64,000 bases of DNA from an uncultured Bacteroidales bacterium (lineage in GTDB: Bacteria; Bacteroidota; Bacteroidia; Bacteroidales; F082). Location of the stretch: positions 1 to 64,000 of the forward strand of contig ONFO01000002.1 of assembly GCA_900317155.1 (NCBI GenBank), written 5' to 3'. The notes beneath the pieces were generated by a model. That model saw only the letters and a list, made by a program, of their open reading frames with translations, was not told the DNA's origin and did not search any database. The position numbers and the translations under genes are program-made. Shown piece by piece: positions 1 through 64,000 of the stretch (position 1 is the stretch's first letter; every line of letters begins with the position of its first letter).

Positions 1-1
1 C

Positions 2-205
2 GCTGAAGGCGGCGGATTGTTCGGCCATGGCCAGGCAACATCTGAAGAAAGCACTTCGACAACGTTGTACAACCGCGGCGCTCTCGGTATCGGTTTCCCA
101 AATCACAACGATCCCGGCAACCATCCTGCCCCGGTGGGCAGCGGCATTGCTGTCCTGGTCGGTCTTGGCGCAGCCTACGCTTTCGCCAAGAAACGCGAGG
201 AATAA
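2..205 (+). CDS. C-terminal end of a small secreted protein (5' end outside window)
   Basis: The reading frame is open to the left edge, so only the last 67 or so residues are visible. The tail is PVGSGIAVLVGLGAAYAFAKK followed by Arg-Glu-Glu: a short hydrophobic segment capped by basic residues. Small secreted Bacteroidales proteins of roughly 80-100 residues often end this way, with a single C-terminal membrane anchor. The function is unknown. A strong hairpin follows the stop, so this is probably the last gene of its transcript. Confidence 0.6.
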   Translation, partial: AEGGGLFGHGQATSEESTSTTLYNRGALGIGFPNHNDPGNHPAPVGSGIAVLVGLGAAYAFAKKREE

Positions 206-250
206 GAAACTGAGATTCCCCTCACGGGGAATTGAGTTACCGCTTTAACC

Positions 251-306
251 AACAGCGGCGGCTTGAAACGCTTGCAATTCGTAAGCGCTTCTCGCCGCCG
301 CTGTTT
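251..306 (+). terminator. Long GC-rich hairpin terminator
   Basis: The arms AACAGCGGCGGC (251-262) and GCCGCCGCTGTT (294-305) are complementary and enclose a second small hairpin (CGCTT/AAGCG). A T-rich stretch follows. It lies between the small secreted protein and the next promoter. Confidence 0.6.
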
Positions 307-387
307 CATTATTGCTCTCCCAACCACCCCTCGCAAACGAAATCAAACATTCTTTTTCGCCCAACTCTCTCATTCAATTAGTTTTTG

Positions 388-395
388 TATCTTTG
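388..395 (+). promoter_or_regulatory. Bacteroidetes -7 promoter element
   Basis: TATCTTTG matches the TAnnTTTG consensus of the Bacteroidetes primary sigma factor. It lies about 50 bp upstream of the ATG at 445 and supports that start over the in-frame ATG at 385, which would precede the promoter. Confidence 0.65.
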
Positions 396-444
396 CCACT
401 TAATTTTTCGGAAAGCCTATGATACCTTCCGGAAAAGTAATAAA

Positions 445-1812
445 ATGAATAAAATACTATCATTGCTACTTATCTGTTTGTCAAACATAATGATGTTTGC
501 ACAACAGCTACCAACACACTGGACAGCGGTACACGTCGATGGCAACTCCATGACGATGACTGCTGAACTCCAATTTGATGGAGCGACTCAATCAAACGCA
601 AACCTTGAAATCGGCATGTTTAGTAGTGTGGATGGAAACTGTCGCGCCACCAGAAGGCCAACTATCACTCCATTCGGCACCTGTATTTATGCATTCACTT
701 TCCATGGTATTAACGGTGAAACCTACATTCCAAGGATTTGGAACCATGCGACTGACTCAGAAGTTACTTCTATGACCCCTCCAAATTTATCAGATTATCC
801 CTATCATGCTGGTGATATATTTGGAAACGCCATTACCCCTATCCCGATAAACTTTTCATCCACCATGGGTGGGACCTACGTCCTCAGCATCACTCCCTAT
901 ACCTCTGGCGAAAACGATCACTTCCACCTTATCGCTTCCCCCGTAGGAACGATAAATGTTGATGCAGTGTACAATCTGAACAGCAACACCTTCGATCTTT
1001 ACTATTTCGACCAATCCAATGACCCTATGGAATGGATCAACTACAACATAGGGGCGAACCAAAACCCCACCTTCACCACCCTCGTACAAAACAGAGGCTA
1101 CCTCTATGCCAACAGTGGAAATGGCGATGGAAATGATGTCGTCCTCACCTTCACAGGCACAGCTCTCACTGAAGCCTCCAAGACAATCGATCTGGACTAC
1201 GACCCAGAAGCCCGTTTGGCGGGATGGAACCTCATCGGCAACCCCTTCGCCGTACAAGCCAACATCGACAGGACATCGTTCTATACCATGAATAGCTTAG
1301 GCACTGAACTTGAAGCTGCCTCAAGAAATTACGTCGAACCGATGGAAGGCATCTTTGTCAAGGCTACAGGAGAAGGCGAATCAGTCACATTCACCCAAGG
1401 CATCGGTGGCAATTTCAATAATGGTGGATCTATCAAGCTTTGCGTGAGCGACAGCGATGGCATGAGCGACGTCGCCTACATCCGCTTCGGCCAAGGCAAT
1501 AGCCTTATGAAGCTCATGCTTAACCCACAGCACATTCAAATTTACTTCCCAATGAATGATGCCAACTATGCCGTGGTCTATGCCAACAACATGAATGAGA
1601 TGCCAATCAACTTCAAGACTGAGAAGAACGACAGCTACACACTGAGCTTCACCACCGAGAACGTAAAATTCAGCTACCTGCACCTCATCGACAACAAGAA
1701 CGACAACGACATCAACCTGCTAACCAACCCAACCTACAGCTTCGACACCCAAGCGACCGACTACACCAACCGTTTCAAACTCGTGTTCACTTTGGATAAT
1801 GCCGATGACTGA
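445..1812 (+). CDS. Secreted beta-rich protein of unknown function
   Basis: The protein has 455 residues from the ATG at 445, which begins a clear signal peptide (MNKILSLLLICL...FAQ). An in-frame upstream ATG would add 20 polar residues and precede the promoter, so I reject it. The mature protein is Asn/Thr/Gly-rich with alternating beta-strand patterns. Its middle part contains LIASPVG, GWNLIGNPF and VEPMEGIFVKA, a pattern I associate with repeated beta-sandwich modules of Bacteroidales surface proteins. I see no clear type IX sorting domain at the C-terminus and no catalytic motif. A surface or periplasmic structural role is an inference. It appears monocistronic. Confidence 0.6.
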   Translation: MNKILSLLLICLSNIMMFAQQLPTHWTAVHVDGNSMTMTAELQFDGATQSNANLEIGMFSSVDGNCRATRRPTITPFGTCIYAFTFHGINGETYIPRIWNHATDSEVTSMTPPNLSDYPYHAGDIFGNAITPIPINFSSTMGGTYVLSITPYTSGENDHFHLIASPVGTINVDAVYNLNSNTFDLYYFDQSNDPMEWINYNIGANQNPTFTTLVQNRGYLYANSGNGDGNDVVLTFTGTALTEASKTIDLDYDPEARLAGWNLIGNPFAVQANIDRTSFYTMNSLGTELEAASRNYVEPMEGIFVKATGEGESVTFTQGIGGNFNNGGSIKLCVSDSDGMSDVAYIRFGQGNSLMKLMLNPQHIQIYFPMNDANYAVVYANNMNEMPINFKTEKNDSYTLSFTTENVKFSYLHLIDNKNDNDINLLTNPTYSFDTQATDYTNRFKLVFTLDNADD

Positions 1813-1929
1813 TAGCATTCTTCAGATACCACAACGGTAGGTTTGGCTTCCCGAATTGAAATATTAATATTCTCTGCGGGGAATCTTCTTTATTTTTCTC
1901 TTCAATGTCAACCATTCATTAAGTTTTCG

Positions 1930-1937
1930 TAATTTTG
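1930..1937 (+). promoter_or_regulatory. Bacteroidetes -7 element for ileS
   Basis: TAATTTTG fits TAnnTTTG and lies 27 bp before the ileS ATG at 1964. Confidence 0.6.
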
Positions 1938-1963
1938 CACCCTAAAATAGGATTCATAGTAAA

Positions 1964-4900
1964 ATGAAAAACAACTACAAGGAATATAAACAGCTGAATC
2001 TCACCGAGACAGCCAATGAAATCCGTGAGTTTTGGGAAGCCGACGACACCTTCCAAAAGAGCCTCGACAACCGCGATAAAGACAACGCCTTCGTGTTTTA
2101 TGAAGGTCCGCCGAGCGCCAACGGCACCCCAGGCATCCACCATGTGATGGCCCGCTCCATCAAGGACGTGGTGTGCCGCTACCAGACCCTGAAAGGCAAA
2201 CACGTCGTCCGCAAAGCCGGCTGGGACACCCACGGCCTGCCCGTCGAACTCGGCGTGGAGAAGAAACTCGGCATCACCAAGGAAGACATCGGCAAGAAGA
2301 TTTCGGTGGACGACTACAACCGCGCCTGCCGCGAGGAGGTGATGAAATATAAGGACATGTGGGACGACCTCACCCGCAAGATGGGCTACTGGGTTAACCT
2401 CAACGACCCTTATATCACCTTCACCAACGACTACATCGAGACCTTGTGGTTCCTTCTGAAAGACCTCTATAACAAAGGCCTGCTCTACAAAGGTTACACC
2501 ATCCAGCCCTACTCGCCCGCTGCCGGCACCGGCCTCAGCTCCCACGAACTGAACATGCCCGGCTGCTATCGCGATGTGAAAGACCTTACATGCGTTGCTT
2601 TGTTCCGCCTGAAGGCACAACAGAGCAAGTTCACGAAGCTGCCTTTTGGTGTTGATGTGCCCTTTGGTCAGGTGCAGGTCATTGCCTGGACCACCACACC
2701 TTGGACCTTGCCGAGCAACACCGCCTTGTGCGTTGGTCCGAACATCGAATATAACCTCGTCCGCTCGGTCAACCCCGTGTCGGGCGAACCTACTTACCTC
2801 ATCCTCGGCAAGCCGCTAATGGCCTCTTTCTTCCCCGCTGAAGAAGAGAAGCCCAGCTTTGAGGATTGGAAGGTCGGCGACAAGAAACTGCCTTACGAGG
2901 TGCTGGGCACCGTGAAAGGCAGCGAACTGGTTGGCCTCGAATACGAACAACTGATTCCTTGGGTCAACCCGGGCGAAGGCGCCTTCCGCATCATCCCTGG
3001 TGACTATGTCACCACCGAAGACGGTACGGGCATCGTCCACATCGCCCCGACTTTCGGTGCCGACGACAAGCGCGTTGCCGCAGCCGCTGGCATCCCACCC
3101 TTGCAGATGATCGACAAGGACGGCAAGGCACAACCAATGGTCGACCGTACGGGTAAGTTCTTCCGCATCGAAGACCTCGACCCCGACTTCGTCAAGAACT
3201 GCATGAACGTTGAGGCCTATCGCCCCTACGCCGGACAATTCGTGAAGAACGCCTACGACCCCACCAAGACCGAAAAGGACAAGAGCCTCGACGTCGACAT
3301 CGTGGTGATGCTGAAGGAAGAAGGCAAGCTCTTCAAGAGCGAGAAACACACGCATAACTACCCGCACTGCTGGCGTACCGACAAACCCGTGCTCTACTAT
3401 CCCCTCGACAGCTGGTTCATCAAGACCACAGCCCTCAAAGACCGCATGATCGAACTCAACAAGACCATCAACTGGAAGCCCGAAGCCACGGGTAGCGGCC
3501 GTTTCGGCAACTGGCTGGAGAACCTCGTCGACTGGAACCTGTCGCGTTCGCGCTACTGGGGCACTCCATTGCCCATCTGGCGCACCGAGGACGGCAAGGA
3601 AGAGATCTGCATCGGCAGCGTCGAAGAACTCCGCAACGAGATTGAGAAGTCCATCAAGGCAGGCTTTATGACAGAGAACCCCTATGCCAGCAACGACTAC
3701 ACCAAGTTCGACCTGCATAGACCTTATATCGACAGCGTGGTTTTGGTGTCGCCTAGCGGCAAGAAGATGATGCGCGAACCCGACCTCATCGATGTGTGGT
3801 TCGACAGCGGCGCCATGCCGTATGCCCAATACCACTACATGGGTGACAAGACGGGTCTCCCCTTCCCCGCCGATTTCATCGCCGAGGGCGTCGACCAAAC
3901 CCGTGGTTGGTTCTTCACCTTGCATGCCATCGCCACGATGTGTTTCGACAGTGTGGCCTACAAGAACGTCATCTCCAACGGCTTGGTGCTCGACAAGAAC
4001 GGCAATAAGATGTCGAAACGCTTAGGCAATGCCGTCGACCCGTTTGGCGCCATCGAGAAATTTGGTGCCGACGCTGTGCGCTGGTACATGATCACCAACT
4101 CGCAGCCTTGGGACAACCTGAAGTTCGATGAAGCTGGTGTCGACGAAGTGCGCCGCAAGTTCTTCGGAACCCTCTACAATACCTATGCCTTCTTCGCCTT
4201 GTATGCCAACATCGACAAGTTCGACTACAAGGAAGCCGACATTGATATCAAAGACCGTCCTGAAATCGACCGTTGGATTCTATCGGAACTCAACTCACTC
4301 ATCCTCGAAGTCGACAATGCCTATCAGAGCTATGAGCCCACCCGTGCGGGTCGCGCCATCTCCGAGTTTGTCGATGCCCACCTCAGCAACTGGTACGTGC
4401 GCCTCTCGCGCCGCCGTTTCTGGAAGAGCGAAGACAACCAAGACAAGCTGTCGGCTTACCAGACCCTCTACACCTGCCTCGAGACCGTGGCACGCCTCAT
4501 GTCGCCCATCGCACCCTTCTTCAGCGAACAACTCTATCGCGACTTGAACAATGTGACAGGGCGCAACAAAGCCGAGTCTGTGCATCTGACCGACTTCCCC
4601 ATCGCCAACACGACCTTCATCGACAAGGCCTTGGAGGAACGTATGGAGATGGCTCAACTCGTGTCTTCGTTGGTGCTCTCGCTGCGTAAGAAAGCCAACA
4701 TCCGTGTGCGTCAGCCCCTGTCGAAGATCATGATTCCTGTCAAGGACGAGAACATGAAGACGCAACTGGAGAAGGTGTCGCACCTCATCAAGAGCGAAGT
4801 CAACATCAAGGAAATCGAGTTCCTCTCGCCGGACAACAACATCCTGGTGAAGAACGTGAAGCCCAACTTCAAGACCTTGGGCAAGAAGTATGGCAAGCAG

Positions 4901-5368
4901 ATGAAGCAAATCCAAGCCTACTTCACCAACATGAGCCAAGAGGAAATCCACCAGTTCGAGAAGAACAACGGCACCCACTTGAATGTGAACGGCGTTGACG
5001 TCGAGCTGACCCTCGAAGACGCGCTCATCTCTACGCAAGACATCCCCGGCTGGGCCGTCACCTCTGAAGGCGACCTCACCGTGGCACTCGACATGACTAT
5101 CACCGATGAACTGATGCAGGAAGGCCTTGCCCGCGAGATCGTCAACCGCGTGCAGAACCTCCGCAAGACCGGTGGCTTTGAGGTCACCGACCGTATCGAG
5201 CTGCTCATCGAAAAGAACGAAAAGATTGATGCTGCCGTCGAAAAGTTCGGCGACTACATCTGCACTGAGACCCTTGCCACTATCAACAAGGTGGATACGC
5301 TGGAAGGCGTGGAAGCCGAAGAATTGGTGGAAGGCGTTAACGTGAAATTGCAGATACAGAAGAAATAA
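1964..5368 (+). CDS. ileS: Isoleucyl-tRNA synthetase
   Basis: Class I aminoacyl-tRNA synthetase that charges tRNA-Ile with isoleucine in the cytoplasm. At 1134 residues it has the full length expected in Bacteroidetes. The HIGH-type motif is GIHH at residues 57-60, within PPSANGTPGIHHVM. The KMSKR loop is near residue 682, within NGNKMSKRLGNA. The editing (CP1) domain lies between them, and the anticodon-binding domain follows, starting around WILSELNSL. The GWDTHGLPVE segment and the overall length suggest the type-2, eukaryote-like IleRS class, which is often less sensitive to mupirocin; that is inference. The gene is intact, is the first of an apparent operon with a DksA-like gene and lspA, and has its own promoter. 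Confidence 0.97.
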   Translation: MKNNYKEYKQLNLTETANEIREFWEADDTFQKSLDNRDKDNAFVFYEGPPSANGTPGIHHVMARSIKDVVCRYQTLKGKHVVRKAGWDTHGLPVELGVEKKLGITKEDIGKKISVDDYNRACREEVMKYKDMWDDLTRKMGYWVNLNDPYITFTNDYIETLWFLLKDLYNKGLLYKGYTIQPYSPAAGTGLSSHELNMPGCYRDVKDLTCVALFRLKAQQSKFTKLPFGVDVPFGQVQVIAWTTTPWTLPSNTALCVGPNIEYNLVRSVNPVSGEPTYLILGKPLMASFFPAEEEKPSFEDWKVGDKKLPYEVLGTVKGSELVGLEYEQLIPWVNPGEGAFRIIPGDYVTTEDGTGIVHIAPTFGADDKRVAAAAGIPPLQMIDKDGKAQPMVDRTGKFFRIEDLDPDFVKNCMNVEAYRPYAGQFVKNAYDPTKTEKDKSLDVDIVVMLKEEGKLFKSEKHTHNYPHCWRTDKPVLYYPLDSWFIKTTALKDRMIELNKTINWKPEATGSGRFGNWLENLVDWNLSRSRYWGTPLPIWRTEDGKEEICIGSVEELRNEIEKSIKAGFMTENPYASNDYTKFDLHRPYIDSVVLVSPSGKKMMREPDLIDVWFDSGAMPYAQYHYMGDKTGLPFPADFIAEGVDQTRGWFFTLHAIATMCFDSVAYKNVISNGLVLDKNGNKMSKRLGNAVDPFGAIEKFGADAVRWYMITNSQPWDNLKFDEAGVDEVRRKFFGTLYNTYAFFALYANIDKFDYKEADIDIKDRPEIDRWILSELNSLILEVDNAYQSYEPTRAGRAISEFVDAHLSNWYVRLSRRRFWKSEDNQDKLSAYQTLYTCLETVARLMSPIAPFFSEQLYRDLNNVTGRNKAESVHLTDFPIANTTFIDKALEERMEMAQLVSSLVLSLRKKANIRVRQPLSKIMIPVKDENMKTQLEKVSHLIKSEVNIKEIEFLSPDNNILVKNVKPNFKTLGKKYGKQMKQIQAYFTNMSQEEIHQFEKNNGTHLNVNGVDVELTLEDALISTQDIPGWAVTSEGDLTVALDMTITDELMQEGLAREIVNRVQNLRKTGGFEVTDRIELLIEKNEKIDAAVEKFGDYICTETLATINKVDTLEGVEAEELVEGVNVKLQIQKK

Positions 5369-5390
5369 AGCCTCACTAAAAAACACAATC

Positions 5391-5780
5391 ATGGACACTA
5401 ACAAAAATGAACCACAAGTGCGCTATTCCGATGAAGATCTTGAGGAATTCAAAGCACTGATACTCGAAAAGCTCGAACAAGCTCATGCCAGCTTGGAAAC
5501 CCTACAGGCCAACCTCTCGGGAGGAGAACACAGCACCGACGACACCGCCCCTACTTTCAAGATTCTGGAAGAAGGCTATGCCGTGGCTGAGAAAGAAGAA
5601 AACGCCCGTTTGGTGGCCCGTCAGGAAAAGTATATCCACAACCTGGAACTCGCCCTCATGCGCATCGAGAACAAGACCTACGGCGTGTGCTGCGAGACAG
5701 GAAGACTTATTCCCAAAGAAAGACTTCGCTGTGTGCCTATCACCACACGCTGCCTTGACGCAAAACTGAAAAAGAAGTGA
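5391..5780 (+). CDS. DksA/TraR-type zinc-finger family protein
   Basis: The 129-residue protein has a Glu/Leu-rich coiled-coil N-terminal half and a C-terminal finger, YGVCCETGRLIPKERL, followed by two more Cys. DksA/TraR proteins enter the RNA polymerase secondary channel and modulate transcription initiation. The spacing of the Cys residues departs from the canonical C-x2-C...C-x2-C of E. coli DksA, so zinc binding may be altered, which I recall is common in Bacteroidetes members. It begins 22 bp after ileS, and its stop overlaps the GTG start of lspA, so translation is probably coupled. Confidence 0.85.
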   Translation: MDTNKNEPQVRYSDEDLEEFKALILEKLEQAHASLETLQANLSGGEHSTDDTAPTFKILEEGYAVAEKEENARLVARQEKYIHNLELALMRIENKTYGVCCETGRLIPKERLRCVPITTRCLDAKLKKK

Positions 5781-6418
5781 AAAAACAAAACAACCGCGGC
5801 CTAATATGGTCGTTTGTGGTTATTTTTCTTATCTTACTCTTCGACCAAATCCTCAAGATTTGGGTGAAAACGAGTATGACCCTTGGCCAAGAGATTCCTG
5901 TCATCGGGAATTGGTTCAATTTATTGTTTATCGAGAACAACGGCATGGCCTTCGGTTGGTTGGGCGGAGGCGGCTTCTTGAAGCTGGCTTTGAGCATCTT
6001 CCGAATCGTGGCCATCATCGCACTGTTTTGGGTTTTGGTTCGTCTGTCGAAGAAAAACACCAAGTTCGGGGTGCTGTTTGGCATCGCCCTCATCACGGCA
6101 GGCGCTATGGGCAACATCATCGACAGTGTGTTTTACGGGCGCATCTTTAGTGAGAGCACCTACACCCAAGTCGCGACCCTCTTCCCCGACGGCGGCGGCT
6201 ATGCCGGTTGGCTGCACGGACAGGTAGTCGACATGCTCTATTTCCCCATCATCGACGTGGCGAAGGAAAACGCCTCGTGGCTGCCCAACTTCTTCTTCGG
6301 TCCCGATGGACATTTCATCTTTTTCCGTCCCATCTTCAACCTCGCTGATGCCGCCATCACAGTAGGCGTGTTCTATATGCTGATTTTCCAGTGGAAGTGG
6401 CTGAAGAGTTTGAATTAA
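5777..6418 (+). CDS. lspA: Lipoprotein signal peptidase (signal peptidase II)
   Basis: Inner-membrane aspartyl protease that removes the signal peptide of diacylated prolipoproteins. It has 213 residues with several hydrophobic segments. The conserved boxes are NNGMAFG (residues 54-60), NIIDSVFYG with catalytic Asp116, and FNLADAAITVG with catalytic Asp191. An extra loop follows the first Asp box, as in other Bacteroidetes LspA proteins. The start is GTG, in the overlap GTGA with the stop of the DksA-like gene. A strong terminator follows at 6476-6516. Confidence 0.95.
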   Translation: MKKQNNRGLIWSFVVIFLILLFDQILKIWVKTSMTLGQEIPVIGNWFNLLFIENNGMAFGWLGGGGFLKLALSIFRIVAIIALFWVLVRLSKKNTKFGVLFGIALITAGAMGNIIDSVFYGRIFSESTYTQVATLFPDGGGYAGWLHGQVVDMLYFPIIDVAKENASWLPNFFFGPDGHFIFFRPIFNLADAAITVGVFYMLIFQWKWLKSLN

Positions 6419-6475
6419 AGTTTGTAATAGGATTTTCATACACATCTTATTATCAGCATTTTAAGGATTTTTCTT

Positions 6476-6516
6476 TGCCAAAAAGTTTGTAATGGGCTTT
6501 TTGGCATACTTTTTTA
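6476..6516 (+). terminator. Rho-independent terminator after lspA
   Basis: The perfect 10-bp stem TGCCAAAAAG (6476-6485) / CTTTTTGGCA (6497-6506) is followed by TACTTTTTT. It ends the ileS-dksA-lspA transcript. Confidence 0.75.
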
Positions 6517-6529
6517 ATTGGAAATGCGT

Positions 6530-6537
6530 TATCTTTG
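6530..6537 (+). promoter_or_regulatory. Bacteroidetes -7 promoter element
   Basis: TATCTTTG lies 29 bp before the ATG at 6566. It probably drives the two lipoprotein genes and the O-antigen-ligase-like gene, which are closely spaced. Confidence 0.65.
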
Positions 6538-6565
6538 CGTCATCATCATTCAAAAGTGGAACAAA

Positions 6566-7471
6566 ATGAAAAAAACCATGAAGACCATCAAATCGTTAGG
6601 CATTGTGTTAGGATTGCTTCTGATAGCCTCCCTCACCGCTTGCCACAAAGACAAAACCGGCGTTTATACGCCCACAAAGAAAATCCAACAGATTTATTAT
6701 TCCTGGAGCGACACGGATAAAGAACCCTTCCAACACTGGGAATGGAACGGCGACAAGCTCAATTCCATCACACATTACTCTGATTTCGACTTCAAGGCAG
6801 ACACTTGGATTGAGAATTTCACCTACGACAACAACAACCGTGTCACCCGGGTGGACAACTACACGAACTCCGAGTACATCACCTATGAATATGACGGCGA
6901 CCACCTGAAATCGGCCACCGTGTTCTACCGCAACGCCATTGCCTGCACCTGGGCGATTAGTTACGAGGGCGACCACATCAGCAAGATGATGGGAACATTC
7001 TACGACGATTTCAAAAAAGACGGTGCCAAGCTGCATCTGAACCCCTTGACGCACCTGCTTCCTCCCAATGTTTGCGAAAGCGTCACCCAATGCGAACAAA
7101 GGTTAGCCAACCAACGCGGGACAAAAGAGACCTACACCATCGCCCTCCTGCTGACTTGGACGGACAACAACATCAGCAAAATCGTCTTTACAGGCGACGG
7201 CGAATACATGGACTTCCAACTGCAATACGACGACAAAAACTGCCCTTGGTACGGTTTCATGGGCGGCCTTGAGGACTATCTGATCAACTTCACTTCAGGG
7301 CACACTGGTTTCACCAAAAACAATGTGACGCGCATCATTATGACAGAAGGAAGTTATGTCGACACCATCCGCTACGCCTACCAGTACAACAACGACAAGT
7401 ATCCCGTTTTGCAGACCATGTACGAAAATGACGACATTGACGACAAACAAGTACTCTATTTCGAATATTAA
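6566..7471 (+). CDS. Putative lipoprotein with YD-like beta repeats
   Basis: I chose the ATG at 6566 because it follows the promoter and begins a type II signal sequence (MKKTMKTIKSLGIVLGLLLI) with lipobox LTAC. The mature part contains units such as FTYDNNNRVTRVDNY and ITYEYDGDHLKSATV, which resemble DUF4595/YD-type beta repeats found in many Bacteroidales lipoproteins. It is probably an outer-membrane surface lipoprotein. The ligand and role are unknown. The next lipoprotein gene starts 12 bp after its stop. Confidence 0.65.
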   Translation: MKKTMKTIKSLGIVLGLLLIASLTACHKDKTGVYTPTKKIQQIYYSWSDTDKEPFQHWEWNGDKLNSITHYSDFDFKADTWIENFTYDNNNRVTRVDNYTNSEYITYEYDGDHLKSATVFYRNAIACTWAISYEGDHISKMMGTFYDDFKKDGAKLHLNPLTHLLPPNVCESVTQCEQRLANQRGTKETYTIALLLTWTDNNISKIVFTGDGEYMDFQLQYDDKNCPWYGFMGGLEDYLINFTSGHTGFTKNNVTRIIMTEGSYVDTIRYAYQYNNDKYPVLQTMYENDDIDDKQVLYFEY

Positions 7472-7483
7472 ACGCTCAACGAT

Positions 7484-8545
7484 ATGAAAAAGATCCATTT
7501 TTTGACTATGGTCACTGCGGCTATGTTTCTGGCATTGGCCTCCTGCAAGCCGATTGACGACCCCAAGGAACTGACCAAAAATGTTAAGGTTACCACCGCT
7601 GGCCCGACTTTCATCACGGGCCACACCGCCTCCTGTGGAGCAGAAGTCACTGCCGAAGATGCTGGTTTGTTGATAGAGCTGGGTGTATGTTGGAGCCTTT
7701 CGGAAAACCCCACCGTAGACGACCACACCCAAAGCACCTACAAATGCTCAAAGCCCTATACCTGCCTATTGACCAATTTGGAACCCAACACGGTTTACCA
7801 TGTGCGCGGCTACGCGAAATACGGCACGGAATACTGCTACGGCGAAGACAAGACCTTCACCACCCTCGGTGCCGATGCCCCCTCGGCCTCGCCCGTCACC
7901 ACCATTGAAGCTACAGAAATCACTGCACAATCTTTCCAAGCCGGTGCCAAGGTGGAACCCTTTGGTGTATCCAACTATATGGCTGGCATTTGCTTTAGCA
8001 TTCAACCCGATTTCACCATTGAGGACTGTGTCGGATATGAAATTGGCTATGACGATGAGAATGGCGTTTACCAAGTCTATTGTCAAGGCTTAAGTCCCAA
8101 CACGACATATTATTACCGTGCCTTTGTAGCCTGGGACGAAGGAAACAACCCTAATTTTAACTACTTTCCCAATGGCTATTCCTTCTTCTACGGCGAAACC
8201 TTTAGCTTCAGCACTCCCGAGACACCCTTAATGTTAGAACTCAGCACCTATGTCAACTACTACAGTTGGTACGACCACTATATCGAAGCCTATGGTAGTA
8301 TGCACTGCAACAGGCCCGAAGTGGTCGACCAAGTTGGCTTCTGCTATAGCACCACCAACGAATATCCGCAGTTTGAATCCGACTTTTGCGTCACGGTTGC
8401 CACTCCAACAGGTAGTGAATGGTACGACTTCTATGGCAACATTTATAATGTGTCGGCCAACACCAAGTATTACATCCGTACATACGCCCGATATAAAACC
8501 GATAGCATACGCTACGGAAACGTTGTAGAGTACGAAACATATTAA
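7484..8545 (+). CDS. Lipoprotein with fibronectin-III-like repeats
   Basis: A signal sequence with lipobox ALASC starts the 353-residue protein. At least two units follow the pattern GVCWS...NPT...L.PNT.YHVRGYAKYG...TFTT, the FN3-like module seen in many Bacteroidetes surface proteins. The same module recurs three times in the large FISUMP protein at 48.7-51.1 kb. It is probably a surface-exposed binding protein anchored in the outer membrane. It lies 10 bp before the O-antigen-ligase-like gene and may be co-transcribed with it. Confidence 0.7.
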   Translation: MKKIHFLTMVTAAMFLALASCKPIDDPKELTKNVKVTTAGPTFITGHTASCGAEVTAEDAGLLIELGVCWSLSENPTVDDHTQSTYKCSKPYTCLLTNLEPNTVYHVRGYAKYGTEYCYGEDKTFTTLGADAPSASPVTTIEATEITAQSFQAGAKVEPFGVSNYMAGICFSIQPDFTIEDCVGYEIGYDDENGVYQVYCQGLSPNTTYYYRAFVAWDEGNNPNFNYFPNGYSFFYGETFSFSTPETPLMLELSTYVNYYSWYDHYIEAYGSMHCNRPEVVDQVGFCYSTTNEYPQFESDFCVTVATPTGSEWYDFYGNIYNVSANTKYYIRTYARYKTDSIRYGNVVEYETY

Positions 8546-8554
8546 TTTTTCAGG

Positions 8555-10480
8555 ATGAACAGCCACACGACACGCACATCCTCCATTGCCATAGGCATCA
8601 TCGCGAGTTGCGTCATCGGGCTGCCTAACCTATACGATAAATTCTTGATTGCCAGGTTTGTTGCTGCTGCAACAGGTCTGGCAATCCTTTTTCTATTCTC
8701 CCTCTTCGGCAAAAAACGCTGGCCCGTTCCCAACACGCCCGTTTTCTACATCTATTTGTTGTTTGCCTTACTCTGTGGCTGTTCCATCCTTTGGGCCACC
8801 AACACAGCAGAAGCGGTCTTCGCTTTTTCAACCCAACTGATGACACCACTTCTTGTCATCGTCTTTTTCAGCCTCTTTTCGGCAGACCTCCGCTCCACAC
8901 AAAAAGCGCTTTGGATCAGTGCAGCCATCATTTTGGCGGTGTACCTGTTTTTTGCTGTCATTCAATTGTTTCACGTGGAAAGTTTCAGTTTCGAGCAATT
9001 GTATCGTGTGAGTGGCATCAACGGGCACAAGAACCTTTTAGCCATTATGCTGTTTGTGCTTTCCGCCTTTATGCTCACAGCTTTCTCCATCTTTGAAAGC
9101 AAGTTGCTGAAAGGATGCTCTGTCTTTTTGTTTGTCGTCGCTATTGTTGTCATCATCCTGCTGAAATCGAGGGCGGTGCTACTTGGTTTGATTGTGGCAG
9201 CTGGCTTTTTCGGGATAATGATGATTGTACGAGTGCGTCAATTCAAAAATAGCAATGACGCAAAGCGTGTCAATAATGGCTACCGCATGCCGCTGGTAGT
9301 TTCCATCGTCCTCGTTTTTGCCTTCCTCACCGTTGGGCTGCGTTGGTTTGCCGACCGTTCCGTTCCGCACACCTCCGAAAAGAGTGAGATTGAACACCAT
9401 ATACTGAGTACCTCTTCCTTGGTGGAACGCTGCCTCTTGTGGGACAAGACCTACCACATCGTTGACAAGCATCCCATTGCAGGCTGCGGCATCGGCAACT
9501 GGCAAATCCTTTTCCCCGATGCAAGCCTCGAAGGACTCTACCGCTCTGATGTATGGAACGTGAACTTCACCAAGCCGCACAATGAATACTTAGGCATACT
9601 GTCGGAAACGGGCTATCTTGGACTCTTGCTTTACATCGCTTTCCTGACCTCATTAATTGTACTCTCTTTCTTCGCCCTATGCAAAACCCAAAGTCGAAGA
9701 GATTTCCTATATGGCGCCATCGTTTTGAGCATTTTCGTCGGGAGTTGCGTCAATGCCCTCTTTGATTTCCCCAACAGTCGCATCGAGCATGTCATCTGGA
9801 TGGGCATCCTCATGGCCAATCTGCTTCACATCATCACCCAAGGCCAACAGAAAACCCTCGCAAAAGGGTGGAATTTGGTCTTTTTCCTAGTTTCCATAAT
9901 GTTGGTCACCATAGGTGGTTTCCGCTTGAAAGGTGAGCGCAACACCTTCGAGATGCAACAAGCTCTGAAAGCAAACGAGTGGAAAACGGTGGAACACCGT
10001 TGCCATCAAGCCATATCAGAGTTTTATACCATCGACCCAGTTGGGCTTCCCCTGCATTGGTATCTTGGAAAAGCGGAGAAGAAGATGGGGAAGCCGCAGG
10101 CTATCGAGAGTTTCCGCAAAGCCCAGCATTATGCGCCTTACTGCAAGGAGAACCTCAATGACCTCGGTTTGGCGGAATATTACACCGCCCATGACCTCAA
10201 TAAAGCGGAGTTTTGCCTGAAAGAAGCCATCCGCATCAGCCCCAACTATATCTATCCGTATTTCAATTTGGCTTATATCTACCTAACTGAAAACGAACCG
10301 CAGAAAGCCAAAGCCGTGGCTGACGGTATCTATTTCGACGAACACAAACGCGAGGTGATGAAAGCGGATGCGGTCTTTTTCGAACCGTTCAATGCCGAAG
10401 CCGCCCGTCGGAAAATCGATGCAGACTATGAGGCTACACAGATGTTGTATAAGACGATTTTTGACAATATGAAGAAATAA
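8555..10480 (+). CDS. O-antigen ligase/polymerase-like membrane protein with C-terminal TPRs
   Basis: The 641-residue protein has about a dozen predicted transmembrane helices in its first 450 residues. The Wzy_C-type signature FTKPHNEYLGILSETGYLG near residue 335 is typical of WaaL/O-antigen ligase-superfamily proteins. The last 170 residues are soluble and show TPR-like helices (YAPYCKENLNDLGLAEYY; YIYPYFNLAYIYLTENEPQ). Such ligase-TPR fusions are common in Bacteroidetes and may transfer glycans to lipid or protein acceptors. The acceptor here is unknown. It could serve the glycan locus on the other strand, but this is inference. Confidence 0.75.
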   Translation: MNSHTTRTSSIAIGIIASCVIGLPNLYDKFLIARFVAAATGLAILFLFSLFGKKRWPVPNTPVFYIYLLFALLCGCSILWATNTAEAVFAFSTQLMTPLLVIVFFSLFSADLRSTQKALWISAAIILAVYLFFAVIQLFHVESFSFEQLYRVSGINGHKNLLAIMLFVLSAFMLTAFSIFESKLLKGCSVFLFVVAIVVIILLKSRAVLLGLIVAAGFFGIMMIVRVRQFKNSNDAKRVNNGYRMPLVVSIVLVFAFLTVGLRWFADRSVPHTSEKSEIEHHILSTSSLVERCLLWDKTYHIVDKHPIAGCGIGNWQILFPDASLEGLYRSDVWNVNFTKPHNEYLGILSETGYLGLLLYIAFLTSLIVLSFFALCKTQSRRDFLYGAIVLSIFVGSCVNALFDFPNSRIEHVIWMGILMANLLHIITQGQQKTLAKGWNLVFFLVSIMLVTIGGFRLKGERNTFEMQQALKANEWKTVEHRCHQAISEFYTIDPVGLPLHWYLGKAEKKMGKPQAIESFRKAQHYAPYCKENLNDLGLAEYYTAHDLNKAEFCLKEAIRISPNYIYPYFNLAYIYLTENEPQKAKAVADGIYFDEHKREVMKADAVFFEPFNAEAARRKIDADYEATQMLYKTIFDNMKK

Positions 10481-10511
10481 AAAATCCCGCCAACGAATTG
10501 ACGGGATTTTT
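10480..10511. terminator. Bidirectional terminator between convergent genes
   Basis: AAAATCCCG (10481-10489) pairs with CGGGATTTT (10502-10510), with A-run and T-run flanks on the two sides. It can end both the + strand ligase-like gene and the - strand mut genes. A second inverted repeat, GTAGAAAGG/CCTTTCTAC, lies at about 10524-10551. Confidence 0.75.
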
Positions 10512-10557
10512 CGTTTTTTGCTGTAGAAAGGTGCCTTGGTGCCTTTCTACAAACCGT

Positions 10558-12625
10558 TTATTGTTTCCTCGCGGCAATCAGCAATTCAAGCATCTTGATG
10601 GCTGACTCGCTGACGGGGGTGCCGGGACCGAAGATGGCCACAGCACCGGCATCGTAAAGGAACTGGTAGTCCTGGGCGGGAATCACACCACCCACGGTGA
10701 CCATGATGTCGGGACGACCGAGTTTTTCAAGCTCTTCGATGACTTGCGGCACAAGGGTCTTGTGACCTGCGGCCAGCGAACTCACGCCCATGATGTGGAC
10801 ATCGTTCTCAACGGCTTGCTTGGCAGCCTCGGCAGGCGTCTGGAACAAGGGACCCATGTCGACGTCGAAACCGATGTCGGCATAACCCGTAGCGACCACC
10901 TTGGCGCCACGGTCGTGACCGTCCTGACCCATCTTGGCGACCATGATACGCGGACGGCGGCCTTCCATCTTGGCAAACTCGTCAGCCATACGGCAAGCCT
11001 CTTCAAATCTTGCATCGTTTTTCGTTTCCATAGAATACACTCCTGAAATTGAACGGATTACTGCTTTGTAACGACCAGCGACTTTCTCGCAAGCCATTGA
11101 AATCTCACCCAAGGAAGCGCGACACTTGGCAGCTTCGATGGCCAATGCCAGCAGGTTGCCTTCGTGGGTTTCGGCGCACTTGGTGATGGCATCGAGGCAA
11201 CGCTGCACGTCGGCCTCATTGCGGTTGGCACGAAGCTCTTTCAAGCGTTTGATTTGCGACTCACGCACAGCGGTGTTGTCGATTTCCAAGGTCTCAATCG
11301 GGTCTTCGTGGTCGAGGCGGTACTTGTTGATACCGACGATGGTCTCGCGGCCTGAGTCGATTTGAGCCTGCTTGCGAGCCGAAGCCTCTTCGATACGCAT
11401 CTTCGGCAGACCCGTCTCGATGGCTTTGGCCATGCCACCCATGGCTTCCACCTCTTGGATATGACCCCAAGCACGGTGGGCAATTTCGTGTGTCAGGCTC
11501 TCCACATAGTAGGAACCCGCCCACGGGTCAACCACCCGGCAGACGTTGGTTTCTTCCTGGATGTAGATCTGAGTGTTACGGGCGATACGTGCACTGAAGT
11601 CAGTCGGCAGGGCGATGGCCTCGTCCAAGGCATTGGTATGCAACGACTGGGTGTGACCCAAAGCGGCGCCCATAGCCTCGATGCAGGTACGAGCCACGTT
11701 GTTGAACGGGTCTTGCTCGGTGAGTGACCAACCAGAGGTCTGCGTGTGGGTACGCAAAGCCAGCGACTTGCTGTTCTTCGGGTTGAAGGTCTTCACGATC
11801 TTGGCCCAAATCATACGGGCAGCACGCATCTTGGCAATCTCCATGAAGTGGTTCATGCCCGAGCACCAGAAGAAGGACAGACGCGGCGCGAAGGCGTCGA
11901 TGTCCAAGCCCGCCTTGACACCAGTGCGGAGGTAGTCCCAACCGTCGGCCAAGGTGTAGGCCATCTCGATGTCGGAGGTGGCACCGGCTTCCTGCATGTG
12001 GTAACCCGAGATGGAGATGCTGTTGAACTTCGGCATGTTCTGCGAGGTGAACTCGAAGATGTCGGCGATGATACGCATCCTGCAGCTCTTCGTACTTGGC
12101 ACCTTGCTCCAAGGCAGCGACGATATAGAAGGCCAGAATCGGCAACACGGCGCCGTTCATGGTCATGGAGACGGACATTTTGTTCAGCGGGATCTGGTCG
12201 AACAGGACCTTCATGTCCTCGACGGAGCAGATGCTCACGCCAGCCTTACCCACGTCGCCCATGACGCGTTCGTGGTCGGCGTCGTAGCCACGGTGTGTGG
12301 CCAAGTCGAAGGCCACTGACAGACCCTTCTGACCTGCAGCGATGTTACGGCGGTAGAAGGCATTGGATTCCTCAGCGGTGGAGAAACCGGCGTATTGACG
12401 GATGGTCCAAGGACGCATCACGTACATCGTCGAGTAAGGTCCACGGAGGAAGGGGGCAATGCCAGCGGCATAGTTGAGGTGCTCCATGCCTTCGAGGTCT
12501 TTCTCGGTATAGGCAGGCTTCACCATGATATGCTCATGGGTCTCCCAAGGCTCGCCATTCGGCAGGATGAGGCCGCTGTGCTTAGGTATAGCGTTAATGT
12601 TGATGTCTTTATAATTCGGTTTCAT
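10558..12625 (-). pseudogene. mutB: Methylmalonyl-CoA mutase large subunit, broken by an internal out-of-frame deletion
   Basis: MutB interconverts succinyl-CoA and (R)-methylmalonyl-CoA with adenosylcobalamin, a step in propionate formation. The N-terminal part (from ATG 12625) is normal down to AKYEEL. The rest resumes in another frame at [18 protein letters not shown] and runs to the end, with GYHMQEAG and the B12-binding DGHDRG. At 12079-12082 only four bases separate the two parts, where known MutB proteins have about 25 residues, so roughly 71 bp are missing. The lost segment normally carries FMVRNTYIYPPE, whose Arg (Arg207 in the Propionibacterium enzyme) binds the substrate carboxylate. 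This is either a true loss of function or an assembly error in an otherwise well-preserved gene. Confidence 0.9.
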
Positions 12626-12669
12626 CTTCTTATCCTTTCTTTTTAACGCGGGGAAACACTCACCCTTAT

Positions 12670-12761
12670 AGCCTCATGGCGGAGGAACATCCGCCATCTC
12701 CTGAGCGCGGAGAAGAACCTCTTTCGTTCAGGAGATCGCGGCTCAAGGCCGCGATGAGGCT
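12670..12761. repeat. Perfect four-way-junction palindrome between mutA and mutB
   Basis: The outer stem AGCCTC (12670-12675) / GAGGCT (12756-12761) encloses three directly abutting hairpins. Hairpin 1 is ATGGCGGA/TCCGCCAT (12676-12697). Hairpin 2 is CTCCTGA/TCAGGAG (12698-12734). Hairpin 3 is ATCGCGGC/GCCGCGAT (12735-12755). No base is left unpaired at the junction. GCGATGAGGC at 12751-12760 recurs almost at once as GCGATGAGGCC at 12778-12788. It could act as a DNA cruciform, or as an RNA element setting the mutA:mutB ratio. Confidence 0.75.
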
Positions 12762-12817
12762 GAAAGAGAAAGGGCCCGCGATGAGGCCATAGGCCGTGTT
12801 GTGTGTCCCCTGGTTGA

Positions 12818-14668
12818 TCATTTTGTTATACCTAATTGTTTTTGGAACTCCGTTAAGGTCTCAAGCACATTGCTCTTGACGTGGATGAAGTACTTCAGGC
12901 CAGCTTCTTTGAGGATGTCGGCTGTGCCTTCGGGGTTACCGGCGAGCACCACGATGGTGTCGTTCTTCAACTCCTCGTAGATCTTGAGGGCGTTGCCTTC
13001 ACCATATTCCTCGTCGGACGAGCAGATGACTAAGATTTCGGGCTTCACCTCGCGGGCGGCAGCGATACCTTCGTCCAAGGTCTTGAAGCCTGGGTTGTCG
13101 ACGACTTGGAAGCCGGCGCAGGCGAAGAAGTTGGAGGCGAAGTTGGCACGTGCCTTACGCATGGCGAGGTTGCCGTAGGTGAACATCCAAGCCACAGGAC
13201 GTTTGTGGTCTTGGGCATAGACATCGGTGGCGAAGCGCAGCTTCTCGAACTGCTGGGCAGCACGGAAGGTGACGATGGTCTCGACCTCGGCTTTCTCGTC
13301 GCGGCGGTCGTCGGCCTCGAAGACCCAAGCCTCAGGCGTGAACTTCATCGTCTCGGTGAAGTTCGGGAACTGGTTGGTGCCCAGAATGGTCTCGCGGCGG
13401 GTAGCTACATTGCTGAACTTCTTGGCAGCGCTCTCCTTGATGAGGCCTTGGATCATGCCCTTGCGAACGGCTTCGAGATAACCGCCTTCGTCTTGGATCT
13501 TGTTGAACAAGTCCCAAGCGGCAGCAGCGAGGCTCTCGGTGAGGTTCTCGATGTAATAGGAACCTGCGGCGGGGTCGGCCACCTTGTCGAAGTGGGCCTC
13601 TTCCTTGAGGATGAGCTGCTGGTTGCGGGCGATACGGTCGGCGAAGTCAGTGGGGATTTCAAACGGCGTGTCGAACGGCATCACGGTGAACGAGTCGACG
13701 CCACCGAGGACGGCTGACATGGTGCCAGTCGTTGTGCGTAGCATGTTGACGTATGCATCGTAGAGGCTCATGCCCAACTCGGCGTTGGTGGCATGGATGT
13801 GCATCTTGGCGTTCTCTTCCTTGCCGCCGTAGGCCTTCACGATGTTGGCCCATAGCAGGCGGTAGGCACGCAGCTTGGCCATCTCCATGAAGTAGTTCTG
13901 TCCGATGGCGAGGTTGAAGCGCATCTTGGGTGCAATCTCGTCGATGGTCAGGCCTTTCTCGGTGAGTTTGTCGAGGTATTCAGCACCCACTGCGAGAGCG
14001 AAGGCCATCTCCTGAACGATGGTGGCACCAGCGTTGGTGAACACGTGGCCATTGACGCCGATGGTGTCGAAGCCAGGCATGTCGGCTTTCACCATGATGT
14101 AGCCCAGCTCCATGTCGGCACCCTCATTGATGTACCACACGCCGCGGCGCAGGTAACGCGTCAGCGGGTCGTAGTTCAACGAACCCTTGATGCCCGGGAT
14201 CTTCGACAGCATCTCGAGGATTGGCAAGTGGTACTTGTTGTTGTAGAAGTTAATCTCCACGGCCTTCTGGTCGATGCCGTTGAGCAGCGTCGAGATGGCG
14301 ATGGTGTCGTAGGCCTTGTCGTACTCCAGTTTGAAGCCGATGCTGTTGGCGCCGCGGCTGATGGCGTTGAGGGCGATCTTGTTGGCCTCATGCACGTCTT
14401 TCACGGTGATGTCCTGACGGACGAGCCAAGCGTTGCCTTCGGGTTTGTTGCCACGGACGTAGGGGAACTCGTTGGGGTTCTGGCCTGTCCACGGGATGTC
14501 GGCCAGGTTCTCGGCGCGGTAGTAGGGCTTCACGTTAAAGCCCTCTTGCGTGCGCCAAACCAGCTTTTTGTTGTAATCAGCTCCTTTGAGGTCCTTCTCG
14601 ATGACGGCTTCCCATTCTTGGGTCGTCACGGGTGGGAACTCCTCAAAGAGTCTCTTTTTTTCTTCCAT
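12818..14668 (-). CDS. mutA: Methylmalonyl-CoA mutase small subunit
   Basis: Non-catalytic partner of MutB in the heterodimeric B12 enzyme. I chose ATG 14668 (MEEKKRLFEEFPPVTTQEWE) because the longer frame would add 45 unrelated residues upstream of the promoter. That leaves 616 residues, normal for MutA. It keeps the TIM-barrel-like region (GVNGHVFTNAGATIVQEMAF) and a Rossmann-like C-terminus. In place of the cobalamin motif DxHxxG it has SSDEEYGEG, as expected for the small subunit. It precedes the broken mutB with 192 bp between them, unusually far for this pair. Confidence 0.92.
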   Translation of the reverse strand: MEEKKRLFEEFPPVTTQEWEAVIEKDLKGADYNKKLVWRTQEGFNVKPYYRAENLADIPWTGQNPNEFPYVRGNKPEGNAWLVRQDITVKDVHEANKIALNAISRGANSIGFKLEYDKAYDTIAISTLLNGIDQKAVEINFYNNKYHLPILEMLSKIPGIKGSLNYDPLTRYLRRGVWYINEGADMELGYIMVKADMPGFDTIGVNGHVFTNAGATIVQEMAFALAVGAEYLDKLTEKGLTIDEIAPKMRFNLAIGQNYFMEMAKLRAYRLLWANIVKAYGGKEENAKMHIHATNAELGMSLYDAYVNMLRTTTGTMSAVLGGVDSFTVMPFDTPFEIPTDFADRIARNQQLILKEEAHFDKVADPAAGSYYIENLTESLAAAAWDLFNKIQDEGGYLEAVRKGMIQGLIKESAAKKFSNVATRRETILGTNQFPNFTETMKFTPEAWVFEADDRRDEKAEVETIVTFRAAQQFEKLRFATDVYAQDHKRPVAWMFTYGNLAMRKARANFASNFFACAGFQVVDNPGFKTLDEGIAAAREVKPEILVICSSDEEYGEGNALKIYEELKNDTIVVLAGNPEGTADILKEAGLKYFIHVKSNVLETLTEFQKQLGITK

Positions 14669-14726
14669 GTTGTTGTATTTGATTGATATTCTAATGTTTG
14701 ATTTTACAAAGTGTACAAAGACTCTG

Positions 14727-14734
14727 CAAAGGTA
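14727..14734 (-). promoter_or_regulatory. Bacteroidetes -7 element for mutA
   Basis: On the minus strand this reads TACCTTTG, matching TAnnTTTG, about 59 bp upstream of the mutA ATG. Confidence 0.6.
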
Positions 14735-14794
14735 GTAAATAAAGCGATTGGGAGCGCGTAAAATCTTTTGAAAGATAAAAAAAGGCCTTTGATA

Positions 14795-15278
14795 CCATGT
14801 CATCCAGGCGCTCGGTTCAAACAGGCACTTGGAGCCATGTCATCCCCGCGGGAGACGGCGCGGCGGCTTGGGATCTATGGCTTCAAGGGCCGTCACAAAT
14901 GGGGTTTTTACTGCTTTGTCCCGCCTCCCATAGATTGACTACGTCGAATGCAAAGCATTTCCCTCCAACCCACATGCCTCTGCTGGAATGACATGGGAGG
15001 CTGAGACATGCTGCTTTTCGGTTTTCATGGGCCTGTAGAGCCATGCCGTTCAGGCGCTCGGTTCAAACAGGCACTTGGAGCCATGTCATCCCCGCGGGGG
15101 ACGGCGCGATGGCTTGGGATCTATGGCTTCAAGGGCCGTCATAAAAGGGTTTTTACTGCTTTGTCCCGCCTCCCATAGATTGACTACGTCGAATGCAAAG
15201 CATTTCCCGCCTTCCCACATGCCTCTGCTGGAATGACATGGGAGGCTGATCTATATATAAATGACATGGGAGGCTGAC
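14795..15278. repeat. Two tandem copies of a palindromic mobile repeat (family A)
   Basis: This gene-free stretch is two near-identical units of about 198 bp (about 14806-15004 and 15052-15249). Each contains CCATGTCATCCCCGCGGG, GGCTTGGGATCTATGGC, CCCATAGATTGACTACGTC and finally GGAATGACATGGGAG. CCATGTCATCC at the left and GGAATGACATGG at the right form terminal inverted repeats, and GGGATCTATG/CCATAGATT is an inner inverted pair. An extra right end follows at 15255-15278. No transposase is present. A shorter copy lies inside a gene at 35406-35512. Confidence 0.8.
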
Positions 15279-15279
15279 T

Positions 15280-16497
15280 TTATAAAATGTTAATCTTCAG
15301 CTCATTCTTCTTTGTGTCCACACCGAACTTGTATTTCCCCTTTAACGCTCTGTTCTTCTTCAGCTCCTCAACCAACGAAGTCGGATAATTGAAATGCAAG
15401 GTTCTTTTCTGCAGCCCATTTGGCAACGGACACAAAGCGATCCTCCCCACCGCCGCCTCACTGGGACGCTTGAGCTCCATTCCCCCCGTAAAGAAATAAT
15501 GCTCCGAATCAGCACATTGTACCAGTTCCCGCGTCGTGTTGTAATGGCTGCCATGGTGCGACACCTTGATGGCATCAAACAAAACGGGAAAAGCCTGCTC
15601 CTTGTAGTGCGTCCGCAATCCAGCCACCACCACGTCAGGATTGGCATCACCCAAAACGAGCACCCTATGACCGTCTTTCTCCCACACGAACGCCAACGAG
15701 GCTTGGTTGGCCGGTGTGATCTGCTGGGTCTCAACCGGTTCGTCGGCCGCTTGCAACAATCGCTCTTCAAGCGTCGCGACACCTAGTTTAGTCATGGGCG
15801 CTTTGCCTTTCTTCATAGTGGCTAACGCAGGGGTTACCTTCCGCATGACATACCTGAGCAAAATCTCATACAGGTTTTCTCTCTTGTCCCACTCCCCCAT
15901 GTCCTTTTCGACGTTCAACTCGTCAAACAGCACCTTGCAAAACTCTTTGTCAAGGTTTTTAATCTCTTTCATCGTAGGCGAAAGAAAAGCGATCTTGCCC
16001 CAGTCGTTCAGGTCCAGCTCGGTCCCATTGAGGGTATACGGTCTCTCCCAAACCGGCTTTAGTTCGGGATTCCCCAATATGGTCGCGGCCAGTCCCTTCA
16101 TAGCGGTTTTTCCACTCCTCGTCGATCGAGAAGGGATGACGTCGTCAACGATGAGTCCAATCCTGTCCCCTATTCTCCTCAGCAAGGCCATTTGGTCGTC
16201 ATTCAGCCCTTGAAGTTCATCTCCTTCATGCTCTCGTTGGTAGCTGTTGAAGATGATGCGGTTCACCTTGACGTTGCCCGACAGCATCTGCGTGACGCCT
16301 TTGATGTGGTCGTCGTCGATATGAGTGACGATGAGAAGGTCTATCACCCCTTTCAAGGTCTCGTTGACATACTGCTTGATGGCAGGTTCGTATAAGCCAC
16401 AATCCACCATGATGGAGAATTTCTTCTTTTTTTCGCTGAGCAACAGGAAGATACAGTCTCCCACATTGGATTGAAAGGTTTTGAATGTCGTTTTCAT
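15280..16497 (-). CDS. ComEC/Rec2-like metallo-beta-lactamase-fold hydrolase
   Basis: The protein has 405 residues from ATG 16497 (MKTTFKTFQSNVGDCIFLLL); an in-frame ATG lies 27 bp upstream. The N-terminal sheet is followed by THIDDDHIKG, a variant of the metal-binding HxHxDH motif, then MVDCG, VLVLGDANPD and KVSHHGSHYN. These are the landmarks of the soluble ComEC-like MBL hydrolases. They probably hydrolyse a phosphodiester or other small substrate. Family members sometimes sit next to ATPases or proteases in predicted conflict systems. Here the gene lies 17 bp after the remnant of a DUF234-type ATPase. No signal peptide is visible, so it is cytoplasmic. Confidence 0.75.
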   Translation of the reverse strand: MKTTFKTFQSNVGDCIFLLLSEKKKKFSIMVDCGLYEPAIKQYVNETLKGVIDLLIVTHIDDDHIKGVTQMLSGNVKVNRIIFNSYQREHEGDELQGLNDDQMALLRRIGDRIGLIVDDVIPSRSTRSGKTAMKGLAATILGNPELKPVWERPYTLNGTELDLNDWGKIAFLSPTMKEIKNLDKEFCKVLFDELNVEKDMGEWDKRENLYEILLRYVMRKVTPALATMKKGKAPMTKLGVATLEERLLQAADEPVETQQITPANQASLAFVWEKDGHRVLVLGDANPDVVVAGLRTHYKEQAFPVLFDAIKVSHHGSHYNTTRELVQCADSEHYFFTGGMELKRPSEAAVGRIALCPLPNGLQKRTLHFNYPTSLVEELKKNRALKGKYKFGVDTKKNELKINIL

Positions 16498-16540
16498 TAT
16501 ACTGTTATTCTCTGATCTATTCATGATGCAAACCTTAGAT

Positions 16541-16865
16541 TTACAGCGTGATTGTCTGCAAGCAGGATTGCAAGTGCAAAATCATGTCAATCTCGTTTTC
16601 ACCTTTGCGGTCCCACCAGCGGCCAATACGGGTAAATTCCCCTGATTCCATGGCTACACGGTGGAAATAACGCTCCAACATCAGACCGCTGAAAGTATTA
16701 TAGTCACGCATGACTATCTCTTGCAATTTGGCATAGTTCTCAATCTCGAGGATGTAATTATACTTGAAAACGAAGCGAAACCAGAAGCTGTAGAACACAT
16801 CGCCTAGCTGTTTCCCTCGTCTCCCGCAAGAAGGCTATTTCTTGTTCTCTATCGTAGAATCTCAT
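16541..16865 (-). pseudogene. Collapsed DUF234-type ATPase gene
   Basis: The 5' end reads MRFYDREQEIAFLRETRE, the typical N-terminus of ATP-binding proteins of the archaeal-type/DUF234 family. It runs directly, in another frame, into the C-terminal region FWFRFVFKYNYILEIENY ... RWWDRKGENEIDMI. The P-loop NTPase core, normally about 250 residues, is absent, and the last residues are out of frame. The internal deletion leaves only the ends. The remnant precedes the MBL gene. Confidence 0.75.
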
Positions 16866-16977
16866 AATTCATGTATATTTTTATTTCCGAAACCGCCATT
16901 TCCGAAACCGCCATTCAACATGTAAACTGTTAGGTTGGTTTGGGCGCACAATTTGCCGCATCTCTTATTATCATCAC

Positions 16978-18348
16978 TCACTCTTTTGACTCAAATGGTT
17001 CAACTTTAATTGGTTCATTAATTATCGTACCATATTCGCCCTTGAATTTCACTTTACAATAATAATCCAACTCGGTCTCCAAACGAGGTACTATGATATA
17101 TCCACGCCATATATCCATTTCTGAAATAGGAATACTTCTTCCTGAACCTCCTGAAAGATAACATAGTGATGCATATTCAGGTTTAGCCGAGGAGTTAAAG
17201 TATATTCTTAAGTTTTCTCCATCATCACACCAATCATAACTCACGTTAGTATCAACAACTTCAAAGGAGACACTTGCTGTTTTATCATTATCACTCTGAA
17301 GAAAAACCCTGTAAACGCCTGATTTCAAGCCATAATAACATTGCAAATTGCCATTATTATTATCAGAGGCAATCAAGCTAGCTCCTTTTGTCAAAACTAT
17401 TTGGTCATATATCGAGTCATAAATATGGATTGCAATGGTATCTGTTGTTCTATAAACAGCTTTATCACCTTTTGATGGACAAAGATAATCATTATAAACA
17501 ATTGGGTCCCAATCTTGAAGTATTAAAGGTTCCGAAGAATACTTCAACTTTTTAAATCGATAACCAACATATCCATTAGAATTCCAAGTATTCAAAAACT
17601 GTGCCTTTGTATAATTATTGAAATGAGCGTTAGACCCAGCCATTTCAAAAGTCTTTATACGATAAAGAGTATCATCTCTATATTCAATATTATATATCAT
17701 TTGGACATGACCTCTCTTCCATATCACATCACAAATCCTCAATGAATCAACAACTTGGTGTTCTATTCGTTCCATTTCTTCTAACTCAATTATACGATTT
17801 GATGAATATGGCATATTAAAACCCAAAGCCCACATTACCGAAGAACTGCATACACCTCCATAATATGTGGCACAATTTGTTCCATGATATGGTGACTGAC
17901 TAATATTCTCCGTATACAAAACACTCATAGGACTATGAACGGCTGTCATAAAAGTATGATAAGACACATCATGAAAAAGATATGTGTTTAGCTCTTTTAC
18001 AGACGAGTATGGCGCACCTGTCACAAGAACACCTGCTGGATAATAATTACCGCCAGACTTTGGAACTGGCCTCAATGGAGTCCATTGTATCGAAGCCATA
18101 TAATAAGCACGTTGTAACACTTCGTTACTTGTAATAGTATCTGAAACCTCAGGGTATAAATCGTTCCCTATGTTATAATCAAAAGTAATACTATCCACAA
18201 TATTCATTGGCACATCAGATACTGCTCCATCAGAATAATGAACATGCATCACACGCACAGGTGTCTGAGCAATTGAAAAAAAACTAATGCCAAATATCAA
18301 TAGCAAAAAATAATGATATCTCAGATAAAAATAGTTTTTCTCAACCAT
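16978..18348 (-). CDS. Secreted protein with Cys/His amidase-like signature
   Basis: The 456-residue protein has an N-terminal signal sequence ending near IAQ. It continues with VRVMHVHYSDG...VDSITFDYN, a lead-in common in Bacteroidales exported proteins. GTNCATYYGGVCSSSVMWAL (Cys159, Cys167) followed by KRGHVQMIYNI (His214) has the order and spacing of papain-like or NlpC/P60-like Cys-His enzymes that cleave peptides or peptidoglycan. The C-terminal 200 residues look like two beta-sandwich domains. The catalytic role is inferred from these residues only. An immunoglobulin-like adhesin with chance Cys/His is the alternative. The coding region is AT-richer than its neighbours, suggesting transfer. 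Confidence 0.5.
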   Translation of the reverse strand: MVEKNYFYLRYHYFLLLIFGISFFSIAQTPVRVMHVHYSDGAVSDVPMNIVDSITFDYNIGNDLYPEVSDTITSNEVLQRAYYMASIQWTPLRPVPKSGGNYYPAGVLVTGAPYSSVKELNTYLFHDVSYHTFMTAVHSPMSVLYTENISQSPYHGTNCATYYGGVCSSSVMWALGFNMPYSSNRIIELEEMERIEHQVVDSLRICDVIWKRGHVQMIYNIEYRDDTLYRIKTFEMAGSNAHFNNYTKAQFLNTWNSNGYVGYRFKKLKYSSEPLILQDWDPIVYNDYLCPSKGDKAVYRTTDTIAIHIYDSIYDQIVLTKGASLIASDNNNGNLQCYYGLKSGVYRVFLQSDNDKTASVSFEVVDTNVSYDWCDDGENLRIYFNSSAKPEYASLCYLSGGSGRSIPISEMDIWRGYIIVPRLETELDYYCKVKFKGEYGTIINEPIKVEPFESKE

Positions 18349-18371
18349 ATTTTCCTTTCACATTTAGTGTT

Positions 18372-19217
18372 TTACAAATCCACACTTGCTCTTCTCGGCT
18401 CAAAGCAACAGCAAGGCCTCAAAGCCACAATCCTAACACCACTAGCTCGTTGCGGTCCCACCTTGGCAAAGGTTGCCAAAACACTATGTTTGCCACCCAA
18501 TCCAAGAGGACCAATGTTGGCTTCGTTAACTTTTTCAGTTATCTTTTTTTCGAATTCGGTCTGTTTACTGAAATCACCATAAACCATAGCTTCCATCATC
18601 AGGCTCGTGGCTTCAAATTGAGAACGTCCGATACCCACAGCAAGAACGCAAGGCGAACACCCCAACTGGCTAACAGCAGGAGTAGCCCGGTTAACAATCT
18701 CTTCTATCACCACATCCACATTGTGCTTATGGAAGATACGCTGCGTGATGCCACGGATGGCAGGGCCACCACCGAGCATCAGAATGGTCAGGCGGATGAC
18801 ATCTTCGTCAATAGGCTTGATGAGGATAGGCGAAGGTTTCAAGGCTCCTGAATCGGGGTTCAAGCCGCCACTTTGGTCGATACGGGCGTTGTCGTCGCCC
18901 ATGATGGCCATCGGGCGACCAGGAAGTTGGCGGAGGCCAAGCTCCACACCTTCCATGATTTCTTGCATCATTTCTCCTGAAACAGAGCGGTTCTTTCCCA
19001 CTTCAAGGAAGAGATGTGGAATGCCCGTGTCATCGCACAATGGGCTTCTTCTCTCCTCGGCAACGATGGCATTGTCCAGTACTTGTTGCATCACCCAACA
19101 AGATTGGGCATTCGCTTCATCGGCAATCGCCTTGCGATAGGCTTCTTTCTGGTCTTCGCGGAAGGTTGAGCCTGCCCTCACAAGGCAATCGGCCACTTTT
19201 TCTCTTATATTAGTCAT
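18372..19217 (-). CDS. Class I fumarase / tartrate dehydratase-like alpha subunit
   Basis: The 281-residue protein starts at ATG 19217 (MTNIREKVADCLVRAG). That ATG lies inside the last codons of the beta subunit gene (8-nt overlap), a sign of coupled subunits. It has LCDDTGIPHLFLEVG, GGLNPDSGALKPSPI and LGCSPCVLAVG, matching the 4Fe-4S hydro-lyase alpha domain of class I fumarase, L-tartrate dehydratase and mesaconase. These enzymes add or remove water at C4-C5 dicarboxylates. The C-terminus ends in an unusual Cys-rich tail (RPCCCFEPRR). The neighbours suggest a C4-C5 dicarboxylate pathway rather than the TCA-cycle fumarase, but the substrate cannot be read from sequence. Confidence 0.88.
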   Translation of the reverse strand: MTNIREKVADCLVRAGSTFREDQKEAYRKAIADEANAQSCWVMQQVLDNAIVAEERRSPLCDDTGIPHLFLEVGKNRSVSGEMMQEIMEGVELGLRQLPGRPMAIMGDDNARIDQSGGLNPDSGALKPSPILIKPIDEDVIRLTILMLGGGPAIRGITQRIFHKHNVDVVIEEIVNRATPAVSQLGCSPCVLAVGIGRSQFEATSLMMEAMVYGDFSKQTEFEKKITEKVNEANIGPLGLGGKHSVLATFAKVGPQRASGVRIVALRPCCCFEPRRASVDL

Positions 19218-19725
19218 AGATACTTTCTCCTTTCGCAGCAGCAATAATAGCCTGATACTTGACCACTTTTAACCTGTTGAACGCTTCCATTCCCAACTCA
19301 GGAAAGGCAACGATTTCTTGTTCCACGGTCTGACTGCCCAATAAGGCTGTGACTGGCGGGATGATGGCGAAGACAGCATTATTTTCAGCCAAAGCCTTTA
19401 CGGTTTCCTTTGAGATGGCACCCTTTCCAAGGTGCATTTTCACACCATGTTTCGAAAGCGGCTCAAAGGTACATTCTATCTCCACTTTGTTGCTTGAAGT
19501 AGGTCCAACACCAGCAGGACTGACAGCCGTATGGAAGATAACGGAACCCTGCAAGTCAATACCTAATTGGTCAAGCGTTCCCTCTTCCGCTGCCTTCACG
19601 ATTTTTGGTAGCACTGCATCACGGCCTGTGTAGATGTAGCCTGTGATGGTTACCACATCGCCTACTTTTAGTTGGCTGATGGCCTCTTCGCTTAATGGAG
19701 TAGTCAGTTCAATTATTTTTGACAT
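19210..19725 (-). CDS. Class I fumarase / tartrate dehydratase-like beta subunit
   Basis: The 171-residue protein begins MSKIIELTTPLSEEAISQLK and contains GDVVTITGYIYTGRDAVLPK and VSPAGVGPTSSNK. These are the conserved features of the beta (swivelling) domain of class I fumarases and L-tartrate dehydratases. It overlaps the MmgE/PrpD gene by 13 nt upstream and the alpha subunit by 8 nt downstream. The order beta-then-alpha is unusual; alpha more often comes first. With the alpha subunit it should form a 4Fe-4S hydro-lyase in the cytoplasm. Confidence 0.88.
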   Translation of the reverse strand: MSKIIELTTPLSEEAISQLKVGDVVTITGYIYTGRDAVLPKIVKAAEEGTLDQLGIDLQGSVIFHTAVSPAGVGPTSSNKVEIECTFEPLSKHGVKMHLGKGAISKETVKALAENNAVFAIIPPVTALLGSQTVEQEIVAFPELGMEAFNRLKVVKYQAIIAAAKGESIYD

Positions 19726-21008
19726 ATACTCATAATCTTGTTAATCGAAAACTTTTCTTTCCCTATTTCTTCTATCACCTCGTCACATTCTTTTTGGGTC
19801 AAACCGCCATACATGGCAAGTCCACGGAACTTTTCTTCCAACTCTTCTTGTGTAAGTGGATGCTCTGGTTCGCCTTTTGGATATAGACACGGTGCTTCAT
19901 ATATGTTCTCGTCCTTCAAATAGATAGTCACACGAGCTCCTCTCACAGCTGGTGACTGGGCCGTCAAGTTCTCATCCTCAATTACACTAACCTTGTGGGT
20001 CAGCATCTTGATGGCATCATCCTCCAAATTGGCCTCGTTATAGTCGGCATATCCTGCACTACCTTTCACGATGGCCAAAGCCACAGCGTATGGCGTGCTA
20101 AGTTTGGCTGAACTGATACCCATGATTTGCGTATGGTCATGGCTTCCAACAGCCAGCTTATAGGTATGCACTTCAATTCTATCAATTTGATCAGGTTGAA
20201 GATTGAGATCATTTCGCATATCAATAGTTGCATCGATAGCAGGATGACAATGACGACATGCCGCATGTACTTTCTGATAGATGCCCATGATAGCATAATC
20301 ATTATTGCTGAAATCTGTCAGAAGCTCAGGCTTGGGTGTATCCGTTAATGCTGCAAGGAACCCTCGTTTGCCACCAAGAATGTCATCAGGACCTGGCATA
20401 GCTAATTTCCCCACCTGTGCCGCCACCTCACCAGCCAATGCAGCACGACCCAGATTATAGGGTTTCATTTCGGATGCTTGTTCCTGTATCTCCAACACAC
20501 CCGCCGCACTGCTTACGGCACAAGCCAACGTCGATTTCATCTGCTCCGTGTTATAACCACAAGCAAAGGCTATACCCATAGCAGAGCCTATCGTTCCGCA
20601 AGTGCCTGACACATGATACCCCCTCTCCTTGTGTCCAGGCTGAATAGATCTTGCGCATCGCACCGCGACTTCATATCCCATCACAATGCCACGAAGTACA
20701 TCGTCGGATTGTAAATCTTCTTTCTTTGCAACATCAAGAATCGCTGAAACAATGGAAGCACCCAAATGAATCATCCCATGCCGATGGCCGTCGTCCAATT
20801 CGAGTACATGAGCAGCGAATCCATACAAAAAAGCAGCACTTGGGGATGCCGTAATCAAATCAGGATGCTCCTCCTCGAGGTATCTGGTTCCTCCTGCTAA
20901 CACACCGAGATAATCCAGCAGCACCTTTCGAGCCTGCAACAACACATGATGAGGTATCAACTGCGACTTGATAACAATTCCTTCAATAAACCCTTCTGTA
21001 ATATTCAT
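19713..21008 (-). CDS. MmgE/PrpD family protein
   Basis: The protein has 431 residues from ATG 21008 (MNITEGFIEGIVIKSQLI). A longer frame would add 33 unrelated residues running into the dehydrogenase gene. Recognisable blocks are ARKVLLDYLGVLAGGT, AAHVLELDDGHRHGMIHLGA and SGTCGTIGSAMGIAFACGY. The family includes 2-methylcitrate dehydratase (PrpD) and cis-aconitate decarboxylase, all acting on tricarboxylates or related acids. Sitting between a fumarase-like pair and a 2-hydroxyacid dehydrogenase, it probably works in one dicarboxylate or citramalate-type route. The reaction is not determined. Confidence 0.85.
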   Translation of the reverse strand: MNITEGFIEGIVIKSQLIPHHVLLQARKVLLDYLGVLAGGTRYLEEEHPDLITASPSAAFLYGFAAHVLELDDGHRHGMIHLGASIVSAILDVAKKEDLQSDDVLRGIVMGYEVAVRCARSIQPGHKERGYHVSGTCGTIGSAMGIAFACGYNTEQMKSTLACAVSSAAGVLEIQEQASEMKPYNLGRAALAGEVAAQVGKLAMPGPDDILGGKRGFLAALTDTPKPELLTDFSNNDYAIMGIYQKVHAACRHCHPAIDATIDMRNDLNLQPDQIDRIEVHTYKLAVGSHDHTQIMGISSAKLSTPYAVALAIVKGSAGYADYNEANLEDDAIKMLTHKVSVIEDENLTAQSPAVRGARVTIYLKDENIYEAPCLYPKGEPEHPLTQEELEEKFRGLAMYGGLTQKECDEVIEEIGKEKFSINKIMSICQK

Positions 21009-21036
21009 GAATAATTCGCGATAATTATTGTTTACA

Positions 21037-22008
21037 TCAAAACAACCTCTTCGATTCAATTTCAGCCAAACGACCTTCCTCGAAAGCCACAATATTCTCA
21101 ACCGCATCAGCCATCATTTGATGGAATGCTTCGTATGACAAGCCTCCAATATGAGGAGTAAGTATCACATTTTCCAACTCTGCCAACTTATAACCATCCT
21201 TTATCGGTTCTTCATAATGTGTATCTAAGGCAGCAGATGAAAGATGTCCCGACTGCAAAGCATCGTAAAGGTCATCAGGGTTGATAAGTTTGCCCCGTGC
21301 AGTATTGATGACAATCGCTCCATCCTTTATCATAGAAAGCGTTTTGCTGTTCAGCATTTCTGTGTTCTCCTTGGTCAATGGACAATGGAAGCTAAGGATG
21401 TCGGCTACAGGTAACATAGCTTCAAAACTATCATAATAAGTCAGACCCAATCGTGATTCCACTTCCTCTGTTTGGCGGAAAACATCAGTATATACCACCT
21501 TTGCACCAAAAGGCTGAAGCATCTGTGCAACCAAACGACCAATATTCCCCATACCCACTAGTGCCACGGTTTTGCCTTTCAACTCACGAGTAGTCACACC
21601 AACTTGTTGCTTCTTCCATACACCCTGATGGGTTTGCTGGTTGATCTGAGGCAGTCGTTTCAAACAAGCAAGTATCAGCGTTAACGTATGCTCAGCTACA
21701 CTTTGGGCATTCACCCCTGCATTGACATAGACGGGTATCCCATGTTGCCTGATAGCTTCCACATCTAGCATCTCGGTGCCAACACCAGTGCGCTGAATCA
21801 TTTTCAGGTGTGTGGCAGCAGTGAGTACTCCTTCATCAATTGGCAAACGGCCGCTGACCAACAGGTAGTCGGCATCCACAGCCTCATTTACCAGACTGTC
21901 ATAGTCCAGCTCATCGAGTGTTTTTACATAGAACCCTTCAGGAACAACGTTTTTCAGTATCTCCCATGGGATTCCAGTATATCTTGCAGTATGTAATATC
22001 TTCGGCAT
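21037..22008 (-). CDS. D-isomer-specific 2-hydroxyacid dehydrogenase
   Basis: The 323-residue protein has the NAD-binding GMGNIG motif (VALVGMGNIGRLVAQML) and the catalytic triad context: Arg in NTARGKLINPD, Glu in HYEEP and His in ILTPHIGGLSYE. The N-terminal domain includes QRTGVGTEMLDVEAI. It is closest in look to phosphoglycerate dehydrogenase-like enzymes that interconvert 2-oxo and D-2-hydroxy acids. It is the first gene of the operon, with a promoter 27 bp upstream and the MmgE/PrpD gene 28 bp downstream. The substrate is unknown. Confidence 0.88.
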   Translation of the reverse strand: MPKILHTARYTGIPWEILKNVVPEGFYVKTLDELDYDSLVNEAVDADYLLVSGRLPIDEGVLTAATHLKMIQRTGVGTEMLDVEAIRQHGIPVYVNAGVNAQSVAEHTLTLILACLKRLPQINQQTHQGVWKKQQVGVTTRELKGKTVALVGMGNIGRLVAQMLQPFGAKVVYTDVFRQTEEVESRLGLTYYDSFEAMLPVADILSFHCPLTKENTEMLNSKTLSMIKDGAIVINTARGKLINPDDLYDALQSGHLSSAALDTHYEEPIKDGYKLAELENVILTPHIGGLSYEAFHQMMADAVENIVAFEEGRLAEIESKRLF

Positions 22009-22021
22009 TATAATGTACCCA

Positions 22022-22330
22022 TTATTTGAGAACGCAAAGATATGTAATTAAAGTGAAACATCGAGCAGCTTCATAGGTACGGATTAATAATTTGTTGTTT
22101 TCATATTTGCGCGCTGGGATTTCGTTGTCAATGCCCTGATGGTACCGTTCAGTGTTGTAATACTGCATGAACTTCTCAATTCCTTTCCGCAAATCAATGG
22201 CGTTATCACAAGGATTCAGGTAAATGTAATCGCGTTTGATGGTCCGTCAGAAGCGTTCGATTAAGATGTTGTCCTTCGCACGCCCATGACCATCCATGCT
22301 GACTTTCATAGCATTCCCGCAGGCTTCGGC
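22022..22330 (-). mobile_element. IS3-family transposase (OrfB) remnant
   Basis: Minus-strand translation gives SMDGHGRAKDNILIERF, a stop where a Trp codon is expected, then RTIKRDYIYLNP and FMQYYNTERYHQGID. These are the end of the DDE domain of IS3/IS150-type OrfB. The upstream catalytic part and OrfA are missing, and the internal TGA confirms decay. Confidence 0.75.
22035..22042 (-). promoter_or_regulatory. Bacteroidetes -7 element for the dicarboxylate operon
   Basis: The minus strand reads TATCTTTG, 27 bp before the dehydrogenase ATG. It lies within DNA derived from the end of an IS3-type transposase, so this operon may have acquired its promoter from, or next to, an insertion sequence. 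Confidence 0.6.
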
Positions 22331-22334
22331 CTTT

Positions 22335-22510
22335 GTATGAGATTTATGTAAGATTTGCCTTCCAAAATACCTCGTCCAATAAGGACAGGCCGCCGAAAAC
22401 TTGTTCAATAGAACGCTCCGCCGCAATCGAAGACAAGTCGAAGCAAAGATTTGTATAAGATTTATGTAAGATTTGTTTCCAAAAAACTCCGTCCGATAAG
22501 TACAGTCTTC
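22335..22510. repeat. Palindromic repeat family B, two copies
   Basis: The first copy (about 22335-22394) runs from GAGATTTATGTAAGATTTG to CGTCCAATAAGGACAGGCCG. The second (about 22452-22510) runs from AAGATTTATGTAAGATTTG to GTCCGATAAGTACAGTC. Between them lies GCTCCGCCGCAATCGAAGAC, a companion segment that recurs near 24.2 and 34.4 kb. The core CGGCCnnCCGATAAGGACAGGCCG is palindromic. The second copy leads directly into the 175-bp TA-tail repeat. Confidence 0.7.
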
Positions 22511-22665
22511 ATTTTATCTCACACAGATAGCACAGATATCACGGATTTTGTTTGCCTGGCGGCAAACGGTTCTCATCCCTTCATTTCCCACGTTCAGTTC
22601 TCAAATGTTCTCACCTGGAAAAAAGCATTTGTAATCTCCTGTTCTTGTTTTGGGGTACATAATAA
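22491..22665. repeat. Direct repeat copy 1, abutting the PIN toxin 3' end
   Basis: About 175 bp beginning GTCCGATAAG and ending TGGGGTACATAATAA. It matches 23512-23695 over nearly its full length, including TCACGGATTTTGTTTGCC and GGCGGCAAACGGTTCTCATC. It ends at the stop codon of the PIN gene, and the other copy ends at the decayed toxin of the second module. Confidence 0.85.
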
Positions 22666-23133
22666 TCAGGATTTCACTTTCTTTTTCATGCACAAATCCA
22701 ACAATTCCTGAGGAGTCACCACCTTTACTGGAGCGTCATAGTTTACCTTATAATCACTAATATTAAAGGTCACAAGCAACGTACATCCTTCCTTACAAGC
22801 CGCCTGATACTGGCAACTGTCTTCAAGGTCAGAAAAAGCCTCATCCTCCACACTACGTATAAGCGACTCCTTGTCATGCTCTACCACTTGATACTTATTC
22901 AAAACCTGTATCATAATTGAACGTAATGCATGGGCTCTATACGGCTTCTTCAATTCCATTACTTTTCGAAGGTAGTTATCTATAGTATAAAGCATGCCAT
23001 AGAAGCCTCCCACAGTTAAATAAACCTCATGTTTTTCTTGTGAAAGCAAAGACAAGCTTTTATTAGCTAACTCCACCTGTTCCCTTTGCAGAATCAGCTC
23101 AAGAATTACATTTGAATCTACCAACACCTTCAT
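22666..23133 (-). CDS. PIN-domain toxin
   Basis: The 155-residue protein begins MKVLVDSNVILELILQRE with the first acidic residue (Asp7) of the PIN active site. Later acidic residues are in DLEDSCQYQAA and NISDY, in the positions expected for the metal-binding cluster. PIN toxins are Mg-dependent ribonucleases, usually VapC-like. Its start overlaps the stop of the preceding small gene by 4 nt (ATGA), the typical antitoxin-toxin coupling. The gene ends at the direct repeat 22491-22665. Confidence 0.85.
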   Translation of the reverse strand: MKVLVDSNVILELILQREQVELANKSLSLLSQEKHEVYLTVGGFYGMLYTIDNYLRKVMELKKPYRAHALRSIMIQVLNKYQVVEHDKESLIRSVEDEAFSDLEDSCQYQAACKEGCTLLVTFNISDYKVNYDAPVKVVTPQELLDLCMKKKVKS

Positions 23134-23426
23134 AACCCGTACTTTTCGCTTAAATACTCGTCACGAAGTTCTTCTGCAGAATATTTCGAAGGCTTCAAGA
23201 TACTACCCAATTTGAAAACCCCGTCAGGGTCGTTTTCAAGCGCCTTCAATTGCTCTACAATCTTTTTATTGTCCGATACATTGGATTCTTCAAACTGGGC
23301 TACATAACTTAACAGAGCATTGTGAAGCAGTTCCTCGAGCCATGACTGCACTGCGGTATCCTGACCAATATGAGGCCTGACTTCCTCCATCAGGGCATCA
23401 TCTATTGCAATATTGTACCTGCACAT
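23130..23426 (-). CDS. Putative antitoxin of the PIN toxin
   Basis: The 98-residue protein starts MCRYNIAIDDALMEEVRPHI, with a pattern of short strand then helices like ribbon-helix-helix DNA-binding antitoxins. The acidic C-terminus (YSAEELRDEYLSEKYG) is suited to wrapping the toxin. It is clearly paralogous to the gene at 23770-24054 (shared pattern MCxxxIxIxDxLMExV, then QxWLEExLxxAL). It probably represses its own promoter. Confidence 0.75.
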   Translation of the reverse strand: MCRYNIAIDDALMEEVRPHIGQDTAVQSWLEELLHNALLSYVAQFEESNVSDNKKIVEQLKALENDPDGVFKLGSILKPSKYSAEELRDEYLSEKYGL

Positions 23427-23453
23427 AAGATCCAGTGTTTATATTCCAAGCCG

Positions 23454-23461
23454 CAAAATTA
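23454..23461 (-). promoter_or_regulatory. Promoter of the PIN TA module
   Basis: The minus strand reads TAATTTTG, 28 bp before the antitoxin ATG. The second TA module has the same octamer at 24075-24082. Confidence 0.55.
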
Positions 23462-23511
23462 CACATTATTTCTATTGTCCGCAACAGCACATGTTCCATG
23501 AAGCAAAGGCC

Positions 23512-23695
23512 GTCCGATAAGGACGGTCTTCATTTTATCTCACACAGATATCACAGATATCACGGATTTTGTTTGCCTGGCGGCAAACGGTTCTCATCTC
23601 TTCATCACCTACGTTCAATTCTCAAATGTTCCCAACCGCAAAAAGCATTTGTTTTTTACTTTAATCTCCTGTTCTCGTTTTGGAGTACATAATAG
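23512..23695. repeat. Direct repeat copy 2, at the second TA module
   Basis: About 184 bp homologous to 22491-22665, with a 10-bp insertion of TTTTTTACTT-type sequence. It starts with the complete hairpin GGCCGTCCGATAAGGACGGTC and ends inside the decayed RelE/ParE-like toxin frame. With copy 1 it gives each TA module a homologous 3' tail. Confidence 0.85.
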
Positions 23696-23786
23696 TTGTG
23701 CGGTTAATTATTGACGTGAAGACATACATAAGGGTTTCGTTAAGTTCCGTTTGCGCATCTTCAAGCCATTTATGCCTTAAAGCCAT
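23661..23786 (-). pseudogene. Truncated RelE/ParE-like toxin
   Basis: The ATG at 23786 overlaps the end of the antitoxin frame. The translation MALRHKWLEDAQTELNETLM looks like the first helices of RelE/ParE toxins (xxxWLxxAxxDLxxI). After about 25 residues it runs into the direct repeat and soon stops, so the catalytic C-terminal half is gone. Confidence 0.5.
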
Positions 23787-24054
23787 AGCGTGATTGGATT
23801 TGAGCGAACACTTCATCACCGTCCACGAGTTTGGCACTGCCTTCTTCAAGGCTTTGCAGTCGTTGCTTGACGATGGAATACATCTCCTCATCGGAATAGG
23901 AACAAGGTGGAGCTGGTCGTTTTTGTGAAGCAAACCTAATAAGAGCAGACTCTAACTGTTCCTCTAGCCATGTTTGTAATGCCTGGTCATTAGGAAAAAT
24001 AGGCTTCACGCGTTCCATCAAAGTGTCGTTGATCCTGATTGTTCTTGTGCACAT
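23770..24054 (-). CDS. Orphan antitoxin-like protein, paralogue of 23130-23426
   Basis: The 94-residue protein starts MCTRTIRINDTLMERVKPIF and contains QTWLEEQLESALIRF, aligning along its length with the PIN module's antitoxin. Its cognate toxin gene appears truncated, so it may be a solitary antitoxin that guards against a related toxin. A promoter-like TAATTTTG (minus strand, 24075-24082) lies 20 bp upstream of the ATG. Confidence 0.65.
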   Translation of the reverse strand: MCTRTIRINDTLMERVKPIFPNDQALQTWLEEQLESALIRFASQKRPAPPCSYSDEEMYSIVKQRLQSLEEGSAKLVDGDEVFAQIQSRYGFKA

Positions 24055-24613
24055 AGTGGGTGTTTATTTCGTTGCAAAATTATACAAAAAACAAAAACAC
24101 TGCCAGAAACATCAATATTTTCCTCAAAACAATCTCAATTTCCTCTTAACTACATCAGATTTTTTTTGCAGAAGTTGATATGGTTGCTTTGTAAACTGCC
24201 GCCCGATAAGGACTGGCCATCAGCGATGCTCCGCCGCAATCGAAGATAAGGCGAAGCAAAGATTAATGATAGATTTACGATAGATTTGCTTCCTTACCAT
24301 CTCGAACACGAATCTCTCGAATCTACACAAATCCTTTTGCCTCCTCGTCGTATTACCATTCGTCTAATTCGTGTCCATTCGTGTTCAAATAAATCCGTGT
24401 TCCTATTTCAACATTAATTACCGTTAATAGGCCACGAATTATCCATTAATTATTTAATGGCCAATTATACGGCTAATTACACGATAATTAACGTTCAAAG
24501 TTCCCAAGAACCTAACAGATACAAGCCCTTTGACTCGGCCATAGTTGCTTCTTTCCAAAAAGCGGCCCATCCGATTAGGACAGGCCGCTAAAGATTCACA
24601 ATAAAGTTGTTCC
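24055..24613. repeat. Gene-free stretch with palindromic repeats (family B)
   Basis: No coding region is supported here. A copy at about 24177-24300 holds GCCGCCCGATAAGGACTGGCC, GCTCCGCCGCAATCGAAGAT and AGATTTACGATAGATTTGCTTC. A second at about 24529-24605 holds CGGCCATAGTTGCTTCTTTC, AAAAAGCGGCC and GGACAGGCCGC. Between them is AT-rich DNA with degenerate short repeats of the TTCGTGT / TTCGTCTAA type. The frame open on the minus strand at 24454-24726 is a shadow of the wbuC gene. Confidence 0.6.
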
Positions 24614-25006
24614 CTACGACAACACATCCTCGGGATGCGTAGGCTCAAATGCCCCATCCTTTGACTCAAAGATGACAGTCCCGGTCTCGAGACACTCCAA
24701 GGAATGCCACTGACCCATGGGGACACTCAACCCGACGAGGTCGCTGCCAGGGGCCACGATAAACGTGTCCATGACCTCCTTTTTGTCGTTGTAGTAGACC
24801 CACTTCACCTTGCCTCGTAGCACCACCACGGTCTCGGAGCTGTGACGATGCCGATGGATGGGCATCACCGTGCCAGGCTCCAAGGCGTTCAGCATGCGCT
24901 GGCTTTGGTCGTTGGGGCTGTTACGTAGGTCAAAGTTCATCCGCAGGCGCGGGGAAGCCTTCGCCTGAACCGTCAGCTCATCTAATATGACAGTAGACAA
25001 TAACAT
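24614..25006 (-). CDS. wbuC: WbuC-family cupin
   Basis: The 130-residue cupin fold has ALEPGTVMPIHRHRHSSETV, VVVLRGKVKWVYYND and GQWHSLECLETGTVIFESKD, the order and metal-binding His pattern of WbuC. WbuC genes lie next to fnlA-fnlB-fnlC (UDP-L-FucNAc) in O-antigen loci such as E. coli O26. That matches the context here: the UDP-GlcNAc 2-epimerase gene lies 90 bp upstream. Its catalytic role is not established. Confidence 0.88.
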   Translation of the reverse strand: MLLSTVILDELTVQAKASPRLRMNFDLRNSPNDQSQRMLNALEPGTVMPIHRHRHSSETVVVLRGKVKWVYYNDKKEVMDTFIVAPGSDLVGLSVPMGQWHSLECLETGTVIFESKDGAFEPTHPEDVLS

Positions 25007-25096
25007 CGTATGCTTTTTTCTTTTCTACATCGGAATAACCGGAAGTATCGGAAGGCGTTCTTTTTCCGCTTCTTCTGTTTCTTCCGATGTTCAATG

Positions 25097-26248
25097 TCAC
25101 TTACGCCAGACCATCTTGTTCACAATCCCCGTATAGCTCTGGATGATCTTCACCACCTTGGTGCTTACGTTTTCATCCACGTAATCGGGTACGGGTATGC
25201 CATGGTCGCCATTCTGGTTCATCTCCACGGCGCAGTCAACGGCCTGAAGGAGGCTATTGGTATCGATACCTGCGATGAAGAAACAACCCTTGTCTAAGGC
25301 TTCGGGACGTTCGGTCGAAGTGCGGATGCACACCGCCGGGAAAGGATGTCCAACACTAGTGAAGAAACTACTCTCCTCTGGGAGGGTGCCACTGTCGCTC
25401 ACCACGGCAAAGGCATTCATCTGCAAACAGTTGTAGTCGTGGAAGCCCAGAGGTTCATGCTGAATCACACGACGGTCGAGCTGGAAGCCACTGGCCTCAA
25501 GACGCTTGCGGCTGCGGGGGTGACAGCTGTAGAGGATGGGCATGTCATACTTCTCGGCCATCTTGTTGATGGCGGTGAAGAGACTGATGAAGTTCTTCTC
25601 CGTGTCTATGTTCTCTTCTCTATGCGCTGAAAGCAGGATGTACTTGCCTTTCTGTAAGCCCAAACGTTGGTGGATGTCGCTGGCTTCAATCTCTTTCAGG
25701 TTGTTGTGCAGCACCTCGGCCATGGGGCTACCTGTGACGTAGGTGCGCTCCTTGGGCAGGCCACAGTCGGCGAGGTAGCGGCGAGCGTGCTCGCTGTAAG
25801 CCATATTCACGTCGGAGATAATGTCGACGATGCGGCGGTTGGTCTCCTCGGGCAGGCATTCGTCCTTGCAGCGGTTGCCGGCTTCCATGTGGAAGATGGG
25901 GATATGAAGGCGCTTGGCACCGATGACGCTGAGGCAGCTGTTCGTGTCGCCCAAGACAAGCACTGCGTCAGGCTTGATTTCCACCATGAGTTGGTAGCTC
26001 TTGGCGATGATATTGCCCATGGTTTCGCCCAGGTCGTTGCCGACGGCATCCATGTAGACCTCGGGGTCGGCGAGCTTCAGGTCTTTGAAGAAGACGCCGT
26101 TGAGGTTGTAGTCGTAGTTTTGGCCAGTATGGGCCAGGATGCAGTCAAAGTATTGACGGCATTTGTTGATGACGGCTGCAAGACGGATAATCTCCGGCCT
26201 TGTGCCTACGATAATCAACAGCTTTAGTTTTCCGTTATTCTTAAACAT
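25097..26248 (-). CDS. fnlC: UDP-N-acetylglucosamine 2-epimerase, FnlC/WbjD type
   Basis: The 383-residue enzyme has LLIIVGTRPEIIRLAAVINK, the MEAGNRCKDECLPEETNRR box and SDSGTLPEESSFF, typical of the non-hydrolysing 2-epimerase fold. Position and neighbours (FnlA, FnlB, WbuC) indicate the last step of UDP-L-FucNAc synthesis, 2-epimerisation of UDP-N-acetyl-L-pneumosamine-type intermediates. ATG 26248 is the preferred start; an in-frame ATG lies 24 bp upstream. A second, divergent 2-epimerase (wecB) is at 51.1 kb. A family C-like inverted repeat sits just after the stop (about 25022-25093). Confidence 0.9.
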   Translation of the reverse strand: MFKNNGKLKLLIIVGTRPEIIRLAAVINKCRQYFDCILAHTGQNYDYNLNGVFFKDLKLADPEVYMDAVGNDLGETMGNIIAKSYQLMVEIKPDAVLVLGDTNSCLSVIGAKRLHIPIFHMEAGNRCKDECLPEETNRRIVDIISDVNMAYSEHARRYLADCGLPKERTYVTGSPMAEVLHNNLKEIEASDIHQRLGLQKGKYILLSAHREENIDTEKNFISLFTAINKMAEKYDMPILYSCHPRSRKRLEASGFQLDRRVIQHEPLGFHDYNCLQMNAFAVVSDSGTLPEESSFFTSVGHPFPAVCIRTSTERPEALDKGCFFIAGIDTNSLLQAVDCAVEMNQNGDHGIPVPDYVDENVSTKVVKIIQSYTGIVNKMVWRK

Positions 26249-26267
26249 CTTATTATTCTTTTCTTTT

Positions 26268-26337
26268 AACAACGAAAGACCCGAAACTACCCGAAAAAGT
26301 ATGTCACTGTCTCTCGCTTTTTGTGATATACGTTGTT
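26268..26337. repeat. Operon-junction palindrome (family C) between fnlC and GxxExxY gene
   Basis: AACAACGAAAGACCCGAAAC at the left and a right arm ending CGTTGTT form an imperfect long inverted repeat whose outer 7 bp are perfect (AACAACG/CGTTGTT). It lies between adjacent genes of the fnl operon. Confidence 0.65.
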
Positions 26338-26358
26338 ATTATTTCACTTTATAATCTT

Positions 26359-26748
26359 TTATTCATAATCTTCAAATCTGACAATTCTCCTTGGTACAAC
26401 TTTTCTGGCATTGAAATTGACAAGTAATCCCAGTTGAAGTCCTGTGATATTTAAATAATTAAGAACTTGAGCCGTATGAAAGGGTATCAATTCTTCTACT
26501 GCTTTCAGTTCAACAATTATCTTATCATAGCAAACAAAATCTGCAATATACTTTTGATCTAAAACCTTTCCTTTATAAACTACTTCATACTCTTTCTCTC
26601 TTTCGAAAGGTATTCCCTGCAATAAAAATTCTTGTTCTAATGCTTCTTGATATACTTTTTCAAGCAAACCTGGGCCCAAATGCTTGTGGACCTCATAAAC
26701 TGCACCCACAATCTTATAGGACTCATTGGGATATAATACTTCACTCAT
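26359..26748 (-). CDS. GxxExxY family protein
   Basis: The 129-residue protein carries the family signature GPGLLEKVYQEAL and later ADFVCYDKIIVELKAVEEL. These small proteins, of PD-(D/E)XK-like appearance (D...ELK), are frequent within Bacteroidetes glycan loci and elsewhere, and have no firm function. It sits between fnlB and fnlC, flanked on both sides by palindromic repeats of the same family, so it looks like an insertion into the fnl operon. Confidence 0.85.
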   Translation of the reverse strand: MSEVLYPNESYKIVGAVYEVHKHLGPGLLEKVYQEALEQEFLLQGIPFEREKEYEVVYKGKVLDQKYIADFVCYDKIIVELKAVEELIPFHTAQVLNYLNITGLQLGLLVNFNARKVVPRRIVRFEDYE

Positions 26749-26784
26749 ATTTACTTGTTTGTTACATCAGAACTGTATATTTTT

Positions 26785-26848
26785 AACAACGAAATACTCG
26801 AAAGTGCACGAAAAGTTTTTTTCGGGGTAATTCGTGTTTTTCGATGTT
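26785..26848. repeat. Operon-junction palindrome (family C) between GxxExxY gene and fnlB
   Basis: AACAACGAAATACTCGAAAG pairs with the right arm TTCGGGGTAATTCGTGTTTT plus TCGATGTT. It lies 6 bp past the fnlB stop codon. Confidence 0.7.
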
Positions 26849-26854
26849 TATAAA

Positions 26855-28099
26855 CTATACCGGATCAAAGTATGTATCTGGTCTACCAGGGTCAAAGACC
26901 TCATTGCAGTACATCACCGTGACCAGGTTCTCCGTTTCTGAGAGGTTGATGATGTTGTGCGTATACCCGGGAAGCATGTGGATGCATTGGATATTGTCGC
27001 CTGTGACTTCAAACTCGATCACCTTGCCTTCAGGGTCGTTAAGGTTACGCTCCTGGATTAGGCCGTGACCAGAGACCACGATAAAGAACTCCCACTTGGT
27101 GTTGTGCCAGTGCTGTCCCTTGGTGATGCCAGGTTTGCTGATGTTGATGGAGACCTGACCACAGTTGAGGGTATGCACCAACTCGGTGAAAGAGCCACGG
27201 TCGTCCACATTCATCTTCAGTGGGAAAGCCACTTTCTCCTTAGGAAGGTAACTCAGATAGGTGCTGTAAAGCTTCTTGGCGAAACTGCCGTTGGGAATCT
27301 CTGGAATGGTCAGCGTCTTAGGCTGTTCTGCGAAACGATAGAGCAGGTCTACGATTTCGCCCAACTTCACGTGATGCGTGACGGGACAGTAGCAATATGG
27401 TCCTTTCTCCATCGGGAACACACCCAGACCATCGAAGTCGCAGCGGTGCTCCTTGCCTTGAAGGGCGGCTATCATCTCGTCCACCAAGTCGTCGATGTAG
27501 AGCAGCTCCAGCTCTACGCTCGGGTCGTTGACAGTGATAGGCAGGTCGTTGGCGATGTTATTGCAGAAAGTGGCCACGGCCGAGTTGTAGTTAGGCCTGC
27601 ACCACTTGCCAAACAGATTTGGGAACCTATAAATCAAAACCCTTGGATGCAAACTCTTTTCGTTTTTTTCGGGTTTTTCGATGTTCAAAAAACCCCGTTC
27701 GTAATTAAGGAATAATTCCTCACCCGCTTTTTTGCTACGGCCATATTCCGAATTGCCGAAGCGGCCCGTAAGCGAAGCTTGTTGGGATGAGCTAAGCATC
27801 ACGGGACAACGGTTGTTGTGTTTCTTCAAGGTGTCGAGCAGCGTGCTGGCAAAGCCGAAGTTGCCTTGCATGAACTCCTCTTGGTTCTGCGGGCGGTTGA
27901 CGCCGGCGAGGTTGAACACGAAGTCGCAGTCGGCGCACCATTTGTCCAACTCTTCTTCTGTGTTGCCCAGGTCGTACTCGAAGATTTCCTCAATCTTCAG
28001 CTCGGGGAATCTTCTGTCTTTTCCTTCTTGTATGTTCTTCAATGAGGCGCAGAGATTGCGACCAACGAAGCCTTTCGCTCCAGTAACTAAAATCTTCAT
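26855..28099 (-). CDS. fnlB: NAD-dependent epimerase/reductase with C-terminal cupin, FnlB/WbjC/CapF type
   Basis: The 414-residue bifunctional enzyme acts in UDP-L-FucNAc synthesis. It has an N-terminal SDR domain (VTGAKGFVGRNL; active-site context SEYGRSKKAGEEL) and a C-terminal cupin (GQHWHNTKWEFFIVVSGHG). Between EELFLNYERG and VLIYRFPNLFGKW (about residues 137-152) it has an extra segment FLNIEKPEKNEKSLHP. Homologues as I know them lack it. Its DNA matches half of the family C palindrome found between genes in this operon. The frame is kept, so the enzyme may still work. Confidence 0.9.
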   Translation of the reverse strand: MKILVTGAKGFVGRNLCASLKNIQEGKDRRFPELKIEEIFEYDLGNTEEELDKWCADCDFVFNLAGVNRPQNQEEFMQGNFGFASTLLDTLKKHNNRCPVMLSSSQQASLTGRFGNSEYGRSKKAGEELFLNYERGFLNIEKPEKNEKSLHPRVLIYRFPNLFGKWCRPNYNSAVATFCNNIANDLPITVNDPSVELELLYIDDLVDEMIAALQGKEHRCDFDGLGVFPMEKGPYCYCPVTHHVKLGEIVDLLYRFAEQPKTLTIPEIPNGSFAKKLYSTYLSYLPKEKVAFPLKMNVDDRGSFTELVHTLNCGQVSINISKPGITKGQHWHNTKWEFFIVVSGHGLIQERNLNDPEGKVIEFEVTGDNIQCIHMLPGYTHNIINLSETENLVTVMYCNEVFDPGRPDTYFDPV

Positions 28100-28119
28100 T
28101 AAGTTCCTTTCCTTTATTT

Positions 28120-28470
28120 AACAACGAAACACCCAAAATGTCCCGAAAGGGTATCGATTTTCGGGGTAATTCGCGTCTTTCGATGTTCTATTATAATATC
28201 ATTTTACGATGTTTGGGACCCATTCAAATCATTTTAAACAACGAAACACCCAAAATGTCCCGAAAGGGTATCGATTTTCGGGGTAATTCGCGTCTTTCGA
28301 TGTTCTAATATAATATCACTTTACGATGTTTGGGAACACCATTCAATTCATTTTAAACAACGAAACACCCAAAATGTCCCGAAAGGGTATCGATTTTCGG
28401 GGTAATTCGCGTCTTTCGATGTTCTATTATAATATCACTTTACGATGTTTGGAACACCATTCAATTCATT
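28120..28470. repeat. Three tandem copies of palindrome C plus the 3' end of fnlA
   Basis: Units of 117-119 bp start at 28120, 28237 and 28356. Each has the palindrome AACAACGAAACACCC...TCTTTCGATGTT, then a copy of the last codons of fnlA (plus strand TTTACGATGTTTGG and CCATTCAATTCATT). Only the third unit's tail is the true end of fnlA. The first two copies carry small changes, including an extra G that shifts the frame. Units are almost identical, so the duplication is recent. Confidence 0.9.
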
Positions 28471-29484
28471 CTGGATATACTCTAACGAAGCAATCTTAGC
28501 CTTGGTCTCTTCGAGATTGAGTCGATAGGTGTTATTACTGTTGAACTCGTCGATGGTGGCTCGCTTGACATCGCCTTCCTTGAAGAACTTGTCGTAGTTA
28601 AGATCGCGGTTATCGGCTGGCACGGCATAGAAATTGCCCATGTCGATGGTCTTTGCCGCTTCTTCCTTGGTGAGCAGCGTCTCATACATCTTTTCGCCGT
28701 GACGTATGCCAATGATTTTGATGTCTTCCTTTTTGCCACCAAACAACTCACAAACAGCCTCGGCTTGTGTCTGCATGGTGCAAGCAGGCGCTTTCTGTAC
28801 CATGATATCACCGTTCTTGCCATGCTCAAAAGCGAAAAGAACGAGATCTACCGCTTCTTCCAGCGACATGATGAAACGGGTCATGCTGGGTTCGGTAAGG
28901 GTGATGGGGTTGCCTTTGCGAATTTGGTCGATCCACAGCGGGATGACCGAGCCGCGGCTGCACATCACATTGCCGTAGCGGGTACAGCAAATCTTGGTGT
29001 TGCCCGAGAGGCGGCTCTTGGCCACGGCAATCTTTTCCTCGACGGCCTTGGTAATGCCCATCGCATTGATGGGATAAGCCGCCTTGTCGGTGGAGAGGCA
29101 GATGACGCACTTCACGCCAGCGGTGATGGCGGCATCGAGGACATTGTCCGTGCCGATGACGTTGGTCTTCACGGCCTCCATGGGGAAGAACTCGCACGAG
29201 GGCACTTGCTTCAATGCTGCGGCATGAAACACATAATCCACCCCCATCATGGCATACTTCAGTGTGCTCTTGTTGCGCACGTCGCCGATGTAGAATTTGA
29301 TTTTGTTGGCAACTTCAGGCATGCGAGCCTGGAAGTCGTGGCGCATGTCGTCTTGTTTCTTCTCGTCGCGGCTGAAGATGCGGATTTCGCCGATGTCAGT
29401 TCTGAGAAAGCGGTTCAGCACGGCGTTGCCGAAGCTGCCGGTGCCTCCTGTAATGAGGAGGGTTTTGTCTTTAAATACACTCAT
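28435..29484 (-). CDS. fnlA: UDP-GlcNAc 4,6-dehydratase/5-epimerase, FnlA/WbjB/CapE type
   Basis: The 349-residue extended SDR has LLITGGTGSFGNAVLNRFL (NAD-binding GxxGxxG) and the STDKAAYPINAMGITKAVEE stretch with an active-site Met-Gly-x-x-Lys pattern, as in inverting dehydratases (CapE, FlaA1, PseB). It starts the UDP-L-FucNAc pathway from UDP-GlcNAc. It is the first of the fnl genes in transcription order. Its last codons are duplicated downstream in the tandem array. Confidence 0.92.
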   Translation of the reverse strand: MSVFKDKTLLITGGTGSFGNAVLNRFLRTDIGEIRIFSRDEKKQDDMRHDFQARMPEVANKIKFYIGDVRNKSTLKYAMMGVDYVFHAAALKQVPSCEFFPMEAVKTNVIGTDNVLDAAITAGVKCVICLSTDKAAYPINAMGITKAVEEKIAVAKSRLSGNTKICCTRYGNVMCSRGSVIPLWIDQIRKGNPITLTEPSMTRFIMSLEEAVDLVLFAFEHGKNGDIMVQKAPACTMQTQAEAVCELFGGKKEDIKIIGIRHGEKMYETLLTKEEAAKTIDMGNFYAVPADNRDLNYDKFFKEGDVKRATIDEFNSNNTYRLNLEETKAKIASLEYIQNELNGVPNIVK

Positions 29485-29558
29485 GGTTTATGTTTGTTTA
29501 ATTACCTATATTTTAGAGTTTAGGGTTATTAAGGTTTAGTAGGCATGTCATCGCGGGC

Positions 29559-30542
29559 CTATCCAAGAATCCAATTCTTAAACTCGGCATAATTCATCAC
29601 GTTTTGGCTGTCGTGAAACGCACCTGAGGCGAGGAGCATCGTCTTGTCGGAAGTGACGAACCGAAAAGGCTGTTGGTTTACGGTATGGTCGTTCACATGG
29701 AACATTAGGGAGATGTCCCAAATGTAGTTCTTAAGCTTGTCGTCCGAAATCTGGTTGCCGCTTTGATGGATTCGTCTCACGACCTCTTTGACAAGCTTTA
29801 GAAAAGCCGGGTATCTTCTTATGATTTCTTTGTTGCTTTCATCCATAAAACGATGGAATTCCCGCATCTTTCTTTCCGCTTCTGGAGAGTAGGGTACAAA
29901 ATTTGGCAAGAACTGGTGATAGTCAGGTAGCTTACCTTCGTTCATCAAAAGATTATAGGTGGTCCTCGAAAAATAGGTTACAAGAACACTTTCGGCTTCC
30001 GGAGTTTGAAGCTCTTCTTCGAAAGTGAGATTGTTGTGTTGAGCCAAAATCACCATTGACTTGCAAACCTCCCTTATCTGTTCGACGAAACCATTTTCAA
30101 TGTCATCCACGTATGTTTTCACCGTGCCTCCGTCGATGGTGTGCAGGTCTGGAATGTCTTCGATACCTCCATGAGCTATCGTATTAGCGATACTCATCAG
30201 TTGCGAATACATAAGCTCGCGACTTTCTGAGCGCATGTGGTAGATTTCATGGGCAATTAAGAGCTCCGCTGGCGACATCATCTCATGAACCCCGTCTTTG
30301 CGCTGATGTTCCTGCACGAGCATCATGGCTTTGATGGCCTTGAATGAAACGGAGAAGTCCCTGTCGTCGGAATCGACCAGATGATACAACAACTCCTGTA
30401 TAACAACAGGCGAAACGTTTAGTTTTATCTCCGAATCCTCAAACAATCCCGCCATATCACGGGCATACTCCTCCAATTCTTCAAGCTGTACACCTGCCAC
30501 AAAATCACGAGCCGCATTGGTATCGAATATGATATTGGTCAT
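29559..30542 (-). CDS. Large PIN-like domain protein
   Basis: The 327-residue protein opens MTNIIFDTNAARDFVAG, with DTN as in PIN-type nucleases. It has a conserved-looking Glu in VVIQELLYHL and ends with FRFVTSDKTMLLASG, a TSD motif that could complete the acidic cluster. The middle is all-helical. It is much longer than VapC toxins and has no small partner gene, so it may be a stand-alone PIN-like effector of a predicted conflict or RNA-processing system. The function is unknown. A partial end of repeat family A (GGCATGTCATCGCGGG, about 29544) abuts its stop codon. Confidence 0.6.
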   Translation of the reverse strand: MTNIIFDTNAARDFVAGVQLEELEEYARDMAGLFEDSEIKLNVSPVVIQELLYHLVDSDDRDFSVSFKAIKAMMLVQEHQRKDGVHEMMSPAELLIAHEIYHMRSESRELMYSQLMSIANTIAHGGIEDIPDLHTIDGGTVKTYVDDIENGFVEQIREVCKSMVILAQHNNLTFEEELQTPEAESVLVTYFSRTTYNLLMNEGKLPDYHQFLPNFVPYSPEAERKMREFHRFMDESNKEIIRRYPAFLKLVKEVVRRIHQSGNQISDDKLKNYIWDISLMFHVNDHTVNQQPFRFVTSDKTMLLASGAFHDSQNVMNYAEFKNWILG

Positions 30543-30581
30543 GGTGTTGTATTTCGACTTGGATTAGGTAAGATTAACTTC

Positions 30582-30719
30582 TTAAATCACCTCCCCGGCA
30601 TACCCCATCTTCCTCCCTAGCACCGTGCAAAAGATCATTCGGATATCCTTGACTAAGGAATAATTCCGATTATAATAGCAGTTCAGCCTAACCTTGTCGG
30701 GATAGATCTCTTTTGTCAT
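30582..30719 (-). pseudogene. Orphan C-terminal piece of a sugar transferase
   Basis: The 45-codon frame reads IYPDKVRLNCYYNRNYSLVK...IFCTVLGRKMGYAGEVI, the end of WcaJ/PglC-type polyprenyl-phosphate sugar transferases. A second, diverged copy lies at 34105-34240. The two copies bracket a 3.4-kb block of accessory genes. Confidence 0.75.
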
Positions 30720-30736
30720 TATACCATGTACGACGA

Positions 30737-31357
30737 TTATTCGGGGTTCGAATAATTCTCATCTTTCAATCTTGGAAGAAAATAACCTTTAATGCAGTTA
30801 GGGTTACGCACACAGATTTGGATATGGTTTTTTTCTTTAATGCCTCCTCCGGGATATAAATCATCACCTTCAACAAAAACACCCCTAACCGAGTCGAAAG
30901 ATTTCACTTTTGCCATTTCATTGATGGCATGTTCGTACTCAATAACCGCACAATCAAGATGTCTCAGTAATAAATCTCCGTTTTTATCAATGCTTTTATT
31001 GATTGGCAAGTCTTTCCCCGCTTTTACAAGGGCATCCCTTAAAGCTTTGTATGATTGCTTAATTTCAGCCAAGCAACTCATATCTGTCAAGTCTAAGCAA
31101 TAGCCCAAATCAATCACAGCACCAACAACAAAAGGTTCTTTGATAGATGATGTTGCTCGCTTTGAAGCTTCTTGGGCAAATTGCAAAGCTCGCTGTTCAT
31201 TATTCTCCCAAAAATAAACCCCGTGTCCCAGCCAATCATAGCTATTAATGCTTGGCTTTAAACTACCTCCGTGCAAAATCATCTCTGCCACGGATTTATC
31301 ACACCCGTGAAAGCCTATGTATAAATTTGAACGCGAAGAGTATAAAGTCTGTTTCAC
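30737..31357 (-). CDS. Putative ADP-ribosyltransferase-fold toxin
   Basis: The 206-residue protein begins LYIGFHGCDKSVAEMILHGG and continues YDWLGHGVYFWENNEQRALQ, then RGVFVEGDDLYPGG. The ordered His, Tyr and late Glu resemble the H-Y-E pattern of ADP-ribosyltransferase folds, and the W-L-G-x-G-x-Y-F-W block defines a family I have seen only as uncharacterised. It is preceded by a 49-residue gene ending 2 bp before its ATG, an arrangement typical of antitoxin-toxin pairs. The enzymatic call is an inference from a few residues. Confidence 0.45.
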   Translation of the reverse strand: MKQTLYSSRSNLYIGFHGCDKSVAEMILHGGSLKPSINSYDWLGHGVYFWENNEQRALQFAQEASKRATSSIKEPFVVGAVIDLGYCLDLTDMSCLAEIKQSYKALRDALVKAGKDLPINKSIDKNGDLLLRHLDCAVIEYEHAINEMAKVKSFDSVRGVFVEGDDLYPGGGIKEKNHIQICVRNPNCIKGYFLPRLKDENYSNPE

Positions 31358-31359
31358 AA

Positions 31360-31509
31360 CTATGGCCTATACATAGGTGAAACATTGCCCTGCTTTGTAA
31401 TAATGCCAGCGCTTTTCAACATCCTTTGAGCGTCTTCACTGCTTGAAAGTGACTTTTTAATTACTTGTTGGCGCTTCTTTTCCCTATTTTTATCCATTAA
31501 TACCTGCAT
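31360..31509 (-). CDS. Small basic protein, possible antitoxin
   Basis: The ATG at 31509 follows a near-perfect Shine-Dalgarno (AGGAGGAATT), so I prefer it over the longer frame from 31548. The 49-residue product, MQVLMDKNREKKRQQVIKKS to NVSPMYRP, is Lys/Arg-rich and helical. Its stop lies 2 bp before the ART-like gene. The family is not recognised. Confidence 0.55.
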   Translation of the reverse strand: MQVLMDKNREKKRQQVIKKSLSSSEDAQRMLKSAGIITKQGNVSPMYRP

Positions 31510-31527
31510 AATTCCTCCTTTTGATTG

Positions 31528-31535
31528 CAAAAATA
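31528..31535 (-). promoter_or_regulatory. Possible promoter of the ART-like toxin pair
   Basis: The minus strand reads TATTTTTG, matching TAnnTTTG, 19 bp before the ATG at 31509. Confidence 0.45.
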
Positions 31536-31670
31536 CAATTATTCTCAATATTAGACACTATGTAATTGTATATTTTCTTTTAGAACAATTCCTTTTTGTA
31601 TTTCTATACCTTCTCCTCGTAGTATTTCTCCACAACAATGAAGCAAATAACATCTTATTAAACCTAAAAC

Positions 31671-32171
31671 CTAATCGAACCATAATATGCTCAATGTCTG
31701 TCCGTACTGTTTATGGTAAACGCAATGTTCATGAACCAAAACTCCATTCAAATTATCATAAGTTAAGAACCATTCCTTGGCATCCACCATCTCCGTATTT
31801 TCACATTCTACACCATTTTCAAAATAATCTCCTGGACAAGTCAAAAGAGAAATATTGTTTGAAAAATCAGTTTTTATCCTTTTATAGGGGAAGTCTTTCG
31901 AAAACAGATTATACTGAATTTTCTTATCTTTTACACATACTAAAGCTATAGGAAACGAACCAAATTCCATATAACGAGAAGCCGTGGCGGGCAAACTTGA
32001 TCCATACCGTTTACTTAGACTATCTATTTTCTCAAATGAAAACTCGCCTTTACATTCTGGAGCAAATAAGCTGCGAGGCATCAACAGGCATGATGCAAAA
32101 AAATCAGCTTCTTTTTCAACGGGATTGCGTTGGTCAAAACTATATTTAATGGGTGTTTGATCATCCATCAC
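31671..32171 (-). pseudogene. ImmA/IrrE-like metallopeptidase, 5'-truncated
   Basis: The frame contains DQRNPVEKEADFFASCLLMP, the second conserved block of ImmA/IrrE peptidases. The HEXXH zinc motif and the N-terminal HTH region that should precede it are missing. The frame begins about 12 codons before this block, at the same place where the divergent E1-like gene on the other strand also lacks its beginning. The remainder of the C-terminal domain is intact. It is probably non-functional. Confidence 0.65.
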
Positions 32172-33275
32172 ATCCCCTATCTCAACGCCTCACATGAAAT
32201 GAAAGACGGCATACTAATCATGCCGCTTTGCTCAACAGGCGACCGCACCATCCGACCAAGTGACCACACGGCTCACTGGGTAGGCGAGGAACCCTGTGAT
32301 GTAAACGGAAGACCCTTGCCCTCTTTAGTAAACCGAAACGGTCAACAGATAACCTGCAAGGGGATAAAGAGCAACTTCTTTTTTTCATGCCATGCCGAGA
32401 AGGAAGAGTTCCCACCCGCAGGAGACTACCCAGACTATTATGAGAAAGTGAAACACTATTTTGACCTCATTGCCGCACCCGCTCTCTGTTTGGAACCCGA
32501 GGCTTGGAAACTCATCAACAAACCTCTTGAAACAGAAGCTGACGAAAGTCCCTTGCGTTATATGGACACCAACGCCAGCCGTGCAAGAATCACCAGCTTG
32601 TACGATAAGTTCAAGGGATTGAAGATAGGCATCATCGGCCTTGGTGGAACGGGGTCGTACATTCTCGATCTGGTTGCCAAGCTTCCTGTAGCTGAAATAC
32701 ATCTATTCGATGCAGACGAAATCAACAACCACAACGCCTTTCGTGCGCCTGGTGCCATGAAAATGGCTGACTTGTCAAAAGCGCCAAAGAAAGTTGACTA
32801 TTACGCCTCATTGTATGACAAAATGCATAGGGATATCATTGCCCATGCAGTGATGGTGACTACGGCTAATTTTGCCGAACTTGACCAGCTTGATTATGTG
32901 TTTCTTTCACTCGACTCAGTGGCTGCGAAATGCCAGATAGCCGGTTATCTGATTGATAAAGGAATCCCGTTTATCGATTCAGGTATGGGTATCGGGCAGA
33001 ACCCAGATGGTAAACTATCAGGGATGATACATGTGGCCCTAGGAACTCCTGATTGTTACCAGCACCTCTCGGACGTGATGGGCAGCGCAGATGCAGAGAA
33101 TGACATGTATGCCTCCGACATTCAGATAGCAGAATTAAACTCATTGGCAGCCAACCTTTCAGTAATCAGGTGGAAAAAGATGCTTGGATTCTATGCCGAT
33201 ATTCGCCACGAGCCTTGTTCGTTCTACACTACCAACTGCAACGAAATTGATAACTATGAGAGTAAAGAAATATAA
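32130..33275 (+). CDS. ThiF/E1-like adenylyltransferase, probably 5'-truncated
   Basis: The N-terminal region (HHIPYLNASHEMKDGILIMP, DRTIRPSDHTAHWVGEEPCD, YPDYYEKVKHY) matches the uncharacterised domain (DUF6791-like) that precedes ThiF in bacterial ubiquitin-like systems. The ThiF domain follows: IGIIGLGGTGSYILDLVAKL binds ATP, then LFDADEINNHNAFRAPGA and FLSLDSVAAKCQ. Homologues begin about 40 residues earlier. Here the frame starts in the reverse of the ImmA/IrrE-like gene, with only a TTG start. The expected ubiquitin-like and E2 genes are absent upstream. DUF6527 follows with a 20-nt overlap. Confidence 0.75.
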   Translation: MVKTIFNGCLIIHHIPYLNASHEMKDGILIMPLCSTGDRTIRPSDHTAHWVGEEPCDVNGRPLPSLVNRNGQQITCKGIKSNFFFSCHAEKEEFPPAGDYPDYYEKVKHYFDLIAAPALCLEPEAWKLINKPLETEADESPLRYMDTNASRARITSLYDKFKGLKIGIIGLGGTGSYILDLVAKLPVAEIHLFDADEINNHNAFRAPGAMKMADLSKAPKKVDYYASLYDKMHRDIIAHAVMVTTANFAELDQLDYVFLSLDSVAAKCQIAGYLIDKGIPFIDSGMGIGQNPDGKLSGMIHVALGTPDCYQHLSDVMGSADAENDMYASDIQIAELNSLAANLSVIRWKKMLGFYADIRHEPCSFYTTNCNEIDNYESKEI

Positions 33276-33555
33276 ACATGTCTTTGTAGACACCATCCCT
33301 GCCACGTTACAGGAAAAAGTGATTTACGTGAGCATCAAACACAAAACGGTAGCCCATTTGTGTGCCTGTGGTTGTGGTCACAGGATAGACACCCCTCTTG
33401 ACCCAGAGGAATGGAAACTCACTTACGATGGAGAGCATATAAGCCTATGGCCGTCAATTGGCAATTGGGACCTCTCCTGCCGCTCACATTATTTCATCAC
33501 TGGTGATAAAGCCATACCCGTGGGGAGAAAACGCAAAAAACAATTGTTTTTATGA
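33256..33555 (+). CDS. DUF6527-family protein of bacterial ubiquitin-like systems
   Basis: The protein has 99 residues from ATG 33256. The frame from 33184 would be mostly a shadow of the E1-like gene. Recognisable blocks are KHVFVDTIPATLQEKVIYVS, HLCACGCGHRIDTPLDPEEW and SLWPSIGNWDLSCRSHYFIT, which define DUF6527. The Cys-x-Cys-Gly-Cys-Gly-His cluster suggests a metal site. These proteins lie beside ThiF/E1 and multi-ubiquitin genes in Bacteroidetes and other phyla. The role is not established to my knowledge. The overlap with the E1-like gene supports one operon. Confidence 0.75.
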   Translation: MRVKKYKHVFVDTIPATLQEKVIYVSIKHKTVAHLCACGCGHRIDTPLDPEEWKLTYDGEHISLWPSIGNWDLSCRSHYFITGDKAIPVGRKRKKQLFL

Positions 33556-33686
33556 CAACATGTCATTATCTTCCCACAGGCATCAAAATTGCATAGTTTT
33601 AGAAGTAGACAGGTACGAGTTGCCTTATACACCGTAGCGGAATCGGGAGGCCACCGCACATTATACAACTCTTAATTCAATTGTGT

Positions 33687-33923
33687 ATGAGAAAAGAAAT
33701 ACACATTGTTCCCAATCAAGGTAGAGGTGGATGGGATGCTAAGAGACAAAATGCAGAAAGAGCCTCAAAGCATTTTGAAACCAAGGCAGAGGCCATGGAT
33801 TGGAGCCGTGAACTTGCCAAGAAGGAAGGTCTCGAACTTATTCCCCATGGCAAGGACGGCAAGATTCAAAACCCAAACAGCTATGGTAACGATCCGTGTC
33901 CGCCTCGCGACAAAAGACATTAA
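33687..33923 (+). CDS. DUF2188-domain protein
   Basis: The 78-residue protein has IHIVPNQGRGGWDAKRQNAE, ASKHFETKAEAMDWSRELAK and ELIPHGKDGKIQNPNSYGND, the complete DUF2188 pattern (GGWxVK...RASxHFxTKxEA...HGxDGKI). Small proteins of this family accompany many mobile and accessory loci, with unknown function. ATG 33687 is chosen over the TTG two codons earlier. A terminator follows at 33940. Confidence 0.85.
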   Translation: MRKEIHIVPNQGRGGWDAKRQNAERASKHFETKAEAMDWSRELAKKEGLELIPHGKDGKIQNPNSYGNDPCPPRDKRH

Positions 33924-33939
33924 ATGTCGCTTCCTGTAA

Positions 33940-33968
33940 GAGCAGGCCTGTTTAGGCCCGCTCTTTTT
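33940..33968 (+). terminator. Rho-independent terminator after DUF2188 gene
   Basis: GAGCAGGCCT pairs with AGGCCCGCTC (one mismatch, loop GTTT) and is followed by TTTTTAT. Confidence 0.75.
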
Positions 33969-34024
33969 ATCTAGATCCCCACCCGGGCTTCTCCCGCTTT
34001 CTGCTGGGCCAGGCGCGCGGACTA

Positions 34025-34110
34025 TGGCCGACATGGCGGGGAAGCGGCCGCCCCATAAGGACAGGCCGCTCAAAACAAAAATGATTCACGGAAGATTTGC
34101 TTCCCTAAAT
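34025..34110. repeat. Palindromic repeat family B copy
   Basis: AAGCGGCCGCCCCATAAGGA then CAGGCCGCT form the hairpin core. It is followed by GATTCACGGAAGATTTGCTT, as in other copies. It sits immediately beside the second sugar-transferase tail. Confidence 0.65.
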
Positions 34111-34368
34111 CACCTCCCCAGCATATTCCATCTTCTTCCCCAGCACCGTACAAAATATTATCTGAATATCTTTGACAAAAGAATAATGCCGATAATAATA
34201 GCAATTCAGCCGTACCTTGTCGGGATAGGTTATCTTGTCGTATACCCCCCCATCCACCACCAAATAACTCCCCGTAACCCATCGCGAGGCATCGCTCAAG
34301 AGATAGATGCAGGCATTGGCAAAGTCCTTTAAGTTAACGAAGCCCAGCAATTGCAAGGCCTCGGCCAT
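34105..34368 (-). pseudogene. Chimeric remnant: SDR C-terminus joined to sugar-transferase C-terminus
   Basis: The frame starts with FVNLKDFANACIYLLSDASR followed by WVTGSYLVVDGGV, the end of a short-chain dehydrogenase. It then passes directly into TYPDKVRLNCYYYRHYSFVK and VLGKKMEYAGEVI, the end of a polyprenyl-phosphate sugar transferase. Neither catalytic domain is present. The second half is homologous to the remnant at 30582-30719. It shows that glycan genes once lay here and were lost by recombination. Confidence 0.75.
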
Positions 34369-34914
34369 AGTTGCTTCTTTCCAAAAAGCGGCCGTTCGAT
34401 AAAGACAGGCCGCATAGAGATTTGTTCCAGACGATGCTCAGCCGCAATCGTAGATAAGGCGAAGCAAAGATTAATAATAGATTTATGTAAGATTTGCTTC
34501 CCAAAATAAAATATTTGTTTCCCTATCCCCCTTCACCTTATCTCCATCAAATAATCATTCTTGGCAAACATTTTTCCATACTGAGGAACAAGCATCGAAG
34601 TATAGACTTCATTCCCTTTTATCCTCTCAACAACCGCTTTTGGGAAATTCCTTCAGCTCCTTCGACTCCTCAAACTCCTTCTTCCCACACGTCTTCAAGA
34701 CAACCAGCCAAGTCGTCTTTTATATCCAACAGCGGCCCTCCGATAAGGGCAGGCCGCTCAAAATTCATATTAGATTTATGTAAGATTTGTTCCCTATATC
34801 TCAACTCCAATACACTGGAAAACAATGCGGAGTCTGCTAATAAGTGTCGCGGTCAAGCTCTATATTCAGCATCCGTGGCATCCCATCAACTAGGCTTCAA
34901 AGCACTAATCCAGC
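34365..34914. repeat. Gene-free stretch with two more family B repeats
   Basis: Copy one (about 34365-34505) holds CGGCCATAGTTGCTTCTTTC, AAAAAGCGGCCGTTCGATAA, GACAGGCCGC, GCTCAGCCGCAATCGTAGAT and ATAGATTTATGTAAGATTTG. Copy two (about 34722-34790) holds CAGCGGCCCTCCGATAAGGG, CAGGCCGCT and ATTAGATTTATGTAAGATTT. The open frame at 34494-35000 on the plus strand is Pro/Ser-rich without family features, and I do not call it. Confidence 0.65.
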
Positions 34915-35103
34915 CTATTTCTTCAACTCCTCAAACGCAGCCTCAATATCCTCCAAAGCCACCATTCCACCCCACATGCGATGAACGTATTCAGGGGTGA
35001 TCAGGCTGGCTTCCATGGAGCATGATTTCCCTTCTTGTTCGATAAATTCCTTCAAACGAGCTGGGATTTCTTGTTTTGTGTTCGTATTCGATTCTGTTTT
35101 AAT
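34915..35103 (-). pseudogene. Possible gene fragment downstream of the aminotransferase
   Basis: After the stop of the aminotransferase gene another frame stays open and ends with EYVHRMWGGMVALEDIEAAF plus EELKK. This looks like real protein rather than noise (good amphipathic helix, no low complexity). It has no convincing start; the only ATGs are inside the aminotransferase gene or at 35016. It may be the C-terminus of a lost gene. I do not recognise the family. Confidence 0.3.
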
Positions 35104-35117
35104 TGTTTGTATTCTGT

Positions 35118-36377
35118 TTATTTCATATTTTTCATAATGCAATCCACGATGTATCGCACATCCTCGTCCGTCACCCACGGACCACTGGGCAGACAAAGGC
35201 CTGTCTTGAACAGGTTTTCGCTAACGCCATTCAAGTAGGCCGGAGCATCCTTATAAACAGGCTGTAAGTGCATGGGCTTCCATAGCGGACGGGCTTCAAT
35301 GCCCGCAGCATTGAGGGCTTTGCAGAGAGCGGTTACGTCAACACCCTTTCCAAAGGTGACGGTGGACAACCAATAGTTGCTGTCGTATTTGTTGGCCTCA
35401 GGAAAGCATGTCATCCCTGCGGCTAGCTGTGCGGTGGCTTGGGATCTATGCTTTCCGTCACCGCCCATAGATTCCTTGCAATCGCACAAGCCTCCCTGAG
35501 AATGACATGGGCTAGGGTCGTTCGGTTGACTATAAAACTGCACGCCCGAAACTCCATCCAGCAGCTCAACATACAGCTGATGGACGTGCTTGTGACGCTC
35601 GATATGTTCTTGCAGCACTGTCATCTGCCCTCTTCCTATGCCAGCGCAGATATTACTCATACGGTAGTTGTAGCCAATCACCTCATGTTGGTAATGCAGT
35701 GCGTTCTCGCGGGCTTGGGTAGCGAGGAAGATGGCCCTTTGCTTGGTGGCCTCATCGGGACAGATGATGGCTCCTCCCCCGCTGGTGGTGATGATCTTGT
35801 TGCCGTTGAAGGAGAAGGTAGCCAGCGTGCCAAAAGTGCCGCAGGGCCTACCTTTGTAGCATGATCCCATTGCATTGGCGGCATCCTCTATCACAGGTAT
35901 CCCATAGCGGCAGCTGATTTCCTCAATGGCCTCCCAATTGGCGGGCATGCCGTAAAGGTCGACAACGATGATAGCCTTGGGCTTGCAGCCCGTCTTGGCC
36001 ATGCGGTCTTTGATGGCTTGTTCCAACAGGAAGGGATCCATGTTCCAGGTGTCCTTCTCGCTGTCGACAAAGACAGGCTTGGCACCACAATAAGTGATGG
36101 GATTGGACGAGGCGCAGAATGAAAACGACTGGCTCAACACCTCTTCGTCCTTGCCTACACCCAGCAACATCAATGCCAAATGAAGAGCAGCGGTGCAGGA
36201 CGACAATGCCGCAATGTTTTTATTGTTGCCCACAAATGCCTCCAAATCCTTCTCGAACTCATCCACATTCGGCCCGAGCGGCGCCACCCAATTGGTGTCG
36301 AAGGCTTCCTTGATGTATTTCTGTTCAAGACCTGCTTCGCTCATTTTGGCGAGGCAAAGATAAATTCGATCACGCAT
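35118..36377 (-). CDS. DegT/DnrJ/EryC1 aminotransferase, PglE-like, with in-frame repeat insertion
   Basis: PLP-dependent sugar aminotransferase that probably converts a UDP-4-keto sugar to the 4-amino sugar (PglE step, between the PglF-like and PglD-like enzymes of this locus). It starts at ATG 36377 (MRDRIYLCLAKMSEAG). It has NWVAPLGPNVDEFE, DLYGMPANWEAIEEIS, IEDAANAMGS and the PLP lysine in FSFNGNKIITTSGGG. Residues about 289-324 (from CHSQGG to GMTC) are encoded by a copy of the family A palindromic repeat, in frame, inside a C-terminal loop before KYDSNYWLSTVTFGKG. It otherwise looks intact. Confidence 0.9.
   Translation of the reverse strand: MRDRIYLCLAKMSEAGLEQKYIKEAFDTNWVAPLGPNVDEFEKDLEAFVGNNKNIAALSSCTAALHLALMLLGVGKDEEVLSQSFSFCASSNPITYCGAKPVFVDSEKDTWNMDPFLLEQAIKDRMAKTGCKPKAIIVVDLYGMPANWEAIEEISCRYGIPVIEDAANAMGSCYKGRPCGTFGTLATFSFNGNKIITTSGGGAIICPDEATKQRAIFLATQARENALHYQHEVIGYNYRMSNICAGIGRGQMTVLQEHIERHKHVHQLYVELLDGVSGVQFYSQPNDPSPCHSQGGLCDCKESMGGDGKHRSQATAQLAAGMTCFPEANKYDSNYWLSTVTFGKGVDVTALCKALNAAGIEARPLWKPMHLQPVYKDAPAYLNGVSENLFKTGLCLPSGPWVTDEDVRYIVDCIMKNMK
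35406..35512. repeat. Family A palindromic repeat inserted in frame in the aminotransferase gene
   Basis: The ends are GCATGTCATCCCTGCGG (35406-) and GAATGACATGGGC (-35512), terminal inverted repeats. Inside are GCGGTGGCTTGGGATCTATG and CCCATAGATT, shared with the two copies near 15 kb. It adds about 35 codons without stop or frameshift. Confidence 0.85.
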
Positions 36378-36381
36378 AATA

Positions 36382-37647
36382 CTATCCAACAATTATATCC
36401 ACATAATTCCCAATCACATACTCCACATCTTCATCAGTAAGTCTTGTATGCAAAGGTAACGTCACCTCGTTCTCGAAGAGATGATAGGCATTCGGGAAAT
36501 CTTTGATGTCAAAACCAAGCGCCTTATAAGCCGTCATCATCGGAAGAGGCTTGTAGTGCACGTTGCAGGCGATGCCACGCTCGGCCATCTTCACGATGAC
36601 CTCGCGACGCTCTTGGTCGGTTCGACCGAGGAGACGGGTGAGATACAAGTGACCGCTACCTGCAAAGTTGGAACCATAGTGGTTGAGCACTGCCACAGGT
36701 AAGTCTTTCAAGGCATTGTCATACACTCCGATGATCTGGCGGCGGCGTTCCAACATCCCTTGATAGCGGCTCAGCTGCGCCAAGCCGATGCCCGCCATGA
36801 TGTCGGTCATGTTGCACTTGTACCATGGGCCAATTACATCATACTCCCACGAACCCAATTGGGTCTTGGCCAAGGCATCCTTATTTTGACCATGGAGCGA
36901 ATAGAGTTGACTCAAGCGATACAAGAAGGCATTCCATGTTTCACCCTCAATGGGCGGCACGGTAGTCCAGGCATCATACGTCACAGGCTCTTCGCCAAAC
37001 GGCAGGTTCCACACCAAGGCACCTCCTTCTGCAGTGGTCAGGTTTTTCACGGCATGGAAGCTGAACGAAGAGAAGTCAGCGATGGCACCCGCCATCTTGC
37101 CGTGCCATTGGGCGCCGAAGGCATGGGCGTCGTCGGCAGCCACGATGATGCGGCCGATGCGTTTCTGGATCTCATTGGCAGGATGGAACAGATGCTTCTT
37201 GGCCTCTACCACAGAAAACACCTTGTCGAAATCGCACACGATGCCGCCTAAGTCCACGGGGCAAATCACCTTGGTGCGTTCCGTGATGGCGTCGGCAAGC
37301 TTGTCGTAGTCCATCTCCACGCAATCAGGCTGTGAATCGACCAACACGAGCTTGCAGCCCACATGTTGGGTCACCGATGCCGAGGCGGTATAGGTATAAG
37401 CCGGCACGATGACCTCATCCTCGGGTCCCACGCCGATGAGCCGCAGAGCCATCTCCATGGCAGCTGTGGCCGAGTTGAGGCAAACAGCCTTGTTGGTTCC
37501 AATATAAGCGGCAATCTGCCGTTCGAATTCCTTGGTCTTGGGGCCGGTGGTAATCCAACCACTTAATATGGCTTCCGAGGCCAATTTAGCTTCCGCTTCC
37601 GACATATCAGGAGGCGAAAAGGGTATGTTTCTAAGTATTAAGTTCAT
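36382..37647 (-). CDS. DegT/DnrJ/EryC1 sugar aminotransferase
   Basis: The 421-residue enzyme begins MNLILRNIPFSPPDMSEAEA and has SGWITTGPKTKEFERQIAAY, the cofactor Asp-Ala-His in VAADDAHAFGA and the PLP lysine in FSFHAVKNLTTAEGG. These are the marks of sugar 3- or 4-aminotransferases for UDP- or dTDP-sugars. It lies just upstream of the PglE-like gene, so the locus probably makes two different amino sugars, or the two act on different keto sugars. Which sugar cannot be told. Confidence 0.9.
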   Translation of the reverse strand: MNLILRNIPFSPPDMSEAEAKLASEAILSGWITTGPKTKEFERQIAAYIGTNKAVCLNSATAAMEMALRLIGVGPEDEVIVPAYTYTASASVTQHVGCKLVLVDSQPDCVEMDYDKLADAITERTKVICPVDLGGIVCDFDKVFSVVEAKKHLFHPANEIQKRIGRIIVAADDAHAFGAQWHGKMAGAIADFSSFSFHAVKNLTTAEGGALVWNLPFGEEPVTYDAWTTVPPIEGETWNAFLYRLSQLYSLHGQNKDALAKTQLGSWEYDVIGPWYKCNMTDIMAGIGLAQLSRYQGMLERRRQIIGVYDNALKDLPVAVLNHYGSNFAGSGHLYLTRLLGRTDQERREVIVKMAERGIACNVHYKPLPMMTAYKALGFDIKDFPNAYHLFENEVTLPLHTRLTDEDVEYVIGNYVDIIVG

Positions 37648-37773
37648 TTATATAGACGATAAAACATTTCTTTAATTTAACGTAAGTTATCACCAATTGT
37701 CCACTAATGGTTCGTTAATTCTCTATACCAAGGCCACTAGCGATAATAGCGAAAAGGCGTTTCATGACACAAA

Positions 37774-38274
37774 TCAATAATTGACTTCTATTGTGTTCGA
37801 AATACGAAGATTAAAACTGGTATCTTTTTTAAACTGCTGCATAGTTTCTTTCAACGAATAATGGAAAACCGGGTGCTGGCGGTTGGCAGCATAGGCATAT
37901 CGTCGTTTAAAATCCTCGAAATAGTGGTTCATTTTAAACAACATGATAGTGTTGATTAGCTGCCCAACAGCTTCAGTCACCCAACTTGATGCAACATCCT
38001 TAAGTTCCACGAATGCAAGGTATTCCTTCCCCTCAAACAACATACCATCGCAAGTGCTTTCCAAATTACCGTCGGCTTGACGAATATCCATATTGTGGTC
38101 TATAGGCACAAACAGCAAGACATGTCTCTTGGGATTTTTGACAATTGCCTGATACTCATTGCCATTAGTTGTATGGGCAGGCTGACCATTGCTGGGATCA
38201 AAAATGCGGAAGTCCTCGTCGTCCCTTGCTGTCTCGGTAAAGTAAGCCTTGTCAAAAAAGTTAACCTGCACCAT
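37774..38274 (-). CDS. PD-(D/E)XK nuclease-like protein paired with an AAA ATPase
   Basis: The 166-residue protein contains STCDGMLFEGKEYLAFVELK followed by WVTEAVGQLINTI. The Asp, then Glu-x-Lys, then downstream Gln match the PD-(D/E)XK nuclease core. The rest is not recognised. The ATG at 38274 overlaps the TGA of the ATPase gene (TGATG), so the two are translated together; a GTG one codon upstream is an alternative. Two-gene ATPase-nuclease modules of this layout are common among phage-defence systems. That function here is inference. Confidence 0.55.
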   Translation of the reverse strand: MVQVNFFDKAYFTETARDDEDFRIFDPSNGQPAHTTNGNEYQAIVKNPKRHVLLFVPIDHNMDIRQADGNLESTCDGMLFEGKEYLAFVELKDVASSWVTEAVGQLINTIMLFKMNHYFEDFKRRYAYAANRQHPVFHYSLKETMQQFKKDTSFNLRISNTIEVNY

Positions 38275-39467
38275 CACATATCTTCCATTTCAAGCAGCTG
38301 TGCGAACACTTCATTTGTGTCGTTCAACTCACGGTTCAGCATGTTGTTGTCAGAAGGCATGTCGTCGTACCTCTCAAGTGGTGTTATTTTGCCGTCTTCG
38401 ATTTGATAGACGCAAACGTCGGCACCATTTATGCGAGAGTTGTGGGGCACAATTTGTTCCAAGCGATCAATTTGTTCTTGATTCTTTGGATTTATTGACA
38501 TCGCTTTGACCGCAAGTGTAGTGTAATCAATCAAATAAGGGCTATGGGTTGTAATGATCAATTGATTACCGGTGGTCAAGTTGTATGCTGCAAACAAATC
38601 ATACAATACGCTTCGCTGCGATGCCGGATAAAGGTTTTGCTCAGGCTCTTCAACAATATTGATGAATTTACCGTATGTCAGTAAAGAGGCTTGTTGGGCG
38701 AGGAGCAGCCGACGCATTTTCTCGTCAATGGAATTGTCGGCAAGAATATCGGCAATACGTTTTTCGATGGCATTGGTGACTTGAAGGTTGGGAGCAACTT
38801 GGTTGCCTGATTTCACAAGGGCAGAATCATAAAGTGTCACCAAAGACAACGGAATCAATGATTGGAAACCGCTAGCTGCCTCAGAGGTACGCACTTTGAA
38901 GCCATCGCCCGTGAGCCATGTGACATTGTTCAGCTTGTCGTATTGGAACACGAATCCATCGATGGGAAGTCGTATTCTACCAAGCATTGACCGACGGGCC
39001 TTGTCATATTCCGAGAAAAGCACAAACAGCGACTGTGGGATTTCCTTCAACAGATCGGGGTGCTCCACCACTGTGAGAAAATTACGCTCGGCGGGCACAT
39101 ACATGATTTTGGGCATCGGATAATCTGCTGTATCAGAAACGGCTTCTATTGAAAAGGACTCTGATTCGTAGTGAAAATTGTAGCGTGTTCCCGCAAAATG
39201 GATAATAGTTTCAGGCTTGAAATAATTCTGAATCCTATGGAACTCACATTGTTGACGAAAGAAAGCCGCGCTTTCGGTTTTTTTATTGAGGGAAAGGTCG
39301 CCGCGCACAAGACCTTTCTCCATCCAACTGAATGTGGAGATAAGTTTTGCGACGGTGCTTTTGCCAGCCCCTTGGTTGCCACAAAAAAAAGTAATGGGGT
39401 ATACTGGCATCATCCCACCATAACCTTCACCAATAGGCCCAAAGTTCCTTATTTCTATTTGTTGCAT
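38274..39467 (-). CDS. AAA (ABC/OLD-like) ATPase
   Basis: The protein has 397 residues from ATG 39467 (MQQIEIRNFGPIGEGYGG). The promoter at 39498 rules out the upstream ATG at 39500. It has Walker A GNQGAGKSTVAK, a signature-like SEAASGFQSLIPLSLV, Walker B in INIVEEPEQNLYP and the His switch in LIITTHSPYLIDY. These are the marks of AAA_15/AAA_21 ATPases of the ABC/Rad50/OLD group. It is coupled to the nuclease-like gene. It probably senses or handles nucleic acid in a two-component defence module. Confidence 0.8.
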   Translation of the reverse strand: MQQIEIRNFGPIGEGYGGMMPVYPITFFCGNQGAGKSTVAKLISTFSWMEKGLVRGDLSLNKKTESAAFFRQQCEFHRIQNYFKPETIIHFAGTRYNFHYESESFSIEAVSDTADYPMPKIMYVPAERNFLTVVEHPDLLKEIPQSLFVLFSEYDKARRSMLGRIRLPIDGFVFQYDKLNNVTWLTGDGFKVRTSEAASGFQSLIPLSLVTLYDSALVKSGNQVAPNLQVTNAIEKRIADILADNSIDEKMRRLLLAQQASLLTYGKFINIVEEPEQNLYPASQRSVLYDLFAAYNLTTGNQLIITTHSPYLIDYTTLAVKAMSINPKNQEQIDRLEQIVPHNSRINGADVCVYQIEDGKITPLERYDDMPSDNNMLNRELNDTNEVFAQLLEMEDM

Positions 39468-39497
39468 TGTTGTTGTTGACTTAGTAATGAGCGTTTG

Positions 39498-39505
39498 CAA
39501 AAGTA
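39498..39505 (-). promoter_or_regulatory. Promoter of the ATPase-nuclease pair
   Basis: The minus strand reads TACTTTTG, 30 bp before the ATG at 39467. Confidence 0.55.
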
Positions 39506-39608
39506 GAAAAAAAAGCCAAACCGCCTTTGAAATACACTATCATTATTTCCCTGAACCCCCGTATCATTCACGAAAAAGTTTTCTTTTGACTCTTCTTAGA
39601 AGAGTTCT

Positions 39609-40148
39609 TTAAACCATCCACATATCACTAACGCTATCCTTAAAATGAGGGTAAGCGTTACGTGCATCTGCCAGAATCTGCTTTTTCACCCCATCGTAAT
39701 CGATTCTAAGTGCATCAAACTCGGCACCGCACTTCCCGCACTGATAGTTGTCGAAACTGATAGTAAGCAAGCCTGTCTTACATTTGGGGCACTTAACACT
39801 TAAGTCATATATGTAGTAGCAACGCTCTTCATCGTCCCATCTCCATCTCCATTGCCATTGCTGTTTCTGATATATACCCGATGTGAATTCGGTAACAAAC
39901 GGAGGGGTTGGCTTGTGTGCATGTTTCTTGAGCAATGCCACACCAAGAACCACAATAAAAATGACAGATAAAACGATCCAAACACTCACTTTGAAACTTA
40001 AAACATTGAGCAATGCCGTACCGAACGACTCTTGTGAGCACAAACTCTTTATAGCCGAAACAAGCAACCCGCCCAACGCAACGATAACTGCCGCTATCAC
40101 TTTGCTCCACACCGGATCATGCCAAATGTTGCTCAGCTTCTCTTTCAT
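39609..40148 (-). CDS. Two-helix membrane protein with zinc ribbon
   Basis: The 179-residue protein has two hydrophobic segments (VIAAVIVALGGLLVSAI and VSVWIVLSVIFIVVLGVALL). A Trp/Arg-rich stretch follows, then a ribbon CPKCKTG...CGKCGAEF that probably binds zinc. Similar N-terminal two-helix proteins with varied soluble domains are common beside accessory genes. It could be an inner-membrane effector or sensor. The family is not firmly identified. It lies between the ATPase-nuclease pair and an orphan glycosyltransferase tail. Confidence 0.55.
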   Translation of the reverse strand: MKEKLSNIWHDPVWSKVIAAVIVALGGLLVSAIKSLCSQESFGTALLNVLSFKVSVWIVLSVIFIVVLGVALLKKHAHKPTPPFVTEFTSGIYQKQQWQWRWRWDDEERCYYIYDLSVKCPKCKTGLLTISFDNYQCGKCGAEFDALRIDYDGVKKQILADARNAYPHFKDSVSDMWMV

Positions 40149-40243
40149 AAGGTTGGCTTTCTGTTCTTTTGAGATAACGCGGCAATTACATTTCCGACGA
40201 CATCGTTGATGAATATGCTATAGTCGGAGCGTCATGAACCATA

Positions 40244-40435
40244 CTACTGTGCTACCACCGACTTTATCACCTCCACATACTTCCGCGTACCCACCTCGCG
40301 GGTAAGGTTCTCCAAGATAAACTGCCGACCATTCTGCCCCATCTCAGCGCACAGTTCCGATTGTTGCGACAACTCTTCAATAACACGGCCTATTTTCCAC
40401 CGCAAGCCATCTTTTGAAGAGGCCTGTTCCCACAA
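40244..40435 (-). pseudogene. Orphan C-terminal piece of a WbuB-like glycosyltransferase
   Basis: The 63-codon frame includes AEMGQNGRQFILENLTREVG and TRKYVEVIKSVVAQ, nearly identical to the end of the full glycosyltransferase at 43417-44676. The first codons (EQASSKDGLRWKIG) are unrelated. It closes the downstream side of the Cas2-like/ATPase insertion. Confidence 0.8.
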
Positions 40436-40455
40436 TGGAAATCAAGATAGATGTC

Positions 40456-41334
40456 TTATTTCCTCATTCCGAATTTCTCTCTCAGAATCTTAGCAATTTC
40501 TTTGGTCTCAGCCACATTGCGTCCTGTAGTCTTCACACGCATGCTGTAACCGACATCCTCCCAACATAGCACAATATCTATAAAGCCATTGTCATAAATC
40601 TTCAAAACATACTCACGATAATGTGGCTTAAAGGGAAGCGATGTCACCGCACCTTCCACGTATGGGTTGCGGTTAAGCAATTTCGCATGCTCTTTCAACT
40701 CACACTGGCCATGATCACCTTCCACGTCAACTGGTTTTTGCTCAGGCAGCATAGCGCTCTCAACCAATTTCACATTTCTCTCTTGCAGCCATTGGTCAAA
40801 AGCAGGCTTACGATGTGCGTGTTCTTTTTCTGAGCTATACACAAGCGGTGATGATATGCATGCCCAGCTCACATTTTTCTTCTTACCGTTTGAAGTCACA
40901 GACAATTCGAAAAAGTCACTCTGCCACGTAGCGCACGACTCAAAGCCCACACAGAAGGTATTCTGGCAATAGGCGGCATTGAAACCGTCAGCCTGAGTCA
41001 CAGTATTGTCACTCATTGTCACCTCTGCCGATGTGTCAAAATAACTCTGGAGCGAGATGTCATCATCCATATCTACCTGAGGTTGGGTAAAGAGTCCAAG
41101 GAGGGCCATTACAACGGGCTGCTTTGTATGCGCATTCAGGTAGTCCTGCAGGGTCATTGTAGGAGTCAACTGGATAGTGGTCATATCCCCAGCATGCCGA
41201 ACCTTGGTGATGTGTGTGTGCTTACGCACCTCCTTTACCATAACGAGAAAGTTACGCACCCTTAGCTCTGCACTCGCTTCAGAGGTACACAACGGCTGCA
41301 TCGACAGTTCATTGAAACAGGCAAAAGACTTCAT
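40456..41334 (-). CDS. Unknown protein, third gene of Cas2-like/ATPase operon
   Basis: The protein has 292 residues from ATG 41334 (MKSFACFNELSMQPLCTSEA). Its ATG overlaps the ATPase stop by 4 nt (ATGA). I recognise no family. The N-terminal 80 residues look like a small alpha/beta domain. The middle has a Cys pair and FELSVTSNGKKKNVSWACIS. The C-terminal part (LPFKPHYREYVLKIYDNGFI) is beta-rich and could bind another protein or nucleic acid. Tight coupling makes it an effector or specificity candidate for the ATPase. Confidence 0.65.
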   Translation of the reverse strand: MKSFACFNELSMQPLCTSEASAELRVRNFLVMVKEVRKHTHITKVRHAGDMTTIQLTPTMTLQDYLNAHTKQPVVMALLGLFTQPQVDMDDDISLQSYFDTSAEVTMSDNTVTQADGFNAAYCQNTFCVGFESCATWQSDFFELSVTSNGKKKNVSWACISSPLVYSSEKEHAHRKPAFDQWLQERNVKLVESAMLPEQKPVDVEGDHGQCELKEHAKLLNRNPYVEGAVTSLPFKPHYREYVLKIYDNGFIDIVLCWEDVGYSMRVKTTGRNVAETKEIAKILREKFGMRK

Positions 41335-42443
41335 ACTAACTCCAACATTTGCGCCGTCCACTCATCCTGAAAGTCATCAGGATAATCGCTCAGATTACCT
41401 TTAGAATCGCACGTGATGAGGGTAATCTCTGGAGCTATTTCCTTATCCGTATAAGCAAAATGCTGTATGATGCTGTCAGTCGGCTTCAGCGTACCTTTCT
41501 TCATAGAGATACGCATACCGTTCACCACGTGGTCACTATGGGTCTCAATAATCAGCTGCAAGTCCCTATTTATCGACTGCTCAATCAGGAATTCCATAAT
41601 GCGCGACTGTGCCCCAGGATGCAAGTGGGCTTCCGGGTTCTCGATAATGACAACGCTACCCTTTTCGGCCAACAGTGTACCTACGATAACTGGCAAGACA
41701 TAGCTGTAACCAAAACCCACATTCACAGGATGAAACAGTTGTTCACCGTCACGCGAATTAAGCATCAGTTCCAGCCTCGTAGCCTTGGGGTCAACTATCT
41801 TCATGGCGGCTCCATTCAAAATCCTTGAGAGCCATTGTCCCACATAGTCAACAAATTCGGGGGTCTGGTGCGAAAGTGCATTCAACAGGTTCTCTCCCTT
41901 TGTACCAATATTGTTTGGTGGAAGCGAATCGTTTCGCGTCACATCATTTACAGGGCCTAAACGTCCTGCTGATATATAAACGATACTCTTCAACTGTTGC
42001 AACACGCTGATATCAGACGTTGAGAACGCCACTTTACCGCCTTCGGCAGTTGCCTCCGTAGCTTGTGTCGTCTGCACTACAAACCTGTCTTCGCCATTAT
42101 AGAATAAGGTTGATAATCGGCCCAACTGTGGTTTGTCAGCAAACGAAGAAAAGCCCATTTCCACCGTTTCCTTATCGGTATCTATCCAAAACTTTATTTC
42201 TTCCTGTTCGCTACCAGCAGTCTTGATATCAGCAAAGGTATCCAGTTCCACTTGTTTTCCTACGATACTCAACTGATCCAAGTCGTTACGCTCTTTCATG
42301 GATTGCCCTATAAGAAGCAAAGCCTGCGACAGTGATGACTTACCACGACCATTGTGACCATACAATATGGTGATTTTGGCCAACTTGATGTCTTTCTTTT
42401 CAGAAAAGCACTTGAAATTCTGAAGTGATACAGACTCTATCAT
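41331..42443 (-). CDS. AAA ATPase, DUF3696-like (AAA_15 group)
   Basis: The 370-residue ATPase begins MIESVSLQNFKCFSEKKDIK with Walker A YGHNGRGKSSLSQAL. It ends with Walker B VVIIENPEAHLHPGAQSRIM, the switch His in LIIETHSDHVVNGMRI and a C-terminal GNLSDYPDDFQDEW as in DUF3696-type ATPases. Such ATPases are the motor or sensor in many defence systems. Four-base overlaps on both sides (42440-42443 and 41331-41334) lock it into one operon with a Cas2-like protein and an unknown protein. Confidence 0.85.
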   Translation of the reverse strand: MIESVSLQNFKCFSEKKDIKLAKITILYGHNGRGKSSLSQALLLIGQSMKERNDLDQLSIVGKQVELDTFADIKTAGSEQEEIKFWIDTDKETVEMGFSSFADKPQLGRLSTLFYNGEDRFVVQTTQATEATAEGGKVAFSTSDISVLQQLKSIVYISAGRLGPVNDVTRNDSLPPNNIGTKGENLLNALSHQTPEFVDYVGQWLSRILNGAAMKIVDPKATRLELMLNSRDGEQLFHPVNVGFGYSYVLPVIVGTLLAEKGSVVIIENPEAHLHPGAQSRIMEFLIEQSINRDLQLIIETHSDHVVNGMRISMKKGTLKPTDSIIQHFAYTDKEIAPEITLITCDSKGNLSDYPDDFQDEWTAQMLELV

Positions 42444-42739
42444 TGTTGTCCTCTTTTTTCTTTAAACCAGTTCCAGAAATTCTTGGGCATCCAGCCTTGA
42501 TGTTCAGTGTTGTCTATCCTCGTAATGAACAGACTGTCGTTATCATCTATGAACTGCCTAAGAGATTCGTACATGGTCTCAGTTTTCTTAGCCGAAAAGT
42601 CAGATATTGCCATCACCCAAAACGACTCCATCGGGTGCTGCCAATTACCATCACCAGCCATCTTTTTAATACCGTCATACAACTCGTCGTATTTCCTTCC
42701 AGGGTGTCTCAAATCGTATGTGATCGCAAAAAACTTCAC
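42440..42739 (-). CDS. Cas2/SinR-like small protein
   Basis: The protein has 99 residues from a GTG start. It begins MKFFAITYDLRHPGRKYDEL, with the Tyr-Asp-Leu that ends strand 1 of Cas2-fold proteins. QHPMESFWVMAISDFSAKKT and DDNDSLFITRI fit the rest of the ferredoxin-like fold. It resembles the SinR/Cas2-like family, which includes stand-alone nucleases and toxins. No CRISPR array or cas1 is in the window, so it is not part of an adaptation module here. As the first gene of the operon it may act as nuclease or partner of the ATPase. Confidence 0.65.
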   Translation of the reverse strand: MKFFAITYDLRHPGRKYDELYDGIKKMAGDGNWQHPMESFWVMAISDFSAKKTETMYESLRQFIDDNDSLFITRIDNTEHQGWMPKNFWNWFKEKRGQQ

Positions 42740-42783
42740 GTCTTCAATTCTTTAAGTTTAAAACCATGCACTAATATGTGTTG

Positions 42784-42791
42784 CAAATTTA
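42784..42791 (-). promoter_or_regulatory. Promoter of the Cas2-like/ATPase operon
   Basis: The minus strand reads TAAATTTG, 45 bp before the GTG start. The operon therefore has its own promoter inside the glycan locus. Confidence 0.55.
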
Positions 42792-42885
42792 CAAATATTA
42801 TTCCATTCAGAAGCCGAAATAATATCAAAAACATTACAGATGTTCCTTATACACGTTTTTCGATATTATCGCGTCACGCTCTTGA

Positions 42886-42963
42886 TTACATTCACCCCTC
42901 CCGCGTAAGGTTCTCCAAAAAAACCGCCGTCCATTCCTGCCCATCTCCGCACAGCGTTCCGGA
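42886..42963 (-). pseudogene. Second orphan piece of the WbuB-like glycosyltransferase 3' end
   Basis: Minus-strand translation gives PERCAEMGRNGR followed, after small frameshifts, by the equivalents of ENLTREG. It matches the intact gene's PERCAEMGRNGRQF. It lies upstream of the Cas2-like operon, mirroring the piece at 40244. Confidence 0.7.
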
Positions 42964-42987
42964 TATTGTTTTCCCAGCTATCTTAAC

Positions 42988-43435
42988 AATAATTACCATG
43001 TTATTTGACACCAATCTTTCATCAATTCTCTTTTCGTATCTTTCGTGTCTTTCGATGTTTAACTACAAAACTCTACACTTCCAACTACTCTACACTCTAA
43101 ACTCTAAACTATTCCTTAACTACCACTTTAATCATCTCCACATACAATAATTCCCACGTAATTTGACACCAATCTTTCATCAATTCTATTTTCGTATCTT
43201 TCGTGTCTTTCGATGTTTAACTACAAAACTCTACACTTCCAACTACTCTAAACTATTCCTTAACCAACGCTTTAATCACCTCCACATACAATAATTCCCA
43301 TGTAATTTGACACCAATCTTTCGTCAATTCTCTTTTCGTATCTTTCGAGTCTTTCGATGTTTAACTAAAAACTCTACACTTCCAACTACTCTAAACTATA
43401 CACTCTCAACTCTAAACTATTTATTAACCACCCCC
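42988..43435. repeat. Three tandem units containing copies of the glycosyltransferase 3' end
   Basis: Units start at about 42988, 43146 and 43290. Each has TTTGACACCAATCTTTC, then CGTATCTTTCGTGTCTTTCG plus ATGTTTAACTA, then CACTTCCAACTACTCTA. At its end is a copy of the last codons of the gene (minus strand YVEVIK...VVK-stop; plus strand ATCACCTCCACATAC). The last unit runs into the real gene end at 43417. The shared TTTCGATGTT piece links it to palindrome family C. Confidence 0.85.
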
Positions 43436-44676
43436 TTTATCACCTCCACATACTTCCGAGTCCCCACCTCCCGCGTAAGGTTCTCCAAAATAAACTGCCG
43501 ACCATTCCTGCCCATCTCGGCACAGCGCTCAGGATGCTGCGACAACTCTTCAATAGCAGCCACAAACCCCTCCAAATCCCCAGCTTTAGTGAACACCCCA
43601 CAAGGTCTTGCGGTCCCTGAGCCTGTCGAAGGGCCGCCTTCCACTATCTCCTTCAGCTCCCCCTCATCGAAATTAGCCAGCACAGCACGACCACTTGACA
43701 TAATGCTCCAAGTCTTGCTCGGCATGGCCGCTCCACCAAGCCCTGGCTTGCAAGCCACGATGCACATATTGCCCAAGCCATACACTTTGGCCACCCGCTC
43801 GTAAGGCTGCAAAGGCAAAATCTTCAGATTGTCCAGTTGCTCCTTGGCCTTGGTGGCCTTGATTTCATCCTCCAAACCGCCTTTGCCAAAGATGATAAAC
43901 TCAATTTGTTTATTGTCTTTAAGCCTTCGTGCAGCATTGACGATGATTTCGATGTTCTGTGCATTGCCTAGATTGCCCGCATACACCACCCTGAACTTGT
44001 CCCTGCTGATGCCGAACTCCTCAAACAGCTCGTTTTCTTCATCTTTCACAGGGGTGATGGCATTTTCGTCCACCCAGTTATAAACAACTTCGATCTTCTC
44101 TTCCGGAACGCCTTTCGCCATGATGTTACGCTTGAAGTCTTGAGAGATAACGATGATCTTATCTGCATTGCGGTAGGTGAAGTTCTCTATACGGCGACCG
44201 ATTTTCCAGAGCAAAGAGCCTTTACGGGTCATGCCTGTGCCTACAAGGGAATCGGGGAAGACGTCTTGAAGGTTATAAACGAAAGGAACCCTTTTCAGCT
44301 TACTCAGCATACCGCCCAGCACGCCTTGTATGGGGGGCGTTGAAGCCAAATAGATGCAATCAATATCCTTAGCAAACAAGCCACGGTTGAACTGTTTTAT
44401 CCAACATAGGGTGTAACGCAAAGCACGAAGCACTGGAGTCTTTCCCTCAGCATAGAGTGAGAAACGATGTATGTTCAGATAACCATCAAATAGACTTTCC
44501 CGTTTTAGTTTTTTGTATTTATTTCTTTCTTCAGCAGAAATACCACGTGTTGGAGTTGGCGCATACAATTCTATGCTTATCTTCTCTTTGCACAATGCTT
44601 CCCTGATATTGTCGCCCAGATAGGAACTTGCAGCGGTTTCAGGAAAATAATATGCTGGTAGAAACAGTATTTTCAT
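43417..44676 (-). CDS. WbuB-family glycosyltransferase (GT4)
   Basis: The 419-residue GT-B enzyme begins MKILFLPAYYFPETAASSYL and has VYNLQDVFPDSLVGTGM, RVVYAGNLGNAQNIEIIV, IIFGKGGLEDEI and the donor-site region GGAAMPSKTWSIMSSGRAVL. WbuB-like enzymes transfer FucNAc or related sugars to undecaprenyl-linked acceptors, consistent with the FnlABC genes nearby. Residues about 343-354 (GGPSTGSGTARP) are encoded by a GC-rich palindromic repeat and are absent in homologues as I know them, which run from KEIVE to CGVFTKAGD. The frame is intact. Confidence 0.9.
   Translation of the reverse strand: MKILFLPAYYFPETAASSYLGDNIREALCKEKISIELYAPTPTRGISAEERNKYKKLKRESLFDGYLNIHRFSLYAEGKTPVLRALRYTLCWIKQFNRGLFAKDIDCIYLASTPPIQGVLGGMLSKLKRVPFVYNLQDVFPDSLVGTGMTRKGSLLWKIGRRIENFTYRNADKIIVISQDFKRNIMAKGVPEEKIEVVYNWVDENAITPVKDEENELFEEFGISRDKFRVVYAGNLGNAQNIEIIVNAARRLKDNKQIEFIIFGKGGLEDEIKATKAKEQLDNLKILPLQPYERVAKVYGLGNMCIVACKPGLGGAAMPSKTWSIMSSGRAVLANFDEGELKEIVEGGPSTGSGTARPCGVFTKAGDLEGFVAAIEELSQHPERCAEMGRNGRQFILENLTREVGTRKYVEVIKGVVNK
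43610..43637. repeat. Palindromic repeat inside the glycosyltransferase gene
   Basis: The core is GGTCCCTGAGCCTGTCGAAG flanked by GCGG and CCGC arms. I recall CCTTCGACAGGCTCAGGGAC as a widespread intergenic motif. Here it is in frame in a coding region. Confidence 0.7.
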
Positions 44677-44677
44677 T

Positions 44678-45340
44678 TTACTCAGCCATTCTTAAAAACT
44701 TTGCAGGCATACCTGCCCATATTTCTTTAAAACCAATATTCTTGGTTAAAACAGCACCCATACCAAGAGTTGCATAATCGGCAATGGTGATATGCTCCCT
44801 AATGGTTGAATTCAGGCCGATATGCACACCCTTGCCAATATTAAGGAAAGCTCCAACACAAGCTTGTGCAGCAATATGGCAAAAATCACCTATCACATTG
44901 TCGTGGCCGATGGTTGAGCAAACCATGGCAATACATCCTTTCCCTAACTTAGTATTGGAGGAGATGGCCACCATAGGCATAATCACACAACCAGGTCCAA
45001 GTTCGACATTTGGGGCAATATACGCGGTTGGGTGAACAAAAGTTGCCAGTTGTTCATTGGGTATAGGAAGCTCTTCTATCAACTTAATTCGTTCTTCTAC
45101 ACCATCAAGTCTCAAAATAGCAATAATGAAATAATAACCTTCTTTAACATATTTCTCCAAATCGTTTTTTATCGTTCCCACAACTGGAAAAGAGTCGATG
45201 ATTGTTCCAACAGGTACCCCATCATTGAGATAACCCACAACAACCCATTCATTATTTCCTCTTTTATTTGCGTCAAGGATGGCATTTGCAATTACACCGC
45301 CATTCCCTTCACCACCTAAAATCAATACTTTTTTACTCAT
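44678..45340 (-). CDS. PglD-like sugar N-acyltransferase
   Basis: The 220-residue protein has an N-terminal Rossmann-like nucleotide-sugar domain (KKVLILGGEGNGGVIANAIL) and a C-terminal left-handed beta-helix of hexapeptide repeats (VELGPGCVIMPMVAISSNTK to GAVLTKNIGFKEIWAGMPAK). PglD acetylates UDP-4-amino sugars in bacillosamine synthesis. Its stop is 1 bp before the glycosyltransferase ATG, and its start overlaps the CitE-like gene. Because that gene makes or splits a CoA ester, a non-acetyl acyl group is possible. Confidence 0.88.
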   Translation of the reverse strand: MSKKVLILGGEGNGGVIANAILDANKRGNNEWVVVGYLNDGVPVGTIIDSFPVVGTIKNDLEKYVKEGYYFIIAILRLDGVEERIKLIEELPIPNEQLATFVHPTAYIAPNVELGPGCVIMPMVAISSNTKLGKGCIAMVCSTIGHDNVIGDFCHIAAQACVGAFLNIGKGVHIGLNSTIREHITIADYATLGMGAVLTKNIGFKEIWAGMPAKFLRMAE

Positions 45341-46220
45341 ATCCGTTTATCATTTTGTTTTTTCTAATTATTTCATTTGCCATCTTTAGCATCGGAGGAC
45401 CTATAAATTTGTTATCCTTCACTGCCACACCTTTACCTTCACTGATGGCAGCTTCTGATAGTTGAACCATTTCTTTAGCCCATTCTACTTCTTCGGGAGA
45501 AGGAGAATAATAGCGGTGGCAGAGAGGCAACTCCTTGGGATTAAGGATAAGCATGCCATCAAAACCAAGTTTCTTGCTAAGAATAAGGTTATGCTCCAAA
45601 TCCTCAAGATCGTGGACACGAATATGAACTGTGTCAATAGCTGCAACACCGCAATTGTGAGCTCCGTTCACAATCATATTACGGGCAAAGAAAATACTTT
45701 GACCCTCAATATCATGCTTGCCTTCAAGGTCGGTCACATAGTCTTCACAACCGAAAGCCACGGCAACCACACGAGGACTAGCATTACAAATGTCTTGGAT
45801 GTTCATCACAGCCCCTGTTGTCTCAATCAGAGGGATAAGTTTGAATGTGCCTGGGGCAAAACCTTTGTCGTATTCAATGGTTTCAAGCAGTTTACCAATG
45901 AAGTAAATGTCTTCACCTCGGCGGGCTTTGGGGTACATAAAACCTGTAACACCTTCAATAGCCAGTTGATAAACGTCCTTCAATAAATGACCACTCTCGC
46001 GGTCATTAATACGAGGAAACAGAATCCGGTTTTTGAAATAACCTTCACGAACATACTGTACAATCTTGTCGCGTGCCACCTGCTTGTTTTCCACGGGTTG
46101 AACACTGTCCTCGATGTCGAGTAAAAGTATATCGGCATTGCTGCGCGATGCACTTTGCATTAGCCTGTCGTTGTGAGCAGGCACAAACATCAGGCTACGG
46201 GTTAAAAATTCGGTATTCAT
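45333..46220 (-). CDS. CitE-like HpcH/HpaI-family lyase
   Basis: The 295-residue TIM-barrel protein has TRSLMFVPAHNDRLM (Arg), ILLLDIEDSVQP (Asp/Glu metal site), KLIPLIETTGAVMNIQDI (Glu) and VAFGCEDYVTDLEG. This is the pattern of citrate lyase beta, malyl-CoA and citramalyl-CoA lyases. They cleave or form malyl- or citramalyl-CoA-type esters. It overlaps MaoC-like (4 nt) and PglD-like (8 nt) genes inside the glycan operon, so it probably makes an acyl group for a sugar. The substrate is not known. Confidence 0.85.
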   Translation of the reverse strand: MNTEFLTRSLMFVPAHNDRLMQSASRSNADILLLDIEDSVQPVENKQVARDKIVQYVREGYFKNRILFPRINDRESGHLLKDVYQLAIEGVTGFMYPKARRGEDIYFIGKLLETIEYDKGFAPGTFKLIPLIETTGAVMNIQDICNASPRVVAVAFGCEDYVTDLEGKHDIEGQSIFFARNMIVNGAHNCGVAAIDTVHIRVHDLEDLEHNLILSKKLGFDGMLILNPKELPLCHRYYSPSPEEVEWAKEMVQLSEAAISEGKGVAVKDNKFIGPPMLKMANEIIRKNKMINGYE

Positions 46221-46681
46221 GATGGATTTTGTTTTTTTACTAATACATTTCGACGGAAAGAGATGACATCTTCGCCACGTTGGTTGTAACCAACGGTTTC
46301 GACATAAACGATACCACGGTCGTTTTTTGACTGTGATTCACGTTTGTCCAAAATCTTGGTACGGGCATAGATGGTGTCACCAACAAAAGTCGGAGCCAGA
46401 TGTTTGATACTTTCATAACCAAGATTAGCAATAGCCTTACCGCTCACATCAGGCACTGTCATACCTACCACAAGTGAAAACACAAGCGTACCCACCACCA
46501 ATACTTGACCATGCTGATTACGGCTTGCATAGTCTACATTGGTGTGAACGGGATGGTGGTTCATCGTCATCAAACTAAAGAAGTTGTTGTCACTTTCGAA
46601 AATGGTTTTGGAGAGTGCATGTTTTATTTCCGAACCAACTTCGAACTCTTCAAAGTATAAGCCTAAAACTGATTGATTCAT
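46217..46681 (-). CDS. MaoC-like dehydratase
   Basis: The 154-residue hot-dog fold protein has FEEFEVGSEIKHALSKTIFE, NNFFSLMTMNHHPVHTNVDY and HGQVLVVGTLVFSLVVGMTV. The subfamily looks like mesaconyl- or itaconyl-CoA hydratases, which work with CitE-type lyases. It lies 3 bp after the ATP-grasp gene and overlaps the CitE-like gene (ATGA). It probably hydrates or dehydrates a CoA ester used for glycan decoration. Confidence 0.85.
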   Translation of the reverse strand: MNQSVLGLYFEEFEVGSEIKHALSKTIFESDNNFFSLMTMNHHPVHTNVDYASRNQHGQVLVVGTLVFSLVVGMTVPDVSGKAIANLGYESIKHLAPTFVGDTIYARTKILDKRESQSKNDRGIVYVETVGYNQRGEDVISFRRNVLVKKQNPS

Positions 46682-46684
46682 GTT

Positions 46685-47872
46685 TTATTGATTTTTTATT
46701 GTTATTCTCAATGTTCTTAACGCTTTTTCACACGTTTTTACTGCTTCTTCAGCTGTAGCAGATTGTGCGATGACCGAGCCGATACGGTCATTGCTACAAT
46801 GTATGGGTGTGGACAGGTCGCCTACGGCTTTAGTCATGATGATTTGCCGTACACCTTCCACTTGCTTGGCTTCCTCTACTCCCGAAATGGACCTAATGAT
46901 GCCTTCTGGTGCATCCATATAGCGAATAGCAGCACCAAGATACCATTTAGGCTGAATATCAGGTTGGTTGCCCAAGGCCACATCAATGGTAGCCTTGACC
47001 ATATCAATGCCTGTTGAAAGAGGCACTAAAGAAGTTGTTATATTATCACCACCCATACGAGCGCCCAACTCTATCATCACAGGACCATGTTTCGTTACCA
47101 TCATCTCCACATGGGCTGGACCTTGGTCGATACCGACTGCTTGGCAAGCATGTATTGCTAAATTTTTGATGGCTTTTTGTGTCTCCAGAGGATGACGAGA
47201 CGGCTGACTATGTCCCATCTCCACGAAATGAGGTGCTCCCGTGGTCAGCTTGTCGGTGATTTGCAGAACGTTGGCTTTACCATCAACTACCATCACCTCA
47301 ACACTGACTTCATCGCCTTGCAGATATTCTTCAATAATCACCCGACCATGACGTGCCGAAGCATGGCTGTATTCATAAGATTGCAACAAATCCTCAAAAC
47401 CATGCGCCAACACCACACCATGGCTGCCGGCATTGTCGGTAGGCTTCATGATGCATGGATAGGACAACTGATTTTCAAGTGCTTTCAACTCCTCTAACGA
47501 ATCCACCGTAACAAACCAAGGCGAAGCCACATCATAGGCTTTAAAAGCCTTGATCATCTCGAACTTATCAGTAGCTTTGATTGCGGTGTCGTATGAAATG
47601 CTGTGTAACCCTAACTTTTCGGATACTCTTGCCACTCCACGCATTGGCATATCCGTTGCCAACGTCATGATGCCGTCTGGCTTGTAATCTTCAGCTGCCG
47701 CAAGCACAGCATCCTCGTCCATCGTCGATGCATTGTAATACTTATCGGCATATTGTATGCCAATGGCCTGCGGATTGAAATCCACTACAGCCACACATAA
47801 TCCCATTTCCTTAGCTTTAAGAATGGCTGGCAGTTGTAGCACCGAAGCGCCAACAATCATTAGTCGTTTCAT
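46685..47872 (-). CDS. ATP-grasp carboxylate ligase
   Basis: The 395-residue protein has an N-terminal Rossmann-like lid (MKRLMIVGASVLQLPAILKA), then YPCIMKPTDNAGSHGVVLAH (ATP lysine and glycine loop), EEYLQGDEVSVEVMVVDGKA and MIELGARMGGDN (metal-binding Glu/Asn). This is the order of ATP-grasp enzymes that join a carboxylate to an amine or thiol. In this operon it could activate or attach the acid made by the CitE/MaoC pair to an amino sugar. The start codon overlaps the sugar-transferase stop (TAATG). Confidence 0.85.
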   Translation of the reverse strand: MKRLMIVGASVLQLPAILKAKEMGLCVAVVDFNPQAIGIQYADKYYNASTMDEDAVLAAAEDYKPDGIMTLATDMPMRGVARVSEKLGLHSISYDTAIKATDKFEMIKAFKAYDVASPWFVTVDSLEELKALENQLSYPCIMKPTDNAGSHGVVLAHGFEDLLQSYEYSHASARHGRVIIEEYLQGDEVSVEVMVVDGKANVLQITDKLTTGAPHFVEMGHSQPSRHPLETQKAIKNLAIHACQAVGIDQGPAHVEMMVTKHGPVMIELGARMGGDNITTSLVPLSTGIDMVKATIDVALGNQPDIQPKWYLGAAIRYMDAPEGIIRSISGVEEAKQVEGVRQIIMTKAVGDLSTPIHCSNDRIGSVIAQSATAEEAVKTCEKALRTLRITIKNQ

Positions 47873-48483
47873 TATTTATTATAGCTTTGTTCCGTGTTGA
47901 TGTTTTTTCTGGCGATAACCGACCACACGGTTTGAGAAAGGATTTTAATATCCATCCAAAAGGTGACATGATCAGCATAATAGGCATCCCAATGAAATTT
48001 TTCCTCGTTTGTGATAGAGTTTCTGAAATAGGCTTGAGCATATCCCGTCACGCCAGGTTTCAAGCTAAAACTCTTTTTCCAATCTTCGTTCATCTCTTCT
48101 AACTTCCTTTCGGGATTGTAAAGTTTCGGCCTTGGTCCAACAAAACTCATGTCTCCGGTCAGGATGTTTAGAAACTGGGGAAATTCATCAAGTGAAGTCT
48201 TGCGCATAATACGTCCGATTGGGGTTACACGCGGGTCGTTGTCGCTATTGAATGTACTTCCATCGGCATTACGCAAATCAGGCGAATTGACATACATCGA
48301 GCGCAATTTGAACATCTTGAATGGCTTATATCCCTTTCCTGCACGCGTTGCATTATAGAACACAGGTCCCTTGTCTGTCAGCCAGATGATAGGAGCCAAA
48401 ATGATGATTTCAAGAAGCACAAAGGGCAGCAGAATCAGACTGCCAATGATATCAAATAATCGTTTGAAAAAGTGTTGGTACAT
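47872..48483 (-). CDS. Initiating polyprenyl-phosphate sugar transferase (PglC-like)
   Basis: The 203-residue protein has a short N-terminal membrane re-entrant helix (FDIIGSLILLPFVLLEIIIL) and the catalytic core TRAGKGYKPFKMFKLRSMYV, TSLDEFPQFLNIL, MSFVGPRPKLYNPE. It ends after the PVTGYAQ-type motif. It is the short, monotopic phosphoglycosyl transferase class that moves a sugar-1-phosphate to undecaprenyl phosphate and starts the glycan. Remnants of two related enzymes lie at 30.6 and 34.1 kb. Confidence 0.92.
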   Translation of the reverse strand: MYQHFFKRLFDIIGSLILLPFVLLEIIILAPIIWLTDKGPVFYNATRAGKGYKPFKMFKLRSMYVNSPDLRNADGSTFNSDNDPRVTPIGRIMRKTSLDEFPQFLNILTGDMSFVGPRPKLYNPERKLEEMNEDWKKSFSLKPGVTGYAQAYFRNSITNEEKFHWDAYYADHVTFWMDIKILSQTVWSVIARKNINTEQSYNK

Positions 48484-48680
48484 TTATGTTTTTGTTTTAA
48501 AGATAAATAGAAGAAGATGAAAAACACCTTTCATGCATAGGAATGAAATTCCATTATTTTCTAATTGTTCATTGTATTATGTAATCTACAGTCTTTGTTT
48601 GGATACCTTTCGAGAATATTTTTCATCCACATGTTCTATTGGCCCCCCAACAACTTTTTTGTTTCTAGCCATAACAAGGG

Positions 48681-51113
48681 TTAGTTTTGACGCAAGGAGC
48701 AAACAGGACGTACAGAGAACTGGGTGTAGCAGAATTCGGTGCCCATGTCGTAACCGTTCGAATTGAAGTAAAAGAACCAATAGTAGCCTGGGAAGTCCCC
48801 ACTAGCTGAATTCGTCCAATAGTAGCCGCAGTTGCCTGCGTTTTCGAGGCCGTAATTACCTAAGTAGCCCGCGGCGGGTAAGAAGAGACGGCTGCCGTTA
48901 CTCGCGGTGAAAAGTCGTCCATTTACGCCATTTTGAGTCGACCAAGTGATGGTTGTGTTGTTGTAGAGTTCTTGGAATTCTTCATTAGTGGGTATACGCC
49001 AGTCATTGCCCCAGTTTGCCATGGGATTATCCGCCAAAATAAGGTAGTCACCGTAATCCTCTGGGGCATCGGCTCCCACATTGTGGGTGGCCCACAAGAG
49101 ACCACTCGGCAAACCAAGATCAACATATTCAAGTCCATTGTAAGTGCAATTGAAATTCGCCACCAAAGTTCTATTACCATTTACCATAAAAGTATAGTCA
49201 GCATCCGTTGAAACCACTTCTCCATTTTCAGTCCAACTAGTGAAAATGTAGTTTTCGCTAGCTATTGCTGAAACCGTACAATTGGTGTGATCCATGTAGG
49301 TACCTACTCCAATTACTTCACCACCTTCCATGGGATTAGCAGTGACGTTGACAACACTACTCTTGCAGCGTACCGCCCTGACAGGTCGCCCATAGTAACG
49401 GCGGCCATAGCTCTGACCGTAACCGAACCACGCATAGTACGGGTAGCCCGTGTAGAGCACACTCGACCAGTACTTGGTGTCGATGCCTACGTTGTTTAGA
49501 TGGTTTTCGTCGCGGTAGCCAGCAGCGGGCAGGAAGAGACTGTTTCCGTTACTGGCGGTGAAAAGACGACCGTTCACACCGCTCAGCGTTGTCCAAATGC
49601 TGGTCGTGTTGTTGTTGAGTTCCTGCCATTCTTCCTTAGTGGGCATGCGCCAACCGTTGCCCCAATTAGCCGTGGCAGCATCGTCCTCGGGCAGGAGAGT
49701 GGTCAAGCCATCGCTTCCCGTGTATTTGGTAAAGGGAATGCCATTTCCATATTGGTAGGTTCCCCAATTATAGATATCCTTCGGTTGGGTCTCGCCCCAG
49801 GCAAAGTAGACGCCGTAGTCTTCAGGGGCATTGGCACCCACGTTGTAGATAGCCCACAAGGTGCCGCTTGGCAGGCCGAGGTCAACGTAAACGTAGTCAT
49901 CAAGTGTAGTGAAGTTGACTTGGTTTCCATAAACAGTAACAAAGCTGTTGGTAGCGTATGCACGCACATAATAGGTAGTGCTCATACTCAAACCAGTCAT
50001 GTAACTGGAGAAAGAGCCTGCCCCACTGCCATTAGTGGTGTGAGCGTCAGCAAGGGTTGGAGTTGGTGAAGTACTCCAGCATACACCTCTGGCAGTAATT
50101 GCCAATCCACCATCGTCAGCAATATTGCCTCCACAACAAGCCCGACCATTTTCAATATTTGTCACATTAACCGTGGACACAATCGGAATGCCATCCCGTG
50201 TGGTGAAACTTACCTCTTCGCCATAAGCTGTGCCCGCTGATGTAGTGGCGTATGCCCTCACATAATAGGTGGTACTTATATTCAAGCCAGTAATGTTGCT
50301 GGTGAAACTGCCCATCCCACTGCCGTTGGTGGTATGCAAATCAGAAAGTGTTGGGTTCGGAGTAGTGCTCCAGCATACGCCTCTGGCAATAACTGGCAAT
50401 CCACAGTTGTCTGTAACATTACCACCGAATGTAGCTGTTATCCCTTGAATGTTGGTAACCTCAGCCGTGCTCACGGTCGGAATACCATCGCGGGTAATGA
50501 AGGTTTTCTGGTCACCATAGACCGTTCCATTCGGAGTAACGGCATAGGCACGGACACAGTAAGTCGTACTAATGTTTAGTCCAGTCATAGAAACGGAGAA
50601 ACTGCCCACACCGCTTTCGGCCTCTTGGAAGAAATCTTCGTTGGTCGTGGGATTCTCATGCGTGGCCCAGCAGAGGCCTTTCACGAGGATGTAGGTTCCA
50701 TCGCTCACAGTCACCTCGCCGCCACCCATGGCAGAGACGGCCGTGATAAGCATTGGCTCAGAGGTGGTCACCGTGACTGATCCCACTGGTGTGGAAGGAT
50801 GCGAAAATACAATAGACACTGCTTCCGTTCTGTTGGAATAGTACATGTAGCCCCATCCCGGTCTCAATTCATCTATTCCTCCAAACCATCCATATCCAGC
50901 TACGTATTCGGAATACCCCCAAAAAGATTCGATCACATCATCGGTCATGGGTTCGAAATCTCCAAACGCATTTTCTAAATCAACGGATTCAGGATATGGA
51001 TAGCCTATCCAGTTCCAGCCCGGACGCAATAAAAATGTAACTTCTTGAGCCTTGACACTCAAACTCGCCACCATAACGGTGACTAAGCTCATCACAACAT
51101 AGAATCTTTTCAT
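48681..51113 (-). CDS. Secreted FN3-like/FISUMP surface protein inside the glycan operon
   Basis: The 810-residue protein starts at ATG 51113 with signal peptide MKRFYVVMSLVTVMVASLSV. A short PGWNWIGYPYP domain comes first, then three FN3-like units (GVCWSTTPNPTLSD..., YYVRAYATTSAGTAYG). Two FISUMP domains follow (VDLGLPSGTLWAIYNVG; WGNGWRMPTKEEWQEL; VRAVRC), with an InlB-like repeat (EGGEVIGVGTY ... FTSWTENG) between them. There is no catalytic motif. Its ATG shares a base with the stop of wecB (TAATG), so a surface protein is translationally coupled to nucleotide-sugar synthesis. It may anchor, bind or be modified by the glycan. Confidence 0.85.
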   Translation of the reverse strand: MKRFYVVMSLVTVMVASLSVKAQEVTFLLRPGWNWIGYPYPESVDLENAFGDFEPMTDDVIESFWGYSEYVAGYGWFGGIDELRPGWGYMYYSNRTEAVSIVFSHPSTPVGSVTVTTSEPMLITAVSAMGGGEVTVSDGTYILVKGLCWATHENPTTNEDFFQEAESGVGSFSVSMTGLNISTTYCVRAYAVTPNGTVYGDQKTFITRDGIPTVSTAEVTNIQGITATFGGNVTDNCGLPVIARGVCWSTTPNPTLSDLHTTNGSGMGSFTSNITGLNISTTYYVRAYATTSAGTAYGEEVSFTTRDGIPIVSTVNVTNIENGRACCGGNIADDGGLAITARGVCWSTSPTPTLADAHTTNGSGAGSFSSYMTGLSMSTTYYVRAYATNSFVTVYGNQVNFTTLDDYVYVDLGLPSGTLWAIYNVGANAPEDYGVYFAWGETQPKDIYNWGTYQYGNGIPFTKYTGSDGLTTLLPEDDAATANWGNGWRMPTKEEWQELNNNTTSIWTTLSGVNGRLFTASNGNSLFLPAAGYRDENHLNNVGIDTKYWSSVLYTGYPYYAWFGYGQSYGRRYYGRPVRAVRCKSSVVNVTANPMEGGEVIGVGTYMDHTNCTVSAIASENYIFTSWTENGEVVSTDADYTFMVNGNRTLVANFNCTYNGLEYVDLGLPSGLLWATHNVGADAPEDYGDYLILADNPMANWGNDWRIPTNEEFQELYNNTTITWSTQNGVNGRLFTASNGSRLFLPAAGYLGNYGLENAGNCGYYWTNSASGDFPGYYWFFYFNSNGYDMGTEFCYTQFSVRPVCSLRQN

Positions 51114-52261
51114 TATTTCAAACTTGAAACAATCCGTGCACATGCTTTGCCATCTCCGTAAGGATTCACGGCCTGGCTCATCTTGTCGTAATAAGCTTGA
51201 TCTTCAAGAAGTTTGCTTACCTCATTTACAATAAGGTCATGATCCGTACCCACCAGTTTCACCGTGCCAGCATCCAATGCTTCTGGGCGCTCTGTGGTGT
51301 TACGCATCACAAGAACTGGCTTTCCCAAACCCGGAGCCTCTTCCTGAATGCCACCGGAATCGGTAAGGACAACGGTGCTCTTTTCCATCAAATAAACAAA
51401 CTCCAAATATTGGAGCGGCTCAATGAAGAAAAAGTTCTTGTATGCCGTCAGGTCTTCGCCAAACACTTCATGAATTGGCTTGCGTACATTGGGATTGAGG
51501 TGCATGGGATAAACAAAGTCCACATCGGGATACTTCTCTGATAAATCTTTCATGGCGGTGACCATGCTTATGAAGCCTTCCCCAAAGTTCTCGCGGCGAT
51601 GCCCTGTAATCAGCACTAGTTTTTTACCACCTCCCAAACGAGTGACATCATAACCTGCTTCGGCAAGCACCTTAACTTGCTCAGCTGCAAGCTTCTTATC
51701 ACTCTTTAGTTTTTCCACCACCATGTGAAGGGCGTCTATCACCGTGTTGCCTGTAACAAAAATCTGTCCCCAAGCCTTTTCTTCCAGTAAATTCTTTTCA
51801 GACAAGGGTGTTGGAGCAAAGTTGTAAGCAGCAATACGGCCTGTAATTTGACGGTTCATCTCCTCAGGCCACGGACTATATATATAATGTGTACGTAGTC
51901 CTGCTTCTACATGACCCACTGGAATCTGCTGGTAGAAAGCGGCCAAGGCAGCCGCGGTGCTAGTAGTGGTATCTCCGTGAACAAGAACCACATTAGGTTG
52001 GGTCTCTTTAAGCACATCACGCATACCAGTCAGTACACGAGCGGTTACATCGTAAAGGTCCTGACCTTGCTTCATAATGTTGAGGTCGTAGTCAGGTTTA
52101 ACGTCGAAAATCTTCAATACCTGATCAAGCATTTCACGGTGCTGGCCTGTGACACATACTATGGTTTCAAAATCCTTTGGATATTTTTGGAATTCTTTTA
52201 CCAAAGGACACATCTTGATGGCCTCCGGACGGGTGCCGAAGACAAGCATTATTTTTTTCAT
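51113..52261 (-). CDS. wecB: UDP-N-acetylglucosamine 2-epimerase (non-hydrolysing)
   Basis: The 382-residue enzyme has IMLVFGTRPEAIKMCPLVKE, VLVHGDTTTSTAAALAAFYQ, GHVEAGLRTHYIYSPWPEEM, TGHRRENFGEG and TDSGGIQEEAPGLGKPVLVM, all typical of WecB. It makes UDP-ManNAc, which the next enzyme oxidises. It lies 6 bp after wecC. Confidence 0.96.
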   Translation of the reverse strand: MKKIMLVFGTRPEAIKMCPLVKEFQKYPKDFETIVCVTGQHREMLDQVLKIFDVKPDYDLNIMKQGQDLYDVTARVLTGMRDVLKETQPNVVLVHGDTTTSTAAALAAFYQQIPVGHVEAGLRTHYIYSPWPEEMNRQITGRIAAYNFAPTPLSEKNLLEEKAWGQIFVTGNTVIDALHMVVEKLKSDKKLAAEQVKVLAEAGYDVTRLGGGKKLVLITGHRRENFGEGFISMVTAMKDLSEKYPDVDFVYPMHLNPNVRKPIHEVFGEDLTAYKNFFFIEPLQYLEFVYLMEKSTVVLTDSGGIQEEAPGLGKPVLVMRNTTERPEALDAGTVKLVGTDHDLIVNEVSKLLEDQAYYDKMSQAVNPYGDGKACARIVSSLK

Positions 52262-52267
52262 GGTTGT

Positions 52268-53491
52268 TTAGATATGATACACGCCTTCCAAGGGACAAAT
52301 ATTATGACAATCAAGGATAACCTTACCCTTCAGCTTATCCCAATTCTGCTTGATATGATCATGCTTCACCATAATAACCACCATGTCGACCTCATTCAGA
52401 AACTGGTCGAAGTCGAGGATTTGGTTGGGAACAATCTTCTTTTCGGTAAAGAAGGGGTCGTAGCTTTTCAACGGACGGGCCAGATGACGCTCTTGGATGT
52501 CGAGCATCTGCAATGTCGGGCTCTCACGTACGTCATCGACATTCTCTTTGTAGGTGATACCATAAAGACCCACACGACGGTTGTCTGTAATATTGTGCTC
52601 CTTCATGATTTCATAGATGCGTTCCAAAACGAACACGGGCTGCGTGTCGTTGGTCTTCATTGACTCGTCAATGACCTTGGCCAACTGCGGATAGTCGCCC
52701 ACAAGAAACCACGGGTCAACAGAGATACAATGGCCGCCCACACCAGGACCAGGCTGCAGGATATTAACACGCGGGTGCATGTTGCAGATACGGATGATTT
52801 CATACACGTCCATGTTGTCGTGGCGGCAGATGCGCGACAGCTCGTTGGCGAAGGCGATGTTGACGGCACGGTAGGTATTCTCCACCACCTTGGTCATCTC
52901 GGCAGTGCGGATATCGGTCACCACAATCTCACCTTGGCAGAACGAAGCGTAGTACTGCTTCACCTTCTCGCCGATCTCGCGCCTGTCGGCACCGATAGTG
53001 CGGTTGTTGTGGAGCAGCTCGTAGACCATATTGCCAGGGATGATGCGCTCGGGGGCATGAACCAGATTGATATCCACACCAATCTTGAAGCCGTTAGCCT
53101 CAATGACGGGACGAACGTATTTATCCATAGTTCCCGGAGATACTGTTGATTCTACGACCACCGTTGCGCCTTTAGGGCACACTTTCATCACTTCCTTAAC
53201 AGCGGCTACTACATAGCAGGCATCCACCTTCTTGCTGAATTTGTCGTAAGGAGTGGGTACGCTGACAATGTACATGTCTGTTTTTTGATACTCGGTAGTG
53301 AACTTGATGCCAGCCTTAACGGCATTATTAAAGAGTTCATCAAGGCCTTCTTCCTTGAAAGTAGTTTTTCCGGCGTTAAGTGTGGCTACCAACTCTTTGT
53401 TATAGTCTGTTCCGATGACTTCAACACCGTGAGAAGCCATCATAAGTGCGGTCGGAAGACCGATGTAGCCTAGGCCAATTACATTAATCAT
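52268..53491 (-). CDS. wecC: UDP-N-acetyl-D-mannosamine dehydrogenase
   Basis: The 407-residue enzyme has NAD-binding VIGLGYIGLPTALMMASHG, then VVVESTVSPGTMDKYV, the lysine/asparagine region RTAEMTKVVENTYRAVNIAF and the catalytic cysteine in GPGVGGHCISVDPWFLV. It oxidises UDP-ManNAc to UDP-ManNAcA. It overlaps the flippase gene by 4 nt and shares an operon with wecB. Confidence 0.95.
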   Translation of the reverse strand: MINVIGLGYIGLPTALMMASHGVEVIGTDYNKELVATLNAGKTTFKEEGLDELFNNAVKAGIKFTTEYQKTDMYIVSVPTPYDKFSKKVDACYVVAAVKEVMKVCPKGATVVVESTVSPGTMDKYVRPVIEANGFKIGVDINLVHAPERIIPGNMVYELLHNNRTIGADRREIGEKVKQYYASFCQGEIVVTDIRTAEMTKVVENTYRAVNIAFANELSRICRHDNMDVYEIIRICNMHPRVNILQPGPGVGGHCISVDPWFLVGDYPQLAKVIDESMKTNDTQPVFVLERIYEIMKEHNITDNRRVGLYGITYKENVDDVRESPTLQMLDIQERHLARPLKSYDPFFTEKKIVPNQILDFDQFLNEVDMVVIMVKHDHIKQNWDKLKGKVILDCHNICPLEGVYHI

Positions 53492-54753
53492 GATTCTGTA
53501 TTATTTTGATTGATTATTTTTCTTGAAAATATGAAAATGAAAAACAAATACAACAAATATGAAAATGTAAACAATATGGAAATGCTTGTAAGAAACCCTT
53601 CTATTCCTAATCCATATTGCTTTGATAAAATGTAACTTGATATATTTGATAGAAGAAAAACTCCTTGAAGAATAAGTTCAACTTGCTGCTTCTTTACTAT
53701 TGTAAATGCAGGAGAAAGAGCAGAAGTAATAAATCTTATGCCGAACATTGGTGCCAAAATCATAATGAACTTTCCTGATTGTCCCCATTCTTTTCCGAAA
53801 ATTAGTTGACAAAGTGGGGTCGAGAAAAAATACATAACTAAAACCATAGGAATTGCTATTCCCAATAAAATCAAGAAGGTTTTGTCAAAAGTATGCTTAA
53901 AGATACCTGATTTTGAGTATTCATTTGATGCGTTTTGCATAAAAACTTTTGAAATATTTCCACCAATTACCGCCAAAGGAAGTCCGAGTAAACTTACAGA
54001 AATAGAGTAGTACCCCACGCTTTCTAACCCAAAAAGTCTTTCGATAAAAATTGTAATCAAAGAATATGATAAACTATTGGCTAGTAAAGCAGGCATTGAA
54101 AATAATGGTTGTTTAAGATGGAGTCTTCCGACTGTTTTTATTTCAGGGGTTTCAATTCTTGCAATCTCTCCAATATGCCCTTTTAAAGACTTCATTTGTC
54201 GAGTAATTCCCATATATTCACCCAAAACATATGGGACAAGCAAGAATAGTGCTATTGGATTAAATAATCCAAGTAGGATAGCTAAAATATACTGAACACC
54301 TACTCGAATTACATACATTGAAGAAATCAGTTTATACTCTTTATTTCTGTTATTATATGCGGTAAGTACATTGGTAATAGCGTATGCTAGCACATTAAAA
54401 AAGATCAAAACAGACCAAATTATTGGTTTCCCATTTTGAAAGAAATAAAAGCCAAACCCTATTGATGAGCAAAGAGTTAACGATACGCCAATTATAAATG
54501 AAAGTTTAATAAGAGGAAAAACATGTGACTCGTCTTTGTCAGTAACAATAGGTATTTCATACCGCAAATTTGCTATTCCCATAAAAATAGCAGATATTGA
54601 TATTAGATAAGTATAGACACCCATGGATTCAACAGAGTAGATACGTGTTAAAATAGGTGTAGCTATAGCTCTTATACCTTGGGCCAACACGGAACCTGTT
54701 GATAGTAGCAATACTGCTTTTATAAAAGCACTATTTTTTATCCTTTGAATCAT
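53488..54753 (-). CDS. wzx: Oligosaccharide flippase (Wzx-type)
   Basis: The 421-residue multi-spanning membrane protein has about 12-14 helices and begins MIQRIKNSAFIKAVLLLSTG with SVLAQGIRAIATPILTRIYS, the usual opening of Wzx/RfbX proteins. It moves undecaprenyl-PP-linked repeat units across the inner membrane. ATG 54753 overlaps the acyltransferase stop (ATGA); a longer frame would overlap that gene further. The gene is strongly AT-rich, like the next three. Confidence 0.9.
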   Translation of the reverse strand: MIQRIKNSAFIKAVLLLSTGSVLAQGIRAIATPILTRIYSVESMGVYTYLISISAIFMGIANLRYEIPIVTDKDESHVFPLIKLSFIIGVSLTLCSSIGFGFYFFQNGKPIIWSVLIFFNVLAYAITNVLTAYNNRNKEYKLISSMYVIRVGVQYILAILLGLFNPIALFLLVPYVLGEYMGITRQMKSLKGHIGEIARIETPEIKTVGRLHLKQPLFSMPALLANSLSYSLITIFIERLFGLESVGYYSISVSLLGLPLAVIGGNISKVFMQNASNEYSKSGIFKHTFDKTFLILLGIAIPMVLVMYFFSTPLCQLIFGKEWGQSGKFIMILAPMFGIRFITSALSPAFTIVKKQQVELILQGVFLLSNISSYILSKQYGLGIEGFLTSISILFTFSYLLYLFFIFIFSRKIINQNNTES

Positions 54754-55289
54754 AGATTGCGTATTATTCTTGCTGGATTTCCTGCTATTACACAATGCCC
54801 CTCGGCGAAACTATGAGTAACCACGGACCCCGCACCAACTACTGTTTGTGGTCCAAGAACAACACCTGGTAATAACACAGCATTCATACCAATCCAACAC
54901 TTCTCTCCCAAAATAATATCTTTACCTTCAACATGTTTTGTTACATCATTTACATCATGATTAGTCGTAATAAGGCCAACATTTGGTGCAATATAACAAT
55001 TTCTACCAATAATTATTCTGCCAGAATGATTTTGCCAATAGCAACCTGGAGTTTGAAATATATGAATATCATCTACTGAAAATTCAATATTTCTTGGATT
55101 TGAAACCAATGTACGAGGATTTACAGGCCAGGGTATTGTACGATTTGAACCCCATAAACGTGATGGTAAACCAATAAAACACCAATACCATCCCATTCTT
55201 TTTTGTTCAAAATATCTTCCTTTTAAATACTTTTTTGAATAGAAAATGGAAAAAACTGTTCTTAACAGAAATATTAATACCTTATTCAT
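54750..55289 (-). CDS. Hexapeptide-repeat acyltransferase
   Basis: The 179-residue protein has a left-handed beta-helix with HSGRIIIGRNCYIAPNVGLI, DIILGEKCWIGMNAVLLPGV and VVGAGSVVTHSFAEGHCVIA, typical of CoA-dependent O-acetyltransferases in capsule loci. The N-terminal 50 residues are basic with a hydrophobic start, perhaps for membrane contact. It overlaps Wzy (8 nt) and Wzx (4 nt). It probably adds an O-acyl group to a repeat-unit sugar. Confidence 0.85.
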   Translation of the reverse strand: MNKVLIFLLRTVFSIFYSKKYLKGRYFEQKRMGWYWCFIGLPSRLWGSNRTIPWPVNPRTLVSNPRNIEFSVDDIHIFQTPGCYWQNHSGRIIIGRNCYIAPNVGLITTNHDVNDVTKHVEGKDIILGEKCWIGMNAVLLPGVVLGPQTVVGAGSVVTHSFAEGHCVIAGNPARIIRNL

Positions 55290-56691
55290 ATTTTATTATC
55301 CAATTTTTTATCATTCTGGCAAATAATATTACAGAGCCATTAATAAATAATATCCTTGTTATAAGATTTATCAAAGGTGGCGTAGCACTTAACACCCCAA
55401 AAGCAAATCGAATATACACGATGGCAAACACATATTGCCATTCTATTGTTTTCGAATTGCGCAAACATTTTTCAAAAAACAACATTATTATGACATTAAT
55501 TATTGTCGCAAAGGGAGCCAAAACATATCCTCCAAACAAGTAACCATATCCAACGCTTGTGAGAAGAAGACCTGTCAACTGGTCACCTGAATAAATTGCA
55601 ACATTATACATCTGTGTTGTCAACAATCCACCACCATGAATAAAGAAATTGATACCGAAAAAATTACGAAAAAAATCATAAAAAAATTGAGAAAATCCCA
55701 CATCCATTTTTTGTCCATAATAAAGGTTCTTTGCAATAGTGTCTATACCATAAAAATAGGAATCAATATTCTTGTATGAAAAACCTTTATCCAAAGAGGC
55801 ATTTTGCATTGCCTCAGAATAAGTATCGTACATGAAAGCATTAAACTGTTTATAAACTGTCATTAAAGCAATAATCACAAATGCAAATATGCCAACAGTA
55901 GAAGTTGTTTTTCTGCTTTTATGTGGATATAAAGACAATAATAAATAAACAGAAGCAAATCCTTTATACAATTGAGATGTTCTGCGTTCTCCTGAAATAA
56001 TCGAGATAAGCAACAAAGCACATAATAGAGAAAGGATGAAATATTTGTTGGATAGTGTTTGATTATATTTTTTATGTAATGAATATACTATCAGAAGAAA
56101 TAAAAAAGATATTCCAGAGCCAACAATTTCACGAATCATCAAAGCCCTACTATCTGTAATATCACCTTCCCGCTCTAGTCCATTGCCAACGGGTTTAATA
56201 ATAAAATCATATAGATGCATGTGCCTACCTATCGTAACGAACACAAACAATGCAAACAAACAAAATACGACATAAACCTCTTTTTGTCCATATAATCCAT
56301 TGGTTATCAAAGAGCGTTTTGTGGTTTTTATTTTTGTTGAAACAATTAATAGCAGAAAGAAAATGGCAAAACTATCATATATACACAAAAACACGGAATT
56401 TAATAAAAACTGTTTCAATTCAGGAGCGGCGGTATGACTATAATAAGCACCAGAAACAGTACCATAAAACGGCAACATAACCATTCTAATCCAAAGTAAT
56501 ATGGTTAAAATATATGCGGTTAAAGGACGATTGCGCCATAAACCATGAAGTGTATTCGTAAGAAAAACAAAAAATAGATAAAAAAATGGGACGGTACATA
56601 TTATAAGATATGTTCCCGATAAAAAAAACAGGCAAGTAATGAAGCAGATTAATGCCGAAAAATTACAAAAAAAACGAAAAGAAGAATTCAT
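55282..56691 (-). CDS. wzy: O-antigen/capsule polymerase (Wzy-type)
   Basis: The 469-residue, very hydrophobic protein has about 11-12 helices and a large loop (TVYKQFNAFMYDTYSEAMQN to QFFYDFFRNFFG) between them. It lacks enzyme motifs, as is normal for Wzy. The position between Wzx/acyltransferase and a glycosyltransferase fits a polymerase that joins repeat units in the periplasm. AT content is high. The family assignment rests on topology and context. Confidence 0.75.
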   Translation of the reverse strand: MNSSFRFFCNFSALICFITCLFFLSGTYLIICTVPFFYLFFVFLTNTLHGLWRNRPLTAYILTILLWIRMVMLPFYGTVSGAYYSHTAAPELKQFLLNSVFLCIYDSFAIFFLLLIVSTKIKTTKRSLITNGLYGQKEVYVVFCLFALFVFVTIGRHMHLYDFIIKPVGNGLEREGDITDSRALMIREIVGSGISFLFLLIVYSLHKKYNQTLSNKYFILSLLCALLLISIISGERRTSQLYKGFASVYLLLSLYPHKSRKTTSTVGIFAFVIIALMTVYKQFNAFMYDTYSEAMQNASLDKGFSYKNIDSYFYGIDTIAKNLYYGQKMDVGFSQFFYDFFRNFFGINFFIHGGGLLTTQMYNVAIYSGDQLTGLLLTSVGYGYLFGGYVLAPFATIINVIIMLFFEKCLRNSKTIEWQYVFAIVYIRFAFGVLSATPPLINLITRILFINGSVILFARMIKNWIIKYE

Positions 56692-57770
56692 CGCAATGAT
56701 AAAATATGATTTTGATACGCCTTGTCAAACTGTGCGTTTTCTTTTTCTATAGTTTTTATAAACCGTTCACAACCTGCATTAAATGAATTGAAGTCCATTT
56801 GATGATACCAATTGTATATTTGATCAGGCAGATTTTCGTTGTATGATTGCACTGTGTAACCAATGCCATATTCATCAGCAATCTTTTCCATATAAGTATC
56901 AGGACACACCAGAATGGGAAGACGACACCACACACCGTTATATAATTTGATGGAGAGTGCATAATCAAGAGATATTTTCTTATTGCCATACAGATTGTTA
57001 ACAATATCGATCTTTTCTAAATATAAATTAGTGTCTTGGACAGGGAAAGATCCATGAAAACGAGCGTTAGAAATACCATTTATTTCAGCATAATCCTGTA
57101 AATACTCGGCGTGTGAACCATAATAATGAAGTTCAAAACGGGGATCATTCTTAAAAATGTCAAGAAGCCGAGAATTAATATCGTAGAAACGAACATAACC
57201 TACAAAACCAATTCGAATAGGTTCATTGGAATTCCTGAAACTTGTTCGAGGAGTCAACTTACGAAGAACGGGCATATTCAAACTATGAACTTGGATATAG
57301 TCTGCTTCTGGTAAAAAAGCTTTATAACCCAAAGAAGAAACGGTCGTAAAAGCAGCATTATTGATGACCCATTTAAACAGCCAATAAACAGGTTTTATTT
57401 TTTGCTTGCAATAATCTCTGATATTTAGCGCATATTTTCCTTTCCATTTACGAGCAAGATAATCAGCAAACATGATAATCGCAACATCATTCCAAACAAT
57501 AATGAAATCATAGTTATTCTGTTCCAAAACTTTAACGGCATACTTGCGAAATTTCATATATTGCAAAGCTTTCTTCCAGTTAGGTTGTTCATGGTCTATG
57601 ATGTTCTTGAATGCATATTTGTTTTTTGCAGGAAATTCTTCATCTTCTCCATATTTGTCCATATACACAATGTCAAAGTCTATATTGTCACGGAGCATAC
57701 GTTCTGTGTATAGGCTTATCATTGCCATGTGTTTGATGTTGACAGCACTAAGAATACAAATTTTGCTCAT
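56688..57770 (-). CDS. Glycosyltransferase, GT-B type
   Basis: The 360-residue protein begins MSKICILSAVNIKHMAMISL and has IRIGFVGYVRFYDINSRLLD, FELHYYGSHAEYLQDYAEIN, LYGNKKISLDYALSIKLYNG and VCPDTYMEKIADEYGIGYTV. This is the two-domain GT-B pattern of glycosyltransferase group 1/4-like capsule enzymes. The donor sugar is unknown. It overlaps Wzy by 4 nt and lies 6 bp after the dehydratase gene. Confidence 0.75.
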   Translation of the reverse strand: MSKICILSAVNIKHMAMISLYTERMLRDNIDFDIVYMDKYGEDEEFPAKNKYAFKNIIDHEQPNWKKALQYMKFRKYAVKVLEQNNYDFIIVWNDVAIIMFADYLARKWKGKYALNIRDYCKQKIKPVYWLFKWVINNAAFTTVSSLGYKAFLPEADYIQVHSLNMPVLRKLTPRTSFRNSNEPIRIGFVGYVRFYDINSRLLDIFKNDPRFELHYYGSHAEYLQDYAEINGISNARFHGSFPVQDTNLYLEKIDIVNNLYGNKKISLDYALSIKLYNGVWCRLPILVCPDTYMEKIADEYGIGYTVQSYNENLPDQIYNWYHQMDFNSFNAGCERFIKTIEKENAQFDKAYQNHILSLR

Positions 57771-57776
57771 ATAATA

Positions 57777-59684
57777 CTATTGTTGATTGTCAAAAATCTC
57801 AAACCTACTATTCTTGCTAATGAACTCTGGCACGGTTCTCTTCATCAATTTCACCATGTCAGGTATTTCCACCTTGCGGGATAGGTCTTCCAACTCGTCA
57901 ATGATGGAAGCCACCTCATCATATTCATATTTCCTCACTTTGGCAATACGGATACGGTCATGCGAAGTGGGGAGCGTGTTTTCCGTATTCGACAGAACTT
58001 CCTCATAAAGCTTCTCACCCGGACGAAGTCCCGTGTATTTGATTTCAATGTCTTTGCCCACTTCATATCCTGCAAGCTGAATCATGCGGCGCGCCAAGGT
58101 GTCAATCTTCACGCTTTCACCCATGTCGAACACGAAGATTTGGGTTCCCGTGCTCATGGTGGCCGCCTCCATCACCAAGCGACAGGCCTCAGGGATGGTC
58201 ATGAAGAATCGGGTGATGTCGGGATGAGTCACCGTAACAGGGCCTCCATTTTCAATCTGTTCCCTGAAACGTGGGATGACGCTGCCGTTGCTGCCCAAGA
58301 CATTACCGAAACGGGTGGTTACAAATCTCGTCTTCCCTGGATGCTTGCCTTGTTCTATGGCTAACCCAAGCGACTGCACATAAATCTCAGCCAACCGCTT
58401 CGAACATCCCATGACGTTGGTGGGATTTACGGCCTTGTCGGTACTGATCATCACCATCTTCTCCACATCGTACTCGATGCACTTGTCGGCTACATTGCGA
58501 GAGCCGTACACGTTCACCAACACAGCTTCGCAGGGGTTCTCTTCCATCATTGGCACATGCTTGTAGGCTGCTGCATGGAACACCACCTGAGGATGATAGT
58601 GCCTGAAAGCAAAATCGAGACGTTCCTGCTGCCTCACGTCGCCAATCACCGGAACGAAATCCAATTCCGGGAATCGGCCTTCCAACTCGAGGCGAAGGTT
58701 GTGCATAGGTGTCTCTGCGTTGTCGAATAAAATCAGTTGCTTCACCCCGAAGGTGGCGAGCTGCCTACACAACTCACTGCCTATGCTGCCCGCGGCACCC
58801 GTGACAAGTATGATTTTCCCTTTGAAATTGTTGATGATGGCATCCATCGACAACTCTATCTCAGGTCGGCCAAGGAGGTCCTCAATCTTGATAGCCCTCA
58901 CCCTGTTTCTCGAAAGCCTTCCCTCCTCCACCTCATTGATGGTCGGAGCGATGAGAAGCCTTATGTTGTTGTGGTTGCAATAGTCAATGAGTGTGTTCTC
59001 ATGCTGGGCATCCTTCTCATTGGCGAAAAGGAGTGCCGAAATGGAAAGACGGTCAACAATGGCTTGGAATTCCTTGTTGGTCTGGAAATTGAAAATAGGG
59101 TAATCCGACAGTTTGAGTTTTTTCGTCGTGCTTTCAGGTGAGAGGAAGCCCACGATTTGGTAATGCGGTGAGTTTTGCAGGCGGGTGATGGCCGCCACCG
59201 ACTTGTCGGAGGTGCCGAACACAAGCACGCGTTGCCGCTTCTTCATATCGTTCAGGTTGCTCTTATACCGGTCGTAAACACTTACCATCATTATTCTAAC
59301 AAGCAGAACCAAAAACAGCGTAAGCAGAAAATCGCAGCAAAGTGCTGTAAAAATACTGGAATTGAAGAGGCAAGCTATTGCAACGATGATGCCCAGTAAT
59401 ACATCCTTGGTCAGAAAAGTCAAGGCATAACGCAACAGGTCATGGAAAGAGGAGTAGCGCACCACCAACTTGTATTCCTTGAAGGCAAGCATGGCAATGA
59501 TACTGTCTACAATTGAGCCGCCAATCCACCACCATGCAAAGTTGCCCGAATAGTAGCTTGAGCTGGCGAAGAAACTCAACACAAGCAAAACAATCACCGA
59601 CGCCCCAACAGAAAGGCACAAGTCCAATCCAAAAAAGGCTTTGGCGTTGAAGTATTTGTTTTGAAATCTTGTGAGGATATTCAT
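57777..59684 (-). CDS. Membrane nucleotide-sugar 4,6-dehydratase (PglF/WbpM/CapD family)
   Basis: The 635-residue protein has four N-terminal membrane helices, then a CoA-binding-like Rossmann domain (RVLFVFGTSDKS type) and the SDR dehydratase domain. This holds ILVTGAAGSIGSELCRQLAT (NAD site), STDKAVNPTNVMGCSKRLAE (active-site region) and TTRFGNVLGSNGSVIPRFRE. It converts UDP-GlcNAc to the 4-keto-6-deoxy sugar that feeds the PglE-like aminotransferase and PglD-like acyltransferase. It is the first gene of the glycan operon, about 305 nt downstream of the presumed transcription start. Confidence 0.93.
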   Translation of the reverse strand: MNILTRFQNKYFNAKAFFGLDLCLSVGASVIVLLVLSFFASSSYYSGNFAWWWIGGSIVDSIIAMLAFKEYKLVVRYSSFHDLLRYALTFLTKDVLLGIIVAIACLFNSSIFTALCCDFLLTLFLVLLVRIMMVSVYDRYKSNLNDMKKRQRVLVFGTSDKSVAAITRLQNSPHYQIVGFLSPESTTKKLKLSDYPIFNFQTNKEFQAIVDRLSISALLFANEKDAQHENTLIDYCNHNNIRLLIAPTINEVEEGRLSRNRVRAIKIEDLLGRPEIELSMDAIINNFKGKIILVTGAAGSIGSELCRQLATFGVKQLILFDNAETPMHNLRLELEGRFPELDFVPVIGDVRQQERLDFAFRHYHPQVVFHAAAYKHVPMMEENPCEAVLVNVYGSRNVADKCIEYDVEKMVMISTDKAVNPTNVMGCSKRLAEIYVQSLGLAIEQGKHPGKTRFVTTRFGNVLGSNGSVIPRFREQIENGGPVTVTHPDITRFFMTIPEACRLVMEAATMSTGTQIFVFDMGESVKIDTLARRMIQLAGYEVGKDIEIKYTGLRPGEKLYEEVLSNTENTLPTSHDRIRIAKVRKYEYDEVASIIDELEDLSRKVEIPDMVKLMKRTVPEFISKNSRFEIFDNQQ

Positions 59685-59989
59685 TTATGGTTTGTTTTGT
59701 TTATTTTGTATGACCTTACATCTGCTTAGTCACATGCACCCCCTTAAGCTAAGGTGAAATACGTTTAGAGTTGAATGTTTAGGGTTCAGAGTCAGTGTAT
59801 GGTGTAGCATTGAAAATGCGCTACATCCAAATAAGGGCGAAACAAAAAGATTTATATAAGATTCACGAAAGATTTGTTTCCTTACCCCTCTTCACGGCTT
59901 CGCCCCGTCAGTCACATTCCGTGTTGACAAGGCGCTCTCTTTGTGTGAGTTACAGGTATGGGCTATAACTCGGGAGTTGAGGTGGGATT
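59685..59989 (-). promoter_or_regulatory. Long 5' leader of the glycan operon
   Basis: Between the promoter at 59996-60003 and the dehydratase ATG lie about 300 nt without a supported gene. They hold a partial family B repeat (AGATTTATATAAGATTCACG at about 59849) and the GAACCCTAAACATTCAACTC type of simple repeats. Capsule operons of Bacteroidales often control read-through in such leaders. No upxY-like antiterminator gene is visible in this window. Confidence 0.4.
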
Positions 59990-59995
59990 GGATTG

Positions 59996-60003
59996 CAAAG
60001 ATA
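59996..60003 (-). promoter_or_regulatory. Bacteroidetes -7 element for the glycan operon
   Basis: The minus strand reads TATCTTTG. No invertible repeats of capsule-promoter type were seen flanking it. Confidence 0.6.
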
Positions 60004-60129
60004 ATGGTTAATTAATAATTGACAATTGAGAATTGAGAATTAGTTTGGAGGTGAACTGCCAAGTAAGCCCTTTCTTTCCATTGGATTGTCGGTTGTCAAG
60101 CCTAAGCTTTCCCCCAATAGGTTATCAAT

Positions 60130-60400
60130 GTACCCCCTAGCAACACAAGAGTAAACGCCGGCTTCCAGTCCATATAGAGCAGATAGCTCACAAGACCTTC
60201 CTCCCTTGGTTGTACTTGGCAGGGATGAGCCAATACAAGCCGAAGATGAAGGGGAAGACTAGCCAGAAATTGAAGGAGTTGAAGGGCATGGATATGAGTT
60301 CAAATAGAATTATTATTAGTTAGTACTCCAGCAGCACCAAGAGGATGGGGCGGATGATGGAGACGTTGGATAATATGGGTTTAGAGGCATTTATTGGGAA
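60130..60400 (-). pseudogene. Remnants of membrane O-acyltransferase genes
   Basis: From ATG 60289 the minus strand reads MPFNSFNFWLVFPFIFGLYW then LIPAKYNQGRK. After a frameshift VSYLLYMDWKPAFTLVLLG follows, the N-terminus of MBOAT/AlgI-type O-acyltransferases. Just upstream (about 60325-60400) PILSNVSIIRPILLVLLEY resembles the start of a type 3 acyltransferase before a stop. Both are N-terminal scraps only. Confidence 0.55.
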
Positions 60401-60520
60401 CTAATGGAAGCACGGGTCGCACAAAGACGGGGCTTGTTTGGCTTGGGGTTTCGGGGAATGGATATAGGTTGGTCGAATTGAGAGTTGATAGTTGATAGTT
60501 TGTAGTTGTTGGAAGTTAAT

Positions 60521-61924
60521 TCAATCCTCTTTCTCTATATCTTCTTTTTTGAAGAAACTGATTAATTCCTGTATTTTTTCCTGATTCACACAATTGTCGA
60601 CAAGTTCCTTCATATTGTTTATCCTATACGTTGTTGGAACACGCTTGATAAGTTTGTTTTCAAGATAAGTAAACAATGCATCTTGACTAAGGTTTTCATC
60701 GACCAAACCTTTACCAAAAATTTTTAAGAAGTATTCTGATGTAAGGATTTTATCAATATCAAAATAACTCATCACTTCACCAATCTGTTTCAAATCAGTA
60801 TTTTTGGTGGCTTCTTTTACGCTCTTAGTGTAGCCATTATCTTCCTCTAAATTGCCATCAGTCACGAAAAACACTTTTTTTGAATACTTCTTTAGAGATT
60901 CAATAAGTGATTCGGAATAAAAAGGTCCGATAGAAACAATATTTACAGAATCATATCCAAAATTATCATACTTTGTCGCCAACATTTGAATGAACAATTC
61001 TTCAGTCTTTCCTTCAACATATATGGAACATTCCTCTTTTTCAACTGTCTGGTTGTCTTTATCAGCCTTTATCAGCTCGTCCAATTCAAATAATTCAGGG
61101 CCAATATTCTTCAAATCAAACCGACGAGGGAACAGTGGAATCCATCCGTTGGCACTGCCCCAGACCATTCCCAAAGTACAGTTGGGCGTATTGTAGTAGA
61201 ATGTGATTAAACCGCCTATCTGACCATATCCATAACCTTTATAGTATTTGGAAATGGACTGCCAATAACTTTCTCTCTTTTCATGATTGAGGCCTTCGTA
61301 GAATCCAGAATCCATATTCATGACAGTGTCGCTGTCGTCATATTCTACTGCAGAAAAAACATCAGCAACTTGTGTTTCCTTTATTTTTTCAATACCTATG
61401 CGATAGCCAAAAGCCGTTAGAAGATAAATATTCTGAATTCCAAGAGTTCTTGCTTTTTCAGCCACTTCCACCAATTGTTTACTTGATTGGTCGCCAGTCG
61501 CTATAATATCATCGAGAAGAACAAGATTCTTTATTTTGCCTGCTTTTACAAGCTGAAGGTTATCTTTAGAAAAGAAATACGCAGAACTCAACCCGTTAAT
61601 CATTCTGAAGCTATAAGCAATCATTGCACCACTTTTGCCATCATTTCCAATGGGCATATATAAAGTGTTCTCATTGCTAATCCTATTGTCTTTTTCTAAC
61701 GCATGACGCAACAGCTTTGAATAAGCTACTGTCAACGCCACATTCAAATCATTAGCACCGATGACATTTAAGTTTTTCAGAACTCTCAAAGCCAAATCAT
61801 AATCATTCTTCTCAAACTGAAGAACCCAGGCCATAACTTCTTCTAAACTCTTTTCTACTGGCCAAGATTTAACGACAGAAGAAATCTCTTCAATACGGTT
61901 TTCAAGATACTTTGGGTATTTCAT
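60521..61924 (-). CDS. Phosphoribosyltransferase-like/TOPRIM fusion protein
   Basis: The 467-residue protein has an N-terminal helical part, then a PRTase-type PRPP loop LVLLDDIIATGDQSSKQL (residues 134-151). A region GQIGGLITFYYNTPNCTLGM ... WIPLFPRRFD is seen in PRTase-like proteins of predicted conflict systems. The C-terminal third is TOPRIM-like: YVEGKTEELFIQML (Glu at about 304) and VFFVTDGNLEED. It lies 19 bp after a small gene and a SEFIR/TIR gene, so the three form an operon. A sensing or nucleotide-processing role in defence is inference. Confidence 0.65.
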   Translation of the reverse strand: MKYPKYLENRIEEISSVVKSWPVEKSLEEVMAWVLQFEKNDYDLALRVLKNLNVIGANDLNVALTVAYSKLLRHALEKDNRISNENTLYMPIGNDGKSGAMIAYSFRMINGLSSAYFFSKDNLQLVKAGKIKNLVLLDDIIATGDQSSKQLVEVAEKARTLGIQNIYLLTAFGYRIGIEKIKETQVADVFSAVEYDDSDTVMNMDSGFYEGLNHEKRESYWQSISKYYKGYGYGQIGGLITFYYNTPNCTLGMVWGSANGWIPLFPRRFDLKNIGPELFELDELIKADKDNQTVEKEECSIYVEGKTEELFIQMLATKYDNFGYDSVNIVSIGPFYSESLIESLKKYSKKVFFVTDGNLEEDNGYTKSVKEATKNTDLKQIGEVMSYFDIDKILTSEYFLKIFGKGLVDENLSQDALFTYLENKLIKRVPTTYRINNMKELVDNCVNQEKIQELISFFKKEDIEKED

Positions 61925-61943
61925 ATTCTGTTAATTCAAAATA

Positions 61944-62288
61944 TTACTGCAACATGGTTTCATACATCCCAATCTTTTCGAAATGGTTGTTGAGTACTTC
62001 TGCAAACCTACCCATTACTATTCCAAAATGTGATTTGGATTTTTCCTTGTCCGTTGCATCGTTCTTTATAGTTGGCAATATCTTCAAACACTCGCCTCCT
62101 TCATAATAAGATGTAACAAACCTAAGCACTACATCATTGTATTGGTTATTGTCCCCAATATGCATAAGTCTGGTTCGATTATCTTCCACTACAAATTGCC
62201 ATGTCGGCAACTTTCCGTCGTCAATCAATTTCCTAATCTGAGACTTGATGTCTTCATATTCATTTTTTATCAATATATACATAATCAA
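61944..62288 (-). CDS. Small unknown protein between SEFIR and PRTase-TOPRIM genes
   Basis: The 114-residue protein runs MIMYILIKNEYEDIKSQIRK to VLNNHFEKIGMYETML. It is mixed alpha/beta with no motif I recognise (WQFVVEDNRTRLMHIGDNNQ). Spacers of 16 and 19 bp on its two sides put it in the same operon as both neighbours. It may be a regulator or specificity subunit. Confidence 0.6.
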   Translation of the reverse strand: MIMYILIKNEYEDIKSQIRKLIDDGKLPTWQFVVEDNRTRLMHIGDNNQYNDVVLRFVTSYYEGGECLKILPTIKNDATDKEKSKSHFGIVMGRFAEVLNNHFEKIGMYETMLQ

Positions 62289-62304
62289 ATCGTTTATTCA
62301 TAAT

Positions 62305-63741
62305 CTATATGGTAGCCACAATTTCCAACGACAATCCGCTTTTGATGTTTGGAATCATGTGGCGTCCGTCGTAATAATCATTGGCCTCCTTCAACGAGGT
62401 TATCAGCTTCTTGTATTCTTCAACATCGTTAACACCAAAAAGCACTTTCGCTTTCTCGAAATAGCGCTTCGAGACAAGTTTAGGCAGCACCTCCACCCCA
62501 TGGTTGTATATGCTGCAATCGGGATACCAATGGGTCTTGTAGCCGAATTTGCCCGGATAGATGACTGAGAGGTAATACAACAGGATGTCGGTTCTTACAA
62601 TGTCGTCGGCACGCAACTTATGGGCGTTTTTATGGATGTAGTTGGCATTGATGCTCACCTGGTTGAGGTTTTCTCTTTTATTCTTGAACTCGTTGAGTGT
62701 ATAGTTGTAGGTTTGGAAACAGAGGAAGGTTGTGCCTTCAAAGTTGTTTCTCCACTGGTTCTTCACCACACAGTAGCGGCTTGTCACAATTTCGCGCAAC
62801 ACATCGAAACGCTCAGCATTGACAAGCACACAGCACAACGACAGGAACCAACTGTAGTTGAAATGCCTGAAATGGTCGAATATCATGCTGTCGAGATAGC
62901 GGTCTTCGGGCAGCTCGATGCCATTGTCTTCAAGCACCTGGAGGTATCTCTCAAGAAAATCGACAAACAGTGCGCCTGTGCAATAGGGCGTTTTGGCTAT
63001 CGCTTGAAGGAAAACTATGAAGTCGTCCCCCAACGGCATCAATTGGTTAATGCCTTCATCTATCTTCGAAATGAAATTAGAGTTGGTAAACTCCTCTTTC
63101 TGTATCTTGTATTCGGGAACTATGGAGAGAAACAAGTCCAGATAGTCCTGAATCAAAGTCGCAGTGTTGGGCGAACCAGCCAAAATGGCTTTCTTGATGG
63201 CATCTACCTTGTGCGACGTGGGCAGGAAGATGGGGTTGTCGTCTTTCAGATACGACGGCATGTTGCCCAGTGTCGGCCTTTTGTGGAGCGGCTTGTCGTA
63301 GATGTCGCGCAGCAGCTGGTCGTAGCCCTCTTCAAACTTGTCGTCAGTACTGAGGTCGATAAATATTCTTGACTTGACAAACGTGGGGATGCAGGGTTTG
63401 CCCGCGCTATCATATTCAAACACTATTGGTATGAACTTGGTTTGCTCGGCATTGGAATATATCTCTTCCGACACTATGGTGCTTTCTATGCCCACACCGC
63501 CCTTGCGGGCGTTGGCTTTTTCGGCATATTCCTTGTTGCAGACAAGAAGAACCTTGTTCACAGTCGGGTCGTTGACCATCTGCTCCATGAACTTGTTCTT
63601 GTCCTGCCCGTCTTTGAGGTCGTAGATGTCCATGACACAATGGACCCCATCGGAGAACAACCTTTCGGCCAGTTGTTCCACCCTGATCTGGTTTTCCTTA
63701 GGGTGCCAGCTGTAAGATATAAACACTTTAGGGTTTTCCAT
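62305..63741 (-). CDS. SEFIR/TIR-like domain protein
   Basis: The 478-residue protein begins MENPKVFISYSWHPKENQIR and continues with LAERLFSDGVHCVMDIYDLK, DGQDKNKFMEQMV and VLLVCNKEYAEKANARKGGV, the SEFIR/TIR fold used in bacterial immunity, often as NAD-degrading effector or signalling adaptor. The remaining 300 residues are mainly helical and may be the sensor (ALFVDFLERYLQVLEDNGIE). It is the first gene of the three-gene operon. The ATG at 63741 is the only plausible start. Confidence 0.8.
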   Translation of the reverse strand: MENPKVFISYSWHPKENQIRVEQLAERLFSDGVHCVMDIYDLKDGQDKNKFMEQMVNDPTVNKVLLVCNKEYAEKANARKGGVGIESTIVSEEIYSNAEQTKFIPIVFEYDSAGKPCIPTFVKSRIFIDLSTDDKFEEGYDQLLRDIYDKPLHKRPTLGNMPSYLKDDNPIFLPTSHKVDAIKKAILAGSPNTATLIQDYLDLFLSIVPEYKIQKEEFTNSNFISKIDEGINQLMPLGDDFIVFLQAIAKTPYCTGALFVDFLERYLQVLEDNGIELPEDRYLDSMIFDHFRHFNYSWFLSLCCVLVNAERFDVLREIVTSRYCVVKNQWRNNFEGTTFLCFQTYNYTLNEFKNKRENLNQVSINANYIHKNAHKLRADDIVRTDILLYYLSVIYPGKFGYKTHWYPDCSIYNHGVEVLPKLVSKRYFEKAKVLFGVNDVEEYKKLITSLKEANDYYDGRHMIPNIKSGLSLEIVATI

Positions 63742-64000
63742 TGTTAGTTGACAGCTTTATCCAATTGATAATTGGTAGTTGAAAATTGATAATTCAGAGT
63801 TTAGTACAGAACCGGCGATTACTGGAAAAAATAGAAAATAACAAGAATACCGTTAAGAATTGGTTTTGTAAAATATTGAAAATTAATCAGTTGAAAATCT
63901 GTTATATAGAAGAGGCAGTGGTGGGTGTAAAGTTGACAGTTCCAAGGGTGGTAGAATAAGTACAACTCTAACATTTTCACAGAGGCAGGTTTTTGATGTA

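What the first reader, a model, noticed from the sequence alone, without database searches (positions are those of the whole stretch)
35406..35512. Mobile palindromic repeat inserted in frame into a sugar aminotransferase gene
The sequence between two terminal inverted repeats (CATGTCATCC / GAATGACATGG) in the PglE-like gene is the same family as the two intergenic copies at 14.8-15.25 kb. It adds about 35 residues (CHSQGG to GMTC) without stop or frameshift, in a loop between otherwise well-conserved segments. In-frame palindromic elements within genes are known from Rickettsia (RPE). I know of no such description for Bacteroidales.
Basis: partly seen in the sequence, partly recalled or inferred. 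Interest (0 to 1): 0.8.

Follow-up and report, generated by a model that had tools for sequence, protein, structure and literature searches.

The report
In-frame hairpin repeats inside bacterial genes
A bacterium related to gut Bacteroidales, and some of its relatives, carry a short hairpin-forming DNA repeat that lies not only between genes but also inside apparently intact enzyme genes without breaking the reading frame, where its arms mostly keep matching each other and the middle piece is found both ways round, so that it changes protein loops and has joined two neighbouring genes.

Summary
Window 35388-35516 (129 nt) is an in-frame insert in a DegT/DnrJ sugar aminotransferase gene: a head-to-head pair of a 44-nt palindromic unit, TGTCATYCC-loop-GGRATCTA inside an outer stem. 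A pattern finds 78 matches in this genome and 0 for its reversed control. I count 17 in-frame sites in 16 ORFs, among them MurL-MurD, AroA, PrmC, Mfd, GH20 and GH77; the other clusters lie between genes or are undetermined. The family was found in 19 of 47 same-genus genomes and 0 of 32 genomes of other genera.

Units sit between copy-specific inverted arms that covary. At orthologous GH77 and AroA sites the arms differ between species yet mostly stay complementary within each copy; at AroA and MurL the unit occurs in both orientations. A unit fuses murL and murD in four genomes. Arm homogenisation and spacer inversion are reported products of template switching.

It resembles TGTC/CGTC-tagged REPs, which include Rickettsia RPE-4/6, but stem, loop and tail differ. 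No mobilising enzyme was found; a RAYT link was not supported in relatives. Translation is inferred.

The parts
35118..36377 (-). sugar aminotransferase gene (DegT/DnrJ/EryC1/StrS family; closest solved relatives 1o61 and 4ztc) that carries the insert; ORF open from 36392, likely ATG start at 36377
   Evidence: start inferred from the homologues' consensus
35388..35516 (-). in-frame insert, 43 codons, from after ...SQPND to before YDSNYW; exact ends unresolved by a few nt
   Evidence: sequence; comparison with insertion-free relatives L073, L075, L078, L080, L095; residues 292-333 predicted with pLDDT below 50
35407..35450 (+). palindromic unit A, 44 nt, arms AGGAAAG/CTTTCC
   Evidence: alignment A1
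35466..35509 (-). palindromic unit B, 44 nt, facing unit A (head-to-head pair), arms GCC/GGC only
   Evidence: alignment A1
14836..14879 (+). intergenic unit, first pair
14929..14995 (-). intergenic unit, first pair, 67 nt with a nested insert of the type AAATGCTTTGCATTCGACGTAGTC
15082..15125 (+). intergenic unit, second pair
15174..15240 (-). intergenic unit, second pair, 67 nt with the same nested insert
14796..14805 (+). truncated terminus of the same family next to the pairs (another partial one near 15259-15269)

Best explanation
It is a REP-like, non-autonomous palindromic repeat (TGTC-tagged unit, alone or as head-to-head pair) that has spread between and inside genes. Inside genes the copies seen keep the frame and often sit in loops, linkers or tails, and they are probably translated. 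Shown: the unit, its copy number, covariation of its arms, in-frame positions, filled and empty orthologous sites, both orientations at one site, gene fusion. Inferred: that the copies are translated; that the arms are kept complementary, lengthened into host sequence and the unit flipped by DNA-polymerase template switching at the hairpin (recombination between the arms could also flip it); that an enzyme in trans (unknown) or another route moves the unit.
For: Pattern ATGTCATNCN{5,35}ATCTAT: 78 matches in G000, 0 for the control (two of the 78 show no palindrome). 48 units: outer helix of 15 pairs varies with compensation, 224 cells changed on both sides against 90.5 +- 8.2 shuffled, 0 of 500. 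Arms pair within a unit in 8.49 of 12 positions against 4.26 between units (76 units, 0 of 5000), and 7.94 against 3.88 in 16 genic single units (0 of 5000). 17 in-frame sites in 16 ORFs, Pfam match in 14 of 16; by position no clear frame-breaking insertion among the remaining clusters (no homology test). GH77 site: 10 filled, 16 empty or other, of 26 loci read of 30; arms within 10.6, between 7.9 of 12, 1 of 20000. AroA: 8 filled, 7 empty of 15 loci read of 30; 9 genomes with units of 10 given, arms 9.22 against 5.74, 1 of 20000; at one offset 5 anti and 2 sense. MurL site 1: 12 filled (one inverted), 8 empty of 20 read. Junction, 18 loci: fused in 4 through the unit and in a fifth through a variant palindrome; 13 keep two overlapping frames. 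Insert blocks pLDDT 26-37; 220 of 424 residues at 90 or more. Template switching gives arm homogenisation and spacer inversion in yeast genes (PMC8604942, abstract).
Against: No transposase assigned: the only RAYT near a unit (L189, 212 bp away) has its own flanking palindromes, and none of 9 loci taken around such genes in relatives has a unit. No protein or RNA data, so translation is unproven, and genic sites were found through open ORFs, which favours in-frame ones. Arms recur in many copies (GCCTCC, GCAGAAAG), so part of the arm can be element, not host. Pairing is imperfect in some orthologous copies (6 of 12 in G068 and G021 aroA; 8 in L289), and MurL site 1 gave no support for coupled arms (6572 of 20000). 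Permutation tests ignore relatedness. In the window's own gene the arms are short (6 and 3 bp). The model has three other segments below pLDDT 50, one of them 197-204 in the conserved NGNK motif. The genome is a 65-contig draft.
Confidence: 0.67

Rival explanations
1. Ordinary MITE or REP transposed by a Y1 (RAYT/IS200-type) transposase, arms included, into pre-existing palindromic target sites such as terminators; the pairing of the arms is target choice, not later change.
For: Five of seven short 24-26-nt units lie 14-37 nt from the edge of a neighbouring ORF, like terminators; Y1_Tnp genes exist in G000 (3) and in 22 of 26 chosen relatives; a RAYT gene lies 212 bp from one copy.
Against: At one orthologous aroA offset species carry different arm pairs, which would need repeated hits on differing palindromes in one coding site; in L405 the 3' arm is a 17-nt inverted copy of the coding sequence on the other side, close to the unit; none of 9 RAYT-type loci taken in relatives has the unit.
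Confidence: 0.15
2. The hairpin is kept by selection for an RNA function (transcript stability, local translation pausing, termination), and compensatory changes reflect that.
For: Strong compensatory covariation; many intergenic copies sit near ORF edges.
Against: Sites in one gene are filled in some species and empty in relatives; genes hit are unrelated; the apical loop varies from about 2 to about 25 nt.
Confidence: 0.12
3. The insert is bypassed during translation, as with inserts in Magnusiomyces mitochondrial genes, so the protein lacks it.
For: Blocks inserted in ORFs are bypassed in that system (PMC5009743, passages); such inserts are described as palindromic in PMC6649704 (passages).
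Against: All 17 sites keep the frame and have no stop, although on average only 3.25 of 6 frames of a unit are open (76 units) and bypass would not need this. The way sites were found (open ORFs) favours this outcome; by position no frame-broken gene was seen among the other clusters.
Confidence: 0.03
4. Assembly artefact or pseudogenes.
For: The genome is a draft of 65 contigs.
Against: The same sites are filled in several other genomes; ORFs keep their domains.
Confidence: 0.03

Closest known systems
CGTC/TGTC-tagged REP super-family (Di Nocera et al. 2013, PMC3733652; abstract and passages read)
   Same: TGTC tag followed by a stem that begins with A-T, T-A; imperfect palindrome; singles and head-to-head dimers; also inside ORFs; no dedicated transposase; super-family reported in Bacteroidetes.
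   Different: Conserved stem of 5-6 bp instead of 8-9; loop about 2 to about 25 nt instead of 4-5; tail CTA instead of CCA; extra outer stem CAT/ATG plus copy-specific arms; 37 of 52 clusters hold a single recognised unit.
Rickettsia palindromic elements (RPE), of which RPE-6 and RPE-4 are CGTC-1 and CGTC-4 repeats according to PMC3733652
   Same: Palindromic, 105-146 bp (PMC2229807, passages) against 129 nt for the window pair; in frame in many unrelated genes.
   Different: Different phylum; units of 43-44 nt mostly single; arms differ copy by copy. No RPE sequence was compared here.
Coding palindromes of Nematomorpha mitochondria (PMC6649704, passages read)
   Same: Inverted repeats inside coding sequence whose arms stay matched and that are gained and lost between species; template switching proposed there.
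   Different: Those are long perfect inverted repeats; no dispersed repeated core is described in the passages I saw.
Template switching between inverted repeats in yeast genes (PMC8604942, abstract read)
   Same: Arm homogenisation and spacer inversion in coding DNA.
   Different: There short inverted repeats of a eukaryote; here a dispersed bacterial element brings the inverted repeat.

Membership tests
CGTC/TGTC REP super-family | Unpaired CGTC/TGTC motif at one end | tested here: met
   TGTC invariant in 48 of 48 aligned units (the units were collected by a pattern that contains it); its T pairs in the outer stem, G-T-C lie in the internal loop
CGTC/TGTC REP super-family | Stem begins with A-T, T-A | tested here: met
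   columns 19-55 and 20-54 are A-U and U-A in 48 of 48 (the collecting pattern favours these bases)
CGTC/TGTC REP super-family | Stem 8-9 bp, loop 4-5 bp | tested here: not met
   5 conserved pairs (6 in some short units), loops about 2 to about 25 nt
CGTC/TGTC REP super-family | Short unpaired tail, mostly CCA | tested here: not met
   3' side reads CT(A)
CGTC/TGTC REP super-family | Mostly head-to-head dimers | tested here: inconclusive
   37 of 52 clusters hold one recognised unit, but dimers exist, among them the window copy; degenerate or nested partners are missed by the pattern
Rickettsia palindromic elements | Palindrome in frame in several unrelated protein genes | tested here: met
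   17 sites, 16 ORFs
Rickettsia palindromic elements | Sequence homology to an RPE family | not tested
   no RPE sequence was fetched
RAYT-mobilised REP (REPtron) | Transposase gene flanked by the repeat | tested here: not met
   a unit in 1 of 10 loci taken, the own one only; RAYT motif recognised in 8 of the 10, one of them from a genome without matches to the model (G071)
MITE with target-site duplication | Direct duplication of target | tested here: inconclusive
   flanks are inverted repeats; direct duplications were not searched for systematically, insertion ends are blurred
MITE with target-site duplication | Actual transposition | not testable with these tools
   needs strains or experiments

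The most novel reading that the evidence does not exclude
A generator of protein-loop diversity in one bacterial genus: a REP-type unit brings an inverted repeat into coding genes, after which template switching at the hairpin repeatedly copies one arm (host codons included) onto the other and flips the unit, in frame either way, so that loops of conserved enzymes change by many residues at once and neighbouring genes such as murL and murD become one.
Probability: 0.45. Interest if true: 0.82.

Novelty: new variant of a known kind. Interest (0 to 1): 0.66.

Why it matters
In-frame palindromes are best known from Rickettsia. Here they occur in 16 ORFs of one Bacteroidales-like genome with many sequenced relatives, so filled, empty and flipped states can be read at the same site. 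That makes the question of how such elements enter, persist in and reshape proteins directly testable, and offers a bacterial case of coupled arm evolution in coding DNA and of gene fusion by a repeat.

Tried and rejected
RAYT mobilisation: one of three Y1_Tnp genes of the genome lies 212 bp from a copy, but it is flanked by its own palindrome GCCTGCAATCGG...GATTGCAGG (one copy also near the G028 gene, L383), and none of 9 loci taken around such genes in relatives has the unit. By eye, RAYT-type matches are more frequent in the element-bearing genomes, but the 26 genomes were chosen by me and phylogeny confounds it.

Rfam: no family reaches its gathering score in the window. Phages and plasmids: no match to window 14784-15005 at E 0.001 in distant mode.

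ORFs of 201 aa (L342) and 454 aa (L339, minus strand) that span units were dropped as spurious: the first overlaps a longer ORF, the second runs opposite to a ClpX-like gene. L186 (173 aa) was dropped as intergenic. C39:101921, C40:156052, C31:22343 and C34:6033 overlap doubtful ORFs and remain undetermined. Two unit-scan hits (C6:3637, C44:69046; 72 and 69 nt) were dropped as doubtful; two of the 78 pattern matches (C31:41951, C40:113516) show no palindrome and are not in the unit scan.

First arm test on GH77 used too strict an anchor and had 3 copies only (3372 of 20000); MurL site 1 in the same call had 4 copies whose arms hardly vary (6572 of 20000) and was not redone. GH77 was redone with 10 filled loci, 8 distinct arm pairs. 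The first AroA arm test had a misplaced left end (282 of 20000) and was redone.

Full report
What is there. The gene at 35118-36377 (minus strand) is a DegT/DnrJ/EryC1/StrS aminotransferase (PF01041, E 6.5e-94), closest in the PDB by sequence to 1o61 and 4ztc. Between ...GVQFYSQPND and YDSNYWLS it holds 43 extra codons (35388-35516). The closest relative, L073 of the same genus (384 aa, 72% identity), has no such insert, only a five-residue extension earlier in the loop. The phmmer match to the best PDB relatives falls into two parts on either side of the insert, residues 20-279 and 352/353-424. The AlphaFold model (30 sequences, mean pLDDT 80.9) gives residues 292-333 a pLDDT below 50, block means 26-37, and no secondary structure, between strands 284-286 and 343-347; three other segments are also below 50 (1-6, 197-204, 227-235).

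The unit. The insert consists of two 44-nt units head to head. Forty-eight units of this genome with 12-nt flanks were aligned. The structure that I named is an outer helix of 15 pairs, of which 12 lie in the flanks, an internal loop GTC/CT, and an inner helix ATYCC/GGRAT. 85.2% of cells pair; 224 cells changed on both sides against 90.5 +- 8.2 in shuffles (0 of 500), and sliding the partner strand by one to three columns drops pairing to 30-44%. The number of pairs with a change on both sides alone, 14 against 13.3, does not stand out (166 of 500). The variable inner pair occurs as T-A, C-G and, in a subfamily on contigs C6, C34, C36, C39 and C40, G-C; a variant with A-T lies in relatives (L296, L309). 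The unit exists in a short form of 24-26 nt and in a long form with a nested insert.

Copy number and places. The pattern gives 78 matches in G000 and none read backwards. My unit scan gives 78 units in 54 clusters, two of them doubtful. I count 17 sites in 16 ORFs as genic: PMT_2 family (two ORFs), MurL-MurD (two sites), PrmC, AroA, GH3, a GHMP kinase, radical SAM, GH20, Mfd, the window aminotransferase, an FAD-linked oxidase, GT4, GH77, and two ORFs without Pfam match (L176, L193). Gene names beyond the Pfam and PDB matches are mine; the MurL name rests on my reading of the VPVGGGKDS motif and the gene order, not on a call. Three of the 17 form C-terminal tails (L176, L197, L200). Several sit between domains: GT4 (unit near residue 211, domains end at 204 and begin at 230), PrmC (148-162, between 99 and 175), Mfd (from 349, between 256 and 492), and the murL/murD junction. 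In GH20 the aligned structure 6q63 runs through without the insert. By position the remaining clusters lie between ORFs, some next to ORF edges; four overlap doubtful ORFs. Relatives behave alike: of the 30 loci that one search returned (two shown as own, five with origin not shown in the cut list), 9, none of them shown as own, have a unit inside an open frame of 250 aa or more, one of these (L249) with open frames on both strands.

Distribution. The covariance model finds the family in 19 of 47 same-genus genomes (three of them with only 1-3 matches) and in 0 of 32 genomes of other genera of the order; the own genome makes the twentieth of 80 (at most 64 candidates scored per genome, strict filters).

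Orthologous sites. GH77: of 26 loci in which the site could be read (30 returned), 10 are filled, own included, and 16 empty or other. The empty form reads for example LNIKQLGIKEDAAFKRM. The filled ones have different arms, mostly complementary to their partner (within 10.6 of 12, lowest 8; between copies 7.9; 1 of 20000 permutations; 8 distinct pairs, relatedness not corrected). AroA: of 15 loci read of 30, 8 filled and 7 empty. Nine of ten genomes given yielded units; in seven the first unit starts at the same nucleotide offset, five in one and two in the other orientation, and two flipped pairs (G000/G090 and G065/G068) have nearly the same 5' arm, 13 of 14 bases; pairing within copies runs from 6 to 11 of 12. 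In G029 the 3' arm is a 17-nt inverted copy of aroA codons on the other side. MurL site 1: 12 filled, one of them inverted (G007), 8 empty of 20 read. At the murL/murD junction 18 loci were read. In 13 the end of murL and the start of murD overlap in different frames (ATGTTTGA in 12, ATGTATGA in L317). In G000, G028, G019 and G021 the unit, and in G024 a variant palindrome, stands there and makes one frame; for G024 the search reports one TAA within the long match, whose place I did not look up. On a tree of three proteins from 26 genomes the filled states are patchy (by eye), which suggests several gains or losses.

The same loop, other repeats. In the aminotransferase of G024 (L082) the window loop holds a different palindrome, by my reading a CGTC-type dimer, encoding DRHAGLDPAS...GQARND, absent from its near relative L081; L098, L119 and L142 are longer there too. 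The loop seems to tolerate, perhaps attract, small repeats.

How it works. Shown are structure, dispersal, frame, filled/empty/flipped states and fusion. Inferred: translation, since the frame is open in all 17 although on average 3.25 of 6 frames of a unit are open, with the caveat that open ORFs were the search criterion; template switching as the process that keeps and lengthens the arms, because arm homogenisation and spacer inversion are its reported products in yeast genes (PMC8604942, abstract) and it has been proposed for coding palindromes in mitochondria (PMC6649704, passages), though recombination between arms could also flip the unit; and movement by an unknown agent. The RAYT hypothesis was tested and not supported.

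Known kind. Di Nocera et al. (PMC3733652, abstract and passages) define CGTC/TGTC-tagged REPs, equate CGTC-1 and CGTC-4 of R. conorii with RPE-6 and RPE-4, note that they lack an associated transposase, occur in Bacteroidetes among five phyla and can lie within ORFs. The present unit has the tag and the A-T start of the stem but not the stem length, loop length or tail, so I do not file it as a member of their families; it works like one. Reviews (PMC10969869, PMC2229807, passages) describe in-frame RPEs. Searches for in-frame palindromes with Bacteroidetes, Bacteroidales, Prevotella or Bacteroides listed no description of such a case, in an open-access library and by listing only.

Noticed in passing
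L082 (G024) against L081 (G003), aminotransferase loop: A different in-frame palindrome (CGTC-REP-like dimer by my reading, peptide DRHAGLDPASHEIAGQARND) sits in the same loop as the window insert; longer loops also in L098, L119, L142 and L091.
   Followed up: partly
L189 643, 1316, 1469 (G000 contig C23): A RAYT-type transposase gene is surrounded by three copies of GCCTGCAATCGG..GATTGCAGG, one of them within its own C-terminal codons.
   Followed up: partly
window 14929-14995 and 15174-15240; also L289, L310, L391: A second short sequence of the type AAATGCTTTGCATTCGACGTAGTC is nested at the same place in several units, also inside genes and in frame.
   Followed up: no
G000 contigs C34:6033-8448, C39:100950-101110, C40:156052-158350: Subfamily ATGTCATGCC...GGCATCTAT in groups of copies, the G-C version of the variable inner pair.
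   Followed up: no
murL 3' part in L308, L310, L315, L316, L326 and others: Another repeat-like peptide (of the type STGSMTA...VPEPVEGPT) is inserted in frame in MurL of several relatives and absent in others.
   Followed up: no
G000 C15:55796, C20:49217, C42:3959, C49:2679, C35:55280: Short 25-26-nt units with arms of the type CGACCGTC/GACGGTCG or CCAACCCTC/GAGGGTTGG; four of the five lie 20-37 nt from the edge of a neighbouring ORF (C49:2679 does not), possible terminators.
   Followed up: no
L391 (own aroA): The aroA insert is duplicated in tandem together with host codons (two PIDS units, the second with the nested insert), still in frame.
   Followed up: no
window 28103-28452 and 42943-43371: Three-copy direct repeats of about 114-127 nt, found by the repeat finder and not of this family.
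   Followed up: no
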